Source: Actinomyces israelii DSM 43320 (GTDB lineage Bacteria > Actinomycetota > Actinomycetes > Actinomycetales > Actinomycetaceae). From it: a DNA stretch of 64,000 bases. Where the stretch lies: positions 1 through 64,000 of the forward strand of contig NZ_JONS01000016.1 of assembly GCF_000711965.1 (NCBI RefSeq), written 5' to 3'. Position numbers and translations under genes: made by a program. The notes under the pieces were generated by a model. It was given only the letters and a program-made list of their open reading frames with translations. It ran no database searches and was not told the origin of the DNA. Each line of letters begins with the position of its first letter. Position 1 is the first letter of the stretch. Positions 1 through 64,000 of the stretch are shown here, piece after piece.

Positions 1-200
1 GCCAGAGCCGCCTCCCGCGCCGCCGCCTGCTCCTCCGGCAGGTCCACCACCGGCGACGCCGAGACCTCAGAAGCCTCAGAGCCGGCCGACGCCGACACGC
101 CCCCATCCCCCCGCCCGCAGGCCGACAGCACGCACGACACGCCCACCAGCGCCACCACCAGCACCCCACCACGACGAAGCGAGAACGACACAGTCACCAT
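1..200 (-). CDS. Lipoprotein, N-terminal part (runs off the window)
   Basis: The reading frame starts with ATG at 200 and continues without a stop to the window edge, giving about 66 residues. The N-terminus is a lipoprotein signal peptide: two arginines (R9, R10), a hydrophobic stretch (residues 13-26) and a lipobox L25-S-A-C28. After Cys28 comes a Ser/Ala/Glu-rich linker. The mature protein would be lipid-anchored on the outer face of the membrane. The fragment contains no domain, so function is unknown. It is transcribed away from the nitroreductase across a 217-bp gap. A competing frame on the same strand (76-279) lacks these features. Confidence 0.75.
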   Translation of the reverse strand, partial: MVTVSFSLRRGGVLVVALVGVSCVLSACGRGDGGVSASAGSEASEVSASPVVDLPEEQAAAREAAL

Positions 201-417
201 CACTCACCACCATCAGCACCGACAGCACAGACAGAACAGACAGAACGAGCCACAACCAGCCCCGCACACCGGTCACCATCGACCAGCACCACCAACTCTA
301 CCGCCACACCCACAACCACCACCACCCCCAAAAACCCCACCCACAGACAACACCCGGAATGCCCGGGGCCGACCGGATGTTGTCTCCGCCGGGCGCACCG
401 GCGTCCGGAAGGAGAGC
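201..417. other. Divergent intergenic region
   Basis: This 217-bp region lies between the lipoprotein gene (minus) and the nitroreductase gene (plus), so it should hold both promoters. It is rich in CCACC/CACAACC runs between about 285 and 345. A Shine-Dalgarno-like GGAAGGAGAG lies just before the nitroreductase start. I see no clear -35/-10 pair and no gene. Confidence 0.4.
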
Positions 418-1063
418 ATGATGGAGTTCAAGCAGGTTGTCGCGAAGCGCCATTCCGTCCGCGACTTCACCGATCAGCCCGTGCCCAGCCAGGATCTGGT
501 GGACATCGTTCGCATCGCCCAGCAGGCGCCGTCGTGGGTGAACTCCCAGCCCTGGCGCGTCTACGCCGCCACTGGTGCCGCGCTGCAGCGGATCAAGGAG
601 CACTACATCGCGAGTGCGGCCGCCGGCGAGAAGGGGGACTCGGACTTCCCGGTCATGCCCCGCACCGAGTGGTCGCAGGCCGCTCAGGCCAATATGGCGG
701 CCACCGGTGAGGAGATTGCGGCCCTGGGCGAGACCGCCCGGGAGTTCACCGCCTCCCAGGGCCGCCTGTTCAACGCCCAGGCGGTCCTCTACATCACCAT
801 CCCGAAGAACTCCCCCCTGTGGTCCGTTCACGACCTCGGCGCGTTCTCCGCCATGCTCGCCCTGGCGGCATTCGACAAGGGCCTGGGGGCCATCAACGCC
901 TACGCGCTCGTCAACCGCCCCGGCGTGGTCCGCGAGATCATGGGGATCGGCGAGGACGAGACGCTCGCCATCGGCATCGCGCTGGGGCACGTCGGACACT
1001 CCTCTGGCCGCCTTCTCCCCCTCTCGCGCGGACGTGGAGGAGATCCTCACCATCAAGGACTGA
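418..1063 (+). pseudogene. Nitroreductase family protein, apparent +1 frameshift near 1000
   Basis: FMN-dependent nitroreductase, reducing nitro compounds or quinones with NAD(P)H. The N-terminus MMEFKQVVAKRHSVRDF and the following QQAPSWVNSQPW segment are typical of the family. The frame opened at 418 is coherent up to about 999 (...ALGHVGH). The expected C-terminal end (PLAAFSPSRADVEEILTIKD, stop at 1063) lies in the next frame, so one extra base or two missing bases near 1000 break the gene. Read across the break, the protein is about 214 residues, a normal length. Without the break the first frame would run to 1461, deep into sbcD, which is implausible. An SD-like GGAAGGAG precedes the ATG. 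This may be a true pseudogene, a programmed shift or a sequencing error. Confidence 0.8.
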
Positions 1064-1150
1064 GCGGCGACCGCCTGCCGCAGCCCTACAGGGTCATGGG
1101 CTCGACGACGGCGATCCGGCTCGCGCCGATCGACGGCGCCGCCCAAGGCC

Positions 1151-1167
1151 GAACCGATCTCGACGAG
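1151..1167 (-). repeat. Copy of the CGAGATCGGTTC intergenic repeat
   Basis: GAACCGATCTCGACGAG on the plus strand is the reverse complement of a core seen in four other intergenic regions of this window (near 6180, 28810, 30130 and 57580). It lies in the 178-bp gap between the nitroreductase and sbcD and is not coding. Confidence 0.6.
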
Positions 1168-1241
1168 GGGGCGGGCCGCGGACAAGGTCTGCTCATCCGT
1201 GCCTGCTCATTCGCGTCGCGCCCCTGTGAGAGGGTGCACCC

Positions 1242-2624
1242 ATGCGGATCCTGCACACCTCCGACTGGCACCTGGGGCGCACCTTCCACGGGCGCGTCCT
1301 GGACGACGCCCAGGCGGCCTTCGCCGACCACCTCGTCGAGCTCGCCCGCTGCGAGGCGGTCGACGCCATCGTCGTGTCCGGGGACGTCTACGACCGCGCC
1401 ATCCCGCCCACCGACTCGGTCCGCCTCCTGGACGAGACCCTGCGCCGCCTGTCGGAGCTGACCCGGGTGGTCCTCACCCCCGGCAACCACGACTCCGCCC
1501 AGCGCCTCGGCTTCGGGGCCGGTCTCCTGCGCGAGGGCCTGACCATCCGCGCCCGCACCGCTGAGGTCGACCGGCCGATCATCATCCCCGGTCCCGGGGG
1601 CGCGGACGGCCTGTACGTCTACGCCCTGCCCTACCTGGACCCGGACGCGGCCCGCGACTCCCTGCCTCCTCTCCTCGCCGAGCGGCTCGGGGAGACCGGC
1701 GGGGCCCCCGCCCAGGATCCCGACGCCGTCCGTGCCGCCGGGTCCGAGGACTCGCCCGGGCCCGACTCCCCCGCGGCCTCGCAGCCCCCGCGCAGACTGC
1801 CCCGCAGCCACGAGGCCGTCGTCTCGGGCGCCCTGCGACTGGTCGCCGCCGACCTCGCCGCCCGAAGGGCTACGGCAACCGCCCGCGTCCCGGCCCTGGT
1901 CATGTCCCACGCCTTCGTCGTCGGCGGGAGGCCGACTGCCGAGTCCGAACGGGATATCCGCGTCGGCGGCGTCGACTCCGTACCCGCGGGCGTCTACGCC
2001 GGCCTGGGCGGCTCGCCGCTGGCCGAGCGCTCCGGCGGCCTGGACTACGTGGCCCTCGGCCACCTCCACCGCCCCCAGGAGATCCGCGCCGCCGGCGCCG
2101 CCGGTGCCGGCAGTGCCGACAGTGCCGGCACTGCCGACGGTGCCGGCGCACCCGGCCCCCGCCTCGTCTACAGCGGCAGCCCTCTGCCCTTCTCCTTCCC
2201 CGAGGCGGGTTCCCCCAAGTCCACCGCGCTGCTCGACATCGGCGCCGACGGCGTGACCCGCCTCGAGCGCGTTCCCGCTCCGGCGCCCTACCGGGCGACG
2301 ACGCTCACCGGCACCCTCGCCGAGGTCCTGGCCCTGGCCCCCGAGCACCGCGAGGACTGGGTGCGGGTGGTCCTCACCGGCGCCATGGAGCCGGACGCCA
2401 TGGCGCGCCTCAAGGCCGAGCTGCCGAATCTCCTGGCCTTCTCCCACACGCCTCCCCCGCGAGCCGAGGGCGGCTGCGCTCCCGTCACGCGCGGAAGCGA
2501 CCCGTTGGAGGTCACCGGCCGGTTTCTGGCCGAGATGCTCGGCCGTCCCGCCCGGCCCGACGAGCAGGCCGTCATGGCCGCCGCCTACGACGCCGTGCGC
2601 GCCGGCGAGCGGAGGAGGAACTGA
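1242..2624 (+). CDS. sbcD: Exonuclease SbcCD nuclease subunit SbcD
   Basis: Mre11-like Mn-dependent nuclease that pairs with SbcC to cut hairpins and process blocked DNA ends. Metallophosphoesterase motifs are clear: D8-W-H10, G47-D-V-Y-D51, G81-N-H-D84, a SHAFV histidine near 221 and GHLH near 270. Length (460 aa) is slightly above usual. The excess is partly a low-complexity Ala/Gly/Ser insert (about 2090-2155) between the last metal motif and the capping domain, encoded by near-repeats of GTGCCGGCA. ATG at 1242 follows GAGAGGGTG. The stop TGA shares one base with the ATG of sbcC, so the two are translationally coupled. Confidence 0.95.
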   Translation: MRILHTSDWHLGRTFHGRVLDDAQAAFADHLVELARCEAVDAIVVSGDVYDRAIPPTDSVRLLDETLRRLSELTRVVLTPGNHDSAQRLGFGAGLLREGLTIRARTAEVDRPIIIPGPGGADGLYVYALPYLDPDAARDSLPPLLAERLGETGGAPAQDPDAVRAAGSEDSPGPDSPAASQPPRRLPRSHEAVVSGALRLVAADLAARRATATARVPALVMSHAFVVGGRPTAESERDIRVGGVDSVPAGVYAGLGGSPLAERSGGLDYVALGHLHRPQEIRAAGAAGAGSADSAGTADGAGAPGPRLVYSGSPLPFSFPEAGSPKSTALLDIGADGVTRLERVPAPAPYRATTLTGTLAEVLALAPEHREDWVRVVLTGAMEPDAMARLKAELPNLLAFSHTPPPRAEGGCAPVTRGSDPLEVTGRFLAEMLGRPARPDEQAVMAAAYDAVRAGERRRN

Positions 2625-5600
2625 TGCGGCTGCACACGCTGACCATGACCGGTATCGGCCCCTACGCGGGCACCGAGACCATCGACTTCGACCGCTTCAC
2701 CGCCTCCGGCCGCTTCCTGCTCACCGGCCCCACCGGTGCGGGCAAGACGACCATTATCGACGCCATCGTCTTCGCCCTGTACGGGCAGGTCGCCGACTCG
2801 GCCGGCTCGTCCAAGCAGCGCCTGCGCTCCACCCTCGTGGACGGCGCCGCCGCCTCCGAGGTCGACCTGACCTTCTCCACCTCGGCCGGCGTCTACAGGG
2901 TCCTGCGCAGCCCCGAGTACCGGCGGCCCAAGAAGCGCGGCACCGGCACCACCCGGCAGAACGCCTCCGCCAGGCTGTGGCGCCTGGCCGCCCCCGGCGG
3001 GCGGCCCCTGGACGATCCCCTCACCCGCCTGGACGACGTCGGCGCCGAGGTCGCCCGCGTCGTGGGGCTCAGCCGCGACCAGTTCACCCAGACGGTGGTG
3101 CTGCCCCAGGGGCGCTTCGCACGCTTCCTGCGGGCGACGTCCGCGGATCGCCACGCCCTGCTGCGCGACGTCTTCGGCACCGCGATCTTCGACGCCATCC
3201 AGGCCGAGATCGCCGAGCGCGGCCGCCTGACCGACCGGAAGACCCAGGCCGCCCGCCAGGCGCTCCGGGCCCGCGTCGAGCTCGCGGCCCCGCTGCTGGC
3301 GGCCCTGCCCGTCCCGGGGGCCGGCGACGACGCTCCCCCGGAGGGCGCCGACGCTGCCGGCAGCGGCGCCGCCGGGCCCGCTGCGTCCGCCGAGCCCGCC
3401 GGGGCTGCCGCGCCCTCCCTGGACGAGCGGCTGGCCGCGCTGGCGGAGCAGGCCGGCGCCGCCGTCCCGGATGCCGACGCCATCGCCGTCGTCGGCGAGG
3501 AGGCCCTTGCCCGCAGCCGCGCCGCCCTGGCCCCGCTGGCCGATGCCGTGGAGCGCGCCCGGGCCGAGGCGGCCGAGGCGCGCACGGCCGCGGAGGCCGC
3601 CGTCGACCTGCGCCAGCGGCTCGAGCGGCGCGAGGCGCTCCTGGCCGAGCAGAACGAGCTCGACGCCCACCGCCCCGACCACGACGCCGATGTCGCCCGC
3701 CTCGACGCCGCCCGGCGCGCCTCCCGGGTCGCCACCGCCCTGCACCGTCGCGCACGCGCCCTGCGGGACCTCGTCTCCGCTCGGGACCTGGCGACGCGGT
3801 CCCTGGGCGTGGACGCCCACCTGGCCGCCGAAGACCGTGAAACCGCCACCGCAGCGACCCTCGCGCACCAGGCGCCCGACGGCGCCCCCGACCTGGAGGA
3901 CCCCCGCCGCCTTCGACGCGCCGAGGAGCACCTGGCCGCCGCCGCGGCCCGCACCCGCACCCTCGCCGGAACCCTCGAACCGCTGGTCGCCCTCGAGACG
4001 GACCTGGCGGACCGCCAGGAGGCACTGGCGCACCAGCAGGCCGACCTGGATGCGCTCCGCGCGGATGTGGACGAGCGCGCCCGGGTGCTGGCGGCCCGGC
4101 CCGCCCGTCACGCCGAGCTCGAGACCTCCCTGGAGGCCGCGCGCCGAGCCGAGGCCCGCCTCCCCCAGGCCCGCGTGGACCGCGAGACCGCCGCCGCGCG
4201 GCGCGACGCCGCCGCCCGTGCCGAGGACCTCAGCGCCGGGCTGGACGCGAGCCGGCGGGCCGTCGCCGAGGCGACCGCCGCCGTGCAGGAGGCCAAGGCG
4301 CACGCCGCCGCCCAGCACCGCGCCTGGCTGGAGGCGACCGCCGGCTCCATTGTCGCCGAGCTCGTCGACGGCGAGCCCTGCCCCGTGTGCGGCTCCCCGG
4401 AGCACCCAGCCCCCGCCGCCCCGGAGTCCGGCTCGGTCAGCCGCTCCCAGGTCGAGCGGGCCGACGCCGACCGCGCCCGCGCCGACGAGATCCTGACCGA
4501 AAGGGCGCGCGAGCACGGTGACCTGGACCGCGAGCACCGCGCGGCCCTCGACGCCTCGGGCGCCCGTCCCCTCGCCGAGCTCGAGGCCGCGCTGGCGGAG
4601 GCGGCCGAGCGCCTCCGCTCGCTCGCTGATGCCGCACGCCCCGCCGCGGAGCTGGCCGAGCAGCTGGCCGGCTTCGCAGAGGAGACCGCCGCCATGCGAG
4701 ACGCCCTGGAGGCGGACCGCACCGCGCTGGCCGAGGACCGGGCGCGCCTGGCAGCAGCGCAGACCGCTCTTGAGCAGGACCGGGCGCGCTGCGCCGGTGC
4801 CGCCGGCGAGCACGCCACGGTCGCCGGCCGGCACCGTTCGCTCCTGAGGACCGCCCGGGCCGCCGAGTCGGCCCGCACGCACCTGGCCGCTGTCCGCGCC
4901 GCCGCCCAGGAGGCCGCCGGCGCCTCGGCCGACCTGGCCGAGGCCCTGTCCGGGGCCGGTTTCGCCGAGGCGGCGGAGGCCGAGCGGGCCGCCCTGCCGC
5001 CCGCCGAGCTGGAGGCCCTCGCCGAGGCCGTCGACCGCGAGCGCGCCGACCGCGAACGCGTCCGCCACGCGCTGACCCAGGACCCGCGGATCGCCGCCCT
5101 CACCGGCCAGGAGACCGCCGACATCGCGGGCGCCCGCCGTCTCCTGGAGTCCGCCGAGAAGGCGCGCGACGCCGCGCTGGCGGTCCACGCAACCGCCCTG
5201 GAGTCCCACCGGCACCTGGAGGAGGCGCTGGCGGCCGTGGACGGGGCCGCCACCCGGCTCGTCGAGGCCCTTGAGAGCTCCCGGGCGCCGGCTCTGGTGG
5301 CCGCACTGGTCGCCGGCCGCAATGACGCCGCCGCGCCCCTGGCGACGTGGGTCCTTCTCGACCGCTTCGCCGAGGTCCTCGTCTTCGCCAACAGCCGTCT
5401 GGCCCAGATGTCCTCGGGACGCTACGAGCTCGTGCGCGTCGACGACGAGGCCGGCTCGGCAGGGCGCCGCGACCGCGGGCTGGGGCTGGGCGTCGTCGAC
5501 CGCTTCTCCTCCGGCAGGGTGCGCGACCCCAAGACGCTCTCGGGCGGGGAGACCTTCTACGTGTCCCTGGCGCTGGCCCTCGCCCTGGCCGACGTCGTCA

Positions 5601-5830
5601 CCGCCGAGTCGGGGGGCGTCGCCATGGAGACCCTCTTCGTCGACGAGGGCTTCGGCTCCCTCGACCCCGAGACCCTTCAGGCCGTCCTGGCCGAGCTCGG
5701 GCGCCTGCAGGCGGGCGGGCGCACCGTCGGCATCGTCTCCCACGTCGAGGAGCTGCGCCGCCAGATACCCGACCGCATCGAGGTGGTCAGGGCGCCGTCG
5801 GGCTCAACGCTGCGCATCACCGCCTCCTAG
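2624..5830 (+). CDS. sbcC: Exonuclease SbcCD ATPase subunit SbcC
   Basis: Rad50/SMC-like ATPase, partner of SbcD. Of its 1068 residues, the N-terminal lobe carries Walker A GPTGAGKT (residues 35-42). Long Ala/Glu/Arg-rich coiled coils flank a zinc hook CPVC near residue 587. The C-terminal lobe has the ABC signature LSGGET near 972 and Walker B with catalytic Glu (TLFVDEGFGSLD) near 1003. The protein appears complete. The start overlaps the sbcD stop by one base, as usual for this operon. Confidence 0.95.
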   Translation: MRLHTLTMTGIGPYAGTETIDFDRFTASGRFLLTGPTGAGKTTIIDAIVFALYGQVADSAGSSKQRLRSTLVDGAAASEVDLTFSTSAGVYRVLRSPEYRRPKKRGTGTTRQNASARLWRLAAPGGRPLDDPLTRLDDVGAEVARVVGLSRDQFTQTVVLPQGRFARFLRATSADRHALLRDVFGTAIFDAIQAEIAERGRLTDRKTQAARQALRARVELAAPLLAALPVPGAGDDAPPEGADAAGSGAAGPAASAEPAGAAAPSLDERLAALAEQAGAAVPDADAIAVVGEEALARSRAALAPLADAVERARAEAAEARTAAEAAVDLRQRLERREALLAEQNELDAHRPDHDADVARLDAARRASRVATALHRRARALRDLVSARDLATRSLGVDAHLAAEDRETATAATLAHQAPDGAPDLEDPRRLRRAEEHLAAAAARTRTLAGTLEPLVALETDLADRQEALAHQQADLDALRADVDERARVLAARPARHAELETSLEAARRAEARLPQARVDRETAAARRDAAARAEDLSAGLDASRRAVAEATAAVQEAKAHAAAQHRAWLEATAGSIVAELVDGEPCPVCGSPEHPAPAAPESGSVSRSQVERADADRARADEILTERAREHGDLDREHRAALDASGARPLAELEAALAEAAERLRSLADAARPAAELAEQLAGFAEETAAMRDALEADRTALAEDRARLAAAQTALEQDRARCAGAAGEHATVAGRHRSLLRTARAAESARTHLAAVRAAAQEAAGASADLAEALSGAGFAEAAEAERAALPPAELEALAEAVDRERADRERVRHALTQDPRIAALTGQETADIAGARRLLESAEKARDAALAVHATALESHRHLEEALAAVDGAATRLVEALESSRAPALVAALVAGRNDAAAPLATWVLLDRFAEVLVFANSRLAQMSSGRYELVRVDDEAGSAGRRDRGLGLGVVDRFSSGRVRDPKTLSGGETFYVSLALALALADVVTAESGGVAMETLFVDEGFGSLDPETLQAVLAELGRLQAGGRTVGIVSHVEELRRQIPDRIEVVRAPSGSTLRITAS

Positions 5831-5914
5831 CATCCCGCCTCATCAGCCGGTCTCGAGTATCTGGTGGTAGCGTCCACAGCGCACCGCCGGCCCCTGAGCG
5901 GACTCGTTCCTCCC

Positions 5915-5960
5915 GCCCCACCGCCCCAGCTGCTCGCGCCCCACCGCCCCAGCTGCTCGC
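5915..5960. repeat. Perfect 23-bp tandem duplication
   Basis: The 23-bp unit at 5915-5937, beginning GCCCCACCGCCCCAGCTG and ending CTCGC, is repeated exactly at 5938-5960 in non-coding DNA downstream of sbcC. Two copies only; probably a slippage product. Confidence 0.85.
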
Positions 5961-6176
5961 GCCCCTCGACAGCCTCAGCCAGACCAGGTGCCGGCCCCGT
6001 ATCGCCATGCCCAGAGCTCAACAGAAGCTAGAAGCTGAAGACGCGGGACACCAGACAACTGGTTCCGGGGCGGGCCTGCGGCTTCTTTCTCGGCGAGATC
6101 AGCTCGAGGCGCCCGCCTGACGCCCTGCCTGACCCCCGGAGAGCTTGGAGACCCGGCGGCGGGCCCCGAGCCCTCC

Positions 6177-6197
6177 TTGAACCGATCTCGAGCCGGA
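6177..6197 (-). repeat. Copy of the CGAGATCGGTTC intergenic repeat
   Basis: TTGAACCGATCTCGAGCCGG on the plus strand. On the minus strand it reads CTCCGGCTCGAGATCGGTTC, closely matching the second unit of the large element at 57597-57613. It is non-coding and lies about 50 bp beyond the stop of the minus-strand DUF6912-like gene. Confidence 0.6.
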
Positions 6198-6243
6198 GAG
6201 CAACCACCTCGGCAAAGCGGGCGGCCCGGGCCGACCGGGGCCC

Positions 6244-6711
6244 CTACGCGAGCTCGGCGGACAGGGGCCCGCGCTCGGTGACGTCGTACCACAGCAGGTC
6301 GGCCTCGGCGGTCCGCTCGAAGGCCTCCTCGTCGCCGGCGCGCGCCGCCCGCACGTCCGCCTCCGCCGCCCGCTCGTCCACCAGCAGCGCGGCCACGGCC
6401 TCCCAGCCCACCGGCGCCTCCACCCGGACCGTGCCCGGCAGCACGTCCCCGCCCGCCGCCGGCTCGGCGACCCGGGCGTCCTCGACGTCCGCCGCAATGA
6501 CGACGCGGCGATCCGCCAGGCCCTCGGCGCCGGGGGCCGCCAGGAGCACCAGGGAGGCGTCGGCAGCGCACAGGCTCGCCGAGGCCTCCAGACCCTCCTC
6601 GTCCTGATCGGGCAGGGCCCGGGCCAGGGCGGGCGTGACCGCATGAGCCGTCCGGGGGCTGATCTGCGGGGCGGACAGGTCGGCGGCCGTCGCAGGCAGG
6701 TAAACGCGCAT
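6244..6711 (-). CDS. Conserved actinobacterial protein, DUF6912-like
   Basis: A 155-residue acidic, Ala-rich protein starting MRVYLPAT, the N-terminus typical of the actinobacterial DUF6912 family. A central VVIAADVEDA segment and a C-terminal LLWYDVTE also fit. No catalytic motif or membrane segment is visible, and function is unknown. It lies downstream of, and on the same strand as, the CpaE-like and SAF-domain genes. ATG at 6711 is the only sensible start. Confidence 0.65.
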   Translation of the reverse strand: MRVYLPATAADLSAPQISPRTAHAVTPALARALPDQDEEGLEASASLCAADASLVLLAAPGAEGLADRRVVIAADVEDARVAEPAAGGDVLPGTVRVEAPVGWEAVAALLVDERAAEADVRAARAGDEEAFERTAEADLLWYDVTERGPLSAELA

Positions 6712-6751
6712 GCCCCCAGTGTGCCCCGCCCGCCCGATGCGGAGCGCGCCC

Positions 6752-8365
6752 CTACCGGGCGCGTCGGCTCCGGCGCCGCCTCACGCGCGCGCCGGGCGCG
6801 GCCGGGCTCCCGCCCCCGTCCCCGGCCTGAGGCGGGGGCGGGGCCGCGAGCGGCGGGGGCTGCGGCCCCCGCCGCGGGGCTGCGCCCCTGTCCGGTGGAG
6901 GAGCGGGAGCCGGCGCGCCGGCGGAGGGCGCGGGCGCCGCCGGCCGCTGCGTCGGGGCCGGCGCCGACCGGAGCGCCCGCGCAGCGCCCCGCTTCTCGCG
7001 GCGGCGTCGCAGCCCGGGCCTGCGCCGTCGCCCGCGTCCGCCCTCGCGCCCGGAGGCGGCCGCCTGCGGGTCGACCCGGTCGGCGAGCCCGGCCAGGGCC
7101 CGCCCGAGCTCACTGTCCGGCGCCGCCTCGGTCACGGCGCGCCCCTCCATCAGGCACCGATCGGCCGTGGCCGGGTCGTCGGGCACGAGCACCGCCTCGC
7201 TGACCCTCCCGTAGCGCTCCAGGGCGTCCCTGACGGCGCGCTGCGGCGAGGGCCCCGCCACGCTGGAGCGCACCCGCGTGACGACCACCTCCATCCGCCC
7301 GGCGGGGCGCGCCTCCCCGTCGAGGTCGCCCAGCAGCTGCAGGAGCCTGCGCACCCCGACCGGATCCGCCCCGCCCACCACCAGGACGACATCGGCGCCG
7401 CCCACGAGGTCGGCCGCCACGGCTCCCCTGCCGGGCTCCAGGGTGTACTCGTCGACCGAGTCATCGACCAGTCCGCCGCTGATGTCGACAACGGTCCACG
7501 CCGCCAGGCCCCGGCAGCGCGCCCACACCTGGGACATGGCCGAGGGCGGCAGCTCGCGCCAGCGCCCGGGCCGTCCCAGACCGGACAGCAGGCGCTCCGA
7601 GGGGCCGACGGGGACCAGGAGCGCCTCGAGGGCTTCGTCATCCAGCCTGCCGTGCCCGGCCAGGCGCGCGGCGGTGGCCAGGCCTGAGGAGTCCTCCGGC
7701 AGCCCGAGGACCTGGGTCAGGCACGGCCCCTCCAGGTCGGCATCGACCAGGATCGTGCCGCCGGCCGGAGCCAGGCTGTGGGCCAGCGCCGCGGCGATCG
7801 TCGTCCTGCCCGAGGAGCCGCGCGGCCCCCAGACCACCGCGATCCTGCCGCCCGGTCCGTGGCGCCCCGGTTCCTCGGGCCTGTCCGGAGCGGTCGGGGT
7901 GGGCGGCCCCGAGGCGGTCAGCTCGGCCCACAGCCGGTCGTCGGCCCCGGGTCGGGCGGGCGAGGCGGAGGAGCCCGCCCGCGGGGGCGTGCGCGGACTC
8001 GTAGCGGGCTCGACGGCGCGGGCGAGCGCCTGCACGCGCGCTCGCACGGCCTCGGGATCCGCCTCCCGGTCCTCAACGGGCCACCCGAGTGCGGCCCAGC
8101 GCTCCGCCCGGTCCGCGGGCGCCAGGACGACGCCGCTCGCACCGACGTGCCTCAGCCGGTCCACGACCGAGGGGTCGAGGTCGTCGAAGTCCGCGTCGAT
8201 GACGACGAGCGCGGCCAGGCCCGCCATGGCGGCGCTGAGCAGCTCGGCCACGTCCGCGCAGCGGCGCACCACGCGCAGCCCGGATCCGCGCGCGTCGATG
8301 GCGCGCAGCAGGTCGGCGTCGTCCCCGGAGACGGCCAGGAGGACCCCGTGCAGTCGTTCGTCCAT
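6752..8365 (-). CDS. CpaE/TadZ-like MinD-family ATPase
   Basis: A 537-residue protein. Residues 1 to about 120 look like a receiver-type pseudo-domain (LVVIDADFDDL). A central MinD/ParA ATPase domain has a deviant P-loop, GPRGSSGRTT, in which Arg replaces the usual Lys. It is followed by ILVDADLEGP and VDISGG. The C-terminal 100 residues are an Arg/Pro/Ala-rich disordered tail. The family places secretion or Flp-pilus machinery, or division factors, at cell sites. Start ATG at 8365 is one base after the stop of the SAF-domain gene, so they form an operon. No TadA ATPase or pilin gene lies in the window. Confidence 0.75.
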   Translation of the reverse strand: MDERLHGVLLAVSGDDADLLRAIDARGSGLRVVRRCADVAELLSAAMAGLAALVVIDADFDDLDPSVVDRLRHVGASGVVLAPADRAERWAALGWPVEDREADPEAVRARVQALARAVEPATSPRTPPRAGSSASPARPGADDRLWAELTASGPPTPTAPDRPEEPGRHGPGGRIAVVWGPRGSSGRTTIAAALAHSLAPAGGTILVDADLEGPCLTQVLGLPEDSSGLATAARLAGHGRLDDEALEALLVPVGPSERLLSGLGRPGRWRELPPSAMSQVWARCRGLAAWTVVDISGGLVDDSVDEYTLEPGRGAVAADLVGGADVVLVVGGADPVGVRRLLQLLGDLDGEARPAGRMEVVVTRVRSSVAGPSPQRAVRDALERYGRVSEAVLVPDDPATADRCLMEGRAVTEAAPDSELGRALAGLADRVDPQAAASGREGGRGRRRRPGLRRRREKRGAARALRSAPAPTQRPAAPAPSAGAPAPAPPPDRGAAPRRGPQPPPLAAPPPPQAGDGGGSPAAPGARVRRRRSRRAR

Positions 8366-8366
8366 C

Positions 8367-9053
8367 TCAGCTCCCGGCGCCGCCGGGGACCAGGACGAGG
8401 GCGCCGTCGCCGCCGACGGCGGTGAGCACCGCGGCCACCGAGCCGGCGGGGACGAGGACCTCGACCTCGGTGGTGTCCCCGCCCATGAGGCCCTCATCGG
8501 TCTGCCCGACCGCCGAGACGGTCAGGTGCTCGGCGACGACCTCGGCCTGGGTCCGCGGGCTCTCGGCGGCGGTCCGGGCTGCGGGCAGGACCCACAGATC
8601 GACGACGTCGCCGGTGGCGGTGCCGGCGGGGAGGCTGGAGGAGACCCTCAGGACGATCGCGCGCAGGTCCTCCGGCGTCTGGGACCCCACGGCGCCGGCG
8701 GGCAGGAGCTCGCCGGCGCTCAGGGACCGCTGGGCGACGGCGCGCTCGGGCAGCTCGCCGGCCGGGATGTAGGCGTCCGTGCCCGGGTGGGCGTCCACCA
8801 GGGACAGGACCCCGTCGGCCGTCAGGTCCTGGCCCGGGGCGACGTCGCGGGCCAGGACGTAGACCTGCTGGGTGTCCGCTGCGGTGCTCACCGCCCAGGC
8901 GCCCAGGGCGACGGCGGCCCCGATGAGGACGAGCCCGCCGGCCATGCGCGGGTCGCGCCAGGTGGACCGGCGTCTGCGAGCCGGAGGTGCAGCATCGGCG
9001 GCCGGTGCGGGGCCGCGGCGGGAAGGGGCCACGAGACTCTCCTGATCACTCAT
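8367..9053 (-). CDS. SAF-domain (CpaB/RcpC-like) membrane protein
   Basis: 228 residues. A basic, disordered N-terminus (about 1-35) is followed by one membrane helix (MAGGLVLIGAAVALGAWAV) and then a SAF domain (VYVLARDVAPGQDLTADGVL) of the type in CpaB and flagellar FlgA chaperones. The rest is exported beta-rich sequence. CpaB-like proteins with a CpaE-like ATPase suggest remnants of, or a minimal, Flp/Tad system; this is inference. I chose ATG at 9053 rather than the upstream frame extension to 9095 because it fits family length. The gene is divergent from the HTH gene at 9144. Confidence 0.7.
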   Translation of the reverse strand: MSDQESLVAPSRRGPAPAADAAPPARRRRSTWRDPRMAGGLVLIGAAVALGAWAVSTAADTQQVYVLARDVAPGQDLTADGVLSLVDAHPGTDAYIPAGELPERAVAQRSLSAGELLPAGAVGSQTPEDLRAIVLRVSSSLPAGTATGDVVDLWVLPAARTAAESPRTQAEVVAEHLTVSAVGQTDEGLMGGDTTEVEVLVPAGSVAAVLTAVGGDGALVLVPGGAGS

Positions 9054-9143
9054 GGGGCCCTGGCACAGCCTGGAAGCATCTTTGATTATCCACAAGGCTG
9101 TTCAGGGATGGCGCGCTGTGCGCCGGAGTGTCATTATCGTGCC

Positions 9144-9365
9144 ATGAAAGACAAGTTCCTGACCATTGCCGAGGTCGCCGAGAACCTGCAGCTGTCCGCC
9201 CAGGGCGTGCGCGCCCTCATCCAGTCCGGCGACCTGCCGGCCCTCCAGGTCGGCGCCCGCCGCCTGTGGCGGGTCCCGGAGAGCGCCTTCGACGCCTACA
9301 TCGAGCGCCAGCTGGAGGCCACACGCGAGATGGTCGCCGCGGGGCGCTCCCTCGACAAGGAGTGA
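9144..9365 (+). CDS. Small helix-turn-helix (excisionase/MerR-like HTH_17) protein
   Basis: 73 residues. The motif FLTIAEVAENLQLSAQGVRALI followed by GDLPALQVGARRLWRVP is the HTH_17 winged-helix signature shared by AlpA and excisionases. The C-terminal helix is charged. In actinobacteria such proteins are often chromosomal regulators, and no integrase or phage gene is nearby, so a housekeeping regulatory role is more likely than excision. It is divergent from the SAF-domain gene across about 90 bp, and convergent with the 9425-9976 gene through a tandem repeat and hairpin. Confidence 0.8.
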   Translation: MKDKFLTIAEVAENLQLSAQGVRALIQSGDLPALQVGARRLWRVPESAFDAYIERQLEATREMVAAGRSLDKE

Positions 9366-9368
9366 CCC

Positions 9369-9407
9369 GCCCGGTGAGCGCGCCCGGTGAGCGCGCCCGG
9401 TGAGCGC
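9369..9407 (+). repeat. Three tandem copies of a 13-bp unit
   Basis: GCCCGGTGAGCGC is present exactly three times, at 9369-9381, 9382-9394 and 9395-9407, directly after the HTH gene stop. The last copy supplies the left arm of the adjoining hairpin. Confidence 0.85.
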
Positions 9408-9429
9408 GCCCCGAACGGGTGCGCTCACC
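9399..9429. terminator. Hairpin between convergent genes
   Basis: GGTGAGCGC (9399-9407) pairs with GCGCTCACC (9421-9429), with further pairing of GCCC with GGGT around a short loop. No T-run follows on either side. It overlaps the last codons and stop of the minus-strand gene at 9425 and probably serves as a bidirectional terminator. Confidence 0.45.
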
Positions 9430-9976
9430 GGCTGCGCAGCACATCGAGGGCGCCCAGGGCCACGGTGACGACGCCTCTGCGCGGCGCCCCTGCCGCCCGG
9501 TGCCGCTCGTCGCTGCGCGGACCGTCCACGACGACGTCCAGGTAGTCGGCCCCCACCCGTGCGATCCGGCCGATGACGTCCCCGGCGGGGGTCATCGCCC
9601 GCACCCGCGCACCGCTACGGGCCAGCTCGCGCGCGGCGGCCCGAAGGGTCGGGCGCCGGCGCCCGTCCGGCTCGGGCGCGGGCCCGGGCAGCGGAGCGAG
9701 GAACGCGAGCGAGCCGGTGGGGACGAGAGCCTGCAGGCCGTCCCCCTCGTCGATGAGCACGAAGCCGTCCTCCGCCCGCACCAGCACGCCATCGACCGGC
9801 GTGCCGCCGCGCGTGCGCAGGCGGATCGCGCGCCCCACGGCCCCGCGCAGCCGATCGGCCATCCGCACGACGGCGATCTCGGCCTCCGCCAGGTCCGCCG
9901 CCTGGGCGGCGATGTCGGCGCGGCGCTCCGCCTCGAAGCGGCTCTCCAGGTCTGCCAGCAGCGCGTCCCAGTCCAT
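9425..9976 (-). CDS. Conserved actinobacterial hypothetical protein
   Basis: 183 residues from ATG at 9976 (MDWDALLADLESRFEAE). An amphipathic charged helix (about 1-50) is followed by two similar beta-rich segments: GTPVDGVLVRAEDGFVLIDE, and AGDVIGRIARVGADYLDVVVD about 80 residues later. Such G-x-hydrophobic-x-R-V-G-x-D patterns recall Sm-like or ribosome-maturation beta-barrels, but I cannot assign a family. The upstream extension to 10198 is low-quality Arg-rich sequence and was excluded. Confidence 0.65.
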   Translation of the reverse strand: MDWDALLADLESRFEAERRADIAAQAADLAEAEIAVVRMADRLRGAVGRAIRLRTRGGTPVDGVLVRAEDGFVLIDEGDGLQALVPTGSLAFLAPLPGPAPEPDGRRRPTLRAAARELARSGARVRAMTPAGDVIGRIARVGADYLDVVVDGPRSDERHRAAGAPRRGVVTVALGALDVLRSR

Positions 9977-10166
9977 GGAGGCAGCCCACCACGGCGACCG
10001 GCGGGGCGGCAAGAGCGCACTTCCACGCGTTGCGCGCCGCTGAGCGCACCCCTGCGCGTCTTCCAGCGCCCCTGACCGGCTGCCCCTGCGCGCCCTGCGC
10101 ACCTCCCCGCCCGGGCGCGCAGCGGCCGCGCCGGCCCGCTCGCGCCACGCCCCGCCGCAGAACAAC

Positions 10167-10195
10167 TTGACTTTTCTCACATGAACGTGCAATAT
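10167..10195 (+). promoter_or_regulatory. Candidate promoter for the LysM gene
   Basis: TTGACT (10167-10172) and CAATAT (10190-10195) are separated by 17 bp within a markedly AT-rich patch of an otherwise GC-rich 259-bp gap. The -35 is good and the -10 is weak. Confidence 0.4.
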
Positions 10196-10235
10196 CAAAT
10201 CACCTCAAACAGCATCTCCAATGGTGGAGGATCTT

Positions 10236-11027
10236 ATGCGCTCTCTCATGCATCTTGTTGCGGTGGCGCTGGCCGCGGCTGTCGGCACGGCGGTCCTGGC
10301 GGCGAACGCCTGGTCGGCGGCCGCCGGCCTCGCCTCGGTGCCGGTGGCGTGGTGGAGCACGGCCCAGATCGCCCAGAGCGCCATCGCGCTCGCGTGCGGG
10401 CTCGGGGCCGCGGGCTGCCTGTGGCACCTGGCGTCCGCGGGACTCGCCCTGACCGTCCTGCTCCAGGACGCCCTCGCCGCGGCGGGTGCGCCCAGTGCGC
10501 CGGTGGGCGCCGCAGCGGGCGGCCGCGCCAACACAGCACTCCAGCGGTGGGGCGCCCCGCTCGTGCGGCGGATCACCGCAGGCGCCGTGGTCGCGGGGCT
10601 CGCAGTCACCCCCGTGGCGGCGGCCGCCCCCTCCGTCCCCGACGACCTGGGGTGGCGGGCGGGCGCCGGCGGGCCCTCCGCCCCGCAGGCCGAGCCCGCC
10701 CAGCCCGCACCCGGCGTCGAGAACGGCGACCCCGGCGTCGAGCCTCCCGCTCCCGGCGAGGCCGCCGGCGACCGGGCCGGCGCCCCGTCCGGATCCTCGT
10801 CCGCGCACGTCGTCGGGCCCGGGGAGTCCCTGTGGTCGATCACCGCCGCCGCCCTGGGGCCCGGCGCCGCCGACGAGCAGATCGTGCGGGCCTGGCCCCT
10901 GATCTATGAGACGAACGCCGAGCGCATCGGCGCCGACCCCTCCCTCATCCACCCGGGCGACGCCCTGGACCTGCCCGACTCACTTACCCGCGCCCAGGGA
11001 CCCGCCGACGACGGGAGCCGGCCGTGA
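10236..11027 (+). CDS. LysM-domain membrane/secreted protein
   Basis: 263 residues. Two or three hydrophobic segments lie in the first 130 residues (near 5-25, 45-75 and 110-130). A Pro/Ala/Gly-rich linker follows, then a C-terminal LysM domain: VVGPGESLWSITAAALG ... IYETNAERIGADPSLIHPGDAL. LysM domains bind peptidoglycan, so the protein probably anchors or senses the wall. I chose ATG 10236 because GGTGGAGG ends five bases before it; an upstream ATG at 10221 sits within that SD. The stop overlaps the next gene's GTG by four bases. Confidence 0.8.
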   Translation: MRSLMHLVAVALAAAVGTAVLAANAWSAAAGLASVPVAWWSTAQIAQSAIALACGLGAAGCLWHLASAGLALTVLLQDALAAAGAPSAPVGAAAGGRANTALQRWGAPLVRRITAGAVVAGLAVTPVAAAAPSVPDDLGWRAGAGGPSAPQAEPAQPAPGVENGDPGVEPPAPGEAAGDRAGAPSGSSSAHVVGPGESLWSITAAALGPGAADEQIVRAWPLIYETNAERIGADPSLIHPGDALDLPDSLTRAQGPADDGSRP

Positions 11028-11686
11028 CAGCCGTGACAGCCGTGACAGCCGCCGCGCCGCCCGCCCCGGGGGTGACGCAGCCGCTCCCCGCCGGGAAGAG
11101 CTCCGCCCCCACGCGCCCCGCGCCGGGCCGCCCGGAGCCGACCGGGCCGCAGCCGCGCGTCCCCAGGACCGCTGTCGGCGTGCCGGCGGGCGAGGTCGTC
11201 CCCCGCACGCCCATGGCGGGCGCCGAGCGCCGGCAGTGGGACCGCCTGCGCTTCCAGACCGAGCTCAGCCTCCGGCAGCAGCGCAAGCGGCGGCGCAAGA
11301 AGACCCTGTCCAGGTCCGAACCCGCGACCGCCGAGGCCCTGCCGGACTCGCGGGACCTGCCCGACCCGCGGCGCCATGCCGCCGGCATCGTCACGGCGGC
11401 CGCGGAGGCCCTCAGCGGGCACAGGCCCGTGGACCACCTGGCGCGATGGACCACCCCCGAGATGTTCCAGGCGCTGGCCCGCCGCGCGGGCCTGGCACTG
11501 CGGCTGCTGGGGACCGAGCCCGGTCGCCCCAGGCCCAGGGTGTGCTCCATCCACACCCAGATCACCCTGTCGGGCAACTGCGAGGCCGCCATCCTGCTCG
11601 ACGACGGCTCGCAGGTCCGCGCCGCAGCGGCTCTCCTGGTCCCTCATCGCGGCCGGTGGGTCATGTCAACGCTCGAGATCGGCTGA
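11024..11686 (+). CDS. Rv3235-family protein
   Basis: 220 residues from GTG at 11024, overlapping the LysM gene stop as GTGA. The N-terminal 110 residues are Pro/Ala/Arg-rich and disordered, and begin with three copies of GCCGTGACA (protein repeat TAV). The C-terminal part (RHAAGIVTAAAEALSGHRPVDHLARWTTPEMFQAL ... AAALLVPHRGRWVMSTLEIG) matches the Rv3235 family, which commonly sits next to secA in actinobacteria. The fold suggests a small SecA- or wall-related accessory, but function is unknown. Confidence 0.75.
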   Translation: MTAVTAVTAAAPPAPGVTQPLPAGKSSAPTRPAPGRPEPTGPQPRVPRTAVGVPAGEVVPRTPMAGAERRQWDRLRFQTELSLRQQRKRRRKKTLSRSEPATAEALPDSRDLPDPRRHAAGIVTAAAEALSGHRPVDHLARWTTPEMFQALARRAGLALRLLGTEPGRPRPRVCSIHTQITLSGNCEAAILLDDGSQVRAAAALLVPHRGRWVMSTLEIG

Positions 11687-11739
11687 GTCCGCCGTCGCGC
11701 CCGACCGGCCCCGCGTCCGAGCCGTCGTCGCGCCCGGCC

Positions 11740-14637
<2,898 letters not shown>

Positions 14638-14821
14638 GCTGGCTTCTCCCTTGTTGGTGGTGGGGTGCGCGCTGCGCACGGCTGAGTCCCCGGGCACGGG
14701 CGCCCTCAACGCCCGGTCACCGGGCACAGACGCCCCCCATCGTAGTGGACGCCCCGTGGGCGGCCATCACGCTGCCGCATGATCTGCCTCATTGCGCCGC
14801 ACGGTCGTGAGACCGTGGGGC

Positions 14822-15685
14822 ATGGCCCCGTCCCCGCCCGGCGGCGCGCCCCGCGCGGCCCCGACGCCGGCCGCCTCCCGCCGCCTGGAGCGCCTGCGCG
14901 AGGCGGCTCGCCTCGTGCTGCCGGTCTCCTGCGCCGGCTGCGGGCGCTGGGACACCGCGCTGTGCCCGGACTGCCGGGACCTGCTGGCCGGGGAGCCCGC
15001 CGCCGTCGAGCACGCCGACGCCGCCGGCGCGCTGGACGTGCGGGCCGTGGCCGTCTATGCCGGACCGGTGCGCCACATGGTGCTGGGCTGGAAGAACGGC
15101 GCCCGCGAGGACCTGGCGTCCTTCATGGCCGAGACGGGCAGGCGCGCCGGCCGGCTGTGGGCGCGCTCCCTGGACGACGAGGCGCGCGCCGTCGTCGGCG
15201 CCGGCCCGCTGCTCGTCGTCCCGGCCCCCTCCGGCTGGGTCCGCCGCGCCCGGGGCCGCCTGGTGGCCGCCGCGCTCGCCGACGCCGTCGCCCAGGGCGT
15301 GGCCGCCGGGTGGCCGCAGGCCGACCCGACGCGAAGAGGCCGCCGGGCCCTGAGCGTCCTCAGCACGGACCTGCTGCGCCGCCGGCTCACCGGCGGCGCG
15401 CGCCAGGCCGGCCGCTCGGCGCGGCAGCGGCGGGCCAACCGCGCGAGCCCGCCGCGGGTCCTGGTGCCGGTGGCGGGGCTGGCGGTCCTGCTGGTCGACG
15501 ACGTCGTCACCACCGGCGCGACCCTGGGGGCGTGCACCCGCGCGCTGCACGCGGAGGGGGCCCGCGTCGTCGGCGCGCTCGCCGTGGCGGCCGCCCCGCC
15601 GCCATCGCGCAGGGCGAACCCGGTCGTGCCGGGCGGACCGGTACCGGCGCCGGACGATCGGCCCGGGATCGCTCCCTGTCGGTGA
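14822..15685 (+). CDS. ComF-family amidophosphoribosyltransferase-like protein
   Basis: 287 residues. A zinc-finger-like N-terminus (CAGCGRW ... CPDC, two CxxC pairs) precedes a type I phosphoribosyltransferase domain with the PRPP loop VLLVDDVVTTGAT near residue 230. ComF proteins assist DNA uptake in competent bacteria; in others the role is unclear. I placed the start at ATG 14822; a TTG at 14792 in frame is possible. It is divergent from secA. The insert GGARQAGRSARQRRANR is the usual linker before the PRPP loop. Confidence 0.85.
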   Translation: MAPSPPGGAPRAAPTPAASRRLERLREAARLVLPVSCAGCGRWDTALCPDCRDLLAGEPAAVEHADAAGALDVRAVAVYAGPVRHMVLGWKNGAREDLASFMAETGRRAGRLWARSLDDEARAVVGAGPLLVVPAPSGWVRRARGRLVAAALADAVAQGVAAGWPQADPTRRGRRALSVLSTDLLRRRLTGGARQAGRSARQRRANRASPPRVLVPVAGLAVLLVDDVVTTGATLGACTRALHAEGARVVGALAVAAAPPPSRRANPVVPGGPVPAPDDRPGIAPCR

Positions 15686-15904
15686 CATCAAAGCCCCACT
15701 GAGAGGCGCCATTATGGTGTAGTTTATGTATCACAGCGCACGGACGCGCGAGCCGCACGCAGGTGGCTGCACGGCACTCCGCCCGGACGGCGGACAGGCA
15801 CTCGGGGAGGTGGTGAGCGACCATCCAGAACCCGCCGCACGGTGCGACGGGTGCTCCCCCAGCCCGATCCCCCGCAGGATCACCAGGACCCAGAAAGGTT
15901 CACC

Positions 15905-16552
15905 ATGGACATCACCGTCGTCGGCCGCAACGCTGAGATCAGCTCTCGCCTGCGGGACTACGTCGAGGAGAAGGCCGCCAAGGTCGAGCAGCTCGACCCG
16001 CGCGTCCAGCGTGTCGAGGTCGAGGTCACCCACGAGCGCAATCCGCGCCAGGCCGACACCGCCGAGCGCGCCGAGATCACCGTGATCTCGAAGGGCCCGA
16101 TCATCCGGGCCGAGGCCAGCTCCTCCGACCGCTTCGCCGCCTTCGACATCGCCATGGGCAAGCTGACCGAGCGTCTGCGCCGCGCGCGCGACCGCAAGAA
16201 GAACCACCGCCGCTACGTGGTCGAGGCCGCCAAGGACCAGGAGGCCCCCGCCGCCGCGGAGGAGGCCGTCGTCGTCCCCGACACCGGGGACGCGCCGATC
16301 GAGGACTCGCCCCAGGCCCCGACCGAGCCGGGGGTCGCCGTCGAGTCGCAGCTGGGGGACTCCCCCATCATCGTCCGTCAGAAGCTGCACCAGGCCGTGC
16401 CGATGACGGTCGACGAGGCGCTCTACCAGATGGAGCTCGTCGGGCACCCCTTCTACCTCTTCATCGAGAAGTCGTCCAAGCAGCCGTGCGCGGTCTACCA
16501 CCGCCACGGGTGGACCTACGGGGTTATCCGCCTGGACGCCCAGGTCCTGTAG
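15905..16552 (+). CDS. hpf: Ribosome hibernation promoting factor, long form
   Basis: 215 residues. The N-terminal HPF/YfiA domain (MDITVVGRNAEISSRLRDYVEEKAAKVEQL) is followed by an acidic linker (about 110-150) and a C-terminal dimerisation domain (KLHQAVPMTVDEALYQMELVGHPFYLFIE). Long HPF dimerises 70S ribosomes into inactive 100S particles in stationary phase. ATG 15905 follows AGAAAGG. The 219-bp upstream gap has an AT-rich patch (15708-15735) likely to hold the promoter, but no convincing hexamer pair. Confidence 0.93.
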   Translation: MDITVVGRNAEISSRLRDYVEEKAAKVEQLDPRVQRVEVEVTHERNPRQADTAERAEITVISKGPIIRAEASSSDRFAAFDIAMGKLTERLRRARDRKKNHRRYVVEAAKDQEAPAAAEEAVVVPDTGDAPIEDSPQAPTEPGVAVESQLGDSPIIVRQKLHQAVPMTVDEALYQMELVGHPFYLFIEKSSKQPCAVYHRHGWTYGVIRLDAQVL

Positions 16553-16675
16553 CCGGGGGCCCTGTCGTCCCCGCCCGCCAGTCATGACGCGACCGGGACC
16601 GGCTCACGGGCCGGCCCCGTCTTCCGCTCCCCCACCGCGCCGACTGGTCTGAAGCCGCACTCGACCGGGCGCGGC

Positions 16676-18409
16676 TCAGGGCAGCGGGTAGGACAGGTCC
16701 GCGACCTCCGTGGTCAGCACCCGCCAGGTGGCGCCCTTGCGCTGCCAGACCTGGCCGCGCTCATCCGTCAGCAGCGCCGCGCCGGTAACGCGGTCGGCGA
16801 CGAGCGCCTTGGCGCCCTGGGTGCCGGCCACGCTCGTCTTCATCCCCCCGACCTGCACGTAGCGGATGTCGAGAGTCCCCTGACCGGCCTCACCGGGCGC
16901 CAGCACCGCCACATTGACCGGATCGCACCACGCCAGCCCGGTGACGCCCGAGCCCGCGGCCAGCGGCAGCGGCAGCGGCTCGCCGAGCCCGGTGGGCGCC
17001 CCGTCGTCCGCGCGCACGACAACCGCCACGCTCACGCGCTCGTCGCCCCCGTCGCCCCTGCTGCGGTGGCGCAGCACGAGTCTGGCGGACTCGGCCGACA
17101 GGTCCATCGCTGTCACCTCGCGCCCCTCGAGCCAGTGCGCGCCCAGCTGGGCGCGCTGCCCCAGGCTCCCCACCGAGGTCAGCGCGCCGTCGGCGGCCGT
17201 CCACACCCAGCCGTAGCGGTCCGCCACCGGAGGCAGCAGGCCGCCCGCACCCGCATCGGCTTCCCCCACCGAGGCGATGACGCTGGCGGCGCTCTCTCCC
17301 GGCCGCAGCCGCAGCAGGCTCGAGGCGCTGAGGGCGTAGACCGTCCCGTCCGGGCCGAGGGCCGGGTAGCGGGCCTGGGCGGTGCCCAGGGCCTGGACGG
17401 TGGCGAGGGTCTTGCGGGTCGAGCTGGTGCCCTGGACGACGGCGCCGGCACTCAGGCCGACGACCGCGCCGCCGTCGGCATCCGGCTCCTGAATCGAGGC
17501 CGGCTCGCCCATCGGCTCGTCCCCGGCCATGACGACGACCGACGAGACGCCTTCGATGCGGCTCAGCGTCGCACTCAGCTGCGCCACCGCCAGGGAGCGG
17601 TCCTGCTCCCCCAGGCCGGCTGTGGCCGCATCGAGAGTCACGGTCACGGTCTCGTCCTCGAGCACGACGCCGCCGTCCGCCGGCATCATGCCGTCGGACA
17701 GCGCCGAGAACGTCCCCGTGGCGAGCCAGTCCCCAGGTCCGTCCAGCAGCGCCTCGACGGCGGCGGCGGCCAGGTCCCGCCGCGGCAGCCACCGCAGCTC
17801 GGGGACGAAGCGCTTCCGGTCGGGGGCCAGGAAGTACAGGCTCGTGGCGACGAAGTTGGTTGACAGGCTCCCCGCCGGGAGCAGCACACCGGAGGGCAGA
17901 TCGACGATCCGCCACTGGCCCAGCCCGTCGGTGGCCAGCGAGTAGGAGGCCGTGTAGCCGCTCGTGCCCCCGGCCGACGGGCCGGCGGCCAGGACCCCGT
18001 CCGTGTCGATCGAGCCGACGAGCTCGACCGCGACCCTCACGGCCCCCGACTCATCGCGCCCCACCACAGGCGCCGTGGTTCCGGTGTAGGCGCGGACGAT
18101 GGCCGAGGGGTCCCAGGCCTCGGAGGCGACCCGGTGCAGGAAGATGCGGGCGGTGGCGAAGTCGTCGGAGAACCCGGCGATGCAGGCCCGCAGGAACCCG
18201 GAGACGACCTCCTCCGGCCCGGCGCCGTCCCGCGGCCGGGCGGCCGTCTGCACGAGCTGCCCGCTGCGGGCCGAGACCGCGTCGGAGGAGGTGACCTGGC
18301 CCGAGGTGGGCAGGTCGGCGCAGGCGGCCAGCGCGGCCAGGCCGCCCCCCGACGTCAGTGCCGCGAGCACGGCGCGCCGCGACGCGCGCGCTCTCTGTCC
18401 CCGTCCCAT
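16676..18409 (-). CDS. lpqB: Lipoprotein LpqB, MtrAB-associated
   Basis: 577 residues. A signal peptide with RRAVLAAL and lipobox LAAC (LAALAACADLP) anchors it to the membrane. A GerMN domain lies in the first half, and the second half is a beta-propeller-like LpqB domain. LpqB binds the sensor region of MtrB and modulates MtrA phosphorylation and division in mycobacteria. ATG at 18409 shares one base with the mtrB stop, so the three genes mtrA-mtrB-lpqB form one operon. Confidence 0.93.
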   Translation of the reverse strand: MGRGQRARASRRAVLAALTSGGGLAALAACADLPTSGQVTSSDAVSARSGQLVQTAARPRDGAGPEEVVSGFLRACIAGFSDDFATARIFLHRVASEAWDPSAIVRAYTGTTAPVVGRDESGAVRVAVELVGSIDTDGVLAAGPSAGGTSGYTASYSLATDGLGQWRIVDLPSGVLLPAGSLSTNFVATSLYFLAPDRKRFVPELRWLPRRDLAAAAVEALLDGPGDWLATGTFSALSDGMMPADGGVVLEDETVTVTLDAATAGLGEQDRSLAVAQLSATLSRIEGVSSVVVMAGDEPMGEPASIQEPDADGGAVVGLSAGAVVQGTSSTRKTLATVQALGTAQARYPALGPDGTVYALSASSLLRLRPGESAASVIASVGEADAGAGGLLPPVADRYGWVWTAADGALTSVGSLGQRAQLGAHWLEGREVTAMDLSAESARLVLRHRSRGDGGDERVSVAVVVRADDGAPTGLGEPLPLPLAAGSGVTGLAWCDPVNVAVLAPGEAGQGTLDIRYVQVGGMKTSVAGTQGAKALVADRVTGAALLTDERGQVWQRKGATWRVLTTEVADLSYPLP

Positions 18410-20334
18410 CACGGCCCGCCCGGATCCGTCCGCCTGCCGGCGACATCCTCCGGCGTGCGCGCCCCGGGCTCGACGTCGGCGTCTGCGGCGAGCGGCGGCA
18501 CCACCTGCGTCTCGACCACGACCGGCGGGCCGCCCTCCTGGGCCCGGTCGGCGGCGCGACGGGAGGCGGGGGCGGGCACGACCACGGGCGCCGGGGCCGT
18601 CGCGGCCTTGGGCTCCGGCTCGTAGCGCGGGGCCACGCGGGCGACGGCGGGGGCGTCGTCGGGGACGACGTCGAGGGGCCCGGGCGGGGTGAAGGTGCCG
18701 GGCCCGGCGTCCGGCCCCAGGTGGCGCGGCAGGGTCAGCAGGAAGGACGCGCCCTCCTGGGGCCACCCCCAGGCGACGATCGTGCCGCCGTGCAGGGCGG
18801 CGTCCTCCAGGGCGATCGACAGGCCCAGCCCTGTCCCGCCCAGGGTCCGCGTGCGGGAGGGGTCAGCCCGGTAGAACCGGTCGAAGACCTGCCTGACGAC
18901 GTCGGGGCTCATGCCGATGCCGTGGTCGCGCACGCGCACGGCCACCGCGTCGTGCGACCCGGCGATGGTGATGTCGATGCGGGAGCCGTCCGCGTGCTCG
19001 ATGGCGTTGACAATGAGGTTGCGCAGGATGCGCTCCACGCGGGTGGAGTCGACCTCGGCGACCACCGGCGTCGACGGGGCGTCGAGCTCGACCTGGGAGC
19101 CCTTGGCCTCGACGTGCACGGACACCAGGTCCAGCACGCCCAGGGTCAGGGCGACCATGTCGGCGTCCTCGGCGCGCAGCTGCACGCGCCCGGAGTCGAT
19201 GCGCGAGATCTCCAGCAGGTCGGTGAGCATGGACTCGAAGCGGTCGATCTCGCGCATGAGGATCTCCAGGCTGCGCGCCGCGAAGGGATCCTCGATCTCG
19301 TCGCGGGCCTCCCAGATCTGCTCACTGGCCAGGCGGATCGAGGCCAGGGGGGTGCGCAGCTCGTGCGAGACGTCGGAGACGAACAGCCTCTCGATCTTGG
19401 ACAGCTTCTCCCAGGCCTCGATCTGCGCCTCCAGGGAGGCCGCCATCTCGTTGAAGGACCGCGACAGCGTGGCGATCTCGTCCTCTCCGTGGACGGGCAG
19501 GCGCTCGCTCAGGCGGCCGCCGGCCAGGCGCTGGGAGGCCAGGGACGTGCGCCGGATGGGGATCAGGACGCGCCAGGTCAGACCCCAGACCCCCAGGATG
19601 AGCATGAGGAGGAAGCCCGAGCCGGCGATGACCACGGCCCGGGAGGCCAGGTCGATGACGTTCTGCTCCGGAGCCAGGGTGTAGACCAGGAAGAGGTCGT
19701 AGTCGCCGGCCAGCGGCAGGGAGACCCGCTGCCCGACGATGAGGCCCGGACTGGAGCCGCTGCCGGAGTCCACGCTGATCGACTTCCAGTACTGCCGGTG
19801 CTCGCCGGTGCTCTCGGCGATGGCGGTGGTCAGGTCCTCGGAGACCAGCGGCATGAGCTTGACGTCGGTGGTCAGGTCGTTGATGACGTTGGCCGTGGTC
19901 TCGGTGCCGCTCCGCTTCAGGACGACGCCGACGCCGCCGGCCCCGGCGAAGGACTGGCCGACGGAGGAGATCTGCGTCTGGGCGACGGCTGCCACCTGGT
20001 CCGCCGTCGTCGCGCCGGAGGTGTCGAAGGCCGCCTGGACGGTGGCGACCCGCAGGCGGGCGTCGGTGAGGATGACGTCGCGCCGGTCGGCGAAGATGTC
20101 GTCGCGGATCCGGGCCGTGACGACCACCAGGAGGATGACGATCAGGACGATGCCGCCGACCATGGCGAACATCGCCATCCGGGTGGCCAGGCTGCGCCGG
20201 ATGGCCGACAGCGACGGCATGAAGCCGTCGCGTCGGCGCAGGCCGGGGCTGCTCACCGGCGTCGGCGCGCCCCCGGGCGCCCTGCGGGGCGCCTCGGAAG
20301 AGCTCGCACGAGCGGGCCGGTGGGCGAAGGTCAC
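18409..20334 (-). CDS. mtrB: Sensor histidine kinase MtrB
   Basis: 641 residues. A membrane helix (MAMFAMVGGIVLIVILLVVVT) and an extracytoplasmic sensor domain are followed by a second helix, HAMP, HisKA (FVSDVSHELRTPLASI) and HATPase (N-box NLIVNAIEHADGS, G-box GTGLGLSIA) domains. A C-terminal Pro/Ala/Val-rich tail of about 90 residues is longer than usual. It phosphorylates MtrA to control cell-wall and division genes. The start could be a little downstream at MPSLSAIRR. Confidence 0.93.
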   Translation of the reverse strand: MTFAHRPARASSSEAPRRAPGGAPTPVSSPGLRRRDGFMPSLSAIRRSLATRMAMFAMVGGIVLIVILLVVVTARIRDDIFADRRDVILTDARLRVATVQAAFDTSGATTADQVAAVAQTQISSVGQSFAGAGGVGVVLKRSGTETTANVINDLTTDVKLMPLVSEDLTTAIAESTGEHRQYWKSISVDSGSGSSPGLIVGQRVSLPLAGDYDLFLVYTLAPEQNVIDLASRAVVIAGSGFLLMLILGVWGLTWRVLIPIRRTSLASQRLAGGRLSERLPVHGEDEIATLSRSFNEMAASLEAQIEAWEKLSKIERLFVSDVSHELRTPLASIRLASEQIWEARDEIEDPFAARSLEILMREIDRFESMLTDLLEISRIDSGRVQLRAEDADMVALTLGVLDLVSVHVEAKGSQVELDAPSTPVVAEVDSTRVERILRNLIVNAIEHADGSRIDITIAGSHDAVAVRVRDHGIGMSPDVVRQVFDRFYRADPSRTRTLGGTGLGLSIALEDAALHGGTIVAWGWPQEGASFLLTLPRHLGPDAGPGTFTPPGPLDVVPDDAPAVARVAPRYEPEPKAATAPAPVVVPAPASRRAADRAQEGGPPVVVETQVVPPLAADADVEPGARTPEDVAGRRTDPGGP

Positions 20335-20356
20335 GATCCGGGTGCCGGCGACCGGG

Positions 20357-21040
20357 TCAGGCGCTGTCGCCGGCGCGGTAGCCCACGCCGCGGACGGTCA
20401 CCACGATCGCCGGGTGCTCGGGATCGTGCTCGATCTTGGCGCGCAGCCGCTGGACGTGCACGTTGACGAGCCGGGTGTCGGCCGCGTGCTGGTAGCCCCA
20501 CACCTGCTCGAGGAGCTCCTCGCGGGTGAAGACCTTCCAGGGGGCGCGGGCCAGCGTGACCAGCAGGTCGAACTCGAGGGGAGTCAGGCCGATCTCGATC
20601 TCGCCGCGGCGGACCTGGTGCCCGGCGACGTCGATGTCGAGGTCGCCGGCGCGCACGTGCTCGGCGTTGACATTGTCGGAGGTGCGGCGCAGCCGGGTGC
20701 GCACGCGGGCCAGAAGCTCCTTGGACTTGAACGGCTTGGTGACGTAGTCGTCGGCCCCGGCCTCCAGCCCCGCGACGACGTCCTGGGTGTCGGTGCGCGC
20801 GGTGAGCATGATGACGGGGACATCCGACTCCTCGCGGATGTGTCGGCAGATCTCCACGCCGTCGAGGCCGGGAAGCATGAGGTCGAGGAGGACAAGGTCG
20901 GGATCGGATTTGTGGAAAACGTCGATAGTGGCGGCCCCGTCTGCGCAGTACGAAGGCTCATAGCCTTCGGCTGTGAGCATGATGCCGATCATCTCTGACA
21001 GGGCCGTGTCGTCATCGACGACCAGGATGCGGGTGCTCAT
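20357..21040 (-). CDS. mtrA: Response regulator MtrA
   Basis: 227-residue OmpR-family regulator. The receiver domain has D9-D10, phospho-acceptor D53 (LLDLMLPG) and the YVTKPF lysine. A winged-helix DNA-binding domain follows (EIGLTPLEFDLLVTLARAPWKVFTREELLEQVWGY). ATG at 21040 fits family length. The gene is preceded by an 11-bp direct-repeat array (21129-21194) that could be an autoregulatory operator. Confidence 0.95.
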   Translation of the reverse strand: MSTRILVVDDDTALSEMIGIMLTAEGYEPSYCADGAATIDVFHKSDPDLVLLDLMLPGLDGVEICRHIREESDVPVIMLTARTDTQDVVAGLEAGADDYVTKPFKSKELLARVRTRLRRTSDNVNAEHVRAGDLDIDVAGHQVRRGEIEIGLTPLEFDLLVTLARAPWKVFTREELLEQVWGYQHAADTRLVNVHVQRLRAKIEHDPEHPAIVVTVRGVGYRAGDSA

Positions 21041-21128
21041 AGGACGTATCTTGACATGAGGAAGCGCCGGACGAGGCATTGTTGGCGCGCCGCTCGGCAC
21101 GTGTCGTCCGTGTACTGGCCCATGCACC

Positions 21129-21194
21129 TCTTTTGTAACACCTCCGTGACGCCTTCGTGCCATCTTCGTGATGCCGTCGTGTCGCCCCCGTTAT
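21129..21194. promoter_or_regulatory. Six-unit 11-bp direct-repeat array (candidate MtrA operator)
   Basis: Six consecutive 11-bp units on the plus strand: TCTTTTGTAAC, ACCTCCGTGAC, GCCTTCGTGCC, ATCTTCGTGAT, GCCGTCGTGTC and GCCCCCGTTAT. The consensus is roughly NCCTTCGTGAC. The spacing is one DNA turn, as expected for an OmpR-family protein binding head to tail. The array lies between divergent mtrA and the 21285 gene. Assignment to MtrA is inference from position and period. Confidence 0.55.
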
Positions 21195-21284
21195 GTCTTC
21201 CACAACGGCGCCGCCCCCCCCGGGCCCGCCCATCTCCTCCTCAGGTCGGAGGAGAACGTCCCCGCGGCGTGCCACAGTGAGGCC

Positions 21285-22529
21285 ATGACCAGCGAGACCG
21301 ACGGGCCCCCGAACCAGCCGTGGCAGCCGCCATCCGACTACCCCCGGTCCCCGGAGCAGGCTCCCGAGGCCCCGGAGCAGGCCCCGGAGCAGGCCCCGGG
21401 CAGCGGTCCGGCGTGGCAGGCGCCGAGCACACCGCCGCCGGGCGGCGGGCAGGGCGGGGCGGGCCGCTACGGGGCCGGCCAGTACGCGCGTCAGGCGGCC
21501 GCCTACGGGGCGGCGGGCCCGGACTTCATGCAGAGCCCCTTCGTCCTCGCGCCCAAGCCGGGAATCGTCCCCCTGCGGCCGCTGGGCGTCACCGAGATCA
21601 TCAGCGGAGCGTTCGAGGCGCTGCGCGCCAACCCGCGCGCCATGTTCCTGCCCGCCCTGATCGTCATGAGCATCGTCGGGCTGCTGTCGGCGGCCGTGAC
21701 GTTCCTGGCCACGCGCGCCCAGCTCGACGCCCTGGCGGCGCTGCCGGCCACCTCCGGGACGTCCGCCGACGACACGGAACTCGCCCTGGAGACCTTCCGG
21801 ATCACCGGCGTCACGAGCCTAGTGCAGCTGGGCCCCTCCCTGCTCCTGTCGCTGGTCTCCACCATCCTGACCGGCCTGCTCATCATGACGGTCTCCCGCT
21901 CCGTGCTCGGGCGCATCGCCACGCCGGGCGAGGTCTGGGCGCGGGTCCGCCCCCGCATCTGGCCGCTCATCGGCCAGTCCATGGTCATCGGCGTGATCAG
22001 CCTCGTGGCGGCCCTGTTCTCGCTGGGCCTGTTCGTGACCATCGTCGCCGCCATCATCAGCGCCCTCGACGGGGACCCGAACCTGACGGCCATCATGGTC
22101 GGCGTCCTGGTCCTGTTCATCCTGACCCTCGTCTTCATCATCGTCGCCGTCTACCTCACGATCCGCCTGAGCTTCTCCAGCGCCGCCCTCATCCTGGAGA
22201 ACGTGGGGGTGTGGGAGGGCATGCGCCGGTCGTGGCACCTGACCAAGGGCAGCTTCTGGAGAGTGCTCGGCATCCTGCTGCTCGCCCTGCTGATCACCGG
22301 CACCCTCGTCGGGATCGTCTCGGGCGCCCTGGGCCTGGTCAGCGGGCTCACGGCCGTGGGAAGACCGGGCCCCTACGCCACCGCCATGGCCGCGTCGTCC
22401 TTCCTCTCCTCCTTCCTCCAGGCGGCGGTCCTGCCCTTCACCTCGGCGGTCGTCGCGCTGACCTACATCGACCTGCGCATGCGCAAGGAGGGCCTGGACG
22501 TCGAGCTGCGCCGGGCCGCCGGCGTGTGA
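21285..22529 (+). CDS. Multi-pass membrane protein (glycerophosphoryl diester phosphodiesterase membrane-domain-like)
   Basis: 414 residues. A Pro/Gln/Gly-rich cytoplasmic N-terminus of about 95 residues is followed by VLAPKPGIVPLRPLGVTEIISGAFEALRANPRAMF, the typical start of this actinobacterial membrane family. About six transmembrane helices follow, with the characteristic ENVGVWEGMRRSWHLTKGSFWRVLGI segment. Function is unknown. It heads the moxR block: the DUF4129 gene starts 22 bp after its stop. Confidence 0.75.
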   Translation: MTSETDGPPNQPWQPPSDYPRSPEQAPEAPEQAPEQAPGSGPAWQAPSTPPPGGGQGGAGRYGAGQYARQAAAYGAAGPDFMQSPFVLAPKPGIVPLRPLGVTEIISGAFEALRANPRAMFLPALIVMSIVGLLSAAVTFLATRAQLDALAALPATSGTSADDTELALETFRITGVTSLVQLGPSLLLSLVSTILTGLLIMTVSRSVLGRIATPGEVWARVRPRIWPLIGQSMVIGVISLVAALFSLGLFVTIVAAIISALDGDPNLTAIMVGVLVLFILTLVFIIVAVYLTIRLSFSSAALILENVGVWEGMRRSWHLTKGSFWRVLGILLLALLITGTLVGIVSGALGLVSGLTAVGRPGPYATAMAASSFLSSFLQAAVLPFTSAVVALTYIDLRMRKEGLDVELRRAAGV

Positions 22530-22551
22530 CCCGACCGGATCCCGCAGCACC

Positions 22552-23289
22552 ATGCTCCGCACCGCTTCGCCGATCCTGCCCGCCCTCCCGTGCGCGGGCG
22601 CTCCTTGCGCGCTGGGCGCGCCGCGCACCGGCATGAGGCCGGGCGCCGACGTCCCCGCCACGCCCGACGCCTCCCAGGCCCGCGAGGCCGCCGAGCGCGA
22701 GCTCGCGCGCCCGGAGTACCACGCGCAGGAGACCCTGTGGGAGCGGCTGTGGCGGTGGATCGTGGAGCACCTCGACCCCGGCAACGTCATGCCCGGGGCG
22801 CCGCGCTGGGTGTCCATCCTCATCGTCGTCGTCGTAGTCCTCGCCCTGGTGGCGCTCCTGCTGGCTCTGCTCAGCCGCATCACCCGGGTGCGCCGCACCC
22901 GTGCGGAGCGCGCGCTGTTCGACGACGACCGCAGCTCGACCGCGCTGACCAGGGCCGCGGACGACGCCGCCGGGCAGGGCGACTGGGCCACCGCCGTCGT
23001 CGAGCGCTTCCGGGCGATCATCCGCTCCCTCGACGAGCGCGGCGCCCTCGAGGACTACCCGGGGATGACCGCCCACGAGGCGGCGACCATCGCCGCCGCC
23101 GTGGTGGTCGACCTCGCCGACGACCTCCACCGCGCCGGGGCGCTGTTCGACGCCGTGCGCTACGGCGAGGTCGTCTCCACCCCGGAGCAGGACGCCTGGA
23201 TGCGCGAGCTCGCCGAGGCCGTCCGCAGGACCCGGCCGGCCCCCCGGCCCGCGCCGGCCCCGGCGCCGGCGATCGGGGGCCCGCAGTGA
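22552..23289 (+). CDS. DUF4129 domain membrane protein
   Basis: 245 residues. An exported N-terminal segment with ELARPEYHAQETLWERLWRW is followed by one membrane helix (WVSILIVVVVVLALVALLLALL) and a cytoplasmic DUF4129 domain (DWATAVVERFRAIIRSLDERGALEDYPGMTAHEAA). This domain is constant in actinobacterial moxR-DUF58 clusters. The stop overlaps the DUF4350 start as GTGA. Confidence 0.85.
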   Translation: MLRTASPILPALPCAGAPCALGAPRTGMRPGADVPATPDASQAREAAERELARPEYHAQETLWERLWRWIVEHLDPGNVMPGAPRWVSILIVVVVVLALVALLLALLSRITRVRRTRAERALFDDDRSSTALTRAADDAAGQGDWATAVVERFRAIIRSLDERGALEDYPGMTAHEAATIAAAVVVDLADDLHRAGALFDAVRYGEVVSTPEQDAWMRELAEAVRRTRPAPRPAPAPAPAIGGPQ

Positions 23290-24505
23290 CGGCCGCAGCC
23301 CCCTCCCGCGGGACCCGACCGGTCGGCCCGCCGCCCGAGGACGACCAGGTCGCCGGCGAGCCCCTGACCGCCAGGCTCCGCCGGTGGCGCCCCTTCATGC
23401 TGGCGGTGGGGGCGCTGCTCCTGGTCGCCATCATCAGCTCGCTGACCCAGCCCCGGCACTCCAAGACCCCCTACGCGATCGACAACCCCCGGCCCGACGG
23501 GGCGCAGGCGCTCGCCCGGCTCCTGGACCACGAGGGCGTGTCGACCGAGACCGTCCGCTCGCCCCAGGCGGCCATCCGCGCGGCCCAGCCGGGCACGACC
23601 GTGGCGCTGCTCAACGCCGGGACCCTGACCGAGACGGAGCGGGACGCGCTGGCGCGCACCGGGGCCGACGTCGTCGTGGTCGGCGCCCTGTACCAGGAGC
23701 TGTCCGGGCTGACCCGCTCGAGCGAGCTGACCACCTCGGGCCAGTCGGCCCCCGCCGACACCGTCCTGACGGCCCAGTGCCCCGACGAGGACGCCACCGC
23801 CGCGGCGTCCGTGGCCGGTTCGCGCGGCTCCGTGCAGGTCGGCGCCGGCGCCGAGGCCACCGCCTGCTTCCCCCTCGCGCAGCCCGACCCGGACGGCTCC
23901 GTCCACGCGGCCTACGCGACCGCCACCACCCGCGGCGGCGGCGCGCTGCGGATCATCGCCGACGCCACGACCGCGACCAACTCGCACCTGACCGAGGAGG
24001 GGCACGCCTCCCTGGCCGTGCGCGCCCTGGGCCACAACCGGCGCATGGTGTGGTTCGACGCCTCCCAGCAGGAGGCCCCCACGGTGTGGGACGACGCGTC
24101 CCTGCCGCGCTGGATGCCGGTGCTCATGGCGCACGGCGCCGTCATCGTCCTCGCCCTGGCCGTGGTGAGGGGGCGGCGCTTCGGGCGGCTCGTGATCGAG
24201 GACCTGCCCGTGGTCGTGCGCGCCACCGAGACGACGCGGGGGCGCGGCCGCCTGTACCGGCGCGCGGGGGCGCGCGACCGCGCCGGCGAGGCGCTGCGCG
24301 CCGCGACCGCGCTGCGCCTGACCCGCAGGCTCGGCCTCCCGCCCGGCACCGAGCGCGCCGCCGTCGCCCGCACCGCGGCCGAGGTCGCCGGCCGGCCGCC
24401 CGGGCTCGTCCACGAGATCCTGTGCGGTCCCGCCCCATCCAACGACCGGGCCCTGGCGGACCTGGCCGTCCAGCTCGACCGACTCGAGAGCGAGGTCCTT
24501 CCACG

Positions 24506-24509
<4 letters not shown>
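23286..24509 (+). CDS. DUF4350 domain membrane protein
   Basis: 407 residues from GTG 23286. A membrane helix (FMLAVGALLLVAIISSL) precedes a DUF4350 domain (YAIDNPRPDGAQALARLLDHEGVSTETVRS). A second helix (VLMAHGAVIVLALAVVRG) leads to a basic cytoplasmic C-terminus. It is coupled by four-base overlaps to both neighbours (GTGA before, ATGA after). The family is equivalent to Rv3691 by context. Confidence 0.85.
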
Positions 24510-25495
<986 letters not shown>

Positions 25496-25551
25496 GCGTC
25501 TTGAGCCGCCGCCCGGCCCACCGGCCGGGATGACCTGAGGGAGGAGGAAGC

Positions 25552-26844
25552 GTGTACCTCACCATGCGCACCGTCTGGCTGCTGACCGCCTGCTGCCTGC
25601 TCGTGCTCGCCGTGCCCCGACCGCTGACCGTGGTCGTGTGCGCCGCGGGCGCAACGCTCCTCGTGGCGGTCGATGTGATCGCGGCGCCCTCGCCGCGCAG
25701 CCTGCGCGCGCAGCGCCTCGTCGAGCGCTCCGTGCGCCTGGGGGGCTCGACGACCTCGACCCTGACCGTGACGAACACCGGGCGCCGGCGGGTCAGCGCC
25801 CGGGTGCGCGACGCGTGGCCCCCCTCGGCGGGGGCCACCCGCGAGCGGGCGTCGCTGTCGGTCCCCGCGGGCGAGCGCCGCCGCACCCGCACGGTGCTCA
25901 CGCCGACGCGCCGCGGAGACCGTCAGGCCGACCTGGTGACGGTGCGACTGGTGGGCCCCCTGGGGCTGGCCGGCCGCCAGGCCTCGCTGCTGGCGCCGGC
26001 ACGGCTGCGGGTCCTGCCCGAGTTCGCCTCGCGCCGGCACCTGCCCTCCCGGTTCGCGCGCCTGCGGGAGATGGACGGCCGCAGCGCCGTCATGACCCGC
26101 GGGGCTGGCACCGAGTTCGACTCCCTGAGGGAGTACGTCGTCGGCGACGACGTGCGCTCCATCGACTGGAGGTCCACGGCGCGACGCGGCGAGGTCGTCG
26201 TGCGCACCTGGCGGCCCGAGCGCGACCGGCGCGTGCTCATCGTGGTCGACACCGGCCGCATGGCCGCGGCCCGCCTGGGCGACGCGCCGCGGCTGGACGC
26301 CCACATCGAGGCCTGCCTGCTCATGGCGGCCCTCGCGTCACGGGCCGGGGACCGGGTCGACGTCGTCGCCCTCGACGTCGTCGTGCGCGCCCAGGTGCAG
26401 GGCCGGTCGGGACCCGCGCTCATGAGCGCCCTGGCGGACGCCCTGGCGCCGCTGGACGCCGAGCTGGTGGAGACCGACTGGACGCTGCTGGCCTCCACGG
26501 TGCGCAAGGTCCTGTCGCAGCGCGCGCTCGTCGTCGTGCTCACCGCCCTGGACGGGTCGGGCGGCGAGGCGCCGATGGTGCGCGCCCTGGGCAGCGTGGC
26601 GCACGACCATGCGGTGGTGCTCGCCTCCCCCACCGATCCCGGGCTCGCCGCGCTGCGCGCCGACCGCGCCAACAGCGAGGCCGTCTACGCGGCGGCGGCC
26701 GCCGAGCGCGACGTCGTCGAGCTGGACCGGGTGCGCGGCCGGCTGCGCCGCCGCGGGGTCGAGGTGGTCGAGGCCGAGCCCGGCGCCCTCCCCCCGGCGC
26801 TGGCGGACACCTACCTGGCCCTCAAGGCCGCGGGGCGCCTGTGA
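25552..26844 (+). CDS. DUF58 domain protein
   Basis: 430 residues from GTG 25552, preceded by the strong SD GGGAGGAGGAA. Two membrane helices (about 7-43) are followed by the DUF58 core GAGTEFDSLREYVVGDDVRSIDWRSTARRGEVVVRTWRPERDR and a VWA-like region starting VLIVVDTGRMAA, with a MIDAS-like DTG. It is the likely MoxR client. It is convergent with the SpoIIM-like gene. Confidence 0.9.
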   Translation: MYLTMRTVWLLTACCLLVLAVPRPLTVVVCAAGATLLVAVDVIAAPSPRSLRAQRLVERSVRLGGSTTSTLTVTNTGRRRVSARVRDAWPPSAGATRERASLSVPAGERRRTRTVLTPTRRGDRQADLVTVRLVGPLGLAGRQASLLAPARLRVLPEFASRRHLPSRFARLREMDGRSAVMTRGAGTEFDSLREYVVGDDVRSIDWRSTARRGEVVVRTWRPERDRRVLIVVDTGRMAAARLGDAPRLDAHIEACLLMAALASRAGDRVDVVALDVVVRAQVQGRSGPALMSALADALAPLDAELVETDWTLLASTVRKVLSQRALVVVLTALDGSGGEAPMVRALGSVAHDHAVVLASPTDPGLAALRADRANSEAVYAAAAAERDVVELDRVRGRLRRRGVEVVEAEPGALPPALADTYLALKAAGRL

Positions 26845-26930
26845 TGGGCGCGCATGCCCCGAACCCGCCCTGCGGCCCGCCCCGCCCGCGGCCCGCCCGA
26901 CCGCTCCCCCTCCGCCCGGGCGGGGCAGGG

Positions 26931-27926
26931 TCAGCCCGCCTCGGCCAGGGCGGCGCCCGCCTCCTCCTCGGCCAGATCGCCGGTGTGCCCGGCGGCCGCG
27001 GCCCGGCGCCCCAGCACGAGGGTGTAGGCCCACAGCACGGCCACGGCGAGGACCCCCACCACGAGCTTGACCGCCCACGGGATCTGGGCCGGAGTCACGA
27101 AGGCCTCGATGAGGCCTGCGACGGCGAGGGCCGCCGTCAGCGTCACCGCCACCGTGATCAGGGCCCGGCCCTCGGCGGCCAGCGCGGCGACGCGGGACCT
27201 GGGGCCGGGGGCGAGCAGCGTCCAGAACAGGCGCAGCCCCGCGCCGCCGGCGACGAAGATGCAGGTCAGCTCCAGCAGGCCGTGGGGCGTGATGAGTGCG
27301 AAGAACACGCCCAGCGCGTCGTGATCGGCCATGACGGCGGCGGCCCGGCCGAGGTTGAGGGCGTTGGCGAGCAACATGTAGGCGGGCAGCAGCCCGGTGA
27401 TGCCGCCGGCCACGCAGACGGCGGCGATGCGCGCGTTGTTGGTCCACACCTGGGCGGCGAACTCGCTGGGGGCGTACCGGGTGTAGTAGGACTCGAACGC
27501 GGAGTGGGCGTAGGTGTCCCGCTCCTGGGGCGTGCCTACGGTGCTCATCGCCTCGGGGCTGCGCAGGGTCCATACGGCCACGACGACGGCGATGGCGATC
27601 TCGGCGACCATGACGCCCACCGTCCACCAGCGCACCCTGTACAGCGCGGCCGGGGCCGACTCGGCCCAGAAGCGGCTCAGGTCGCTCAGACGGGCCTCCC
27701 TGGTGCCGGTGAGCCGGCCGCGGGCGGCGGCCACGCGGGCGGAGACCTCGGCGACAAGTTCTGGGTCCGGGGCGCCGGTGCGAATGCGCGACAGGTGCCC
27801 GGCGGTGGCGCGGTAGAGGCTCACCAGCTCATCGGCCTCCGCGCCGTTGAGCCGACGTCGTCGCGTGAGCTCGTCCAACCGGTCCCACTGGTCGCGGTGC
27901 GCGGCCGCGTACGCATCAATGTCCAC
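26931..27926 (-). CDS. Stage II sporulation protein M-like membrane protein
   Basis: 331 residues. A soluble helical N-terminus (MDIDAYAAAHRDQWDRLDELTRRRRLNGAEADELVSLYRATAGHLSRIR) is followed by about five membrane helices with the SpoIIM pattern (NALNLGRAAAVMADHDALGVFFALITPHGLLELTCIFVAGGAGL). The organism is not a sporulator by any sign here. The gene belongs to the conserved moxR neighbourhood, divergent from the RDD gene only 14 bp away. Confidence 0.88.
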   Translation of the reverse strand: MDIDAYAAAHRDQWDRLDELTRRRRLNGAEADELVSLYRATAGHLSRIRTGAPDPELVAEVSARVAAARGRLTGTREARLSDLSRFWAESAPAALYRVRWWTVGVMVAEIAIAVVVAVWTLRSPEAMSTVGTPQERDTYAHSAFESYYTRYAPSEFAAQVWTNNARIAAVCVAGGITGLLPAYMLLANALNLGRAAAVMADHDALGVFFALITPHGLLELTCIFVAGGAGLRLFWTLLAPGPRSRVAALAAEGRALITVAVTLTAALAVAGLIEAFVTPAQIPWAVKLVVGVLAVAVLWAYTLVLGRRAAAAGHTGDLAEEEAGAALAEAG

Positions 27927-27940
27927 GGAAGGAGTCTGGC

Positions 27941-28753
27941 ATGACCAATGAGGCCGTGGCCTCGTCCGAGCGGATGATGACGCCCGATGTGGTGATCACC
28001 GGCGAGGCCGTCGCCCTGGAGGTGCGCGCCGCCTCGGCCGGGCTGCGCATCCTGTCCGGCCTGATCGACTACACCCTGTACAGCGGCGGTCTGCTCATGA
28101 CCGTGATCACCCTGTCCACGATCCCCACCACTGCGCTCCCATCGGAGGCGGTGCAGATCGTCGTGGTCTCACTCGTCCTGCTGCTGTGGATGCTGGTGGT
28201 GCCCCTGGCCGTCGAGGTCCTCTCCCGCGGGCGGTCGGCGGGCAGGCTCGTGACCGGAACGCGGGTGGTGCGCGACGACGGCGGCGCGATACGGCTGCGT
28301 CACGGCCTCGTGCGCGTCCTGGTGGCGGTGCTCGAGATCTGGCTGACCTATGGCGTGGTGGCCGCCCTGGTGTGCGTGGTGACGCGCCGGGGCAAGCGGC
28401 TGGGGGACCTGCTGGCCGGGACCTATGCGGTCCGCGAGCGCTCGGCGGCCCAGGCCGCTCCCCCGGTGCTCATGCCGCCGGAGCTGGCCGCGTGGGCCGC
28501 GCAGGCGGATCTGCGCGCCCTGCCCGGCAACCTCGCGCTGATCGGGCGGACCTTCCTCCAGCGCGGCTCGTCCATGCAGCCCGCGCCGCGAGCGCGCCTG
28601 GCGGCGCAGCTGGCGGCCGCCGTCGAGCCCTACGTGTTCCCGCCGGCACCGGTGGGCACGCACCCGGAGCGGTTCCTGGCCGCGGTGCTCGCCGAGCGCA
28701 GGGACCGCGAGTTCATGCTCGAGCTGCGCGACAGGCGGATGGACCAGGGATAG
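27941..28753 (+). CDS. RDD family membrane protein
   Basis: 270 residues. The RDD domain (about 20-170) has GLRILSGLIDYTLYSGG, RSAGRLVTGTRVVRDDGG and RGKRLGDLLAGTYAV with three membrane helices. The C-terminal soluble part is Arg/Ala-rich. RDD proteins are putative transporters or channels. It completes the moxR cluster. Confidence 0.88.
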   Translation: MTNEAVASSERMMTPDVVITGEAVALEVRAASAGLRILSGLIDYTLYSGGLLMTVITLSTIPTTALPSEAVQIVVVSLVLLLWMLVVPLAVEVLSRGRSAGRLVTGTRVVRDDGGAIRLRHGLVRVLVAVLEIWLTYGVVAALVCVVTRRGKRLGDLLAGTYAVRERSAAQAAPPVLMPPELAAWAAQADLRALPGNLALIGRTFLQRGSSMQPAPRARLAAQLAAAVEPYVFPPAPVGTHPERFLAAVLAERRDREFMLELRDRRMDQG

Positions 28754-28802
28754 ACAATCGGTTCCGACGGGGGCTCGGGCCGGGCCAGCGGGCGCCGCCC
28801 CT

Positions 28803-28850
28803 CTTCGTCGAGATCGGATCGGTTCACTTCCGCGTCGAGATCGGTTCAAA
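28803..28850 (+). repeat. Two-unit copy of the CGAGATCGGTTC intergenic repeat
   Basis: CGTCGAGATCGG (28806-28817) and GTCGAGATCGGTTC (28834-28847) are separated by a TCGGTTCACTTCCGC-type spacer. It lies between convergent RDD and Trm112-like genes, and its right end overlaps the last codons of the latter. Confidence 0.65.
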
Positions 28851-29123
28851 GAGCCCTGCGGGCGCCTGCCGGCCGCCCTCACCCGGCCGCCGGCCTGCGG
28901 CTGGGTGGGCGGGGCGCCGGAGAGGCGCCGCCTCGTGGGCCAGGAGGATGGGCACGCCGTCGTGCACGGGGTAGCTCAGGGCGCCTGCGGGGGACTCCAG
29001 GCACGCGGCGCCGTCGGGGCCGACGCCGTCGACGAGCCCGCCCCCGGTGGCGGGGCAGCGCAGGATCTGGCGGACCCAGGGCGCGATACCGGTGGGGACG
29101 GGCGAGTCGGGCACGACACTCAT
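28824..29123 (-). CDS. Trm112 family protein
   Basis: 99 residues. A central zinc-ribbon-like motif (ILRCPATGGGL ... CLESPAGALSYPVHDGVPILLAHEA) is typical of the Trm112/UPF0434 family, which stabilises methyltransferases. The canonical CPxC pairs are partly lost (CPAT), as in many actinobacterial versions. The C-terminal 30 residues (ending LFEPISTRK) run into the intergenic repeat and are probably not conserved. It starts three bases after the DUF3499 stop. Confidence 0.8.
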   Translation of the reverse strand: MSVVPDSPVPTGIAPWVRQILRCPATGGGLVDGVGPDGAACLESPAGALSYPVHDGVPILLAHEAAPLRRPAHPAAGRRPGEGGRQAPAGLFEPISTRK

Positions 29124-29126
29124 GTG

Positions 29127-29570
29127 TCAGTCCTCCTTCTCCCCGCGCAGGACGCGGAGGTGACCGCGGCGCATGATCTCGCCGTCGCCCAGGCCGACCA
29201 GGTGGTCGGGCAGGGTGTCGGGCTCGCGCGTCAGGGAATCGGGCAGGATGCCGCCCGGCCGTCCGGCGCGCTCGGCCGGCTGGGGCCTGGGGCGCGGGGC
29301 GCGCGAGGCCTCGCGCACGGCGTCGGCCAGGGCGGTGAGGTCGTCGTCCGACGGCGGGGCGGGCTCGAAGTCGGTGGCCAGGCGGATCACCTGCCAGCCG
29401 CGCGGAGCGGTGAAGGACTCCACGTGCTTGGCGCACAGGTCGTATGCCTCGGGCTGCGCCTCGGTGGCCAGTGGGCCCAGCACGATGGTGGAGTCGGCGT
29501 AGACGCTCGTCAGGGTGGCGACAGCGGGATTCTCGCAGCCGGACCTGCGGCAGCGTCGGACTCTTCTCAC
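29127..29570 (-). CDS. DUF3499 domain protein
   Basis: 147 residues starting MRRVRRCRRSGCENPAVATLT, with a probable zinc site (C-x4-C ... LCAKH). It is a small conserved actinobacterial family usually found near whiB and phosphomannomutase genes. Function is unknown. It lies in the same minus-strand run as the metallopeptidase-like gene, 71 bp downstream of it. Confidence 0.85.
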   Translation of the reverse strand: MRRVRRCRRSGCENPAVATLTSVYADSTIVLGPLATEAQPEAYDLCAKHVESFTAPRGWQVIRLATDFEPAPPSDDDLTALADAVREASRAPRPRPQPAERAGRPGGILPDSLTREPDTLPDHLVGLGDGEIMRRGHLRVLRGEKED

Positions 29571-29641
29571 ACGCGCAGGTTATCGCGCGCAGCCCCTCGG
29601 CCGGGTACCTGACGCACGCAATCGTGTCCCGCCGGCGGGCC

Positions 29642-30085
29642 CTACGCCTCCGGGTCGATCTCCTCGGGGCCGCGCCCCAGCATGAGCGCCACCTGCTCGA
29701 CGACGACACGGCGCACGAGGTCGGCGAGCTCGGCGTCGCCCTGGGCGCGGGAGGCGACGGGCCGGCGGTAGATGACGATGCGGGAGGGCAGGTCGGCGCG
29801 CGGCCGGGCGGCGAAGCCCCTGCCCAGGACGACTCCGTGCTCCCAGGGGGCTGGGTCGGAGGGCGGCACGTCCTCCACGGCGAACTGGATGGAGCCGACC
29901 TGCGGCCAGCGACGGGTCAGGTCCTCGGCGGCGGAGACGACGAGCTCGTCGAAGCGCTCGGCGCGCGTGCGCCACGCCGGCAGGTGCGGGGGCAGGAGCG
30001 GGCCCCGCAGCCCGCGCCCGTGACGGTCCCGCCGGCGGGTGGACGCGGGTACGAGGGCCGGGACACGGCGGAACGAGACGGGCAT
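29642..30085 (-). CDS. Metallopeptidase-family protein with degenerate active site
   Basis: 147 residues. FDELVVSAAEDLTRRWPQVGSIQFAVEDVP and RIVIYRRPVASRAQGDAELADLVRRVVVEQVALMLG match the small zincin-like family common in actinobacteria. The expected HExxH is replaced by VEQVA, so zinc proteolysis is doubtful. Many actinobacterial members share this change, so it may be a structural or binding protein. Confidence 0.75.
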   Translation of the reverse strand: MPVSFRRVPALVPASTRRRDRHGRGLRGPLLPPHLPAWRTRAERFDELVVSAAEDLTRRWPQVGSIQFAVEDVPPSDPAPWEHGVVLGRGFAARPRADLPSRIVIYRRPVASRAQGDAELADLVRRVVVEQVALMLGRGPEEIDPEA

Positions 30086-30125
30086 GGCCCCAGGCTAGCG
30101 ACCGGCCGGGCCGGACCGCCGTCCC

Positions 30126-30160
30126 TCGCCGAGATCGGTTCACCTCCGTGCCGAGATCGG
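30126..30160 (+). repeat. Two-unit copy of the CGAGATCGGTTC intergenic repeat
   Basis: CCGAGATCGGTTC (30129-30141), a CACCTCCGT spacer and GCCGAGATCGG (30150-30160). It lies in the 80-bp gap between the DUF5719 gene stop and the metallopeptidase-like gene start, both on the minus strand. Confidence 0.65.
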
Positions 30161-30165
30161 CGGGC

Positions 30166-31728
30166 CTAGCGCAGTAGCAGCTCGCTCTCCGCCAGGGCCG
30201 TGGAGTCGGCCACCGCCGGCACGGAGGCGATGAGGGTCCCGGCCGCGTCCCCGCCGACCTTCGCAGTCACCACCGCGGCCGCCGTGACCTGCTGGGCCGC
30301 CGGACCCGAGATGGTCAGCGCCGTGACCTGGCCGGGCACCTCCGGTGTCACGGTGGTTCCGGCCGGCACCTCAGTCTCCTGGCTCCAGGAGCCGTCGGCC
30401 GAGGCCAGGGTCACGGTGGTCGCGCTCGACCCGGAGTTCGTCAGCACCAGCTGGGAGGCCAGGCCCTCGGCGCGGGGCAGCGCGATGGAGCCGGCCTCAC
30501 CGGCGTCAGGCGTCGCCGCCTGCGACCAGGCGACGTCGTGCAGCAGCGCGCCCGAGCGCGCGGGGTACTCCCCCGCGCTGCGCACGAGCCGGACCCCGGC
30601 GGCCACCGGGGCGTCGGAGCTGACGTGCACGCCGTAGGCTCCCGCCGGCACGCCGCTGAGGGACACGTCGAAGACCGCACCCGGGTCCACGGTCACCGAG
30701 TCCGCCCCCTGGAGGACCCGAGTGCCGTCCGGGCCGATCACCGAGATCGCCGCGGTCGCGGGCGCGCTGCCCGGGTTGACCAGGCGCACCGCCGGGGCGT
30801 CCGAGGACTCCGGCGCCCCGGCGGCCGCGCCGGGGGCCTTCTCGCCCTGCTCGGCCGCCTCGACCAGGACGACGCCGGGGACGGTCAGCTCGGTGTCGGG
30901 GGCCGCGCCGCCCGTGAGCACCTCGGTGCCCGCAGCGGTCTCGCCGTCGAGGGACTCGGTGACCAGCGCGGGGACGACGGTCCCCCCGACGGCCTCCACG
31001 CTCAGCGCCAGGCGGGGATCGTTGCCGGCCGCCTCCAGCATGACCCCCATGGTCCTGCCCGGGGGCACGACCACCTGGCCGCCCGCGGGCGGCGCGATCT
31101 CCCCGACTGAGCCGTAGAGGCGGACTGTGGCCGTCACGGTCGTGGTGCCGGGGTTGGTCAGGCGCAGCTCGGCGGACGAGCCGAGCGCGGTCGACCCGCC
31201 CACGATCCAGGAGATCGCCTTCGGGGGCGTGCAGGGGGCCGCGGTGAGCCCGCGCAGGTCGCCGTCGGCGGTCAGCGTGGTCGACACGCCCGCGGCTCCG
31301 GTGGGCCTGGTCCCGTCCGGGTTGACGCTCAGCACACCCCCGGCGGCCTCGTTGAGAGTGGTGGCGGGCCCGGTCAGCGCCTCCCCCCTGTAGGTCAGGG
31401 AGGCTGCCGCGTCGAGGCTGGTCAGAGTCGTCGTGGCGGTCGTCCTGCCGACGGAGACGGCGCCCAGGGTGTTGCTGGGGGCGGCGTGGCAGGCGTAGAC
31501 GGCCTCTCCGGCGGGTGCGGGGACCTGCGCGGCGGTCACGACCGCGCTCCGGTCAGCCGGGACGCGGCCGCCCGCCCAGGTCAGACCTGCCATGGCGAGG
31601 CCCAGGGCGGCGGAGGCGGCCAGGGCGACGGCTCGCCCGAGCACCCTGCGCCAGCGCGGGCGCCGGCGGGCGGAGGAGGCCGCCCCTGTCCCGTCCGCCT
31701 TGCGTGTCCTGCCTGCCTTGCCCGTCAT
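30166..31728 (-). CDS. DUF5719 family exported protein
   Basis: 520 residues. A basic N-terminus (about 1-27) and one membrane helix (AVALAASAALGLAMAGLTWAG) precede a long Ser/Thr/Val-rich extracellular beta region with repeated AELRLTNPGTTTVTATVRLYG-like units. It follows the glycosyltransferase gene with an ATGA overlap. In actinobacteria DUF5719 genes routinely sit next to a large GT2 gene and whiB, suggesting a wall-surface role. No catalytic motif seen. Confidence 0.85.
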   Translation of the reverse strand: MTGKAGRTRKADGTGAASSARRRPRWRRVLGRAVALAASAALGLAMAGLTWAGGRVPADRSAVVTAAQVPAPAGEAVYACHAAPSNTLGAVSVGRTTATTTLTSLDAAASLTYRGEALTGPATTLNEAAGGVLSVNPDGTRPTGAAGVSTTLTADGDLRGLTAAPCTPPKAISWIVGGSTALGSSAELRLTNPGTTTVTATVRLYGSVGEIAPPAGGQVVVPPGRTMGVMLEAAGNDPRLALSVEAVGGTVVPALVTESLDGETAAGTEVLTGGAAPDTELTVPGVVLVEAAEQGEKAPGAAAGAPESSDAPAVRLVNPGSAPATAAISVIGPDGTRVLQGADSVTVDPGAVFDVSLSGVPAGAYGVHVSSDAPVAAGVRLVRSAGEYPARSGALLHDVAWSQAATPDAGEAGSIALPRAEGLASQLVLTNSGSSATTVTLASADGSWSQETEVPAGTTVTPEVPGQVTALTISGPAAQQVTAAAVVTAKVGGDAAGTLIASVPAVADSTALAESELLLR

Positions 31729-34700
31729 GCGATGGCCCCCTTGCGCCGCAGGGGCAGGGCGGCCAGAGCGGTGACGGCCCAGACCGCCCAGATGAGGCGG
31801 GTGGCGATGGCGCCCGCCGTGGACCGGTGGGCCACGACCAGCTCTCCGCCTCCCGGCGGCACCGAGAAGGCCTGCCGCCAGGTCCCGGCGGCGCCCTGGA
31901 CGCCGGTCGGCTCGAGCGGCTCGCCGTCCAGCTCGGCGTACCAGCCCGCGTCGGCGCGCTCGGCCAGGACGAGGGTGCGGGCCTGCCCCTCGGCGGACTC
32001 GGGGACGTGCGCGCTCACCTCGGTGGGCGCGCCCGCGGGGGTGGGCAGAATCGCGGTCGTGCCGTCGGCCGCGACCAGGGTGGCGCGGGCGGACTCGGCG
32101 GCGCCGGTCGGCCCGACGCGCCAGGAGTTGCCGGCAGCGGTCTGCGCGAGCTGGTCGAGCCCCGGCGTGGACTCCAGGCCCGCGCGGGCCAGGGCGGTGG
32201 TCTCGTCCCCGGGGGCGTCGGCCAGCAGGACGACGGCGATGCCGTGGGCGGCCAGGTCGTCGGCAACGGTCTCGTCCTGCCCGGCGGTGGCCCGGGCGAC
32301 GATGTCGGCCAGCTCGGCGTCGGCGGGATCGGCGGGCGCCATGCTCAGAGCCCCCTCGGCCGGGGCGAGACCGGCCGCCGGGTCCGCGCCGCCCGGAGCC
32401 TCCAGGCGGCTACGCATCTGAGCGGCCAGGACGTCGGGCACGACGTCGGTCAGCTGGGTGCCCGGCCCGCGCCAGATTCGCACGACCAGGCCCTCGGAGG
32501 TCGAGGCCAGGGCCAGGACGCGGCCCGCGCCGGCCGAGCGCTGGGTCTCCCTAGCGATGACGGGCACCTGCTGGGTGCCCGGCTGCAGGGCCCTGACGAC
32601 GGCGTCGGCGCCCCGGCCCGTGGATGTGCGGGCGGCCCAGGCCCAGCAGGCCCCCACGGCCAGCGGGACGACGAGCCCGACGACGGTGACCGCGGCGAGC
32701 ACCAGGTGGGGCCACCCGGCGCCGCGGCGCACGAGGCCCGCGCGGGCGGCGTCGGCGCCGGCCAGGCCCGCCGCGAGCAGTCCCGCCGTCATCAGGGTGA
32801 CGCCGGTTCCCGCCCAGCCGGTGACGGTGACCGAGCCGGTCCCGTCGGGCAGGGTGCCGATCCCCGTGGTCACGCGCACGGCCGCGAGCGCCAGGCCCAT
32901 GCCTCCAACGGCGCCCAGCAGGCCGGCCCGGGCGCGGTGCCCGCGCCGGCCCGCGACGGCCAGGCCGCCGAGCGCGACCAGGGGCAGGATCGCCAGCATC
33001 CCCCTGACGACCAGCACGAGGGTGGGGCCGGGCACGAGCGCGGTCAGGTCGACGGGCACCCCCAGGAGGGTGTCGAGGGCCGAGGGCGCCGGGGCGGCCA
33101 CGGGGCCGCCGGTGTCGGTGAGCAGGTAGCGCAGCCCGGCGGCGGGGCCCTCGGCCGAGGCCAGGCGCGCGGCGCGCCACCACGCGGGCGCCGCGGTGAC
33201 GGCCACCGGGAGGAGGGTCAGGACCAGTCGCAGGGCCGCCCGGCGCACCGTGGTCATGAGAACCACCAGGCAGCCGACCACGACCGCCGCCGCCGCCGGG
33301 GCGGCGGCGACGACGAGCGTCAGGAAGAGCCCGGCGACGGCGGCGGCCGTCGGCGAGCCGGGGCCGTAGCGCTCGACGGCCCCGCCGCGAGCCGCACCGG
33401 CGGGCGCGGGCGCGCCGCCGGAGCCCGAGCCCTCGGAGCCGCCGTCGGGGCCGCCGGAGCCGTCAGCGGCCCCTCGGGGCTCCTCCTCGCCGTCGGCGGC
33501 GTCGCCGGAGCGCCGCGCCGGGGCCGGGGCGCCGAGCTCGGCGTCGTTCTCCTCCACGATCCGGGCCAGCGCGACGGCCCGCTTGCGCGGGGCCGCCGCG
33601 TCGCGCCCGCCCGGCTCGTCCGTGCCGGGCGCGGCGGACTCCTCGGCGCCGGCGCCCGGGTCCTCCCCGGGACCGTTCCCGCTACCGCTGCCGCCGTCGC
33701 CGTCCGGGTCGTCGGCCAGGGCCGCGAGGTCCTCGATGCGCTCCGAGGCGAAGCGGTCGAGGTCCGCCTTCTCCAGCGCGGTGGCGTGGTGGGCGTCGAC
33801 CATGCCCGAGAGCACCGCGTCGCGCCGGTCGGCGCCGACCGCCCGCGCCAGCGCCAGCAGCGCCCAGGGCAGGGCGAGGTGGACCAGCACGGCCGTCAGC
33901 CGCCCCTGCCCCACGGCCAGCAGGAGGGCGGGGGCCAGCGCCCAGGTCAGCGCGCCCCAGGCCCGCAGGCTCGTGCGCCGGGTCACGGTGCCCGCGGCGA
34001 ACCAGGCGCCCAGGGCGGCCAGCGGCACGGCCGCCAGGAGCAGCAGGCGGACCAGGCCGTCGCCGTCGAGCCCGACGCGGCCCGCCAGGCCGACGGGCAG
34101 CGCGAGCAGCGCCAGCAGCGGGTTGACGACGGCGGGGTAGCCGTCGCCGGAGGCGGCCCAGGTGGCCCAGGCGGCGCTCCACAGGGCGCGCCCGCCGGCG
34201 GCCAGGCCCGCCCCGGCGCCGCCCGTGACGGCGCCGGCGGCCGTCACCGCGCCCAGGCCGACCCCCGTCGCGAGAAGGGCCACCGCCAGCACGCCGGCCA
34301 GCACGAGTCGGCGACGCCGCGCCAGCGCCGCGAGCTCGCCCAGCTCCAGCTCGCTGGGGGCCTCGGCGCGCGCGATGCGCTCGCGCTCCTGACGGACCCG
34401 GTCGCGGCGCACCGAGCGGATGTCGGCGGCGTTGACGTAGAGCCGGGCCAGCACCGAGCGGCGCACGGTGGCATGGGCGGCCAGGCGTCTGCGGCCCCGC
34501 CTGATGCCGCGGCCGCGGCGGGAGACGGCCAGAGCGGCCCCGAGCTCGGCGCGGGCCAGGGACGGGGACTTGGTCAGCAGGCGCCCGGCGGCGCGAACGG
34601 CCCCCAGGATGAGGAACCAGATCAGCAGCAGGCCGACGGGCCGGGCCGAGAAGGTCGCCCAGGCGAGGAGCTGGGCGGTGCGGCGCGCGCGGAAGGAGCG

Positions 34701-35648
34701 GTCCGGGTCGGGATCGGCCGCGTGCGGCTGCGGGACCGCGGGCCGCCCGTCCGCGTCGGCGCGCCCGGCGGCCCCGCCCTGGGCGGGGCGCAGACCCAGG
34801 TAGGCGGCCCGCCGGTGCCGGATGACGGCCTGGGGGACGACGACGACGCGGTGCCCGGCCAGCCGGACCGCCCGCGACAGCTCGAGCCCGTCGTTGAAGA
34901 CGGGGAACTCGGGCGAGGTGCCGCCCAGGTCCTCCCACACGGCGCGGTCGATGAGGGCGCCGGCGGTGCCGACCGCCAGGACGTCGGAGCGGTCGTCGTG
35001 CTGACCCTGGTCGATCTCGCCCGCCACGACGTCGTTGGCCCTGCGCGCCGACGCGGTCGTGCGCAGCCCGACCTCGAGGAGCTGCTCGGGATCGTCCCAG
35101 TCGACCTGCTTGGGCCCGACCAGCGCGGCGGAGCGCGTCTCCGCCACCGCGGTCAGGAGAGCCTCCAGGCAGTCCGCGGCCGGCGCCGAGTCGTCGTGGA
35201 GCAGCCACAGCCAGCCCTGCTCGCCCCTGTCGCCCCGGTCCTCGGAGCGCTTCCCGGCGTTCTTGCCGCGTGAGCGCCCGGATCGCGTCCCGCTGCGCCG
35301 ACGGCGCGGGGAGGGCGCGTGCGGATCGGCCCCGGCGAGCTCGTCGTACAGCGCCAGGCCGCGGCTCACCGCGCCGCCGAAGCCCTTGGCGTCGGGGGCG
35401 CGCACGACGCGCACCCGGGTGCAGGCGCCGATCCCGGAGGCGGCGACGGCCTCCTCGACCGGGGTCCCGTCGCCCAGGCCGTTGTGGCGCGAGGCGACAT
35501 CGACGACGATCGCGGTCCTGGGCGCCACGGTCTGCCGGGCGAGGGCTCGCAGGGTCCGGCGGAGGTAGGGCGTGACCCCGGCGGTGACGACGACGGCGAG
35601 CGCCTCGGTCCCGCCGGCGGACCAGGCGCCGGGACCCTCTGGGCTCAT
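31725..35648 (-). CDS. Large membrane glycosyltransferase family 2 protein
   Basis: 1307 residues. An N-terminal GT2 domain is interrupted by a basic insert (RRRRSGTRSGRSRGKNAG). It contains WLLHDDSAPAADCLEALL and VGTAGALIDRAVWEDLGG. Many membrane helices follow, with a long acidic Gly/Asp/Glu linker (about 33480-33720), and then an extracellular C-terminal part ending in a single helix. It probably adds sugars to a lipid-linked wall polymer. ATG at 35648 overlaps the whiB stop (ATGA), so expression is coupled to WhiB. Confidence 0.88.
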   Translation of the reverse strand: MSPEGPGAWSAGGTEALAVVVTAGVTPYLRRTLRALARQTVAPRTAIVVDVASRHNGLGDGTPVEEAVAASGIGACTRVRVVRAPDAKGFGGAVSRGLALYDELAGADPHAPSPRRRRSGTRSGRSRGKNAGKRSEDRGDRGEQGWLWLLHDDSAPAADCLEALLTAVAETRSAALVGPKQVDWDDPEQLLEVGLRTTASARRANDVVAGEIDQGQHDDRSDVLAVGTAGALIDRAVWEDLGGTSPEFPVFNDGLELSRAVRLAGHRVVVVPQAVIRHRRAAYLGLRPAQGGAAGRADADGRPAVPQPHAADPDPDRSFRARRTAQLLAWATFSARPVGLLLIWFLILGAVRAAGRLLTKSPSLARAELGAALAVSRRGRGIRRGRRRLAAHATVRRSVLARLYVNAADIRSVRRDRVRQERERIARAEAPSELELGELAALARRRRLVLAGVLAVALLATGVGLGAVTAAGAVTGGAGAGLAAGGRALWSAAWATWAASGDGYPAVVNPLLALLALPVGLAGRVGLDGDGLVRLLLLAAVPLAALGAWFAAGTVTRRTSLRAWGALTWALAPALLLAVGQGRLTAVLVHLALPWALLALARAVGADRRDAVLSGMVDAHHATALEKADLDRFASERIEDLAALADDPDGDGGSGSGNGPGEDPGAGAEESAAPGTDEPGGRDAAAPRKRAVALARIVEENDAELGAPAPARRSGDAADGEEEPRGAADGSGGPDGGSEGSGSGGAPAPAGAARGGAVERYGPGSPTAAAVAGLFLTLVVAAAPAAAAVVVGCLVVLMTTVRRAALRLVLTLLPVAVTAAPAWWRAARLASAEGPAAGLRYLLTDTGGPVAAPAPSALDTLLGVPVDLTALVPGPTLVLVVRGMLAILPLVALGGLAVAGRRGHRARAGLLGAVGGMGLALAAVRVTTGIGTLPDGTGSVTVTGWAGTGVTLMTAGLLAAGLAGADAARAGLVRRGAGWPHLVLAAVTVVGLVVPLAVGACWAWAARTSTGRGADAVVRALQPGTQQVPVIARETQRSAGAGRVLALASTSEGLVVRIWRGPGTQLTDVVPDVLAAQMRSRLEAPGGADPAAGLAPAEGALSMAPADPADAELADIVARATAGQDETVADDLAAHGIAVVLLADAPGDETTALARAGLESTPGLDQLAQTAAGNSWRVGPTGAAESARATLVAADGTTAILPTPAGAPTEVSAHVPESAEGQARTLVLAERADAGWYAELDGEPLEPTGVQGAAGTWRQAFSVPPGGGELVVAHRSTAGAIATRLIWAVWAVTALAALPLRRKGAIA

Positions 35649-35962
35649 ACGGCGCGACGCTTGAGCTTGCGACGCTCCCGCTCGGACAGGCCGCCCCAGA
35701 TGCCGAACCGCTCGTCGTTGGCCAGAGCGTACTCGAGGCACTCCTCGCGAACCTCGCAGGTGGCGCACACGCGCTTGGCCTCACGCGTCGAGCCGCCCTT
35801 CTCGGGGAAGAAGGCCTCCGGGTCAGTCTGCGCGCACAGGGCGCGCTCCTGCCATGCGAGCGGCCCCTCGTCGACCTCGTCACCGCCGAAGAGGAACAGG
35901 AGGGTCTGGTCGTCAGCTTCGTCGGTACGCGCGAGCGGACCCTCGCCGAGAATGTTCCACAC
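35645..35962 (-). CDS. WhiB-family iron-sulfur regulator (WhiB2/WhmD-like by context)
   Basis: 105 residues from GTG 35962, preceded by the SD GAAGGGAAG. Four cysteines (ALCAQTD ... RVCATCEVREEC) would hold a 4Fe-4S cluster. The motif FGIWGGLSERERRKLKRR is the WhiB turn and basic DNA-contact tail. Its neighbours (DUF5719, GT2, DUF3499, manA nearby) match the mycobacterial WhiB2 neighbourhood, which controls septation. It has a near-consensus promoter at 36006-36034. Confidence 0.92.
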   Translation of the reverse strand: MWNILGEGPLARTDEADDQTLLFLFGGDEVDEGPLAWQERALCAQTDPEAFFPEKGGSTREAKRVCATCEVREECLEYALANDERFGIWGGLSERERRKLKRRAV

Positions 35963-36346
35963 GTTGGCTTCCCTTCAGGTCAGGGGCAGATTAACTACCC
36001 ATGAATTACACGGGTGTCAGCAAAGAGAGTCAAGCCGGCGAGGGATATGTCACCCAATCGTGACCATCGGCGTCATTCCAACAAAAAGTCCATGTAACGG
36101 AACGATAACAGGAGCCGCGGAGCCAGGATTTTGAGGGTTCCTCTACACGCCCCTCCGGCCACCCCCCGGATTGGGACCCGGCGCACGCGCCCCGGTGGGC
36201 GGGCACCGGCGGCGCCCCGTCCCGCGCCCCTCCGGCCGCCCGTCCCCGAGGCCGCCGCGCCGCCCGGGGCCGGGCCGCCGCGAGCCGGTGGCGCCCCAGA
36301 GGGCGCGCCCGCTTGAACCGCGCTCCCTTTTTGCTTGAATCGGCCC
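35963..36346. other. 384-bp divergent region between whiB and the TIGR03089-like gene
   Basis: No gene seen. The left third is AT-rich and carries the whiB promoter. The right part (36150-36310) is very GC-rich with Pro/Arg-type repeats, followed by a short CCCTTTTTG run before the TIGR03089-like start. Confidence 0.5.
36006..36034 (-). promoter_or_regulatory. Near-consensus promoter of the whiB gene
   Basis: On the minus strand TTGACT (36034-36029) is followed after exactly 17 bases by TGTAAT (36011-36006), five of six matches to each consensus. Transcription would start near 36000, leaving a leader of about 35 bases before GTG 35962. Confidence 0.65.
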
Positions 36347-37102
36347 ATGACCGACGCGCTGATCCGGGTCCTGCCCTCCACTTCGGACTCCTCGCGCCCC
36401 TGGCTGGTGTGGTACGCCCCCGGCGAGCGCATCGAGCTGACCGGACACGTCCTGAGCATGTGGCACGCCAAGTGCGCAGGTTTCGTCACCACCGAGGCCG
36501 GCCCCGGCGCCGACGTGCACCTGGGAATGAGCCCGCACTGGCGGGCGGTGACCTGGTGCGCAGGCGCATGGGTGGCCGGCGCCACACCTGTGCTGCTCGA
36601 AAGCAACGACATTTTTGTAGAAAACCTACTAAGTGAAGCCCCCGTCATGTCGGTCGCATTCAGGATTCGTTGGTTGTTTCCCTCAGCGGACGTTCAGGTA
36701 CTTGTGACAATGGGGTCGCTCGCGACGCGCTGGCCAGGAGCCCTCCCGCCGCTGGTGCTCGACGGGATCGCCGACGTCATGCCCTTCGCGGACCGCTTCC
36801 CGGCCGCCCCGACGGGCGGCTCCGAACCCGCCCTCAGGGTCGTCGGCGACGGCGGGGCGCGCACGGTGAGCCGGGACGCGCTGGCCGAGGGCCGCCCGGA
36901 CGCCGGCGCCGAGGCGGCGCTCGCGGCCGGCGCCCGGGCGCTCCTGATCAGGCAGGAGACGACCGAGCGGGCGGTGCTCGGCGTCCTGGCCGCCTGGCGG
37001 GCCGGTCTCACGGCGGTGCTCGTCTCCCCCGACGCCGACGCCGCCCTGCTCGCCGCCGCCGCGCGCCAGGAGGGGGCCGTCGGAGCCGGACCGGGGGCCT
37101 GA
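36347..37102 (+). CDS. TIGR03089-like protein
   Basis: 251 residues. [65 protein letters not shown] fits the actinobacterial TIGR03089 family, which resembles a shortened AMP-ligase N-terminus and has no known function. Bases about 36600-36710 (residues [12 protein letters not shown] to VLVTM) are strikingly AT-rich and unlike the rest of the gene. ATG 36347 was chosen; TTG at 36335 is an alternative. It is convergent with manA. Confidence 0.7.
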
Positions 37103-37187
37103 TGGGCGGCACGGGCGGCTCCGGGGCCGGTTCCGTCCGGTCCTCGCGGCCGGACGGGGACGAGCACCCGGACCCAGTCATCGGGCC

Positions 37188-38390
37188 TCAGGGAACGTCG
37201 GCCTGGACGACGACGCCGTCCCCCTCGACGGCGAGCACGCGCTCGTCGGCGCCGACGAACAGGGCCTGGCCGCGCCCGAGGGCCGCCTGGCCGGCGGGAG
37301 TGGTCACCGTCGTCGTCCCCTCGACGGCCAGCACGATCCGGGGCCCGCGCCCGGGCACCTGCATCCGGCCGTCGGCGGGGACGACCGTGGTCACGAGCAG
37401 CTCGAAGTCGTCCACAGGGGCGTAGTAGGCGCGGGTGGCGCGGGAGAGGTACTCCGGCGCCGGGCGCACCGGCGGGGCGGCCACGTAGTCCACGCAGGCG
37501 AGCATCTCGGGCACGTCCACGTGCTTGGTCGTCAGCCCCGCCCGCAGCACGTTGTCGGAGGATGCCATGATCTCCACGCCGAGACCGCTGATGTAGGCGT
37601 GCACGCTGCCCGCGGGCACGAAGAGGGCCTCGCCCGGGTGGAGGGTGACGGGGTTGAGCAGCAGCGCCGCCGCCACCCCCGGGTCGCCCGGGAAGGCCCG
37701 GGCCATGGTCACGGCGTTGGTGTCCGCGCGCCGGGAGGGGGAGGACCCCCGTTCGAGGCGCGCGTCGATCTCCGCCACCAGCGCATTGATCTCCACGGCC
37801 GTGGGACGGGTCCCGGTGGAGACGAGGTCGGAGAAGACCTGGCGGATGCCGAAGCGGGTCGGGTTCAGCCGCAGGGTGCGGCGCATGCGGTGGGCCAGGG
37901 CCGAGTCGAGTCCCGAGAGGACCTCGGCGGCCCGGCGAGGGGCGCGGAAGCCCGCGACGGCCTCGTAGCGCGTCAGGGCCAGCACCATCTCGGGCTTGTG
38001 GTTGGCGTCCTTGTAGGAGCGGTCGGGGTCGTCCAGCGCCAGGCCCGCCTCGTTCTCGCGCCGGAACCCCTCGATCGCCTGGTCCAGGGAGGGGTGGACC
38101 TGCAGCGAGAGCGCCCGCTCGGGGGCGATGAGCTTGAGCAGGAAGGGCAGGTGCTCGCCGAAGCGCCGCACGACGTCCTCGCCCAGCAGCCGCTGAGGAT
38201 CGGCGTCGATGAGATCGGCCAGGGTGCCGGGGCGGCCGACCAGGGCGGTGGGCCCGGAGGGGTGGGCCCCGTACCACTGCTCGGCCCAGGGACGGTCGTC
38301 GGAGAGCTCGCCGAGCAGCTCGGGGATGGCCGCCGCCGAGCCCCAGCCATAGGTCTGGCGTGCGCCAATGAGTCGTTCCACGACAGGCAC
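37188..38390 (-). CDS. manA: Mannose-6-phosphate isomerase, class I
   Basis: 400 residues. Interconverts fructose-6-phosphate and mannose-6-phosphate for GDP-mannose supply. Zinc ligands of type I enzymes are present: Q97 and H99 (SLQVHPS), E134 (HKPEMVLA) and H264 (GSVHAYISG). The [15 protein letters not shown] region carries the catalytic Arg. It starts with GTG at 38390 and is divergent from rmlA across 126 bp. A degraded second copy lies at about 46205-46910. Confidence 0.95.
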
Positions 38391-38503
38391 GCTAGCCCAT
38401 CACCCGCCGCGGGCCGAAGACGCGCCGGGGACGCGCCGCAGCCGGCCCGCGCGCCGCGGCGGCCGTCTCGACGGCGGCGGCGGCAATCGCGGCGCGCATG
38501 GGC

Positions 38504-38509
38504 CATACT
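38504..38509 (+). promoter_or_regulatory. Candidate -10 for a leaderless rmlA transcript
   Basis: CATACT lies seven bases before the rmlA ATG, which has no Shine-Dalgarno. Such spacing would place transcription start at or near the ATG. This is inference from spacing only. Confidence 0.3.
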
Positions 38510-38516
38510 TGGGGCC

Positions 38517-39410
38517 ATGCGAGGCATCATTCTGGCCGGAGGCTCCGGCACGCGACTCAACCCGATCACCCTGGGCGCCTCCAAGCAGCTCATGCCGGTC
38601 TACGACAAGCCGATGATCTACTACCCGCTGAGCACCCTCATGCTCGCGGGCATCCAGGACGTCCTGGTCATCACCACCCCGCACGACGCCCCCAGCTTCC
38701 ACCGCCTGCTCGGCGACGGCTCCCAGCTGGGGGTCAACCTGTCCTACACGGTCCAGGAGGTCCCCAACGGCCTGGCCCAGGCCTTCGTCCTGGGGGCCGA
38801 CTTCATCGGCTCCGACAGCGCCGCCCTGGTCCTGGGCGACAACATCTTCTACGGCCCCGGCATGGGCACCCGGCTGCGCCGCCACACCAGCCCCGACGGC
38901 GGCGTCGTCTACGCCTACCAGGTCGCCGACCCCACCGCCTACGGCGTGGTGGAGTTCGACGCCGACCTCAAGGCGATCTCGATCGAGGAGAAGCCCGCCC
39001 GGCCCAAGAGCGACTACGCCGTGCCCGGGCTGTACTTCTACGACAACGACGTCGTCGGCATCGCCAGGGCCCTCAAGCCCTCGGCCCGCGGGGAGTACGA
39101 GATCACCGACGTCAACCGCGCCTACCTGGACGCCGGGCGCCTGAAGGTGGAGGTCCTCCCCCGCGGCACCGCCTGGCTGGACACCGGCACCTTCGACTCC
39201 CTGGCCGACGCCACCGGCTTCGTGCGCACCATCCAGCACCGCCAGGGTCTGACCATCGGCTGCCCGGAGGAGGCCGCCTGGCGCATGGGCTTCATCGACG
39301 ACGACGGCCTGCGCGCCCGGGCCGAGCCACTGGCCAAGTCCGGCTACGGCCAGTACCTCCTGGACATCCTGGCCCGCTCCCAGCGCGGCCACGGCGCCGG
39401 CCGGTCCTGA
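38517..39410 (+). CDS. rmlA: Glucose-1-phosphate thymidylyltransferase
   Basis: 297 residues, the first step of dTDP-L-rhamnose synthesis. The nucleotide loop GGSGTRL is at residues 8-14. [32 protein letters not shown] and [14 protein letters not shown] are all RmlA signatures. Its partners RmlB (58998-59999) and RmlCD (52611-54035) are further along the window. The last 40 codons are duplicated as a remnant at 47056-47175. Confidence 0.96.
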
Positions 39411-39547
39411 AACACTCACCGCGCTGACCGGCATGGACGGCGACATGGTGAACGATAACCGTGCAGGGGGGGAGCAGCCACCGCCAACCTGATCCGCACG
39501 TCTGCCGAGAGGTTGCTCTACCCCGATCGAGCAGGTGTGTACGCGCA

Positions 39548-40360
39548 ATGACCGGGACGAGAGCCAGGATCAACAGCGCAGTGACGTTAACGGCTATATT
39601 TGTCGGCGTCATGGTGGTTGTCGCCTGCGGACCCGAGTCCGCCCATTATGGCATAACGCCGTACGTACTGATCGCATCGCTAGCCGTCGTCTCATTGGCG
39701 CTGCTGATCAGAAGCAGGACCCGGAAGGCCATGGAACGACGCCGTCGGGATCAGGTGATCGCGGATGCTGTCCATCAGGAAAGACTCAGTCTCACTGAGC
39801 ACCTACATCACATCATCTCGAACCGGATCGCCTCTATCGCAGTTCAGGCGAGCGCATGCCTGCTCGCGGACGAATCCGATCCGCGCGTTGCACTCAGAAC
39901 GATAGAGTCGGAAAGCCGCGCCGCTGCCCGGGAGATGCGCCGGCTCCTGGCCCTGCTGCAATCCAGCACCCACGTCCCGGTACCTACCGCGCCATTGCAG
40001 CAGATCTATGCGCAGGCTAGCGCCTCCGGTGTCAGCCTGGCGGTCAAACACACAACAGCCTTTCACAGCAGGAAGGCGGAAGAAGCTGCATCGTTGGTGA
40101 TACACGAGTCTCTCATGAACGTCCTGCGGCACGCCGGCGGCGCACCCACCGAGGTAAGAATTAGCAGAGAAAACGAGAACATCCGCATCATCGTACGCAA
40201 CGAAGCCCCCGAGCCCGCGCCGCCCGCCTCACCCGGCGCCGGGATCGGGCTGCTCCTGCTGCAAAAGAAGTGCAACTCACTCGGGGGGAGCATCACTTCA
40301 GGCGAGACGTCGAACGGGTATATTGTCGATGCAGTTATCCCTGACCCCCAGGACGACTGA
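39548..40360 (+). CDS. DesK/NarL-type sensor histidine kinase
   Basis: 270 residues. Two membrane helices (about 10-27 and 38-54) precede a HisKA_3 domain (QERLSLTEHLHHIISNRIASI) and a HATPase domain (HESLMNVLRHAGG, GAGIGLLLLQKKCNSLGG). The phospho-acceptor His should be H87. The acidic residue that normally follows it (HD or HE) is His here, which could weaken autophosphorylation. The short sensor with almost no extracellular loop resembles bacteriocin-stress sensors of the LiaS type. It is 10 bases upstream of its regulator, and probably senses the lasso peptide or its damage. Confidence 0.85.
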   Translation: MTGTRARINSAVTLTAIFVGVMVVVACGPESAHYGITPYVLIASLAVVSLALLIRSRTRKAMERRRRDQVIADAVHQERLSLTEHLHHIISNRIASIAVQASACLLADESDPRVALRTIESESRAAAREMRRLLALLQSSTHVPVPTAPLQQIYAQASASGVSLAVKHTTAFHSRKAEEAASLVIHESLMNVLRHAGGAPTEVRISRENENIRIIVRNEAPEPAPPASPGAGIGLLLLQKKCNSLGGSITSGETSNGYIVDAVIPDPQDD

Positions 40361-40370
40361 TGGGAAACTG

Positions 40371-41063
40371 ATGGGAAAAAGAATCAGAGTTCTCATCGTT
40401 GACGACCAGCTGCTGCTGCGTCGCTCGCTCACCACCATACTGGAGAGCAGCGGAGGCATCGAGGTAGTTGGCGAGTCCGGTTGCGGAGCGGATGCGATCA
40501 AGGATGCCCTCCGGCTCAAGCCCGATGTCATACTGATGGATATCCGCATGCCGGGTGAGATCGATGGGGTGGAGGCCACTAGAAGAATCCACTTGCACCC
40601 CTCTGTCACAGGGACGAAGGTGTGCATGCTCACGGTCTTCAGCGAAGACCAAAAGGTTGTCCAGGCTCTACGCAATGGTGCGGTGGGGTACATAACTAAA
40701 GATGCACCACCGGAAGAGGTCATCAATGCAGTGCGCTCCTTACACCTGGGACACTCGGTCCTCCCTTCAGAGGCACTATCCCTGGCGTTAGCACAGTCTC
40801 CCTCCATCCATGCCCCGACAAGCATCGAAGAAGAACTGACCCCTCGCCAGGCCGAGGTCCTGGCGCTCATCGCCACCGGAATGTCCAACGCGGAGATCGA
40901 AGCCACCCTGCATATCACGCACTCCACACTGAAATCTCATGTCGCAGCACTACTGAAGAACCTTGAAGCCCGCGACAGGGCGCAACTGGTAGTGGCCGCC
41001 TACGAAGGCGGCCTGGTCCAACCACGACGTTCTCAAACGAACATCAGGAAGAACCGACCATAA
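40371..41063 (+). CDS. NarL/LuxR-family response regulator
   Basis: 230 residues. The receiver domain has D11-D12 and phospho-acceptor D57 (LMDIRMPG), with K near 103 (YITKDAPP). A LuxR-type HTH follows (LTPRQAEVLALIATGMSNAEIEATLHITHSTLKSHVAALL). It pairs with the kinase upstream. It is convergent with the lasso protease gene, only 16 bases between stops. Two-component pairs of this kind occur in characterised class I lasso clusters. Confidence 0.9.
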   Translation: MGKRIRVLIVDDQLLLRRSLTTILESSGGIEVVGESGCGADAIKDALRLKPDVILMDIRMPGEIDGVEATRRIHLHPSVTGTKVCMLTVFSEDQKVVQALRNGAVGYITKDAPPEEVINAVRSLHLGHSVLPSEALSLALAQSPSIHAPTSIEEELTPRQAEVLALIATGMSNAEIEATLHITHSTLKSHVAALLKNLEARDRAQLVVAAYEGGLVQPRRSQTNIRKNRP

Positions 41064-41079
41064 CCCCATGGCAGAAGAC

Positions 41080-41796
41080 CTAGGCTCCCGTCCCCTTACC
41101 CATCCCGTATCTCTCCGCATCATGGCGATGTGGCCTCACGGAGAGTACAGTGACAAACGAGGACAATGATCCAGGCTCCCCAACCGGACAGCCATCGACC
41201 TCAATCCATGCATGAGCGGCGAATGGCGAGGTGCGGAACCCGCTGCACCAGTCAGGGGACGTTCCCTGACACCGACAATAGATGAAGGCCGACACGGAGC
41301 GGAGCAGACACCCCATCCCCGAACATCTCGCACTGACAGCACAAACTGCGTACCTGGCCCTTCCAGCCTGCACCGCGTCCGCTGGGTCACTCTTTCTCCC
41401 GACCCATTCAAGAAAGTTACAGATCCTTCGCGGGCTCATACGAGCAACCAACGACCCCGCGCCTACAGCGAATAGCGCCCTCGCTCTCTCCGAAAGAGTA
41501 ATTCTCACCGACGCCTCAGGCCCGACCGGGATGGCCACATCAATCACCCTCGACAAAAAACTCGCCTCTGACATCTGTGCGACTACAGAGTCGATATCAT
41601 TAAGAACCTCCCCCTCGTCAACCTCCATGCTGACAGATATTCTCTTAGCTGTCTCCTCCTTCGACAGTCCAGACAACAACCTCTCCAGGACAGAGGACGC
41701 AGTGCGGTTCAAGCGGAAATAAACCCCTCTATTCGAATCCAAAACGATTGCCCCATCGTCCACGTGACTGAGAATAATACCTTCACCAAGTCGCAC
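41080..41796 (-). CDS. Lasso peptide leader peptidase, fused RRE (B1) and transglutaminase-like (B2)
   Basis: 238 residues. Residues 1-85 are a PqqD-like RiPP recognition element (VDDGAIVLDSNRGVYFRLNRTASSVLERLLSG) that binds the precursor leader. Residues 95-230 are a transglutaminase-like B2 cysteine protease with the triad C163 (GMGCLLRS), H195 (AAHAWIEVDG) and D201. It cuts the leader before core Cys1. GTG at 41796 follows the cyclase stop by one base. Fused B proteins are the proteobacterial norm; Gram-positive clusters usually split B1 and B2. The extra cysteines (C152, C158, C174, C176, C184) are unusual. Confidence 0.85.
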   Translation of the reverse strand: MRLGEGIILSHVDDGAIVLDSNRGVYFRLNRTASSVLERLLSGLSKEETAKRISVSMEVDEGEVLNDIDSVVAQMSEASFLSRVIDVAIPVGPEASVRITLSERARALFAVGAGSLVARMSPRRICNFLEWVGRKSDPADAVQAGRARYAVCAVSARCSGMGCLLRSVSAFIYCRCQGTSPDWCSGFRTSPFAAHAWIEVDGCPVGEPGSLSSFVTVLSVRPHRHDAERYGMGKGTGA

Positions 41797-41797
41797 C

Positions 41798-43588
41798 TCA
41801 CACCCCCAGATGCCGAGAACCCATGTTACGTAACCATCTTTCTACCTCAAGTGTGGATTGAATAGCATGGAGCTCAGCAGTATCGTTGACACCCGACAGC
41901 ACCGCGCGCCTCAGCTTATCCGCATCAACAATACCGAGGTCCATCAGGTAACACTCGTCAAAATAACTGCGCAAACTCTCTCGATTCGCCTCCATCGCCC
42001 TATACAGCTCCATGCTGTAGTCGCCTTTGCTCCTTCGCGCAAACGCGGATGAAGGTACCATCCCCCTCATGGAGTCCTTGAGCAAAGACTTACCTCTGCC
42101 GGCCTCGGTCCGGTCGCCCACATCGAGCATCAGGGACGCCAGCACCACTTCACAGTCCAGAAATGGCGACTGCCATTCGACCACATCGCGTCCAAATCTG
42201 CTTGATATTTGATCTAACAACTCAGCCTCGTATGAGAGTGAAGCGAGAGCCTGATGCCGAGCCTGATCAGGCGAAAGCGGCTGTATCTCCTGATCGTAAA
42301 GAAGATGGACTGCCTCCCCAACGGCCTGGAGAGCATCACGGTGAACCCAGTCAGGAATTTCCATCGCGTTCCCCCAGGAAAGATCAACGGCAGATCTCCC
42401 TCCGCTAAACGTCCAGGACTCAAGAAGGTCTGAATGAAATGGCGTGGCGCTCCGGGCCTCAGAATACAGGTCGACAAGCTTTACTCTATTTCTCTTAGCA
42501 GCACGCCTTAAAGTCAACAGGGAACTGAAACCATATCTCTGATAGTGCGACCACAGCTGGGCCGGCATAGAGGTGAACAGCTCATCTCCACCAAAACCGG
42601 TGAAGTGACTCGTCACACCGTTATCTGTACTGGATTTCGCAACGGCCCGCAGATACATGCGTCCCGCACCCCAGAGGAAGGGGCCCCCAGTCTCTGGCTC
42701 CTCAACCTCTACATCTGAGCGAAAGAAAATATTCGCGATCTCATTGCCGATGAGACGAGGCTTAATGGCGATGTCGCTTAGAACCCGGGAGGCCCACACA
42801 TGGTCCTCGTTGCTCGGATCAGATGCAACATAATGATAGGCATCGATATTACACGCGCAGTGATGCAGCATATATACAACCGCTGTTGAATCGAGACCCC
42901 CGGAACAATCGACTCCCACGCGATCATCGCTCCCTACCAAGGTGGAAACGACGGCCGGAAGCAGGCTCGACAAGTCGTGCACCACCTGATCGCGATCGGC
43001 GTACGCCTCAGGGAGGCGCCAAACCCGCGTTACTTTAACACCGCTACCCCGAATTTCCAGCCTCTCTCCGACCGATACTCTATTCACTCCGTTCCCGATG
43101 GTGGTTCTATTGAATGGCCAGGGAGCGCCCAGAGGCGTCACACTAAGTGCCAGTGAAACAGTATTCAGATCCGAGGTGCCACACCCCTGAACGAGACGAC
43201 CAAGATCAGTTGACGCGATCCTCCCCCGCCCACGCACACTCCAGAACATGGGATCCCTGGTCAAGAAAGGCTGATGGCAGTAGATCACTTTTTCATGATG
43301 TGTAACAGCGACCCAACGACCACCGATCTCACAGACCTCTCGACTGAAGACCTCGATATCGGCCGCGGAGCGGAACAACGTCTTGATGCGCTCCCGCACA
43401 CCATAATCCCCGAAAACGACTAGCATCCCAATCCGCTCATCTGCAACTGAGTAGTCGCTCGCTTGACTAAAAGCAGTCACGCACGGGCGTCCCGAGCTGT
43501 AACGAGACAACGCGATGAATCCATCAGGAATACATGGGTCACTGCTATCGCCATCCTCCAGGATCAGGATACCGTACCGTGCCACCAA
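41798..43588 (-). CDS. Lasso peptide macrolactam synthetase (asparagine synthetase-like cyclase)
   Basis: 596 residues. The N-terminal part resembles the Ntn glutaminase domain of AsnB but starts MVARYG without a catalytic Cys2, as in lasso cyclases. The C-terminal synthetase domain has the ATP motif VGVDCSGGLDSTAVV near residue 230 and SHFTGFGGDELFTS. It would adenylate the Asp9 side chain of the precursor and close the ring onto Cys1. GTG at 43588 follows GGCTAGGAGAG. It lies 84 bp downstream of the precursor gene, separated by a strong hairpin. Confidence 0.9.
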   Translation of the reverse strand: MVARYGILILEDGDSSDPCIPDGFIALSRYSSGRPCVTAFSQASDYSVADERIGMLVVFGDYGVRERIKTLFRSAADIEVFSREVCEIGGRWVAVTHHEKVIYCHQPFLTRDPMFWSVRGRGRIASTDLGRLVQGCGTSDLNTVSLALSVTPLGAPWPFNRTTIGNGVNRVSVGERLEIRGSGVKVTRVWRLPEAYADRDQVVHDLSSLLPAVVSTLVGSDDRVGVDCSGGLDSTAVVYMLHHCACNIDAYHYVASDPSNEDHVWASRVLSDIAIKPRLIGNEIANIFFRSDVEVEEPETGGPFLWGAGRMYLRAVAKSSTDNGVTSHFTGFGGDELFTSMPAQLWSHYQRYGFSSLLTLRRAAKRNRVKLVDLYSEARSATPFHSDLLESWTFSGGRSAVDLSWGNAMEIPDWVHRDALQAVGEAVHLLYDQEIQPLSPDQARHQALASLSYEAELLDQISSRFGRDVVEWQSPFLDCEVVLASLMLDVGDRTEAGRGKSLLKDSMRGMVPSSAFARRSKGDYSMELYRAMEANRESLRSYFDECYLMDLGIVDADKLRRAVLSGVNDTAELHAIQSTLEVERWLRNMGSRHLGV

Positions 43589-43605
43589 TCTCTCCTAGCC
43601 TCCGC

Positions 43606-43650
43606 TCGGTGGGGGTGCGCATATGACTACATCATACGCACCCCCACCGA
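43606..43650 (-). terminator. Hairpin between lasso precursor and cyclase genes
   Basis: On the transcribed strand TCGGTGGGGGTGCG pairs perfectly with CGCACCCCCACCGA (14 bp). The stem continues through a 2-base bulge with TATGA/TCATA and a 5-base loop. No U-run follows, so it is more likely an attenuator or 3' mRNA stabiliser than a full terminator. That would give high precursor and low enzyme expression, as reported for other lasso operons. Confidence 0.7.
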
Positions 43651-43672
43651 ACACTATCAGGTTCTCCTCATG

Positions 43673-43801
43673 TCAGATGCAGATGGGAACGAGTCCGCAG
43701 CCGAGAAAATCCCGACAATCCCCCCACCACAGGCACCGAGTGACGTCGGAGAAGTCTCCGAGCACCACCATCCTAGGCGCCGTGTATGAAATGTGTGACA
43801 A
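43673..43801 (-). CDS. Class I lasso peptide precursor (siamycin/sviceucin-like)
   Basis: 42 residues from TTG 43801, with a near-perfect SD AAGGAGGTGA (43816-43807) five bases upstream; an in-frame GTG at 43810 overlaps that SD. Residues 1-22 are the leader: Y6-T-A-P9 (YxxP) and L14-G-D-F17 are RRE-binding features, and T21 is the conserved Thr at -2. The core, residues 23-42, is CLWWGDCRDFLGCGLVPICI. Cys1, 7, 13 and 19 and Asp9 match class I lasso peptides exactly, predicting a 9-residue Cys1-Asp9 ring with disulfides 1-13 and 7-19. The core length and W-GDC-DFLGCG pattern are closest to sviceucin as I remember it. It sits just upstream of the cyclase and protease genes. Confidence 0.9.
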   Translation of the reverse strand: MSHISYTAPRMVVLGDFSDVTRCLWWGDCRDFLGCGLVPICI

Positions 43802-43833
43802 CGCTCTCACCTCCTTCCCAGGACAGGAACACC

Positions 43834-43856
43834 GCTGATCATCTGCTCAGATCAGC
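43834..43856 (-). terminator. Small inverted repeat before the lasso precursor
   Basis: GCTGATC (43834-43840) and GATCAGC (43850-43856) flank a 9-base spacer in the 104-bp gap between permease 2 and the precursor gene. It could be an operator for the response regulator or part of an upstream terminator. No clear promoter hexamers were found in the gap. Confidence 0.35.
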
Positions 43857-43905
43857 AGAAGAATGACCGACGAGGTCCTCTCCCCCTTTCTTGAACCCCG
43901 CCCGC

Positions 43906-44589
43906 TCATGAATCACCATAGACGAAACGCCCGACGCCGGCACACCCGATACCCATGATCCAGGATGTAAGCACAGCGACAGAAGAAGCCTCATAGGAGA
44001 GATCACTCTTCAGGAACAGATCCGCACTAACCTGCGACGGCAGCCACTCGACCCAGTCCGTCAACGGCATTAACACCGGGGGAGCCACCACCAGCAACAC
44101 CAGACTTACACTGAGTGTCGGCACAACGGCTCTTACCAGGAACGCCAGCAGCGCCGGAAGCATGCCCATAACTGCAAGATGGATGCTGCTATAGCACACA
44201 ATACGTACAGCCTCCCCGCTGACCTTTTCCAGGATTACGGCAGAGGCAGCCGACATTGAGGCCAGCCCCAGCAGAAAAAGCACCACCGAGAATAGCGCAA
44301 TTTTGGCCGTCACCAGGATCGATCGTTGCGGTACCGCAGAAATAGTGGTATATATCTGCCCTCCTTGGTACTCCTGACCACTGAGAACAGTCCCGAGCAC
44401 AACAAAGCCGATCGCGATATAGTCAGGAATCGTTTTCAGAATATCCAGGTCTACCATCCGCCCCTGATCTCCAAACCGAGACTCGAACACCAGCGAGACT
44501 GTTACAGAAAATACGACAGTACACACGAAGACCGCCCATGTCACCGGCACGGAGACGATCTTCTTGAACTCGGAAGCTACAGTACTCAT
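43906..44589 (-). CDS. ABC-2 type permease (lasso locus, second)
   Basis: 227 residues. Six hydrophobic segments are visible, beginning FKKIVSVPVTWAVFVCTVVFSVTVSLVFES, with GQEYQGGQIYTTISAVPQR between helices 2 and 3. That sequence is the motif of bacteriocin-immunity permeases of the LanE/LanG and BcrB type. ATG at 44589 overlaps the preceding permease stop (ATGA). Confidence 0.82.
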   Translation of the reverse strand: MSTVASEFKKIVSVPVTWAVFVCTVVFSVTVSLVFESRFGDQGRMVDLDILKTIPDYIAIGFVVLGTVLSGQEYQGGQIYTTISAVPQRSILVTAKIALFSVVLFLLGLASMSAASAVILEKVSGEAVRIVCYSSIHLAVMGMLPALLAFLVRAVVPTLSVSLVLLVVAPPVLMPLTDWVEWLPSQVSADLFLKSDLSYEASSVAVLTSWIMGIGCAGVGRFVYGDS

Positions 44590-45365
44590 GACTGCGCATC
44601 CCTCGTCACCCAACTCACGACAATAATCACTACCGCCAGTAGAGCCCATGCCGCACATAAATAGAAACCGGTTGCCGCGTCCACGGCGTTCGTTACAGGA
44701 GACTCCACCAAGAACGTACTGAGCGCCGCCGTGTCCGGTAGATACCTAGCCGAATCGGTAACCAGCGAGAGAAGACGACTGAATGAGAGGACCGTGCTGT
44801 TCGCGAGAAGAACAGCTAACGGCAGCACACCACTCCGGGTCACCGCCGTGAAGGCGCAGGAAATCAATGCCATCATCACCCAGAACACTGACACTCCAGC
44901 GACGCGCCGCCAGCATGTCCCATCCAGTGGGCTAGCGTACTCTCCGAGTATGCGCCGTGACGTAATAATCGTTACTGCCGTCGCCACAACGGAAGTCACA
45001 ATCACCCACATGCACAGCACGACGATCTTCGAAGTCACTGCTCGAAATCGCCGAGGCACTGCAACCATGGTAGTCGTCAATTGCCTCGATCGCCCGACTT
45101 TCTGAGCATTTCTTGCGTACTCGCTCGACATGATAATCACGCCGATCACCACCACACCGATAGTGCCAAAAATCAGATGCCCGAATCCTGCATCGACGGT
45201 AGACGTGCTCAGCAGCCCTCTTTGCCCCCCGGTACTGAGAGCACGATGCGCCGCGCGCGCACTGAGCGCGGCCAGACCAACAGGAACCAGAATGCAGCTC
45301 ACGGTTGCCACCCAGATCGACGTCAGAGTGCACAACTTCTTTAGCTCAGCCCCTACCAGCATCAT
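44586..45365 (-). CDS. ABC-2 type permease (lasso locus, first)
   Basis: 259 residues. It starts MMLVGAELKKLCTLTSIWVATVSCILVPVGLAALSARA, with about six helices and SSEYARNAQKVGRSRQLTTTMVAVPRRFRAVTSKIVVL between helices 2 and 3. That is the same architecture as the next permease. One ATPase with two dissimilar permeases is the LanFEG immunity-transporter layout, so it probably expels the mature lasso peptide from the membrane. ATG 45365 overlaps the ATPase stop (ATGA). Confidence 0.82.
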   Translation of the reverse strand: MMLVGAELKKLCTLTSIWVATVSCILVPVGLAALSARAAHRALSTGGQRGLLSTSTVDAGFGHLIFGTIGVVVIGVIIMSSEYARNAQKVGRSRQLTTTMVAVPRRFRAVTSKIVVLCMWVIVTSVVATAVTIITSRRILGEYASPLDGTCWRRVAGVSVFWVMMALISCAFTAVTRSGVLPLAVLLANSTVLSFSRLLSLVTDSARYLPDTAALSTFLVESPVTNAVDAATGFYLCAAWALLAVVIIVVSWVTRDAQS

Positions 45366-46069
45366 ACTGAAGCACCGCTCTTCGTGTAGGCGAAGAAGGC
45401 GGACTCCAGATCGGAGTACCCCCTGGTGATATCTGCAAGTGCTCCAGCCGCGGTGATGCGGCCCTGCGATATGACCACGATATCATCTGCAATCTCAGCC
45501 AGCTCAGACATCAGGTGACTCGAGAGCAAAACTGTTCCACCCATATCGACATGCTCTCTCAGCAAACCCCTCATCCAGCGCACCCCCTCGGGATCCAACC
45601 CATTCACGGGCTCATCCAGGACGAGGTACTCAGGACTGCCCAACAAGGCAGTGGCAAGTCCTAGGCGCTGCCCCATTCCCAACGAGTATGTTCCGATGCG
45701 CTGATTCTCCGCGCCGCTCAGCCCCACCTGCTCAAGAACCTCAGGCACTCGCCTAACGGGTATCTTATTGCTGGTCGCGACCCAACTAAGATGAGCTCGA
45801 GCCGAGCGCATCGGGTGGGCACCAGGACCGTCCAGCATCGAACCCACGATGCGCAACGGGTACCGATACGCCCGATAATTCATCCCACCGATGCTCGTTG
45901 TCCCGGAGCTAGGCCTATCCAGCCCCAGTAGGATACGCAACGTCGAGGACTTCCCTGAGCCGTTGGGACCCACGAAGCCCGTCACCCTGCCCGACGCCGC
46001 CGTGAAGGACACGTGATGAAGGACAGTCCGCCTCCCATGTCTTTTCACGACGTCATTGATCACAACCAT
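45362..46069 (-). CDS. ABC transporter ATP-binding protein (lasso locus)
   Basis: 235 residues. Walker A is GFVGPNGSGKSS, the signature YSLGMGQRLGLATALLG, Walker B YLVLDEPVNGLD and the switch HLMSELAEIADDIVVIS; this is the BcrA/LanF type. ATG 46069 (MVVINDVVKRHGRRTVLHHVSF) was chosen; an extension to 46105 is open but lacks an SD. It is the first gene of the minus-strand run ATPase-permease-permease-precursor-cyclase-protease. No separate lasso exporter of the LanT or McjD type lies in the window, so this transporter may serve both export and immunity. Confidence 0.88.
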   Translation of the reverse strand: MVVINDVVKRHGRRTVLHHVSFTAASGRVTGFVGPNGSGKSSTLRILLGLDRPSSGTTSIGGMNYRAYRYPLRIVGSMLDGPGAHPMRSARAHLSWVATSNKIPVRRVPEVLEQVGLSGAENQRIGTYSLGMGQRLGLATALLGSPEYLVLDEPVNGLDPEGVRWMRGLLREHVDMGGTVLLSSHLMSELAEIADDIVVISQGRITAAGALADITRGYSDLESAFFAYTKSGASV

Positions 46070-46204
46070 GATCACAGTCTCGCAAACAACATGGCAGGTG
46101 TACATCGGACGTCAGGATGATTCACTTCGACGCATGGGCCTACGGGCCCACGGGTGGAGCCCGTCAATGTGCCTTGTCAGCAGACTATTGGCGAGCCCAA
46201 GACG

Positions 46205-46910
46205 GAGATGCCCGGGTCGGTGGGGAAGGTGCGGGCGCCAGCCACGGCGTTGGCGTCCGCCCGCCGTGAGGGCGAGGCCCCGGCCTCATGGCGGGCGGCG
46301 ATCTGCGCCACCAGCTCCCTGGTCTCCTGGCCGCTGGGGCGGGCCTGGGCGTCGACCGGGTCGGTGAAGAAAGACCTGTCGGATGCCGAATCGGGTGGGG
46401 TTCAGCCGCAGGGTGCGGCGCATGCGGTGGGCCGGCGCCGAGTCGAGGCCCGACAGGACCTCCACGGCGCGGCGCGGAGCCCGGAATCCGGCCACCGCCT
46501 CGAAGCGGGTGAGGGCCAGGACCGTCTCGGGCTTGTGGCTGGCGTCCCTGTGGCTGCGCTCGGGGTCCTCCAGGGCCGGGCCGGCCTCGTTCTCGCGGGC
46601 GTATCCGTCGGCGGCCTGATCCAGGCCGGGGTGTACCTGGGGGGACAGCGTCCGCTGGGGGGCGATGATCGTGAGCAGGTAGGGCAGCCGGGCGCCGAAG
46701 CGCCGCACGACGTCCTCGCCCAGGAGGCGCTGGGGGGGGACCGGAGTCGATGAGTGCGGCCGGGCTTGCGCCGTCGGCCAGGCGGGTGCGCCCCGCCGGG
46801 TGGGTGCTGTACCGGGCCTCGGCCCAGGGATCGTCGTCGGGCTGGCTCCTCAGCAGCTCGGGGGTCGCCGTGCTCGACCCCCAGTCATGGCGCTGGCGGG
46901 CGGGCCCAGG
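46205..46910 (-). pseudogene. Degraded partial copy of manA
   Basis: Reading down the minus strand, the remnant resembles ManA from about residue 12 (DWGSSTATPELL ... PWAEARYSTHPAG) to about residue 237, and lacks the last 160 residues. It is broken by frameshifts at the G8 run 46732-46739 and near 46365-46375, where GTGAAGAAAGACCTG has extra bases relative to manA. The middle part (46286-46708) still reads RRFGARLPYLLTIIAPQRTLSPQVHPGLDQA. GC content is like the core genome, not the adjoining island. Confidence 0.88.
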
Positions 46911-47055
46911 GGATTCCAAGGGATTCCATAGGCGCACACCGCACAGCCCGCAGCCCCTCCAGGAGCGCAGGAAGGGGTCACAGCTGGGTACAGGTGGGCA
47001 TGGCCGAGGCGGCGAGAAGGTGCCCGCATGGGTATTCATAGGACCATAGGACACA

Positions 47056-47175
47056 GAGGCCGCCTGGCGCATGGGCTTCATCGCCGACGACGGCCTGTGT
47101 GCCCGGGCCGAGCCGCTGGCCAAGTCCGGCTACGGGACCTACCTGCTGGGGCTGCTGGACCGCGGACGGGGGTGA
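47056..47175 (+). pseudogene. C-terminal remnant of rmlA
   Basis: The plus strand reads [20 protein letters not shown] followed by LAKSGYGTYLLGLLDRGRG and a stop. This matches the last 45 residues of RmlA (39270-39410) with only a few changes. The first 250 codons are missing. Together with the manA remnant in the same relative orientation it is a second, decayed copy of the manA-rmlA pair. Confidence 0.9.
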
Positions 47176-47331
47176 CCGGGCCGCCCGAGCAGGCCGTCCC
47201 GGCCGGGGCGCCGACGGGCCGTGTACGGCCGCGGGTGACACCCCCCACTTTCTGTTCACTTTCCTCGATTCATTATCTACATTTGAACGCACCCGAATCG
47301 GAACGAAAGATGAACGGACACGGTGACGCCC

Positions 47332-49143
47332 ATGACAGGCACGCTCTCGCAGCCCCAGTTCGACGTCCTCAACGCCCTCCTGCGCGCGGACGCCCCGCTG
47401 ACGCAGCGGCAGATCCACGAGTCGACCCGGACGTCGCTGGGCACGGTCAACAGCGCCGTGCGCGCGTGCGAGGCCGCCGGGTACATCGCCGAGCGGCGGA
47501 TCACGCCGGCCGGCAGGCAGGCGCTGGAGCCCTACCGGGTCGACAACGCGGTCATTATGGCCGCGGGCCTGGCCCAGCGCTTCGCCCCGATCTCCTACGA
47601 GCGCCCCAAGGGCATGCTGCGCGTGCGCGGCGAGGTCCTCATCGAGCGGCAGATCGAGCAGCTGCACGCCGCCGGCATCACCGACATCACCGTGGTGGTG
47701 GGCTACAAGAAGGAGTACTTCTTCCACCTGGCGGACCGGTTCGGGGTCACGATCGTCGTCAACGACGACTACGTGAACCGCAACAACAACGGCTCGCTGT
47801 GGGTGGTGCGCGAGCGCCTGGGCAACACCTACGTGTGCTCCTCGGACGACTACTTCACCTCCAACCCCTTCGAGTCCCACGTCTACCAGGCGTACTACGC
47901 GGCCCAGTACGTCGAGGGCCCCACCCGGGAGTGGTGCATCTCCACCGGCCCCGGCGGGCGGATCACCGCGGTGACGGTCGGCGGCCGTGACGCCTGGACG
48001 ATGATGGGCCACGTCTACTTCGACCGCGCCTTCTCAACCGGCTTCCGACGCATCCTGGAGGAGGTCTACGAGCTGCCGGAGACGGCGCCCAAGCTGTGGG
48101 AGCAGATCTACATCGAGCACATCAAGGACCTCGACATGGTCCTCCGGCGCTACCCGGCCGGGGTGGTCAACGAGTTCGACTCGCTCGACGAGGTCCGCGG
48201 CTTCGACCCCATGTTCATGAACAACCTCGACTCCGAGATCTTCGAGAACATCGCCCAGACCCTGGGATGCGGCAAGAACGACGTGCACGACTTCTACCCG
48301 CTCAAGCAGGGCATCACGAACCTGTCGTGCCACTTCGCCGTGGGCGAGGAGCAGTACGTCTACCGGCACCCGGGCATCGGCACGGACAAGATCGTCGACC
48401 GCAGCGCCGAGTTCGAGGCGCTGAACCTGGCCCGGGACCTGGGCATCGACCGCACCTTCATCACCGGGGACCCCGACAAGGGCTGGAAGATCTCCCGGTT
48501 CATCCCCGACTCGCGCAACCTGGACGCCTCCCGCCCCGCCGAGCTGGAGCAGGCCATGCGCATGGACCGGGACCTGCACGACTCCGGCAGGACCCTGGCC
48601 CGGAGCTTCGACTTCGTCAGCGAGGGCGTGAGGTACGAGCAGATCCTCAAGGGCTACGGCCCCATCGACGTCCCCAGGTACTTCGAGCTGCGCGGCAAGG
48701 TCATGCGGCTCAAGGAGCTCGCCGACGCCGACGCCTTCCCCCAGGCCCCCAGCCACAACGACTTCTTCCCCCTGAACTTCCTGGTCGACCCCACCGGCCG
48801 CCTCGACCTCATCGACTGGGAGTACGCCGGCATGTCCGACGTCGCCAGCGACTTCGGCACCATGGTGGTGTGCGCCCAGCTGTCGATCGACCAGGGCGAC
48901 CGGGCCCTGGAGTTCTACTTCGGCCGCACGCCCACCGAGCGCGAGCGGCGCCACTTCTGGTCCTACGTGGTCTTCGCCGGCTGGTGCTGGTACGTGTGGG
49001 CGCTCGCCAAGGAGGCTGAGGGCGACGACGTCGGCGAGTGGCTCCTCATCTACTACCGTCACGCCGTCGACCACGTCGACCGGCTCCTGGCCGACTACGA
49101 GACGGCCTGTCCCACCACCCCGTCGCACTCCCCCTCGAAGTGA
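47332..49143 (+). CDS. Fused HTH - LicC-like cytidylyltransferase - LicA-like choline kinase
   Basis: 603 residues in three parts. Residues 1-65 are a winged HTH (LSQPQFDVLNALLRADAPLTQRQIHESTRTSLGTVNSAV). Residues 75-290 are a nucleotidyltransferase with MAAGLAQRFAPISYERPKGMLRV. Residues 310-590 are a choline-kinase fold (PSHNDFFPLNFLVD, LDLIDWEYAGMSD). It would phosphorylate choline and make CDP-choline. LicB and LicD homologues follow at once. ATG 47332 was chosen over GTG 47323. The HTH may give choline- or nucleotide-responsive autoregulation; this is inference. Confidence 0.88.
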   Translation: MTGTLSQPQFDVLNALLRADAPLTQRQIHESTRTSLGTVNSAVRACEAAGYIAERRITPAGRQALEPYRVDNAVIMAAGLAQRFAPISYERPKGMLRVRGEVLIERQIEQLHAAGITDITVVVGYKKEYFFHLADRFGVTIVVNDDYVNRNNNGSLWVVRERLGNTYVCSSDDYFTSNPFESHVYQAYYAAQYVEGPTREWCISTGPGGRITAVTVGGRDAWTMMGHVYFDRAFSTGFRRILEEVYELPETAPKLWEQIYIEHIKDLDMVLRRYPAGVVNEFDSLDEVRGFDPMFMNNLDSEIFENIAQTLGCGKNDVHDFYPLKQGITNLSCHFAVGEEQYVYRHPGIGTDKIVDRSAEFEALNLARDLGIDRTFITGDPDKGWKISRFIPDSRNLDASRPAELEQAMRMDRDLHDSGRTLARSFDFVSEGVRYEQILKGYGPIDVPRYFELRGKVMRLKELADADAFPQAPSHNDFFPLNFLVDPTGRLDLIDWEYAGMSDVASDFGTMVVCAQLSIDQGDRALEFYFGRTPTERERRHFWSYVVFAGWCWYVWALAKEAEGDDVGEWLLIYYRHAVDHVDRLLADYETACPTTPSHSPSK

Positions 49144-49153
49144 GGTTCCCGTT

Positions 49154-50170
49154 ATGAAGTACGGAGTTCTCAGTGGCATGCTCTGGGGCCTGGACACCGT
49201 GGTCCTGGCCATGGCCCTCGCGCTCATCCCGTTCGCCGGCTCGCCCGACGCCCCCCTGACCGGAGCGTTCCTCCACGACGCGGCCAGCGCCATCATCCTG
49301 CTGGTCTACATGGCGGTGCGCGGGCGCCTGCGGGACACGCTGGCGGCCGTCCGCACGCGCAGCGGCAAGGCCGTCATGCTGGCGGCCCTGCTGGGCGGGC
49401 CGGTCGGTATGAGCGGCTACCTCATCGCCATCAACAACATCGGGCCGGGCTACACGGCGATCATCTCCACCTTCTACCCCGCCTTCGGCACGCTGCTCGC
49501 CTTCCTCCTGCTCAAGGAGCGCATGCGGCCCGGCCAGATCATCGCCCTCCTGGTCGCCCTGGCGGCCGTGGCGGTCAGCGGCTGGTCCAGCGACGCGCCC
49601 ACCGGCTCGGCCCTGCTCGGGGTGCTCGGGGCGCTCGGGTGCGTGATCGGCTGGGGCTCCGAGGCCGTCCTGCTGGCCTGGGGCATGCGGGACGACGCCG
49701 TCGACAACGAGACGGCGCTCCACATCCGCCAGACCACCTCGGGCCTGACCTACCTGCTCGTCGTCATCCCCGTCTCGGGCTCGTTCCACTTCGCCGTCCG
49801 CCAGGCCGCCGTCTCGACGGCGACCGGAGTCGTCGCCCTGGCGGCCCTGACGGGGGCGGCCTCCTACCTCTTCTACTACAAGGCCATCGACACCATCGGC
49901 GCCTCGCGCGGCATGGCGCTGAACATCTCCTACTCCGCGTGGGCCGTCGTCTTCGCGCTGGTCCTGCAGAGAACCATGCCGTCCGCCCTGCAGATCGTCT
50001 GCTGCGTCGTCACCCTCGTGGGCACCGTGCTCGCGGCGACCCCCGACTGGCGCGAGCTGCGACTCACCCGGCGCTCGGTGCGCGCGCCCGCGGAAGAGCC
50101 CGACACGGGCCGGGAGGACCCCGAGCCCGGTCGGCGGCAGGACGCCGTGCTGGAGGCCCCGCGCCCGTGA
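49154..50170 (+). CDS. licB: LicB-like choline permease (DMT superfamily)
   Basis: 338 residues with ten predicted helices in two EamA repeats: MKYGVLSGMLWGLDTVVLAMAL ... IAINNIGPGYTAIISTFYPAFGTLLAFLLLKERM and SYLFYYKAIDTIGASRGMALNISYSAWAVVF. LicB proteins import choline for the phosphocholine pathway. It starts 10 bases after the LicCA stop. The C-terminal 30 residues are hydrophilic and Arg/Glu-rich. Confidence 0.85.
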   Translation: MKYGVLSGMLWGLDTVVLAMALALIPFAGSPDAPLTGAFLHDAASAIILLVYMAVRGRLRDTLAAVRTRSGKAVMLAALLGGPVGMSGYLIAINNIGPGYTAIISTFYPAFGTLLAFLLLKERMRPGQIIALLVALAAVAVSGWSSDAPTGSALLGVLGALGCVIGWGSEAVLLAWGMRDDAVDNETALHIRQTTSGLTYLLVVIPVSGSFHFAVRQAAVSTATGVVALAALTGAASYLFYYKAIDTIGASRGMALNISYSAWAVVFALVLQRTMPSALQIVCCVVTLVGTVLAATPDWRELRLTRRSVRAPAEEPDTGREDPEPGRRQDAVLEAPRP

Positions 50171-50310
50171 CGCGGCGGCGCCCGCCGCGCCGGCCCCGCG
50201 CCCGTGACACCGGCCACCCGCATCCTCCCTAGGACTCTGTGAGGGCCCTGTGAGAGGATTCGGGCCGGCGCCCCGGAGCCGGGGCCGGTCGATCGTGATG
50301 GGAGCCGTGG

Positions 50311-51183
50311 ATGACGACGGATGAGTGGGCCGACCCGCAGATGCTGCACAGGGTCCACCTGCTGCTGACCAGGATGCTCGCGGAGCTCGACCGCGTGTGC
50401 AGACAGCTGGACGTCTCCTACGCCGTCTACGGCGGGACGGCCATCGGCGCCGTGCGCCACAAGGGCTTCATCCCCTGGGACGACGACGTCGACGTCATGA
50501 TGACGCGCAGCGACTACGAGCGCTTCCTGGCTGAGGCGCCGGACCTGCTCGGCGAGGAGTTCCGGGTGGACAACACCCGCACCGTGCGCGACTACCCGTT
50601 CATGTTCTCCAAGCTGGTCCTCAAGGGCACCCTGCTCATCCCCGAGTTCGCCAAGGACTCGGCCTACCGCATGCCGATCTCCCTGGACATCCTCCCGGTG
50701 GACAATGTGCCCGACTCCCCGCGCGCCTTCCGCGCCATGAGCAGGCGCACCTGGCTGTGGGGGCGCCTGCTGTTCCTGCGGGGGACGCCCCGGCCCTACC
50801 TCATCGGGATCACCGGGGCGCGGCGGGCCGCGATCTACTCGGTGACCACGGCCGTCCACTGGGCCATGCGCTGCCTGGGCCTGACCCCGCGCCTCCTCCA
50901 GTCCCGCTGGGAGAAGGCGGCCCGGCGCTACGAGCACGCCCGCACCAGACGCATGGCGGACTTCTCCATGCGCGACCCGGAGAACTGGGCGCTGACGCGC
51001 GAGGAACTCTTCCCCCTCCGCGAGGTGCCCTTCGAGGACATCACGGTCATGCTGCCCCACGAGTACGACACGCTGCTGCGGCGCGGCTACGGCGACTACA
51101 TGGAGCTGCCGCCGCAGGACCAGCGGCGCAACCACAAGCCGCACGTTGTCGACTTCGGTCCTTATGAGAGTACCCTCCCCTGA
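50311..51183 (+). CDS. licD: LicD-family phosphocholine transferase
   Basis: 290 residues. The LicD/fukutin nucleotidyltransferase motif YAVYGGTAIGAVRHKGFIPWDDDVDVMM is near residues 46-72, with GG and DDDVD metal-binding acids. It transfers phosphocholine from CDP-choline to a surface glycan. It lies 140 bp after licB, in a gap with GC-rich inverted repeats, and upstream of a flippase-like gene, which suggests the acceptor is the polysaccharide built by this region. Confidence 0.9.
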   Translation: MTTDEWADPQMLHRVHLLLTRMLAELDRVCRQLDVSYAVYGGTAIGAVRHKGFIPWDDDVDVMMTRSDYERFLAEAPDLLGEEFRVDNTRTVRDYPFMFSKLVLKGTLLIPEFAKDSAYRMPISLDILPVDNVPDSPRAFRAMSRRTWLWGRLLFLRGTPRPYLIGITGARRAAIYSVTTAVHWAMRCLGLTPRLLQSRWEKAARRYEHARTRRMADFSMRDPENWALTREELFPLREVPFEDITVMLPHEYDTLLRRGYGDYMELPPQDQRRNHKPHVVDFGPYESTLP

Positions 51184-51295
51184 GGGTCCTGGGAGCACCC
51201 GCCGCGATGGGGTCCCGTGGCGGCCCCGGGCTTGCAGGATGCCCGGGGCCGCGCGCACAGATTCCCACGGCCCATCCGCCTCAGGAGGCACGAGC

Positions 51296-52543
51296 ATGTC
51301 CGCACCGGAGACGTCGCAGACCCGCGACTACTTCTGGAACACCGCCGCGTCCCTCATGCTGTCCCTGACGACGGCGGTCCTGCTCCTCGTCGTCCAGCGC
51401 AGCGCCGGCCTGTGGGCGGCGGGCGTGTTCTCGCTGGCCAACTCCGTCGGGCAGCAGTTCCAGTCCCTGGGCATGTACGAGGTGCGCACCTACCACGTCA
51501 CCGACGCGCGCCACCGCTTCTCCTTCGGCACCTACCTGGCCACCCGCCTGGTGACCGTGGGGGCCATGATCGCCGGCATCATCGGGTACGCGGTGGTCTC
51601 CGGAGCCGACCTGGCCGGCGCGCTCCTGATCGCCATGATCGCCTGCCTAAGGGTCTTCGACGCCTTCGAGGACGTCTTCTACTGCGAGTTCCAGCGGGAG
51701 GGGCGGCTGGATGTCGCGGGGCGGGCCTGCTTCTTCCGCACCCTGGCCACCATCGTGGTCTTCTCCGGGGTGCTCGTGGTCAGCGGGAGCATGCTCGTGG
51801 CCGCCGCCGCCACCCTGATCGTCTCAACGGTCGTGCTGCTGGGCGCCTACCTGCCGCCCGCCAGGGGCATGTTCGACCTGCGGCCGCGCTGGGAGCTGCG
51901 GCCCATCGGGCAGGTCCTGGTCGAGTGCCTGCCGCTGTTCCTCGCCTCGTTCATCGCCCTGTACCTCGCCAACGCGCCCAGGTTCGCCATCGACCGCTAC
52001 CTCGATCCCGAGCGGCAGGGCTACTTCGCGATCATCTTCATGCCGGCCTTCACCATCAACCTGCTCTCCTTCGTCATCTTCCGCCCCCTGCTCACCCAGA
52101 TGGCCAACCGCTGGGTGGGCGCGGACCGGGCCGGGTTCGCGGCGATCGTCAGGAAGGGCCTGCTGGGGACCCTGGCCGCCTTCGCGGCAGTCGCCCTGGC
52201 CACCTACACGATCGGCGCCCCCGCCCTCCGCCTCGTCTACGGCACGGACGTCTCCGGCTCCATGCTCGAGCTCATGGTGCTGGTGACCGGAGGCGCGCTG
52301 AACGCGGCGGGGGTGGTCCTCTACTACGCGCTGACGACCATGCGGCTGCAGCGGCTCGTCTTCGCGGGGTACGCCGCCGCGGCGGTGGCGATCACCCTCC
52401 TGTGCGCCGCGCTCGTCCCCGCCCACGCCCTCCTGGGCGCCTCCGCGGCCTACGCCGGGGCGATGGCGGTCCTCGTGGCCTTCTTCCTGGCGAGCCTGCT
52501 CCTGGCGCTGCGCAGGACCGCCTCCAGGGCCCCCGCGGCCTGA
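51296..52543 (+). CDS. Wzx/MATE-like polysaccharide flippase
   Basis: 415 residues with about 12 membrane helices. It begins DYFWNTAASLMLSLTTAVLLLVVQRSAGLWAAGVFSLANSVGQQFQSLGMYEVRTYHVTD, a typical start for the polysaccharide-exporter superfamily. ATG 51296 follows the SD CAGGAGG by six bases. It probably flips lipid-linked oligosaccharides across the membrane and is cotranscribed with licD. Confidence 0.82.
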   Translation: MSAPETSQTRDYFWNTAASLMLSLTTAVLLLVVQRSAGLWAAGVFSLANSVGQQFQSLGMYEVRTYHVTDARHRFSFGTYLATRLVTVGAMIAGIIGYAVVSGADLAGALLIAMIACLRVFDAFEDVFYCEFQREGRLDVAGRACFFRTLATIVVFSGVLVVSGSMLVAAAATLIVSTVVLLGAYLPPARGMFDLRPRWELRPIGQVLVECLPLFLASFIALYLANAPRFAIDRYLDPERQGYFAIIFMPAFTINLLSFVIFRPLLTQMANRWVGADRAGFAAIVRKGLLGTLAAFAAVALATYTIGAPALRLVYGTDVSGSMLELMVLVTGGALNAAGVVLYYALTTMRLQRLVFAGYAAAAVAITLLCAALVPAHALLGASAAYAGAMAVLVAFFLASLLLALRRTASRAPAA

Positions 52544-52610
52544 GCGGCCGACGTCGTCGGACTGCCGGGGCCCCGGCGGGCCCAGCCCGGCGGCCTCGGC
52601 CCGGGCCCGC

Positions 52611-54035
52611 TCACAGGGTCGGCACGTAGGCCGCCAGGCGCTCCATGGAGTCGCCCGGGGTGAAGCCGGCGGCCTCGATCTTGGACAGGTCCAGGACGGA
52701 GCTGAGGGGGCGCGGGGCGATGCCCTCCCGGCCGGCGTAGTACTCGGCCGTCGTCACCGGCGTGACCTCGGCGGGATCGTGGCCGACGAGCTCGTAGACG
52801 CGCCTGGCGACGTCGCACCAGGAGACGACCGGGCCCTCCCCCGACAGGTTGTAGGTGCCGGGATCGGCGCCGGTGGACAGCAGGTGGATGATGCCCGCGG
52901 CGAGGTCGGCGGTGAAGGTCAGGCGGCCGGTCTGGTCCGCCACGACCCTCGGGGCGATGCCGCGCCCGGCCAGGGCGGCCATGGTGCGCGCGAAGTTCCT
53001 GCCGTCACCGACCACCCAGGAGGTGCGCACGAGGTAGTGGCGGGGGACGGTCTGGACGGCGGCGTCGCCCCCGGCCTTGGACTGGCCGTAGACGCCGAGC
53101 GGGCTGGGCGGCTCGTCCTCGGTGTGGATCCCGGCGGTGCCGTCGAAGGTGTACTCGCTCGAGATGTGCACGAGGGTCAGGCCGCGCGCGGCGCACTCGC
53201 GGGCAAGGTTGGCCGGGCCGGTGGCGTTGGCCCTCCATGACAGGCGGCGCCCGTCGGGGGTCTCGGCGCCGTCGACGTCGGTCCAGGCGGCGGCATTGAC
53301 GACGACGTCGTAGGCGGCCCAGTCCCACGCGGCCACCTGGGCGGCGTCGGAGATGTCCGCCTCGGGCAGGTCGACGCCGGTGGCGGCGTAGCCGGCCGCG
53401 GGGAGCCGGGCCATGAGCTCGCGGCCCAGCTGGCCGCGGGCGCCGGTGACCAGCACGCGTCGGCCGCGCCCGGCCCCCGCCGCGAAGGGGACGACGTCCG
53501 CCAGGCGCGGGTGGGCCCGGTCCTTGTCGGACAGGATCGCCCGCTCCAGGGGGATGGGCCAGGGCACCGCGGCGGTCTCGTCGGCGAGGTTGAGAAAGGT
53601 GTAGGCCGCCTCGGGCGACCAGTGGTCGTTGACCAGGTAGGTGTAGGCGGTGCCCGGCTCCAGGGTCTGGTAGGCGTTGCCGACGCCCCGCGGCACGAGC
53701 ACGGCCACCGACGGGTCGATCTCGCAGGTGTAGACCGCCCCGAAGCTCGGCCCCTCGCGCAGGTCCACCCAGGCCCCGAAGACGCGCCCGGTGGCCACCG
53801 AGACGAACTTGTCCCACGGCTCGGCGTGGATGCCGCGGGTGACGCCGGCCTCCTGGTTGTAGGAGATGTTGTTCTGCACCGGGGAGAGGTCCGGCATCCC
53901 GAGGCCGAGCATCTTCTCGCGCTGCCAGTTCTCCTTGAACCATCCGCGGTTGTCCCCGTGGACGGTCAGGTCGAGGCGCAGAAGGCCGGGGATCGGCGTG
54001 CGGTCGATGGCCAGGGGCTTGCCCGTTTCCGTCAT
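52611..54035 (-). CDS. Fused dTDP-4-dehydrorhamnose 3,5-epimerase / reductase (RmlC-RmlD)
   Basis: 474 residues. The N-terminal RmlC cupin (about 1-185) has DNRGWFKENWQREKM, NISYNQEAGVTRGIHAEPWDKFVSV and VLVPRGVGNAYQTLEPGT. The C-terminal RmlD reductase (about 193-474) has the Rossmann loop GARGQLG, VVNAAAWTDVDGAE, HISSEYTFDG and YGQSKAGGD with Y-x3-K. It catalyses the last two steps to dTDP-L-rhamnose. The fusion occurs in several actinobacteria. It is convergent with the flippase gene. Confidence 0.93.
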   Translation of the reverse strand: MTETGKPLAIDRTPIPGLLRLDLTVHGDNRGWFKENWQREKMLGLGMPDLSPVQNNISYNQEAGVTRGIHAEPWDKFVSVATGRVFGAWVDLREGPSFGAVYTCEIDPSVAVLVPRGVGNAYQTLEPGTAYTYLVNDHWSPEAAYTFLNLADETAAVPWPIPLERAILSDKDRAHPRLADVVPFAAGAGRGRRVLVTGARGQLGRELMARLPAAGYAATGVDLPEADISDAAQVAAWDWAAYDVVVNAAAWTDVDGAETPDGRRLSWRANATGPANLARECAARGLTLVHISSEYTFDGTAGIHTEDEPPSPLGVYGQSKAGGDAAVQTVPRHYLVRTSWVVGDGRNFARTMAALAGRGIAPRVVADQTGRLTFTADLAAGIIHLLSTGADPGTYNLSGEGPVVSWCDVARRVYELVGHDPAEVTPVTTAEYYAGREGIAPRPLSSVLDLSKIEAAGFTPGDSMERLAAYVPTL

Positions 54036-54060
54036 GTCAGCTCTTCCCGACTCGTGCGGC

Positions 54061-54939
54061 TCATGCCACGACGTGGCGGCCCAGGTTCCTCACCCCGGCC
54101 CAGTTCCTGGCGAGCGCGGCCCTGGGGAGGAGGGAGCCGGCGTGCAGGCGCGAGGAGATGTGGAGCCGGGCCACGCGCGCGGCGCGGTTCCAGCCGAGCC
54201 GCCCCATCTCGTCGGCCATCTGGAGGAAGAAGCGGCGCTCCTCGCCGAACCTGGTGCCCTCCAGGGCGCGCCAGGAGGAGTCGGATCCCGAGTGGCGGCG
54301 GTAGAGGAAGGCCGCGGTCGGGTCGTAGAGCAGGCCGCCGCCCTGCATGGCGACGTCGCACACCAGGGCCACGTCCTGGACGACGTCGTAGCCCTCGCGG
54401 AAGCCGATGCCGAGGATCGTCTCCGCCCGCCAGGCCAGCGACGGGAAGTAGAGCCAGTCGCCGCGCAGGATCGAGACCGCCAGGGCCTCGCCGCGCAGGA
54501 CCTGGGGGATCCTCGGGGGCATGTAGAAGCCCTTGACCCTCTCGACCATGGTGCGGGAGGGCGCGCCGTGCTCGTCGATCACGAAGACGCCCGGCTGGAA
54601 GATGCTCGCCTCCGGGCAGCGCCGGGCCGCCCGCACGAGCCACTGGACGTAGTTGGGGAGCATGACGTCGTCGGCCCCCATGACCTGCACGAGCGGGTTC
54701 TCGACGAAGGTCAGGCACTTGCGGTAGTTGCCGTTGGCCCCGAGGTTGGTCTCATTGCGCATATAGGTGACCCTGGAGTCCCCCAGGGAGCCGAACCAGC
54801 CGGGGATCGAGTCGTCCGGGTAGCCGTCGTCGACGACGATCAGCCGCCAGTCGGGATCCGTCTGGCGCAGGACCGACCTGACAGCCTCCTTCATCATGGC
54901 CACATCGCCGTAGAAGGGGAAGAGGATGTCAACAGTCAT
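54061..54939 (-). CDS. Glycosyltransferase family 2
   Basis: 292 residues from ATG 54939. A GT-A fold is evident: VDILFPFYGDVAMMKEAVRSVLRQTDPDWRLIVVDDGYPDD, then NLGANGNYRKCL and the metal site VMGADDVMLPNY. A C-terminal region RHSGSDSSW resembles a rhamnosyl- or hexosyl-transferase. Sugar specificity is not visible. It is upstream of rmlCD on the same strand with a 25-base gap, consistent with a rhamnosyltransferase. Confidence 0.85.
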   Translation of the reverse strand: MTVDILFPFYGDVAMMKEAVRSVLRQTDPDWRLIVVDDGYPDDSIPGWFGSLGDSRVTYMRNETNLGANGNYRKCLTFVENPLVQVMGADDVMLPNYVQWLVRAARRCPEASIFQPGVFVIDEHGAPSRTMVERVKGFYMPPRIPQVLRGEALAVSILRGDWLYFPSLAWRAETILGIGFREGYDVVQDVALVCDVAMQGGGLLYDPTAAFLYRRHSGSDSSWRALEGTRFGEERRFFLQMADEMGRLGWNRAARVARLHISSRLHAGSLLPRAALARNWAGVRNLGRHVVA

Positions 54940-55098
54940 GTAGGGGCCTTCCACGAAGCAAACGGTGCTGCGGCAAGGTTAGCATCGCGTGCCGCCGCGC
55001 CTCGCGGCCCGCCGGCAGGCGCCGTTCGCACAGTACTTTCATAGAGCATCACAGCACGCGTTCACCCGTCCCGCCCCACCGGCACCTACTCTGAGGTC

Positions 55099-56445
55099 GT
55101 GACGGTTCACCACGGCTCCTCGGGCACGGCCGAGGACACGGAGTCCCGGACCAGGGTCACCGCGGGGCGCGCCACGGGAATCATGGCGGCATCGATCACC
55201 GCCGCAGCGTCGAGCCTGCTCATCACGGTGGTCTCCGCCCGGACGCTCACGGTCGCGCAGAACAAGGAGTTCCTGGTCTTCTGGGGGTTCATGTTCGGCA
55301 TCTTCGGGGTGATCTCGGGCATCCAGACCGAGTCCACCCGGGCCGCCCTGGCCGGCTCGAAGGCGGCGGTCGGCTCCCCCGAGCCCTCCGGGCCCGCAGG
55401 CCGCCCGGGGCCCGCCGCGGCTCCCGGGCCCGCAGAGCCGGCTCGCCGTCGTGCCCGCATCCTGGTGACCGCCCTGCTGCTCGGCCTGGTCATCGCCGCC
55501 CTCGCGCTCGCCACGGCCCCGGCGTGGGTGCCGAGGCTGACCCCGTCGACCGGCCCGCTGACGGCGGCGCTCATTGCCGCGGGCGTGTGGGGGTACGCCG
55601 GTCAGGCCTCGCTGTCCGGGGTGCTGGCCGGGACCCGGCGCTGGAACCTCTACTCGGCCCTCATGGCGGCCGAGGCGCTGCTGCGTCTGCTGCTCGTGCT
55701 GCTTGTCGCCGTCGTCGTCTCGAGCCTCATCGGCCTGGAGGCCGCCGCCGCGGCGCCCGCCCTGGTGTGGCTCCTCTTCCTCCTCATCCCGGCCGCCCGG
55801 GCGACGGCGGGCTCGCGCGCCGACGTCGGGGCGGCCCGCCTGACGTCCTTCAGCCTCCAGGCCATGCTCAGCTCGGCCTCCTGGGCGGTGCTGGTCACCG
55901 GGTTCCCCACGCTGCTGGAGATCACCTCCCCCGGGGCGGACGCCGCCGAGGTGGCGATCGTCATCCTGGCCGTCAGCCTGACGCGCTCGCCGATCATGAT
56001 CCCCCTGCAGGCCTTCCAGGGCGTGCTCATCACCACCATCGCCGACGCCGATCCGTCCCGGCGCCTGGCCGGCGTGACCAGGATCCTCGGCATCCTCCTG
56101 GCCGGCGGCACCGCGCTGGCCGCGGCCGCGGCTCTGGCCGGCCCATGGCTCGTCCGGTCCGTCTACGGGCCCCAGTACGACCCCTCGCCCTGGCTGCTCG
56201 GGCTCCTCACGCTGGCCGCCGTGAGTATGGCCTCCCTCGTGCTCACGGGCGCCTCGACCATCGCGCTCAACAACCACCGCGCCTACACGCTCGGGTGGGT
56301 CCTGGCGGCGCTCACGGCCATCCTCCTCCTGCGGCTCCTGCCGCTGAGCGTGAGCCCCCGCGCGGTGCTCGCCCTGGGGCTGGCGCCCCTGAGCGGGGCC
56401 TGCGTCCACCTGCGCGCGATCGCGGGCTCCAGCGGCAGGCGGTGA
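55099..56445 (+). CDS. Polysaccharide biosynthesis flippase-like membrane protein
   Basis: 448 residues from GTG 55099. About 12 hydrophobic segments are broken by a Pro/Ala/Gly-rich loop (about 92-118). Starts like GIMAASITAAASSLLITVVSARTLTVAQNKEFLVFWGFMFGIFG and LSGVLAGTRRWNLYSALMAAEALLRL belong to the Wzx-like superfamily. It is divergent from the GT2 gene at 54939 and 72 bp upstream of another GT2. It is the second flippase candidate in the window, so two surface polymers may be made. Confidence 0.8.
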   Translation: MTVHHGSSGTAEDTESRTRVTAGRATGIMAASITAAASSLLITVVSARTLTVAQNKEFLVFWGFMFGIFGVISGIQTESTRAALAGSKAAVGSPEPSGPAGRPGPAAAPGPAEPARRRARILVTALLLGLVIAALALATAPAWVPRLTPSTGPLTAALIAAGVWGYAGQASLSGVLAGTRRWNLYSALMAAEALLRLLLVLLVAVVVSSLIGLEAAAAAPALVWLLFLLIPAARATAGSRADVGAARLTSFSLQAMLSSASWAVLVTGFPTLLEITSPGADAAEVAIVILAVSLTRSPIMIPLQAFQGVLITTIADADPSRRLAGVTRILGILLAGGTALAAAAALAGPWLVRSVYGPQYDPSPWLLGLLTLAAVSMASLVLTGASTIALNNHRAYTLGWVLAALTAILLLRLLPLSVSPRAVLALGLAPLSGACVHLRAIAGSSGRR

Positions 56446-56517
56446 CATCCGGCGCCCTCGGCGGACCTCGACCAGCAACAGACAGCCTCATGTTCGACAT
56501 CGCTCCTGGGAGGGCTC

Positions 56518-57594
56518 ATGGCGCACACGCCTCGAACACCTAGAACCTCGGTCATTATGCCCGTCTACAACACCGGCGAACGGGTCGTCGACTCGATCCG
56601 CTCCGTCCTGGCCCAGACCGACGGGGACTTCGAGCTCCTCGTCATGATCGACGGCTCCCCCGATGACGCCTCCGACCGCGTCGCCCGGTTCCTGGCGCGC
56701 AGCCCGGACGCCCGCGTGCGGGTCTTCGACAACGCCGTCAACCGCGGGGTCTCGGCGGTGCGCAACCAGGGGCTCGAGGCCGCCCGCGGCAGGTGGATCG
56801 CCTTCATCGACTCCGACGACGCCTACCGGCCGGAGTTCCTCGCCTCCATGCACCGGGCCGCGGCGGGCACCGGCTCAGACGCCCCGGAGGCGGACGTGGC
56901 GCTGTGCGCCCACCGGATCAGGGCCGTCGGCGAGGAGACGCACCGCACACGAGCCCGCGTCGCCCCGGGGCGCATGACGGGTCGCGAGGCGGCGCTACGG
57001 CTGCTCGCCGACACCCTGACCCCCTACGTGTGGGACAAGCTGTTCAGGGCCACGCTGTTCGACGACGTCCGCTTCGCCACGGACATCAGGCGGGCGGAGG
57101 ATGCCCTGGTCGTCCTGGAGGCGCTGACCCGCGCACGGTCCGTCGTCGTCATCAAGGACCCGCTGTACGACTACACGGTGGACAGCGGCGGCCTGACCTG
57201 GGGGCACCTCACGCCCATCGAGGAGAGCGACCGGCTGGTCTCGGCGATGACGCGGGCCTCGCGGAAGATGCCGGGGGATGCCCGGGCGCGCCGCGCTCTG
57301 GCCAGCTCGACGACCCTGACCTACCTCAACAATGCGCAGCAGGCCATGATGATCGACGGAGCGCGGGCGCCCCGCGACCTCGAGGAGTACAGGAGCCGGA
57401 TCGGGTGGGGGGACATCGTGCGCACCCTGCGGATCAGACCGGCTCTCGGCGCCGCGGCGCTCGCGTTCAAGGCGAGCCCCGGAGCCTACCGGGGCGTGTA
57501 CCGCAGATACGTCAGGCGGGTGTACGGGATCGCCGGGCCCTCGCAGCCCGCAGCCTCCCCGCAGCCCGCGCCCCCACTTCGCCGAGATCGGTAG
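56518..57594 (+). CDS. Glycosyltransferase family 2
   Basis: 358 residues. The GT-A N-terminus is RTSVIMPVYNTGERVVDSIRSVLAQTDGDFELLVMIDGSPDD, with NRGVSAVRNQGLEAARGRWIAFIDSDDAYRPEFL carrying the DxD-like metal motif. The catalytic-side segment YVWDKLFRATLFDDVRF ... EDALVV is typical of EpsJ-like enzymes. The last six residues (LRRDR and the stop TAG) are encoded by the intergenic repeat that begins at 57577, so this end is probably not ancestral. Confidence 0.87.
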   Translation: MAHTPRTPRTSVIMPVYNTGERVVDSIRSVLAQTDGDFELLVMIDGSPDDASDRVARFLARSPDARVRVFDNAVNRGVSAVRNQGLEAARGRWIAFIDSDDAYRPEFLASMHRAAAGTGSDAPEADVALCAHRIRAVGEETHRTRARVAPGRMTGREAALRLLADTLTPYVWDKLFRATLFDDVRFATDIRRAEDALVVLEALTRARSVVVIKDPLYDYTVDSGGLTWGHLTPIEESDRLVSAMTRASRKMPGDARARRALASSTTLTYLNNAQQAMMIDGARAPRDLEEYRSRIGWGDIVRTLRIRPALGAAALAFKASPGAYRGVYRRYVRRVYGIAGPSQPAASPQPAPPLRRDR

Positions 57595-57662
57595 ATCTCC
57601 GGCTCGAGATCGGTCTGGTTCCGCGCCGAGATCGGTGCGGAACCGGAGCGATCTCGGCGAAG
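57577..57662. repeat. Large dyad made of CGAGATCGGT repeat units
   Basis: Left arm CTTCGCCGAGATCG (57577-57590) is exactly complementary to CGATCTCGGCGAAG (57649-57662). Inside lie GGTTCCGC (57617-57624) and GCGGAACC (57637-57644), and CTCCGG (57597-57602) with CCGGAG (57643-57648). CGAGATCGGT occurs three times on the plus strand and once inverted. It lies between the convergent GT2 and DUF2304 genes and could end transcription from both sides. Confidence 0.75.
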
Positions 57663-57715
57663 GGGCGGGCGGCGCAAGCGACGCGGCTCCCGGAACCCGC
57701 CGGCCCGGGCGGGCC

Positions 57716-58120
57716 TCACGACCCGTCCGGGCCGGCCTCACGATCCGTGCGGCCCGTCTGAGGGTCGGCCCGCACGTCCGCCTCGAGCTCCTCGAGGCGC
57801 AGGTTCAGGATGGCGATCTCCTCGACGAGCCGGCGCCGCTCCTCGTCCGCCCGCGAGGCGTCGACGCTGAGCTGCAGCGAGACGAGCATCATGACGATGC
57901 CCGCGACGAAGAACGCCAGGTTCAGCGGGACTCTGACGCCCAGCACGCCCGCCAGGAGGCTGAGCAGCGCGGGGAACAGCGACACAATGGTCGTGCCCAC
58001 CACGATGACGACCCACCAGGTCGCGTAGCGCTCCTTCATGCCCGCGTTGCGCATCCGGAAGAACACTGCGAGCAGGACGATCAGGGCGAAGACGAGGCCG
58101 ATCCAGTATGTGCGTTCCAT
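57716..58120 (-). CDS. DUF2304 domain membrane protein
   Basis: 134 residues. Three membrane helices (WIGLVFALIVLLAVFF, ATWWVVIVVGTTIVSLFPALLSLLAGVLG, LNLAFFVAGIVMMLVSLQLSV) are followed by a cytoplasmic coiled coil (EERRRLVEEIAILNLRLEELEADV). DUF2304 proteins almost always accompany DPM1-like glycosyltransferases, as here, where the GT ends upstream by a 4-base gap. Role unknown. Confidence 0.88.
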   Translation of the reverse strand: MERTYWIGLVFALIVLLAVFFRMRNAGMKERYATWWVVIVVGTTIVSLFPALLSLLAGVLGVRVPLNLAFFVAGIVMMLVSLQLSVDASRADEERRRLVEEIAILNLRLEELEADVRADPQTGRTDREAGPDGS

Positions 58121-58124
58121 GAGG

Positions 58125-58850
58125 TCACTTCTTCTGCGTGGGACGGGTCAGGGAGATGCCGAGCGCCACGAAGGCCCTCCCGAGGAACCGTGCGGCCTTG
58201 ATCGGATTCTGCGACGGCTTGCCGCCGGCCCGGGGCCTCATGGCCACGGGGACCTGCCGCACCACCAGATTCGCCCTCGCCGCGATGACGAGGGCCTCGA
58301 TGGTGTCGCCGAGGTACTCCGCCGGGTACTCCCTGGCGAACAGGGCGATGGCCCTGCGGCCGGCGAGCTTGAAGCCGGAGGTCGTGTCCGTCAGGCGCGT
58401 CCCGCACACCCTGGACAGGATGAAGGACAGAACCTTCATGGCCCACCAGCGCGGGCCGCGCACCGAGTACTCCCCCTTGCCGGCGAAGCGCGCCCCGATG
58501 ACGAGGTCCGCCCGGTCCTCCTCGGCGCAGCGAAGAAGGCTCGTGATCTCCCCGGGCGCGTGCTGGCCGTCGGCGTCGAGCTGGACGGTGTACCTGTATC
58601 CGTGGCGCTGGGCGTACAGGTAGCCCGCCCGCATGGCGCCGCCGACACCCAGGTTGATCGACAGGTCCAGCACCGGCACCCCGGCGGCCCGGGCGATGTC
58701 GGCGGTGGCGTCCGTCGATCCGTCCGAGACGACCACCAGGTCGGCGAGGGAGCCGACCGTGTCCAGCACCTCCTGAAGAACGCCGCCCAGCACGTCCGCC
58801 TCATTCCAGGCGGGGATGATGACCAGCGTGTCATGCGTTGGTGACGCCAT
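58125..58850 (-). CDS. Glycosyltransferase family 2, polyprenyl-phosphate type
   Basis: 241 residues. VIIPAWNEADVLGGVLQEVLDTVGSLADLVVVSDGSTDATADIARAAG and VQLDADGQHAPGEI are the DPM1/DPG signature. The C-terminal KAARFLGRAFVALGIS has no membrane domain, so the DUF2304 partner may anchor it. It probably makes a polyprenyl-phosphate sugar donor. ATG 58850 is preceded by two copies of TGACTCTCCT on the plus strand. It is divergent from rmlB. Confidence 0.86.
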   Translation of the reverse strand: MASPTHDTLVIIPAWNEADVLGGVLQEVLDTVGSLADLVVVSDGSTDATADIARAAGVPVLDLSINLGVGGAMRAGYLYAQRHGYRYTVQLDADGQHAPGEITSLLRCAEEDRADLVIGARFAGKGEYSVRGPRWWAMKVLSFILSRVCGTRLTDTTSGFKLAGRRAIALFAREYPAEYLGDTIEALVIAARANLVVRQVPVAMRPRAGGKPSQNPIKAARFLGRAFVALGISLTRPTQKK

Positions 58851-58862
58851 GACTCTCCTTGA

Positions 58863-59999
<1,137 letters not shown>

Positions 60000-60021
60000 A
60001 CGGATCTGCGGGGGCCCGCTG

Positions 60022-62184
60022 TCACCCCGGTTGCTCGATGCCCATGGCCTGCTTGATGCGCGAGGCGAGCTCGGGAGCCATGGTGCGCGAGTAGGTGGCC
60101 GAGACGTGGTTGTCGTCCATGTAGACGAACACGTCGCCGATGATCGTGCCGCACACGTCGCCGGGGCACAGCATGTCGCCGGCGTCGATCTGGTGGAAGA
60201 GCGGCATCTCCTCCAAGAGCTTCGCCGGGTCCTCGGCGGCCATGACGTCCTCCTTCGGGAAGACGCAGCCGCCGACCATCGTCTCGGGGCCGACCGTGCT
60301 GGCGCACTCGTACAGGCTCTTGTCCGAGCGCGGGTTGTCGCGGAAGCCGATGACGGCGATGCCCTCACCGGTGAGCTGCTCCACGAGCCTCTTGATCCCG
60401 GGCCGCAGCACCTCCGAGGACGAGTCCTTGGCGGTCTCCGTGGTCTGGAGCACGACGACGTCGGGGGGATCGGCCTCGATCTGCTCCAGGGCGACGCTGT
60501 TGCGGTCCCGGCAGCTGCCCTTGTAGTACTCGGGCAGGCCGAAGGAGCAGGCGCCCTTGAGGTAGGCCGTGATGTCCCAGTCCTCGGTGTCGTGCAGCAG
60601 GCGCAGGGTGGGAACGATGTTCTGGGCCGCGTGCGAGTCCCCGACGACGACGGCCCTGACCGGGCCGTCGGAGGACGACGGCAGGCGCCGGCACGAGGAG
60701 TTCTCGCTGTCGACGCGCTCGGTCACGTCCTCGTCGCACTCGGTGCCCGACAGGGACACCCACTCGGCGGTCACGGCCAGGGGGCCGGGAACCGGAGACT
60801 TCGTCCACTCGCTCGCCTGGCCCTTGCCGAGCGCGAGGGCGCCCGGGTGGTCCGGGTCCACGCCCACCTCAATCTGCTGGGCGATCTCCTGCTCGCGCTG
60901 GTAGGCGATGGCGCCCCCGGCCACGCCGAGCGGGATCCCTCCCACCACCAGGCTGGTGACCACCATGGCGGCCTGAATGCCCAGCCTGCGGCCCGAGCGG
61001 GGGAAGGTCTGGGCGGGACGGTCCACGCCCCACGTCATGATCGTGGCCGCCACCAGCACGATGGCGATGAGGGTGGCGCCGGTGCGCAGGTCGAAGGTCT
61101 CCTGATCCGTCGCCGTCAGGTACAGGACGAACAGCGGCCAGTGCACCAGGTAGACGGCGTAGGAGCAGTCGCCGAGGGCGACCAGCGGACGCCACGACAG
61201 GAGGTGGGACACCGTGCCGCCCCTGGGCCCGGTGTCGCACAGGAGGATGGCCGCGACCGCCGTCATGGGCACCGCCGCCATGGGACCGGGGTAGGTCCCG
61301 ATGCTCACCAGGCAGAAGAGCACGAGGGCGCCCAGACCGAGCCACGACGCCAGCCACCGCGCCCAGGCGCGGCGGGGTCGCAGCCGCGGCGCCGCCGCGG
61401 CGATCGCGGAGCCCAGGGCGAACTCCCAGATGCGGGCCCGGGTGTCGAAGTAGACCGAGCCGTCGGCGGGCGCCGCCGTGATCAGCCACGTCAGGGAGAC
61501 CGCCGCCAGCGCGGCGAAGGCCACCGCCACGACGCGACGCACCGACAGGCGCATGAGCGAGGCGAATCCGGCGCACACGGCCATGAGGACCGGCCACAGC
61601 AGGAAGACCTGCCCCTGCATGGACATGGACCACAGGTGCTGCAATGGCGAGGAGACGGCGTGGTTGTCGGCGAAGTAGTCGGCGCTGACGGCGGCCAGCC
61701 GCCAGTTCTGCCAGTAGGTCACCGAGGCGGCGCCCTGCACGAGCACCTCGATCCACCGGTTGCGGGGCAGGACGAGCAGCGAGGCCGCAACGGTGATCAG
61801 GACGGTGACGACCAGCGGGGGCATGAGCCGCTTGAACGTGTGCAGCCAGCGCTCGACGACCCAGGGCGTGCGGCCGGCCTCGGCACGGCGGACGAATGCC
61901 CCGGTCATGAGGTAGGCCGAGATCATGATGAAGGCGTCCACGCCGATCGGCGAGCCGATCCGCCAGGCGTGGAAGCCGAGCACCTGGATCATGCACACGG
62001 CCCGCAGCCCCTGGATGTCGAGGCGCCGACCGGGCTTCGCGGGCCGCCGCCGGAAGACCCTCCTGCAGATCCTGACCGGGGCGCGCCCGCGGGCCGCGGT
62101 GGGCCGCGGGGACTCGCTCGCCTCGGTCGCCTCGCTCGTCTCAATGTCCTGCGACTTGGGACGCTGCGCCACGACGGAGCTCAT
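60022..62184 (-). CDS. OatA-like acyltransferase (AcylT3 plus SGNH)
   Basis: 720 residues. An acyltransferase-3 domain of about ten helices begins RRLDIQGLRAVCMIQVLGFHAWRIGSPIGVDAFIMISAYLM. A C-terminal extracytoplasmic SGNH esterase-like domain has VVVGDSHAAQN and the catalytic DDNHVSATYS. It O-acetylates peptidoglycan or a surface glycan. Usual AcylT3 residues R and H are in the RAVCMIQVLGFH segment. It lies 80 bp downstream of the ABC exporter genes on the same strand, so a glycan substrate is likely. Confidence 0.88.
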   Translation of the reverse strand: MSSVVAQRPKSQDIETSEATEASESPRPTAARGRAPVRICRRVFRRRPAKPGRRLDIQGLRAVCMIQVLGFHAWRIGSPIGVDAFIMISAYLMTGAFVRRAEAGRTPWVVERWLHTFKRLMPPLVVTVLITVAASLLVLPRNRWIEVLVQGAASVTYWQNWRLAAVSADYFADNHAVSSPLQHLWSMSMQGQVFLLWPVLMAVCAGFASLMRLSVRRVVAVAFAALAAVSLTWLITAAPADGSVYFDTRARIWEFALGSAIAAAAPRLRPRRAWARWLASWLGLGALVLFCLVSIGTYPGPMAAVPMTAVAAILLCDTGPRGGTVSHLLSWRPLVALGDCSYAVYLVHWPLFVLYLTATDQETFDLRTGATLIAIVLVAATIMTWGVDRPAQTFPRSGRRLGIQAAMVVTSLVVGGIPLGVAGGAIAYQREQEIAQQIEVGVDPDHPGALALGKGQASEWTKSPVPGPLAVTAEWVSLSGTECDEDVTERVDSENSSCRRLPSSSDGPVRAVVVGDSHAAQNIVPTLRLLHDTEDWDITAYLKGACSFGLPEYYKGSCRDRNSVALEQIEADPPDVVVLQTTETAKDSSSEVLRPGIKRLVEQLTGEGIAVIGFRDNPRSDKSLYECASTVGPETMVGGCVFPKEDVMAAEDPAKLLEEMPLFHQIDAGDMLCPGDVCGTIIGDVFVYMDDNHVSATYSRTMAPELASRIKQAMGIEQPG

Positions 62185-62264
62185 GATCCCAGGGCCCCGC
62201 TTGCGACAGGGCCGCTCTGCGGCAGGTCGTCATCGACGGCGGCCGGGTTGGCTCTCACTGGCTC

Positions 62265-62990
62265 TCACTCCCCGCGCATGCGGCGCACGACGTCCTTGGA
62301 GGGCCCGTCAGCGACCTTGACGCCCTTCTCCAGCAGGACCCCGCGCTCGCACAGGTCGGAGACCATATTGAGGTCGTGGCTGACGATGACCAGCGTCTTG
62401 CCCTGGTCGGACAGCCCGCGGATCTCGTCCAGGCACTTGCGCTGGAAGGGCTCGTCCCCCACCGCGAGGATCTCGTCGATGAGGAAGACCTCCGGGTCGG
62501 AGTGCACGGCGACGGCGAAGGCGAGACGCAGGAACATGCCCGAGGAGTAGAACTTGACCTCGGTGTCCATGAAGTCGGGGATCTCCGAGAAGTCCACGAT
62601 CGAGTCGTAGGCGTCCTCGATCTGCTTCTTGGTCATGCCCAGGATCGCGCCGTTGAGGAAGACGTTCTCGCGGCCGGTCAGGTCGGGGTGGAACCCGGCC
62701 CCGACCTCGATGAGGCCCGCGACCCGCCCGCGGGTGCGGACCCGGCCGCCGTCGGGGCGCAGCACCCCGGAGATGAGCTTGAGCAGGGTGGACTTGCCCG
62801 AGCCGTTGAAGCCCAGCAGGGCCACGGTCTCGCCCTGGTGGACGTCGAAGGTGACGCCGTCGAGGGCCTTGAAGGTGTTGATGCCCAGGTCCTGCCTGCG
62901 CACGGCGGCGACGACGAGCTCCTTGAGCGAGCGGCGGTGCCGCAGGGTGAACTCCTTGGTCACCCCGGCGATCTCAATGCGTGTGTCCAT
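62265..62990 (-). CDS. Polysaccharide ABC exporter ATP-binding protein (Wzt/TagH-like)
   Basis: 241 residues. Walker A is LLGFNGSGKST, then GLIEVGAGFHPDLTGRENVFLNG, the signature YSSGMFLRLAFAVAVHSDPEVFLIDEILAVGD and the switch VSHDLNMV. It lacks the C-terminal sugar-binding domain of long Wzt proteins. ATG 62990 shares one base with the permease stop. It exports a lipid-linked polymer with the next gene. Confidence 0.92.
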   Translation of the reverse strand: MDTRIEIAGVTKEFTLRHRRSLKELVVAAVRRQDLGINTFKALDGVTFDVHQGETVALLGFNGSGKSTLLKLISGVLRPDGGRVRTRGRVAGLIEVGAGFHPDLTGRENVFLNGAILGMTKKQIEDAYDSIVDFSEIPDFMDTEVKFYSSGMFLRLAFAVAVHSDPEVFLIDEILAVGDEPFQRKCLDEIRGLSDQGKTLVIVSHDLNMVSDLCERGVLLEKGVKVADGPSKDVVRRMRGE

Positions 62991-63859
62991 CACAGCTCCT
63001 GCGCGAACTTGCCCTCGGTGCGCTTGAAGGCGAGCTGCCCCAGGCCCAGGACGATGAGCGAGCCGACCAGGCCGATGAGGGTGAGCACGAGGAAGGAGCC
63101 GATCCCGGGGACGGACTGGCCAGTGGCGGTGGACCAGAACCCGTAGTGGAACAGCTCGACGGCCACGGTCACCGGGTTCGCCTGGTAGACGTGCCATATC
63201 CATTCCGGGACGGCGTCCTTGACCTTGTCCGCCGGGTAGAGGACCGGCGAGACCCAGGTGGCGATCATGAGGATGAGGTCGACCAGGTTCTCGGAGTCCC
63301 GGAAGAAGACGTTGAGGCAGCCGAAGATGAGCCCCAGGCCCAGGGCCGCGAAGGTGACGATGAAGAACCCGACGGCAATGGCCGCCAGCCCCAGGAGCGT
63401 GGGCCTCCAGCCGTAGTAGAGGGATCCCGCCAGCAGCACGACCAGCTGGGGGACGAAGTGCACGACGGCCACGTAGGCGCTCGCCACCGGGAACATCTCG
63501 CGCGGCAGGAAGATCTTCTTGATCAGGGCCGCGTTCCAGATGAGCGTGCGCGTCGCATTGCCCATCACCTCCGAGAAGTAGGTGATGACGACCATCCCGG
63601 AGAACAGGTAGATCGGGTATGCGTACAGCGACTTGTTGAGAGCCAGGAAGACCCCCATCGCCAGGAAGTAGACGACGAACTGGACGGCCGGCTTGATATA
63701 GGACCAGGCCATGCCCAGCACGGACCCGTGGTAGCGGATCCGCAGCTCCTTCTTGACGATCAGTGACAGCAGGTAGCGCTGGCGGAAGACGTCGAGCAGA
63801 CCCTTGGAGTGGCCGGGGACGATGAGCTCATCGTCCCCGACCGCAACAGCCTGAGTCAC
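62990..63859 (-). CDS. Polysaccharide ABC exporter permease (Wzm/TagG-like)
   Basis: 289 residues from GTG 63859, with SD GGAGGAG six bases upstream. KKELRIRYHGSVLGMAWSYIKPAVQFVVYFLAMGVFLAL is the ABC-2 exporter start; six helices follow, and VFFRDSENLVDLILMIATWVSPVLYP is also conserved. The start overlaps the stop of the upstream gene (GTGA). Longer upstream frames lack an SD. Confidence 0.9.
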   Translation of the reverse strand: MTQAVAVGDDELIVPGHSKGLLDVFRQRYLLSLIVKKELRIRYHGSVLGMAWSYIKPAVQFVVYFLAMGVFLALNKSLYAYPIYLFSGMVVITYFSEVMGNATRTLIWNAALIKKIFLPREMFPVASAYVAVVHFVPQLVVLLAGSLYYGWRPTLLGLAAIAVGFFIVTFAALGLGLIFGCLNVFFRDSENLVDLILMIATWVSPVLYPADKVKDAVPEWIWHVYQANPVTVAVELFHYGFWSTATGQSVPGIGSFLVLTLIGLVGSLIVLGLGQLAFKRTEGKFAQEL

Positions 63860-64000
63860 CGGGACTCCTCCGTGGCCGCGACCACGTCGGGGCGCGCCTC
63901 GTTCCCGGCGATACCGAAGGTCCGGGCCCATGCCTCGGGGCTGACGACCTCGCCGACGCTCGCCTGGTACTCGGCGTGAAGCTCCTCCCACTCTCGGCGC
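63856..64000 (-). CDS. C-terminal end of an unidentified protein (runs off the window)
   Basis: About 47 residues are visible, reading REWEELHAEYQASVGEVVSP followed by EAWARTFGIAGNEARPDVV and a stop overlapping the permease start as GTGA. Tight coupling to a polysaccharide exporter suggests a glycosyltransferase or similar partner, but the fragment itself identifies nothing. Confidence 0.6.
   Translation of the reverse strand, partial: RREWEELHAEYQASVGEVVSPEAWARTFGIAGNEARPDVVAATEESR

What the first reader, a model, noticed from the sequence alone, without database searches (positions are those of the whole stretch)
43673..43801. Unrecognised class I lasso peptide precursor with a TTG start
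Seen: a 42-codon minus-strand frame behind a near-perfect SD, upstream of a cyclase and a fused RRE-protease. Its core is CLWWGDCRDFLGCGLVPICI, with Cys at 1, 7, 13 and 19 and Asp at 9. Known: siamycin, aborycin and sviceucin have the same Cys and Asp positions, a Cys1-Asp9 ring and 1-13/7-19 disulfides. The leader has YxxP, LGDF and Thr at -2, as lasso leaders do. Standard gene callers would miss it because of its size and TTG start. Class I lasso peptides are known mainly from Streptomyces-type soil actinomycetes; one in an Actinomyces-like genome appears novel. The W3-W4, R8 and P17 residues make this core distinct.
Basis: partly seen in the sequence, partly recalled or inferred. Interest (0 to 1): 0.95.

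Follow-up and report, generated by a model that had tools for sequence, protein, structure and literature searches.

The report
Sviceucin-like lasso peptide locus in Actinomyces
This Actinomyces genome carries a complete-looking gene cluster for a knotted, disulfide-rich peptide of a type characterised so far from soil Streptomyces; it is a new member of a known kind, and a close cousin has already been noticed in print.

Summary
The minus-strand TTG frame 43801-43673 encodes a lasso precursor: its leader passes NCBIfam's lasso leader model, and its 20-residue core has Cys1/7/13/19 and Asp9 and matches solved class I lasso peptides (sviceucin 13/20 identical). A cyclase, an RRE-protease, a LanFEG-like ABC transporter and a two-component system surround it, in the gene order of siamycin/sviceucin-type loci from Streptomyces-like genomes. 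Actinomyces denticolens DSM 20671 has the same cluster at the same site; its core is 17/20 identical and the precursor is under purifying selection. "Unrecognised" is only partly right: a 2020 rumen survey reported an A. denticolens core >70% similar to Ssv-2083. W3 is not distinctive, since sviceucin has it. What the tools add: the cluster is a ~7.8-kb low-GC island between duplicated rfbA 3' ends, with the site empty in two of five other congener loci examined. A strong hairpin follows the precursor gene. The fused RRE-protease is one frame in the window but two overlapping frames in A. denticolens, beside a T run, so the fusion is recent or an assembly indel. No disulfide oxidoreductase or epimerase was found among the island ORFs scanned. 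New member of a known kind; ring, threading, disulfides and activity are inferred.

The parts
43673..43801 (-). lasso precursor gene A (leader 43736-43801, core 43676-43735, stop 43673-43675)
43807..43816 (-). Shine-Dalgarno AAGGAGGTGA before the TTG start, identical in A. denticolens
43603..43653 (-). hairpin (21-bp stem, G-T pairs allowed) between precursor and cyclase genes, no T run; -45.6 kcal/mol for the intergenic stretch, z -8.1
41798..43588 (-). lasso cyclase C (PF00733; SGGLDST motif); start possibly GTG 43585
41080..41796 (-). RRE (B1) plus leader protease (B2) in one frame; PqqD residues 16-80, Transglut_core3 residues 108-218
41509..41568 (-). B1-B2 junction (model residues 77-96, low confidence), beside a TTTTTT run; two frames in A. 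denticolens
43906..44658 (-). probable second membrane subunit (G) of the ABC transporter; no Pfam match, 72% identical to the A. denticolens copy; membrane role inferred from position and hydrophobic sequence
44586..45365 (-). ABC-2 type permease (E)
45362..46105 (-). ABC ATPase (F), best NCBIfam match lantibiotic-protection ATPase TIGR03740, below its cut-off
40323..41063 (+). LuxR-family response regulator, convergent to the operon
39461..40360 (+). sensor histidine kinase (HATPase_c below the curated cut-off)
39270..39377 (+). left direct repeat: 3' end of the intact rfbA gene
47056..47163 (+). right direct repeat: second rfbA 3' end, 87% identical over 108 nt
39411..47163 (.). inserted island (spacing of the two repeats 7786 nt); GC 53-60% from about 39.5 to 46 kb against 72% for the window

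Best explanation
A horizontally acquired gene cluster for a class I-type, sviceucin-like lasso peptide. Proposed pathway: (1) precursor A is translated from TTG. (2) The RRE domain of B binds the leader (YxxP...LGDF). (3) The cysteine protease domain of B cuts after Thr-Arg. (4) Cyclase C adenylates Asp9 and joins it to the amine of Cys1, trapping the tail in a nine-residue ring. (5) Disulfides 1-13 and 7-19 form, probably without a dedicated enzyme because none was found in the island. (6) The FEG ABC transporter exports the peptide and/or protects the cell. (7) The adjacent two-component system regulates the cluster. (8) The hairpin after A keeps precursor transcript in excess over C and B. 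Likely role: inhibition of Gram-positive neighbours. Shown here: the genes, their domains, homology, selection, synteny and the insertion footprint. Inferred: every chemical step, the regulation and the activity.
For: Leader model and lasso B2 model NF033537 passed; PqqD and Asn-synthase domains over their Pfam cut-offs. Core matches sviceucin 2LS1 (E 6.4e-5), RP 71955, MS-271 and specialicin. B's RRE matches lasso B1 proteins TfuB1 and TbiB1 by sequence and by fold. The A. denticolens precursor is 83% identical with dN 0.079 / dS 0.51, the core alone 0.067 / 0.51. Same order F-E-A-C-B2 in six of six loci fetched from Streptomyces-like genomes (five class I, one class III-like), with F 51-55%, B 41-50% and C 28-32% identity in tblastn; B1 was matched separately in two of the six; the response regulator has 43-46% homologues in all six. 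Hairpin right after A in the window and A. denticolens (z -8.1, -6.8) and within 110 nt after A in all six of those loci.
Against: No transcript, mass or activity. The A. denticolens DSM 20671 cyclase gene changes frame inside the coding region, so at least one copy of this cluster may be dead. Trees do not nest the window pair inside the Streptomyces-like class I group. No disulfide oxidoreductase was found and no second ABC ATPase lies behind B, unlike the six Streptomyces-like loci, which all have one there. TIGR03740, the cyclase models and the lasso PqqD model NF033530 are matched below their NCBIfam cut-offs.
Confidence: 0.86

Rival explanations
1. The cluster is a decaying or silent acquisition: the gene set is recognisable but makes no peptide in the window's strain.
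For: In A. denticolens the cyclase is split between frames. The window's B differs from its relative by a frame change. Only 2 of 49 genomes of the genus, the window's own included, carry this precursor. The 2020 survey found no lasB in A. denticolens PA, but its BAGEL4 run found lasB in none of its genomes, so that weighs little.
Against: All window genes are open, motifs recalled as catalytic (SGGLDS in C; Cys, His and Asp in B) are present in the sequences, and dN/dS is about 0.08-0.24 across A, B and C, so the genes were under selection for most of the time since the split.
Confidence: 0.15
2. The single-frame RRE-protease is an assembly or sequencing indel in a T run; the real genes are separate overlapping B1 and B2 as elsewhere in Actinobacteria.
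For: A. denticolens has B1 and B2 in two overlapping frames. The frame difference sits beside a run of T. In another window frame a TGA lies just before a GTG that matches the A. denticolens B2 start. A review states that such fusions occur only in a subset of Proteobacteria (PMC7549694, passage).
Against: The fused frame is clean, and a model gives two folded domains joined by a low-confidence linker. Natural fusion by one small indel is equally simple. No reads were available.
Confidence: 0.4
3. The mature peptide is mainly a signal or sensor-kinase modulator acting through the neighbouring two-component system, not an antibiotic.
For: A response regulator and kinase are part of the island, and relatives of both are found in all six Streptomyces-like loci. 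Siamycin I directly inhibits the kinase FsrC, and VanS is named as target of sviceucin and siamycin I (PMC11872507, passages).
Against: The LanFEG-like transporter suggests self-protection. Siamycin I binds lipid II (same passages). The kinase could simply regulate or sense.
Confidence: 0.15
4. The frame is a chance ORF and another peptide is the precursor.
For: Short size and TTG start.
Against: Leader model passed, solved-structure matches, conserved in a second species under purifying selection, and the only such spacing in the window.
Confidence: 0.01

Closest known systems
Sviceucin (PDB 2LS1), class I lasso peptide of Streptomyces
   Same: 13 of 20 core residues including all Cys, Asp9, W3 and the GDC.DFLGCG block; no C-terminal Trp; epimerase gene reported absent (PMC9266682 passage)
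   Different: L2, W4, R8, L15-V16-P17, I20; no counterpart found of the DoxX (SviE) and thioredoxin-like (SviF) genes reported for svi (PMC9266682 section 4); B in one frame where svi has split B1/B2
Core and cluster of Actinomyces denticolens (DSM 20671, L002; strain PA in PMC7533575)
   Same: core 17 of 20, same gene order, same rfbA/licC-like site, hairpin at the same place
   Different: ATG start; B1 and B2 in separate frames; cyclase frame interrupted; lower GC3 (about 40% in the N-terminal part of C). Its core is 15 of 20 identical to sviceucin
Siamycin I/MS-271, aborycin/RP 71955, specialicin
   Same: Cys and Asp positions, leader pattern, F-E-A-C-B order, hairpin after A in loci encoding these cores
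   Different: 10 of 20 core residues for MS-271 and RP 71955; they end in FW, and MslH epimerase genes are reported for them; an extra ABC ATPase behind B2
Arcumycin
   Same: reported without sviE/sviF and without the epimerase (PMC9266682)
   Different: sequence not compared: reviews disagree on its class (class I in PMC9266682, class II in the table of PMC12427821)
LanFEG lantibiotic immunity transporters
   Same: one ATPase plus two probable permeases; TIGR03740 is the best NCBIfam match
   Different: 176 bits against a cut-off of 309.75

Membership tests
Lasso peptide precursor | leader with YxxP, hydrophobic/Gly-Phe motif and Thr at -2 | tested here: met
   NF033521 25.6 bits over 19; aligned with seven other precursors or cores
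Lasso peptide precursor | linked cyclase (C), RRE (B1) and cysteine protease (B2) | tested here: met
   C identified by PF00733 and homology, its NCBIfam lasso models being below cut-off
Class I lasso peptide | Cys at core position 1 and Asp at 9, four Cys at 1, 7, 13, 19 | tested here: met
Class I lasso peptide | Cys1-Asp9 macrolactam with threaded tail | not testable with these tools
   needs MS/MS or NMR
Class I lasso peptide | two disulfides, 1-13 and 7-19 | not testable with these tools
   no oxidoreductase domain among the Pfam-scanned island ORFs; reported as dispensable in sviceucin and MS-271
Siamycin subgroup | C-terminal Phe-Trp and MslH-type epimerase gene | tested here: not met
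   core ends ICI; the only PF09587 (CapA-type) match in the genome is on another contig
E-B (RRE-protease) fusion type | both domains in one open frame | tested here: inconclusive
   one frame in the window, two frames in A. denticolens beside a T run; reads not available
Horizontally acquired island | atypical composition, flanking repeats, empty sites in relatives | tested here: met
   empty in two of five other loci fetched; no integrase seen
LanFEG immunity transporter | ATPase over the curated TIGR03740 cut-off | tested here: not met
   176.1 against 309.75 bits

The most novel reading that the evidence does not exclude
An intact class I lasso peptide system outside Streptomyces, brought into Actinomyces on a low-GC island that inserted at the 3' end of rfbA. 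It runs with a minimal gene set (no disulfide oxidoreductase, no epimerase, only FEG as transporter) and with the first actinobacterial RRE-protease fusion, so the two disulfides must close by themselves or with housekeeping enzymes.
Probability: 0.35. Interest if true: 0.55.

Novelty: new member of a known kind. Interest (0 to 1): 0.42.

Why it matters
A 2022 review says all characterised class I lasso peptides come from Streptomyces (PMC9266682 section 4). Siamycin I binds lipid II, and both it and sviceucin interfere with sensor kinases of Gram-positive pathogens (PMC11872507 passages). A compact version with a shorter gene set in another genus would give a new scaffold variant and a natural test of whether class I disulfides need any dedicated enzyme. 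The island footprint and the empty sites show how such clusters move between species.

Tried and rejected
Chance ORF: rejected. Descent from the genus's other lasso clusters: B is closer by identity to all six Streptomyces-like loci (43.6-50%) than to the five other Actinomyces loci (33-42%), and C is closer to them than to most (29-35% against 26-33%), but the trees leave the window/A. denticolens pair on a deep branch of its own (C: joined at 94/94 with long-branch G043), so neither descent from Streptomyces nor from congeners is shown. Direct Streptomyces donor: unlikely on composition, since GC3 is 40-61% in C and B of the two species. Plasmid carriage: no near DNA match in 72,556 plasmid records; only distant C and B relatives under 60% identity, 26 and 19 records, and one weak precursor match (E 0.5). 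Intrinsic terminator after A: no T run; the terminator scan does not list it.

Superseded work: the first tree used badly bounded ORFs and was replaced, where L027 gave no C match and is missing from the C tree. The first A and B2 codon counts had a wrong offset and were redone. The simple stem finder failed on the L002 hairpin because of a mismatch near its loop; the fold is used instead. L052 was read at a wrong offset and re-read (a Cys-free, class II-like precursor). An earlier count gave 6006 for the A. denticolens precursor start; 6003 is right.

Full report
OBSERVATION. The frame exists exactly as described. The strongest support for the TTG start is comparative: in Actinomyces denticolens DSM 20671 (L002) the homologous precursor has ATG at the same codon behind the same AAGGAGGTGA. 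The leader passes the curated lasso leader model, and the four-Cys/Asp spacing is unique in the window and absent from 30 shuffles.

WHAT THE CORE IS. By sequence alone, at E <= 10, the 20-residue core finds five distinct sequences in the PDB set, all of class I lasso peptides: sviceucin (E 6e-5), RP 71955, an MS-271 analogue, specialicin and the MS-271 precursor (the peptide names for 2ls1 and 6ak0 are recalled or from reviews). Identity is 13/20 with sviceucin and 10/20 with MS-271 and RP 71955. A. denticolens shares W3, W4, R8 and P17 and differs at three positions (15, 16, 20).

THE MACHINERY. C carries the asparagine-synthase domain with SGGLDST; its NCBIfam lasso-type models are matched below their cut-offs. 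B carries a PqqD-like RRE and a Transglut_core3 protease, and passes the lasso B2 model NF033537. Its RRE matches TfuB1 and TbiB1, solved lasso B1 proteins, by sequence and by Foldseek (TM 0.77-0.84 on the target). The model has mean pLDDT 74.1: ten-residue means of 82-96 for residues 101-220, only 55-77 for the RRE part 1-70, and below 50 for residues 77-96. Upstream are one ABC ATPase, one ABC-2 permease and a probable second membrane protein without a Pfam match; downstream, convergent, a response regulator and a kinase. Among the island ORFs scanned, Pfam found no thioredoxin, DoxX or CapA-type domain; the genome's single PF09587 match is on another contig.

RELATIVES. Of 49 genomes of the genus (the window's included), 6 have a B relative at E <= 0.001. 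13 match the precursor at E <= 1: the window's genome and G006 at 1e-24 or better, G048 at 6e-4 with a class II core, ten at 0.1 or worse that were not translated one by one. In the family draw, 8 of 200 genomes match the precursor profile at E <= 0.01; translation shows class I cores only in those same two, the others being class II-like or chance. Order: 7 of 347, none class I besides the window. Phylum: 3 of 396, likewise. That genus, called Streptomyces-like here because its loci encode siamycin-, aborycin- and specialicin-type cores and its class I genomes are 5.9-9.9 Mb, gave 6 of 246, five class I and one class III-like. With B as query, 2 of 296 genomes of the phylum match at 1e-25, the window's and G888 (37%). 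These are samples, so 'only two species' holds only for what was drawn. The single genome-contig scan, which may leave out the window's own genome, returned A. denticolens alone.

SYNTENY AND PHYLOGENY. The six loci fetched from Streptomyces-like genomes (L037-L042; five class I, L041 class III-like) keep the order F-E-A-C-B2 and carry a regulator related to the window's; a separate B1 was matched in two of them. The window adds a probable second permease (G) and lacks the further ABC ATPase that lies behind B2 in all six. Trees group the window with A. denticolens at 98-100% but do not place that pair inside either the Streptomyces-like group or the genus's other lasso clusters.

SELECTION. 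Window against A. denticolens: precursor dN 0.079, dS 0.51; core alone 0.067 and 0.51; B2 0.10 and 1.27; C 0.17-0.21 and 1.36-1.54; B1 0.25 and 1.08. The C values after the A. denticolens frame change are no higher than before it, so that break is recent or a sequence error.

ISLAND. GC falls to 53-60% between 39.5 and 46 kb in a 72% window. A. denticolens C and B have GC3 of about 40-44% between neighbours at 95-97%. The island is bracketed by the 3' end of rfbA: 108 nt at 87% in the window, 62 nt at 97% in A. denticolens. Six genomes besides the window's, of 19 searched, have the licC-like right neighbour at E <= 1e-60. A. denticolens carries the island at this site. Of the five other loci fetched, rfbA and the licC-like gene are adjacent in two, G039 (aligned parts about 210 bp apart) and G030 (about 175 bp). 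In G043 the genes lie apart in another arrangement, and in G007 and G046 no rfbA match lay in the stretch. No integrase was seen among the island ORFs scanned, so the agent of insertion is unknown. The window's right-hand repeat reads more like the G039 rfbA tail and the left-hand one more like A. denticolens (sequences), which would fit an incoming island that rebuilt the end of rfbA; this is inference by eye from few sequences.

HAIRPIN. Immediately after A's stop, the window folds at -45.6 kcal/mol (z -8.1) and A. denticolens at -39.6 (z -6.8), with 0 of 200 shuffles as good in either; paired changes between the two stems are visible by eye but were not counted. In the six Streptomyces-like loci a 13-15-bp stem lies within 110 nt after A; 0-1 of 200 shuffles reach it, while MFE z-scores are weaker, -1.9 to -3.5. 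It has no T run. Processing, stabilisation or partial termination to favour A over C and B is the likely role, untested.

FUSION. A review places RRE-protease fusions only in a subset of Proteobacteria (PMC7549694, passage). The window's one-frame B would be an exception, but its relative uses two overlapping frames and the difference lies beside a T run. I leave real fusion versus indel open. The window's B2 also keeps its own possible GTG start after a GAGGGTG sequence, so B2 may be made separately either way.

PRIOR PRINT. PMC7533575 (section 13 and passages read) reports the A. denticolens PA core as >70% similar to Ssv-2083. That Ssv-2083 is the sviceucin precursor is recalled; the A. denticolens DSM 20671 core is 15 of 20 identical to sviceucin, which fits. 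The core string CLWWGDC was in no paper of the library. 'class I lasso peptide' with 'Actinomyces' gave one paper, seen in the listing only; 'lasso peptide' with 'Actinomyces' gave 38, of which 30 were listed and three looked into; 'Actinomyces denticolens' with 'lasso' gave three. So the window's own peptide and its island were not found in print by these searches, but its kind in the genus was.

VERDICT. [quoted passage not shown] Moderately interesting because a relative was already reported and the mechanism is the expected one.

Noticed in passing
G000 contig C4, L026 3111-6085: A second lasso cluster in the same genome: cyclase in two ORFs, split B1 (4981-5244) and B2 (5241-5672), and two class II-like precursor candidates (5753-5881, 5951-6085).
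   Followed up: partly
L002 6210-7999: The A. denticolens DSM 20671 cyclase gene changes frame near residue 385 while both halves keep low dN/dS.
   Followed up: yes
L042 (G419), minus strand, stop at 4425: Another sviceucin-like core, CLPSGDCPDFLGCGRALWCI, in an unnamed Streptomyces-like genome.
   Followed up: partly
L033 (G442): A siamycin-type core with Glu at position 8, CLGVGSCEDFAGCGYAVVCFW.
   Followed up: no
L041 (G640): A class III-like core with a class I-like leader, GAPLTDCVDWLGTSAWVC, whose cyclase groups with the sviceucin-like one.
   Followed up: partly
L053 and L057 (G1260 contig C11): Two tandem precursors with class IV-like cores, GRPVWGFDSKDQCVIWNCE and GRPVWGFDSKDQCVIFNCQ.
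   Followed up: no
L043, L049-L051 (G1002): Four class II-like lasso precursors in one genome of the family.
   Followed up: no
L052 (G269 contig C6): A Cys-free, class II-like lasso precursor at a contig end in another family of the order.
   Followed up: no
window 46106-47055: About 950 bp of high-GC sequence between the ABC ATPase and the right rfbA repeat with no Pfam match in the two long ORFs scanned; A. denticolens has much less there.
   Followed up: partly
PMC12427821 table against PMC9266682 text: Reviews disagree on arcumycin: listed with a Cys-free sequence as class II in one and as class I in the other.
   Followed up: no
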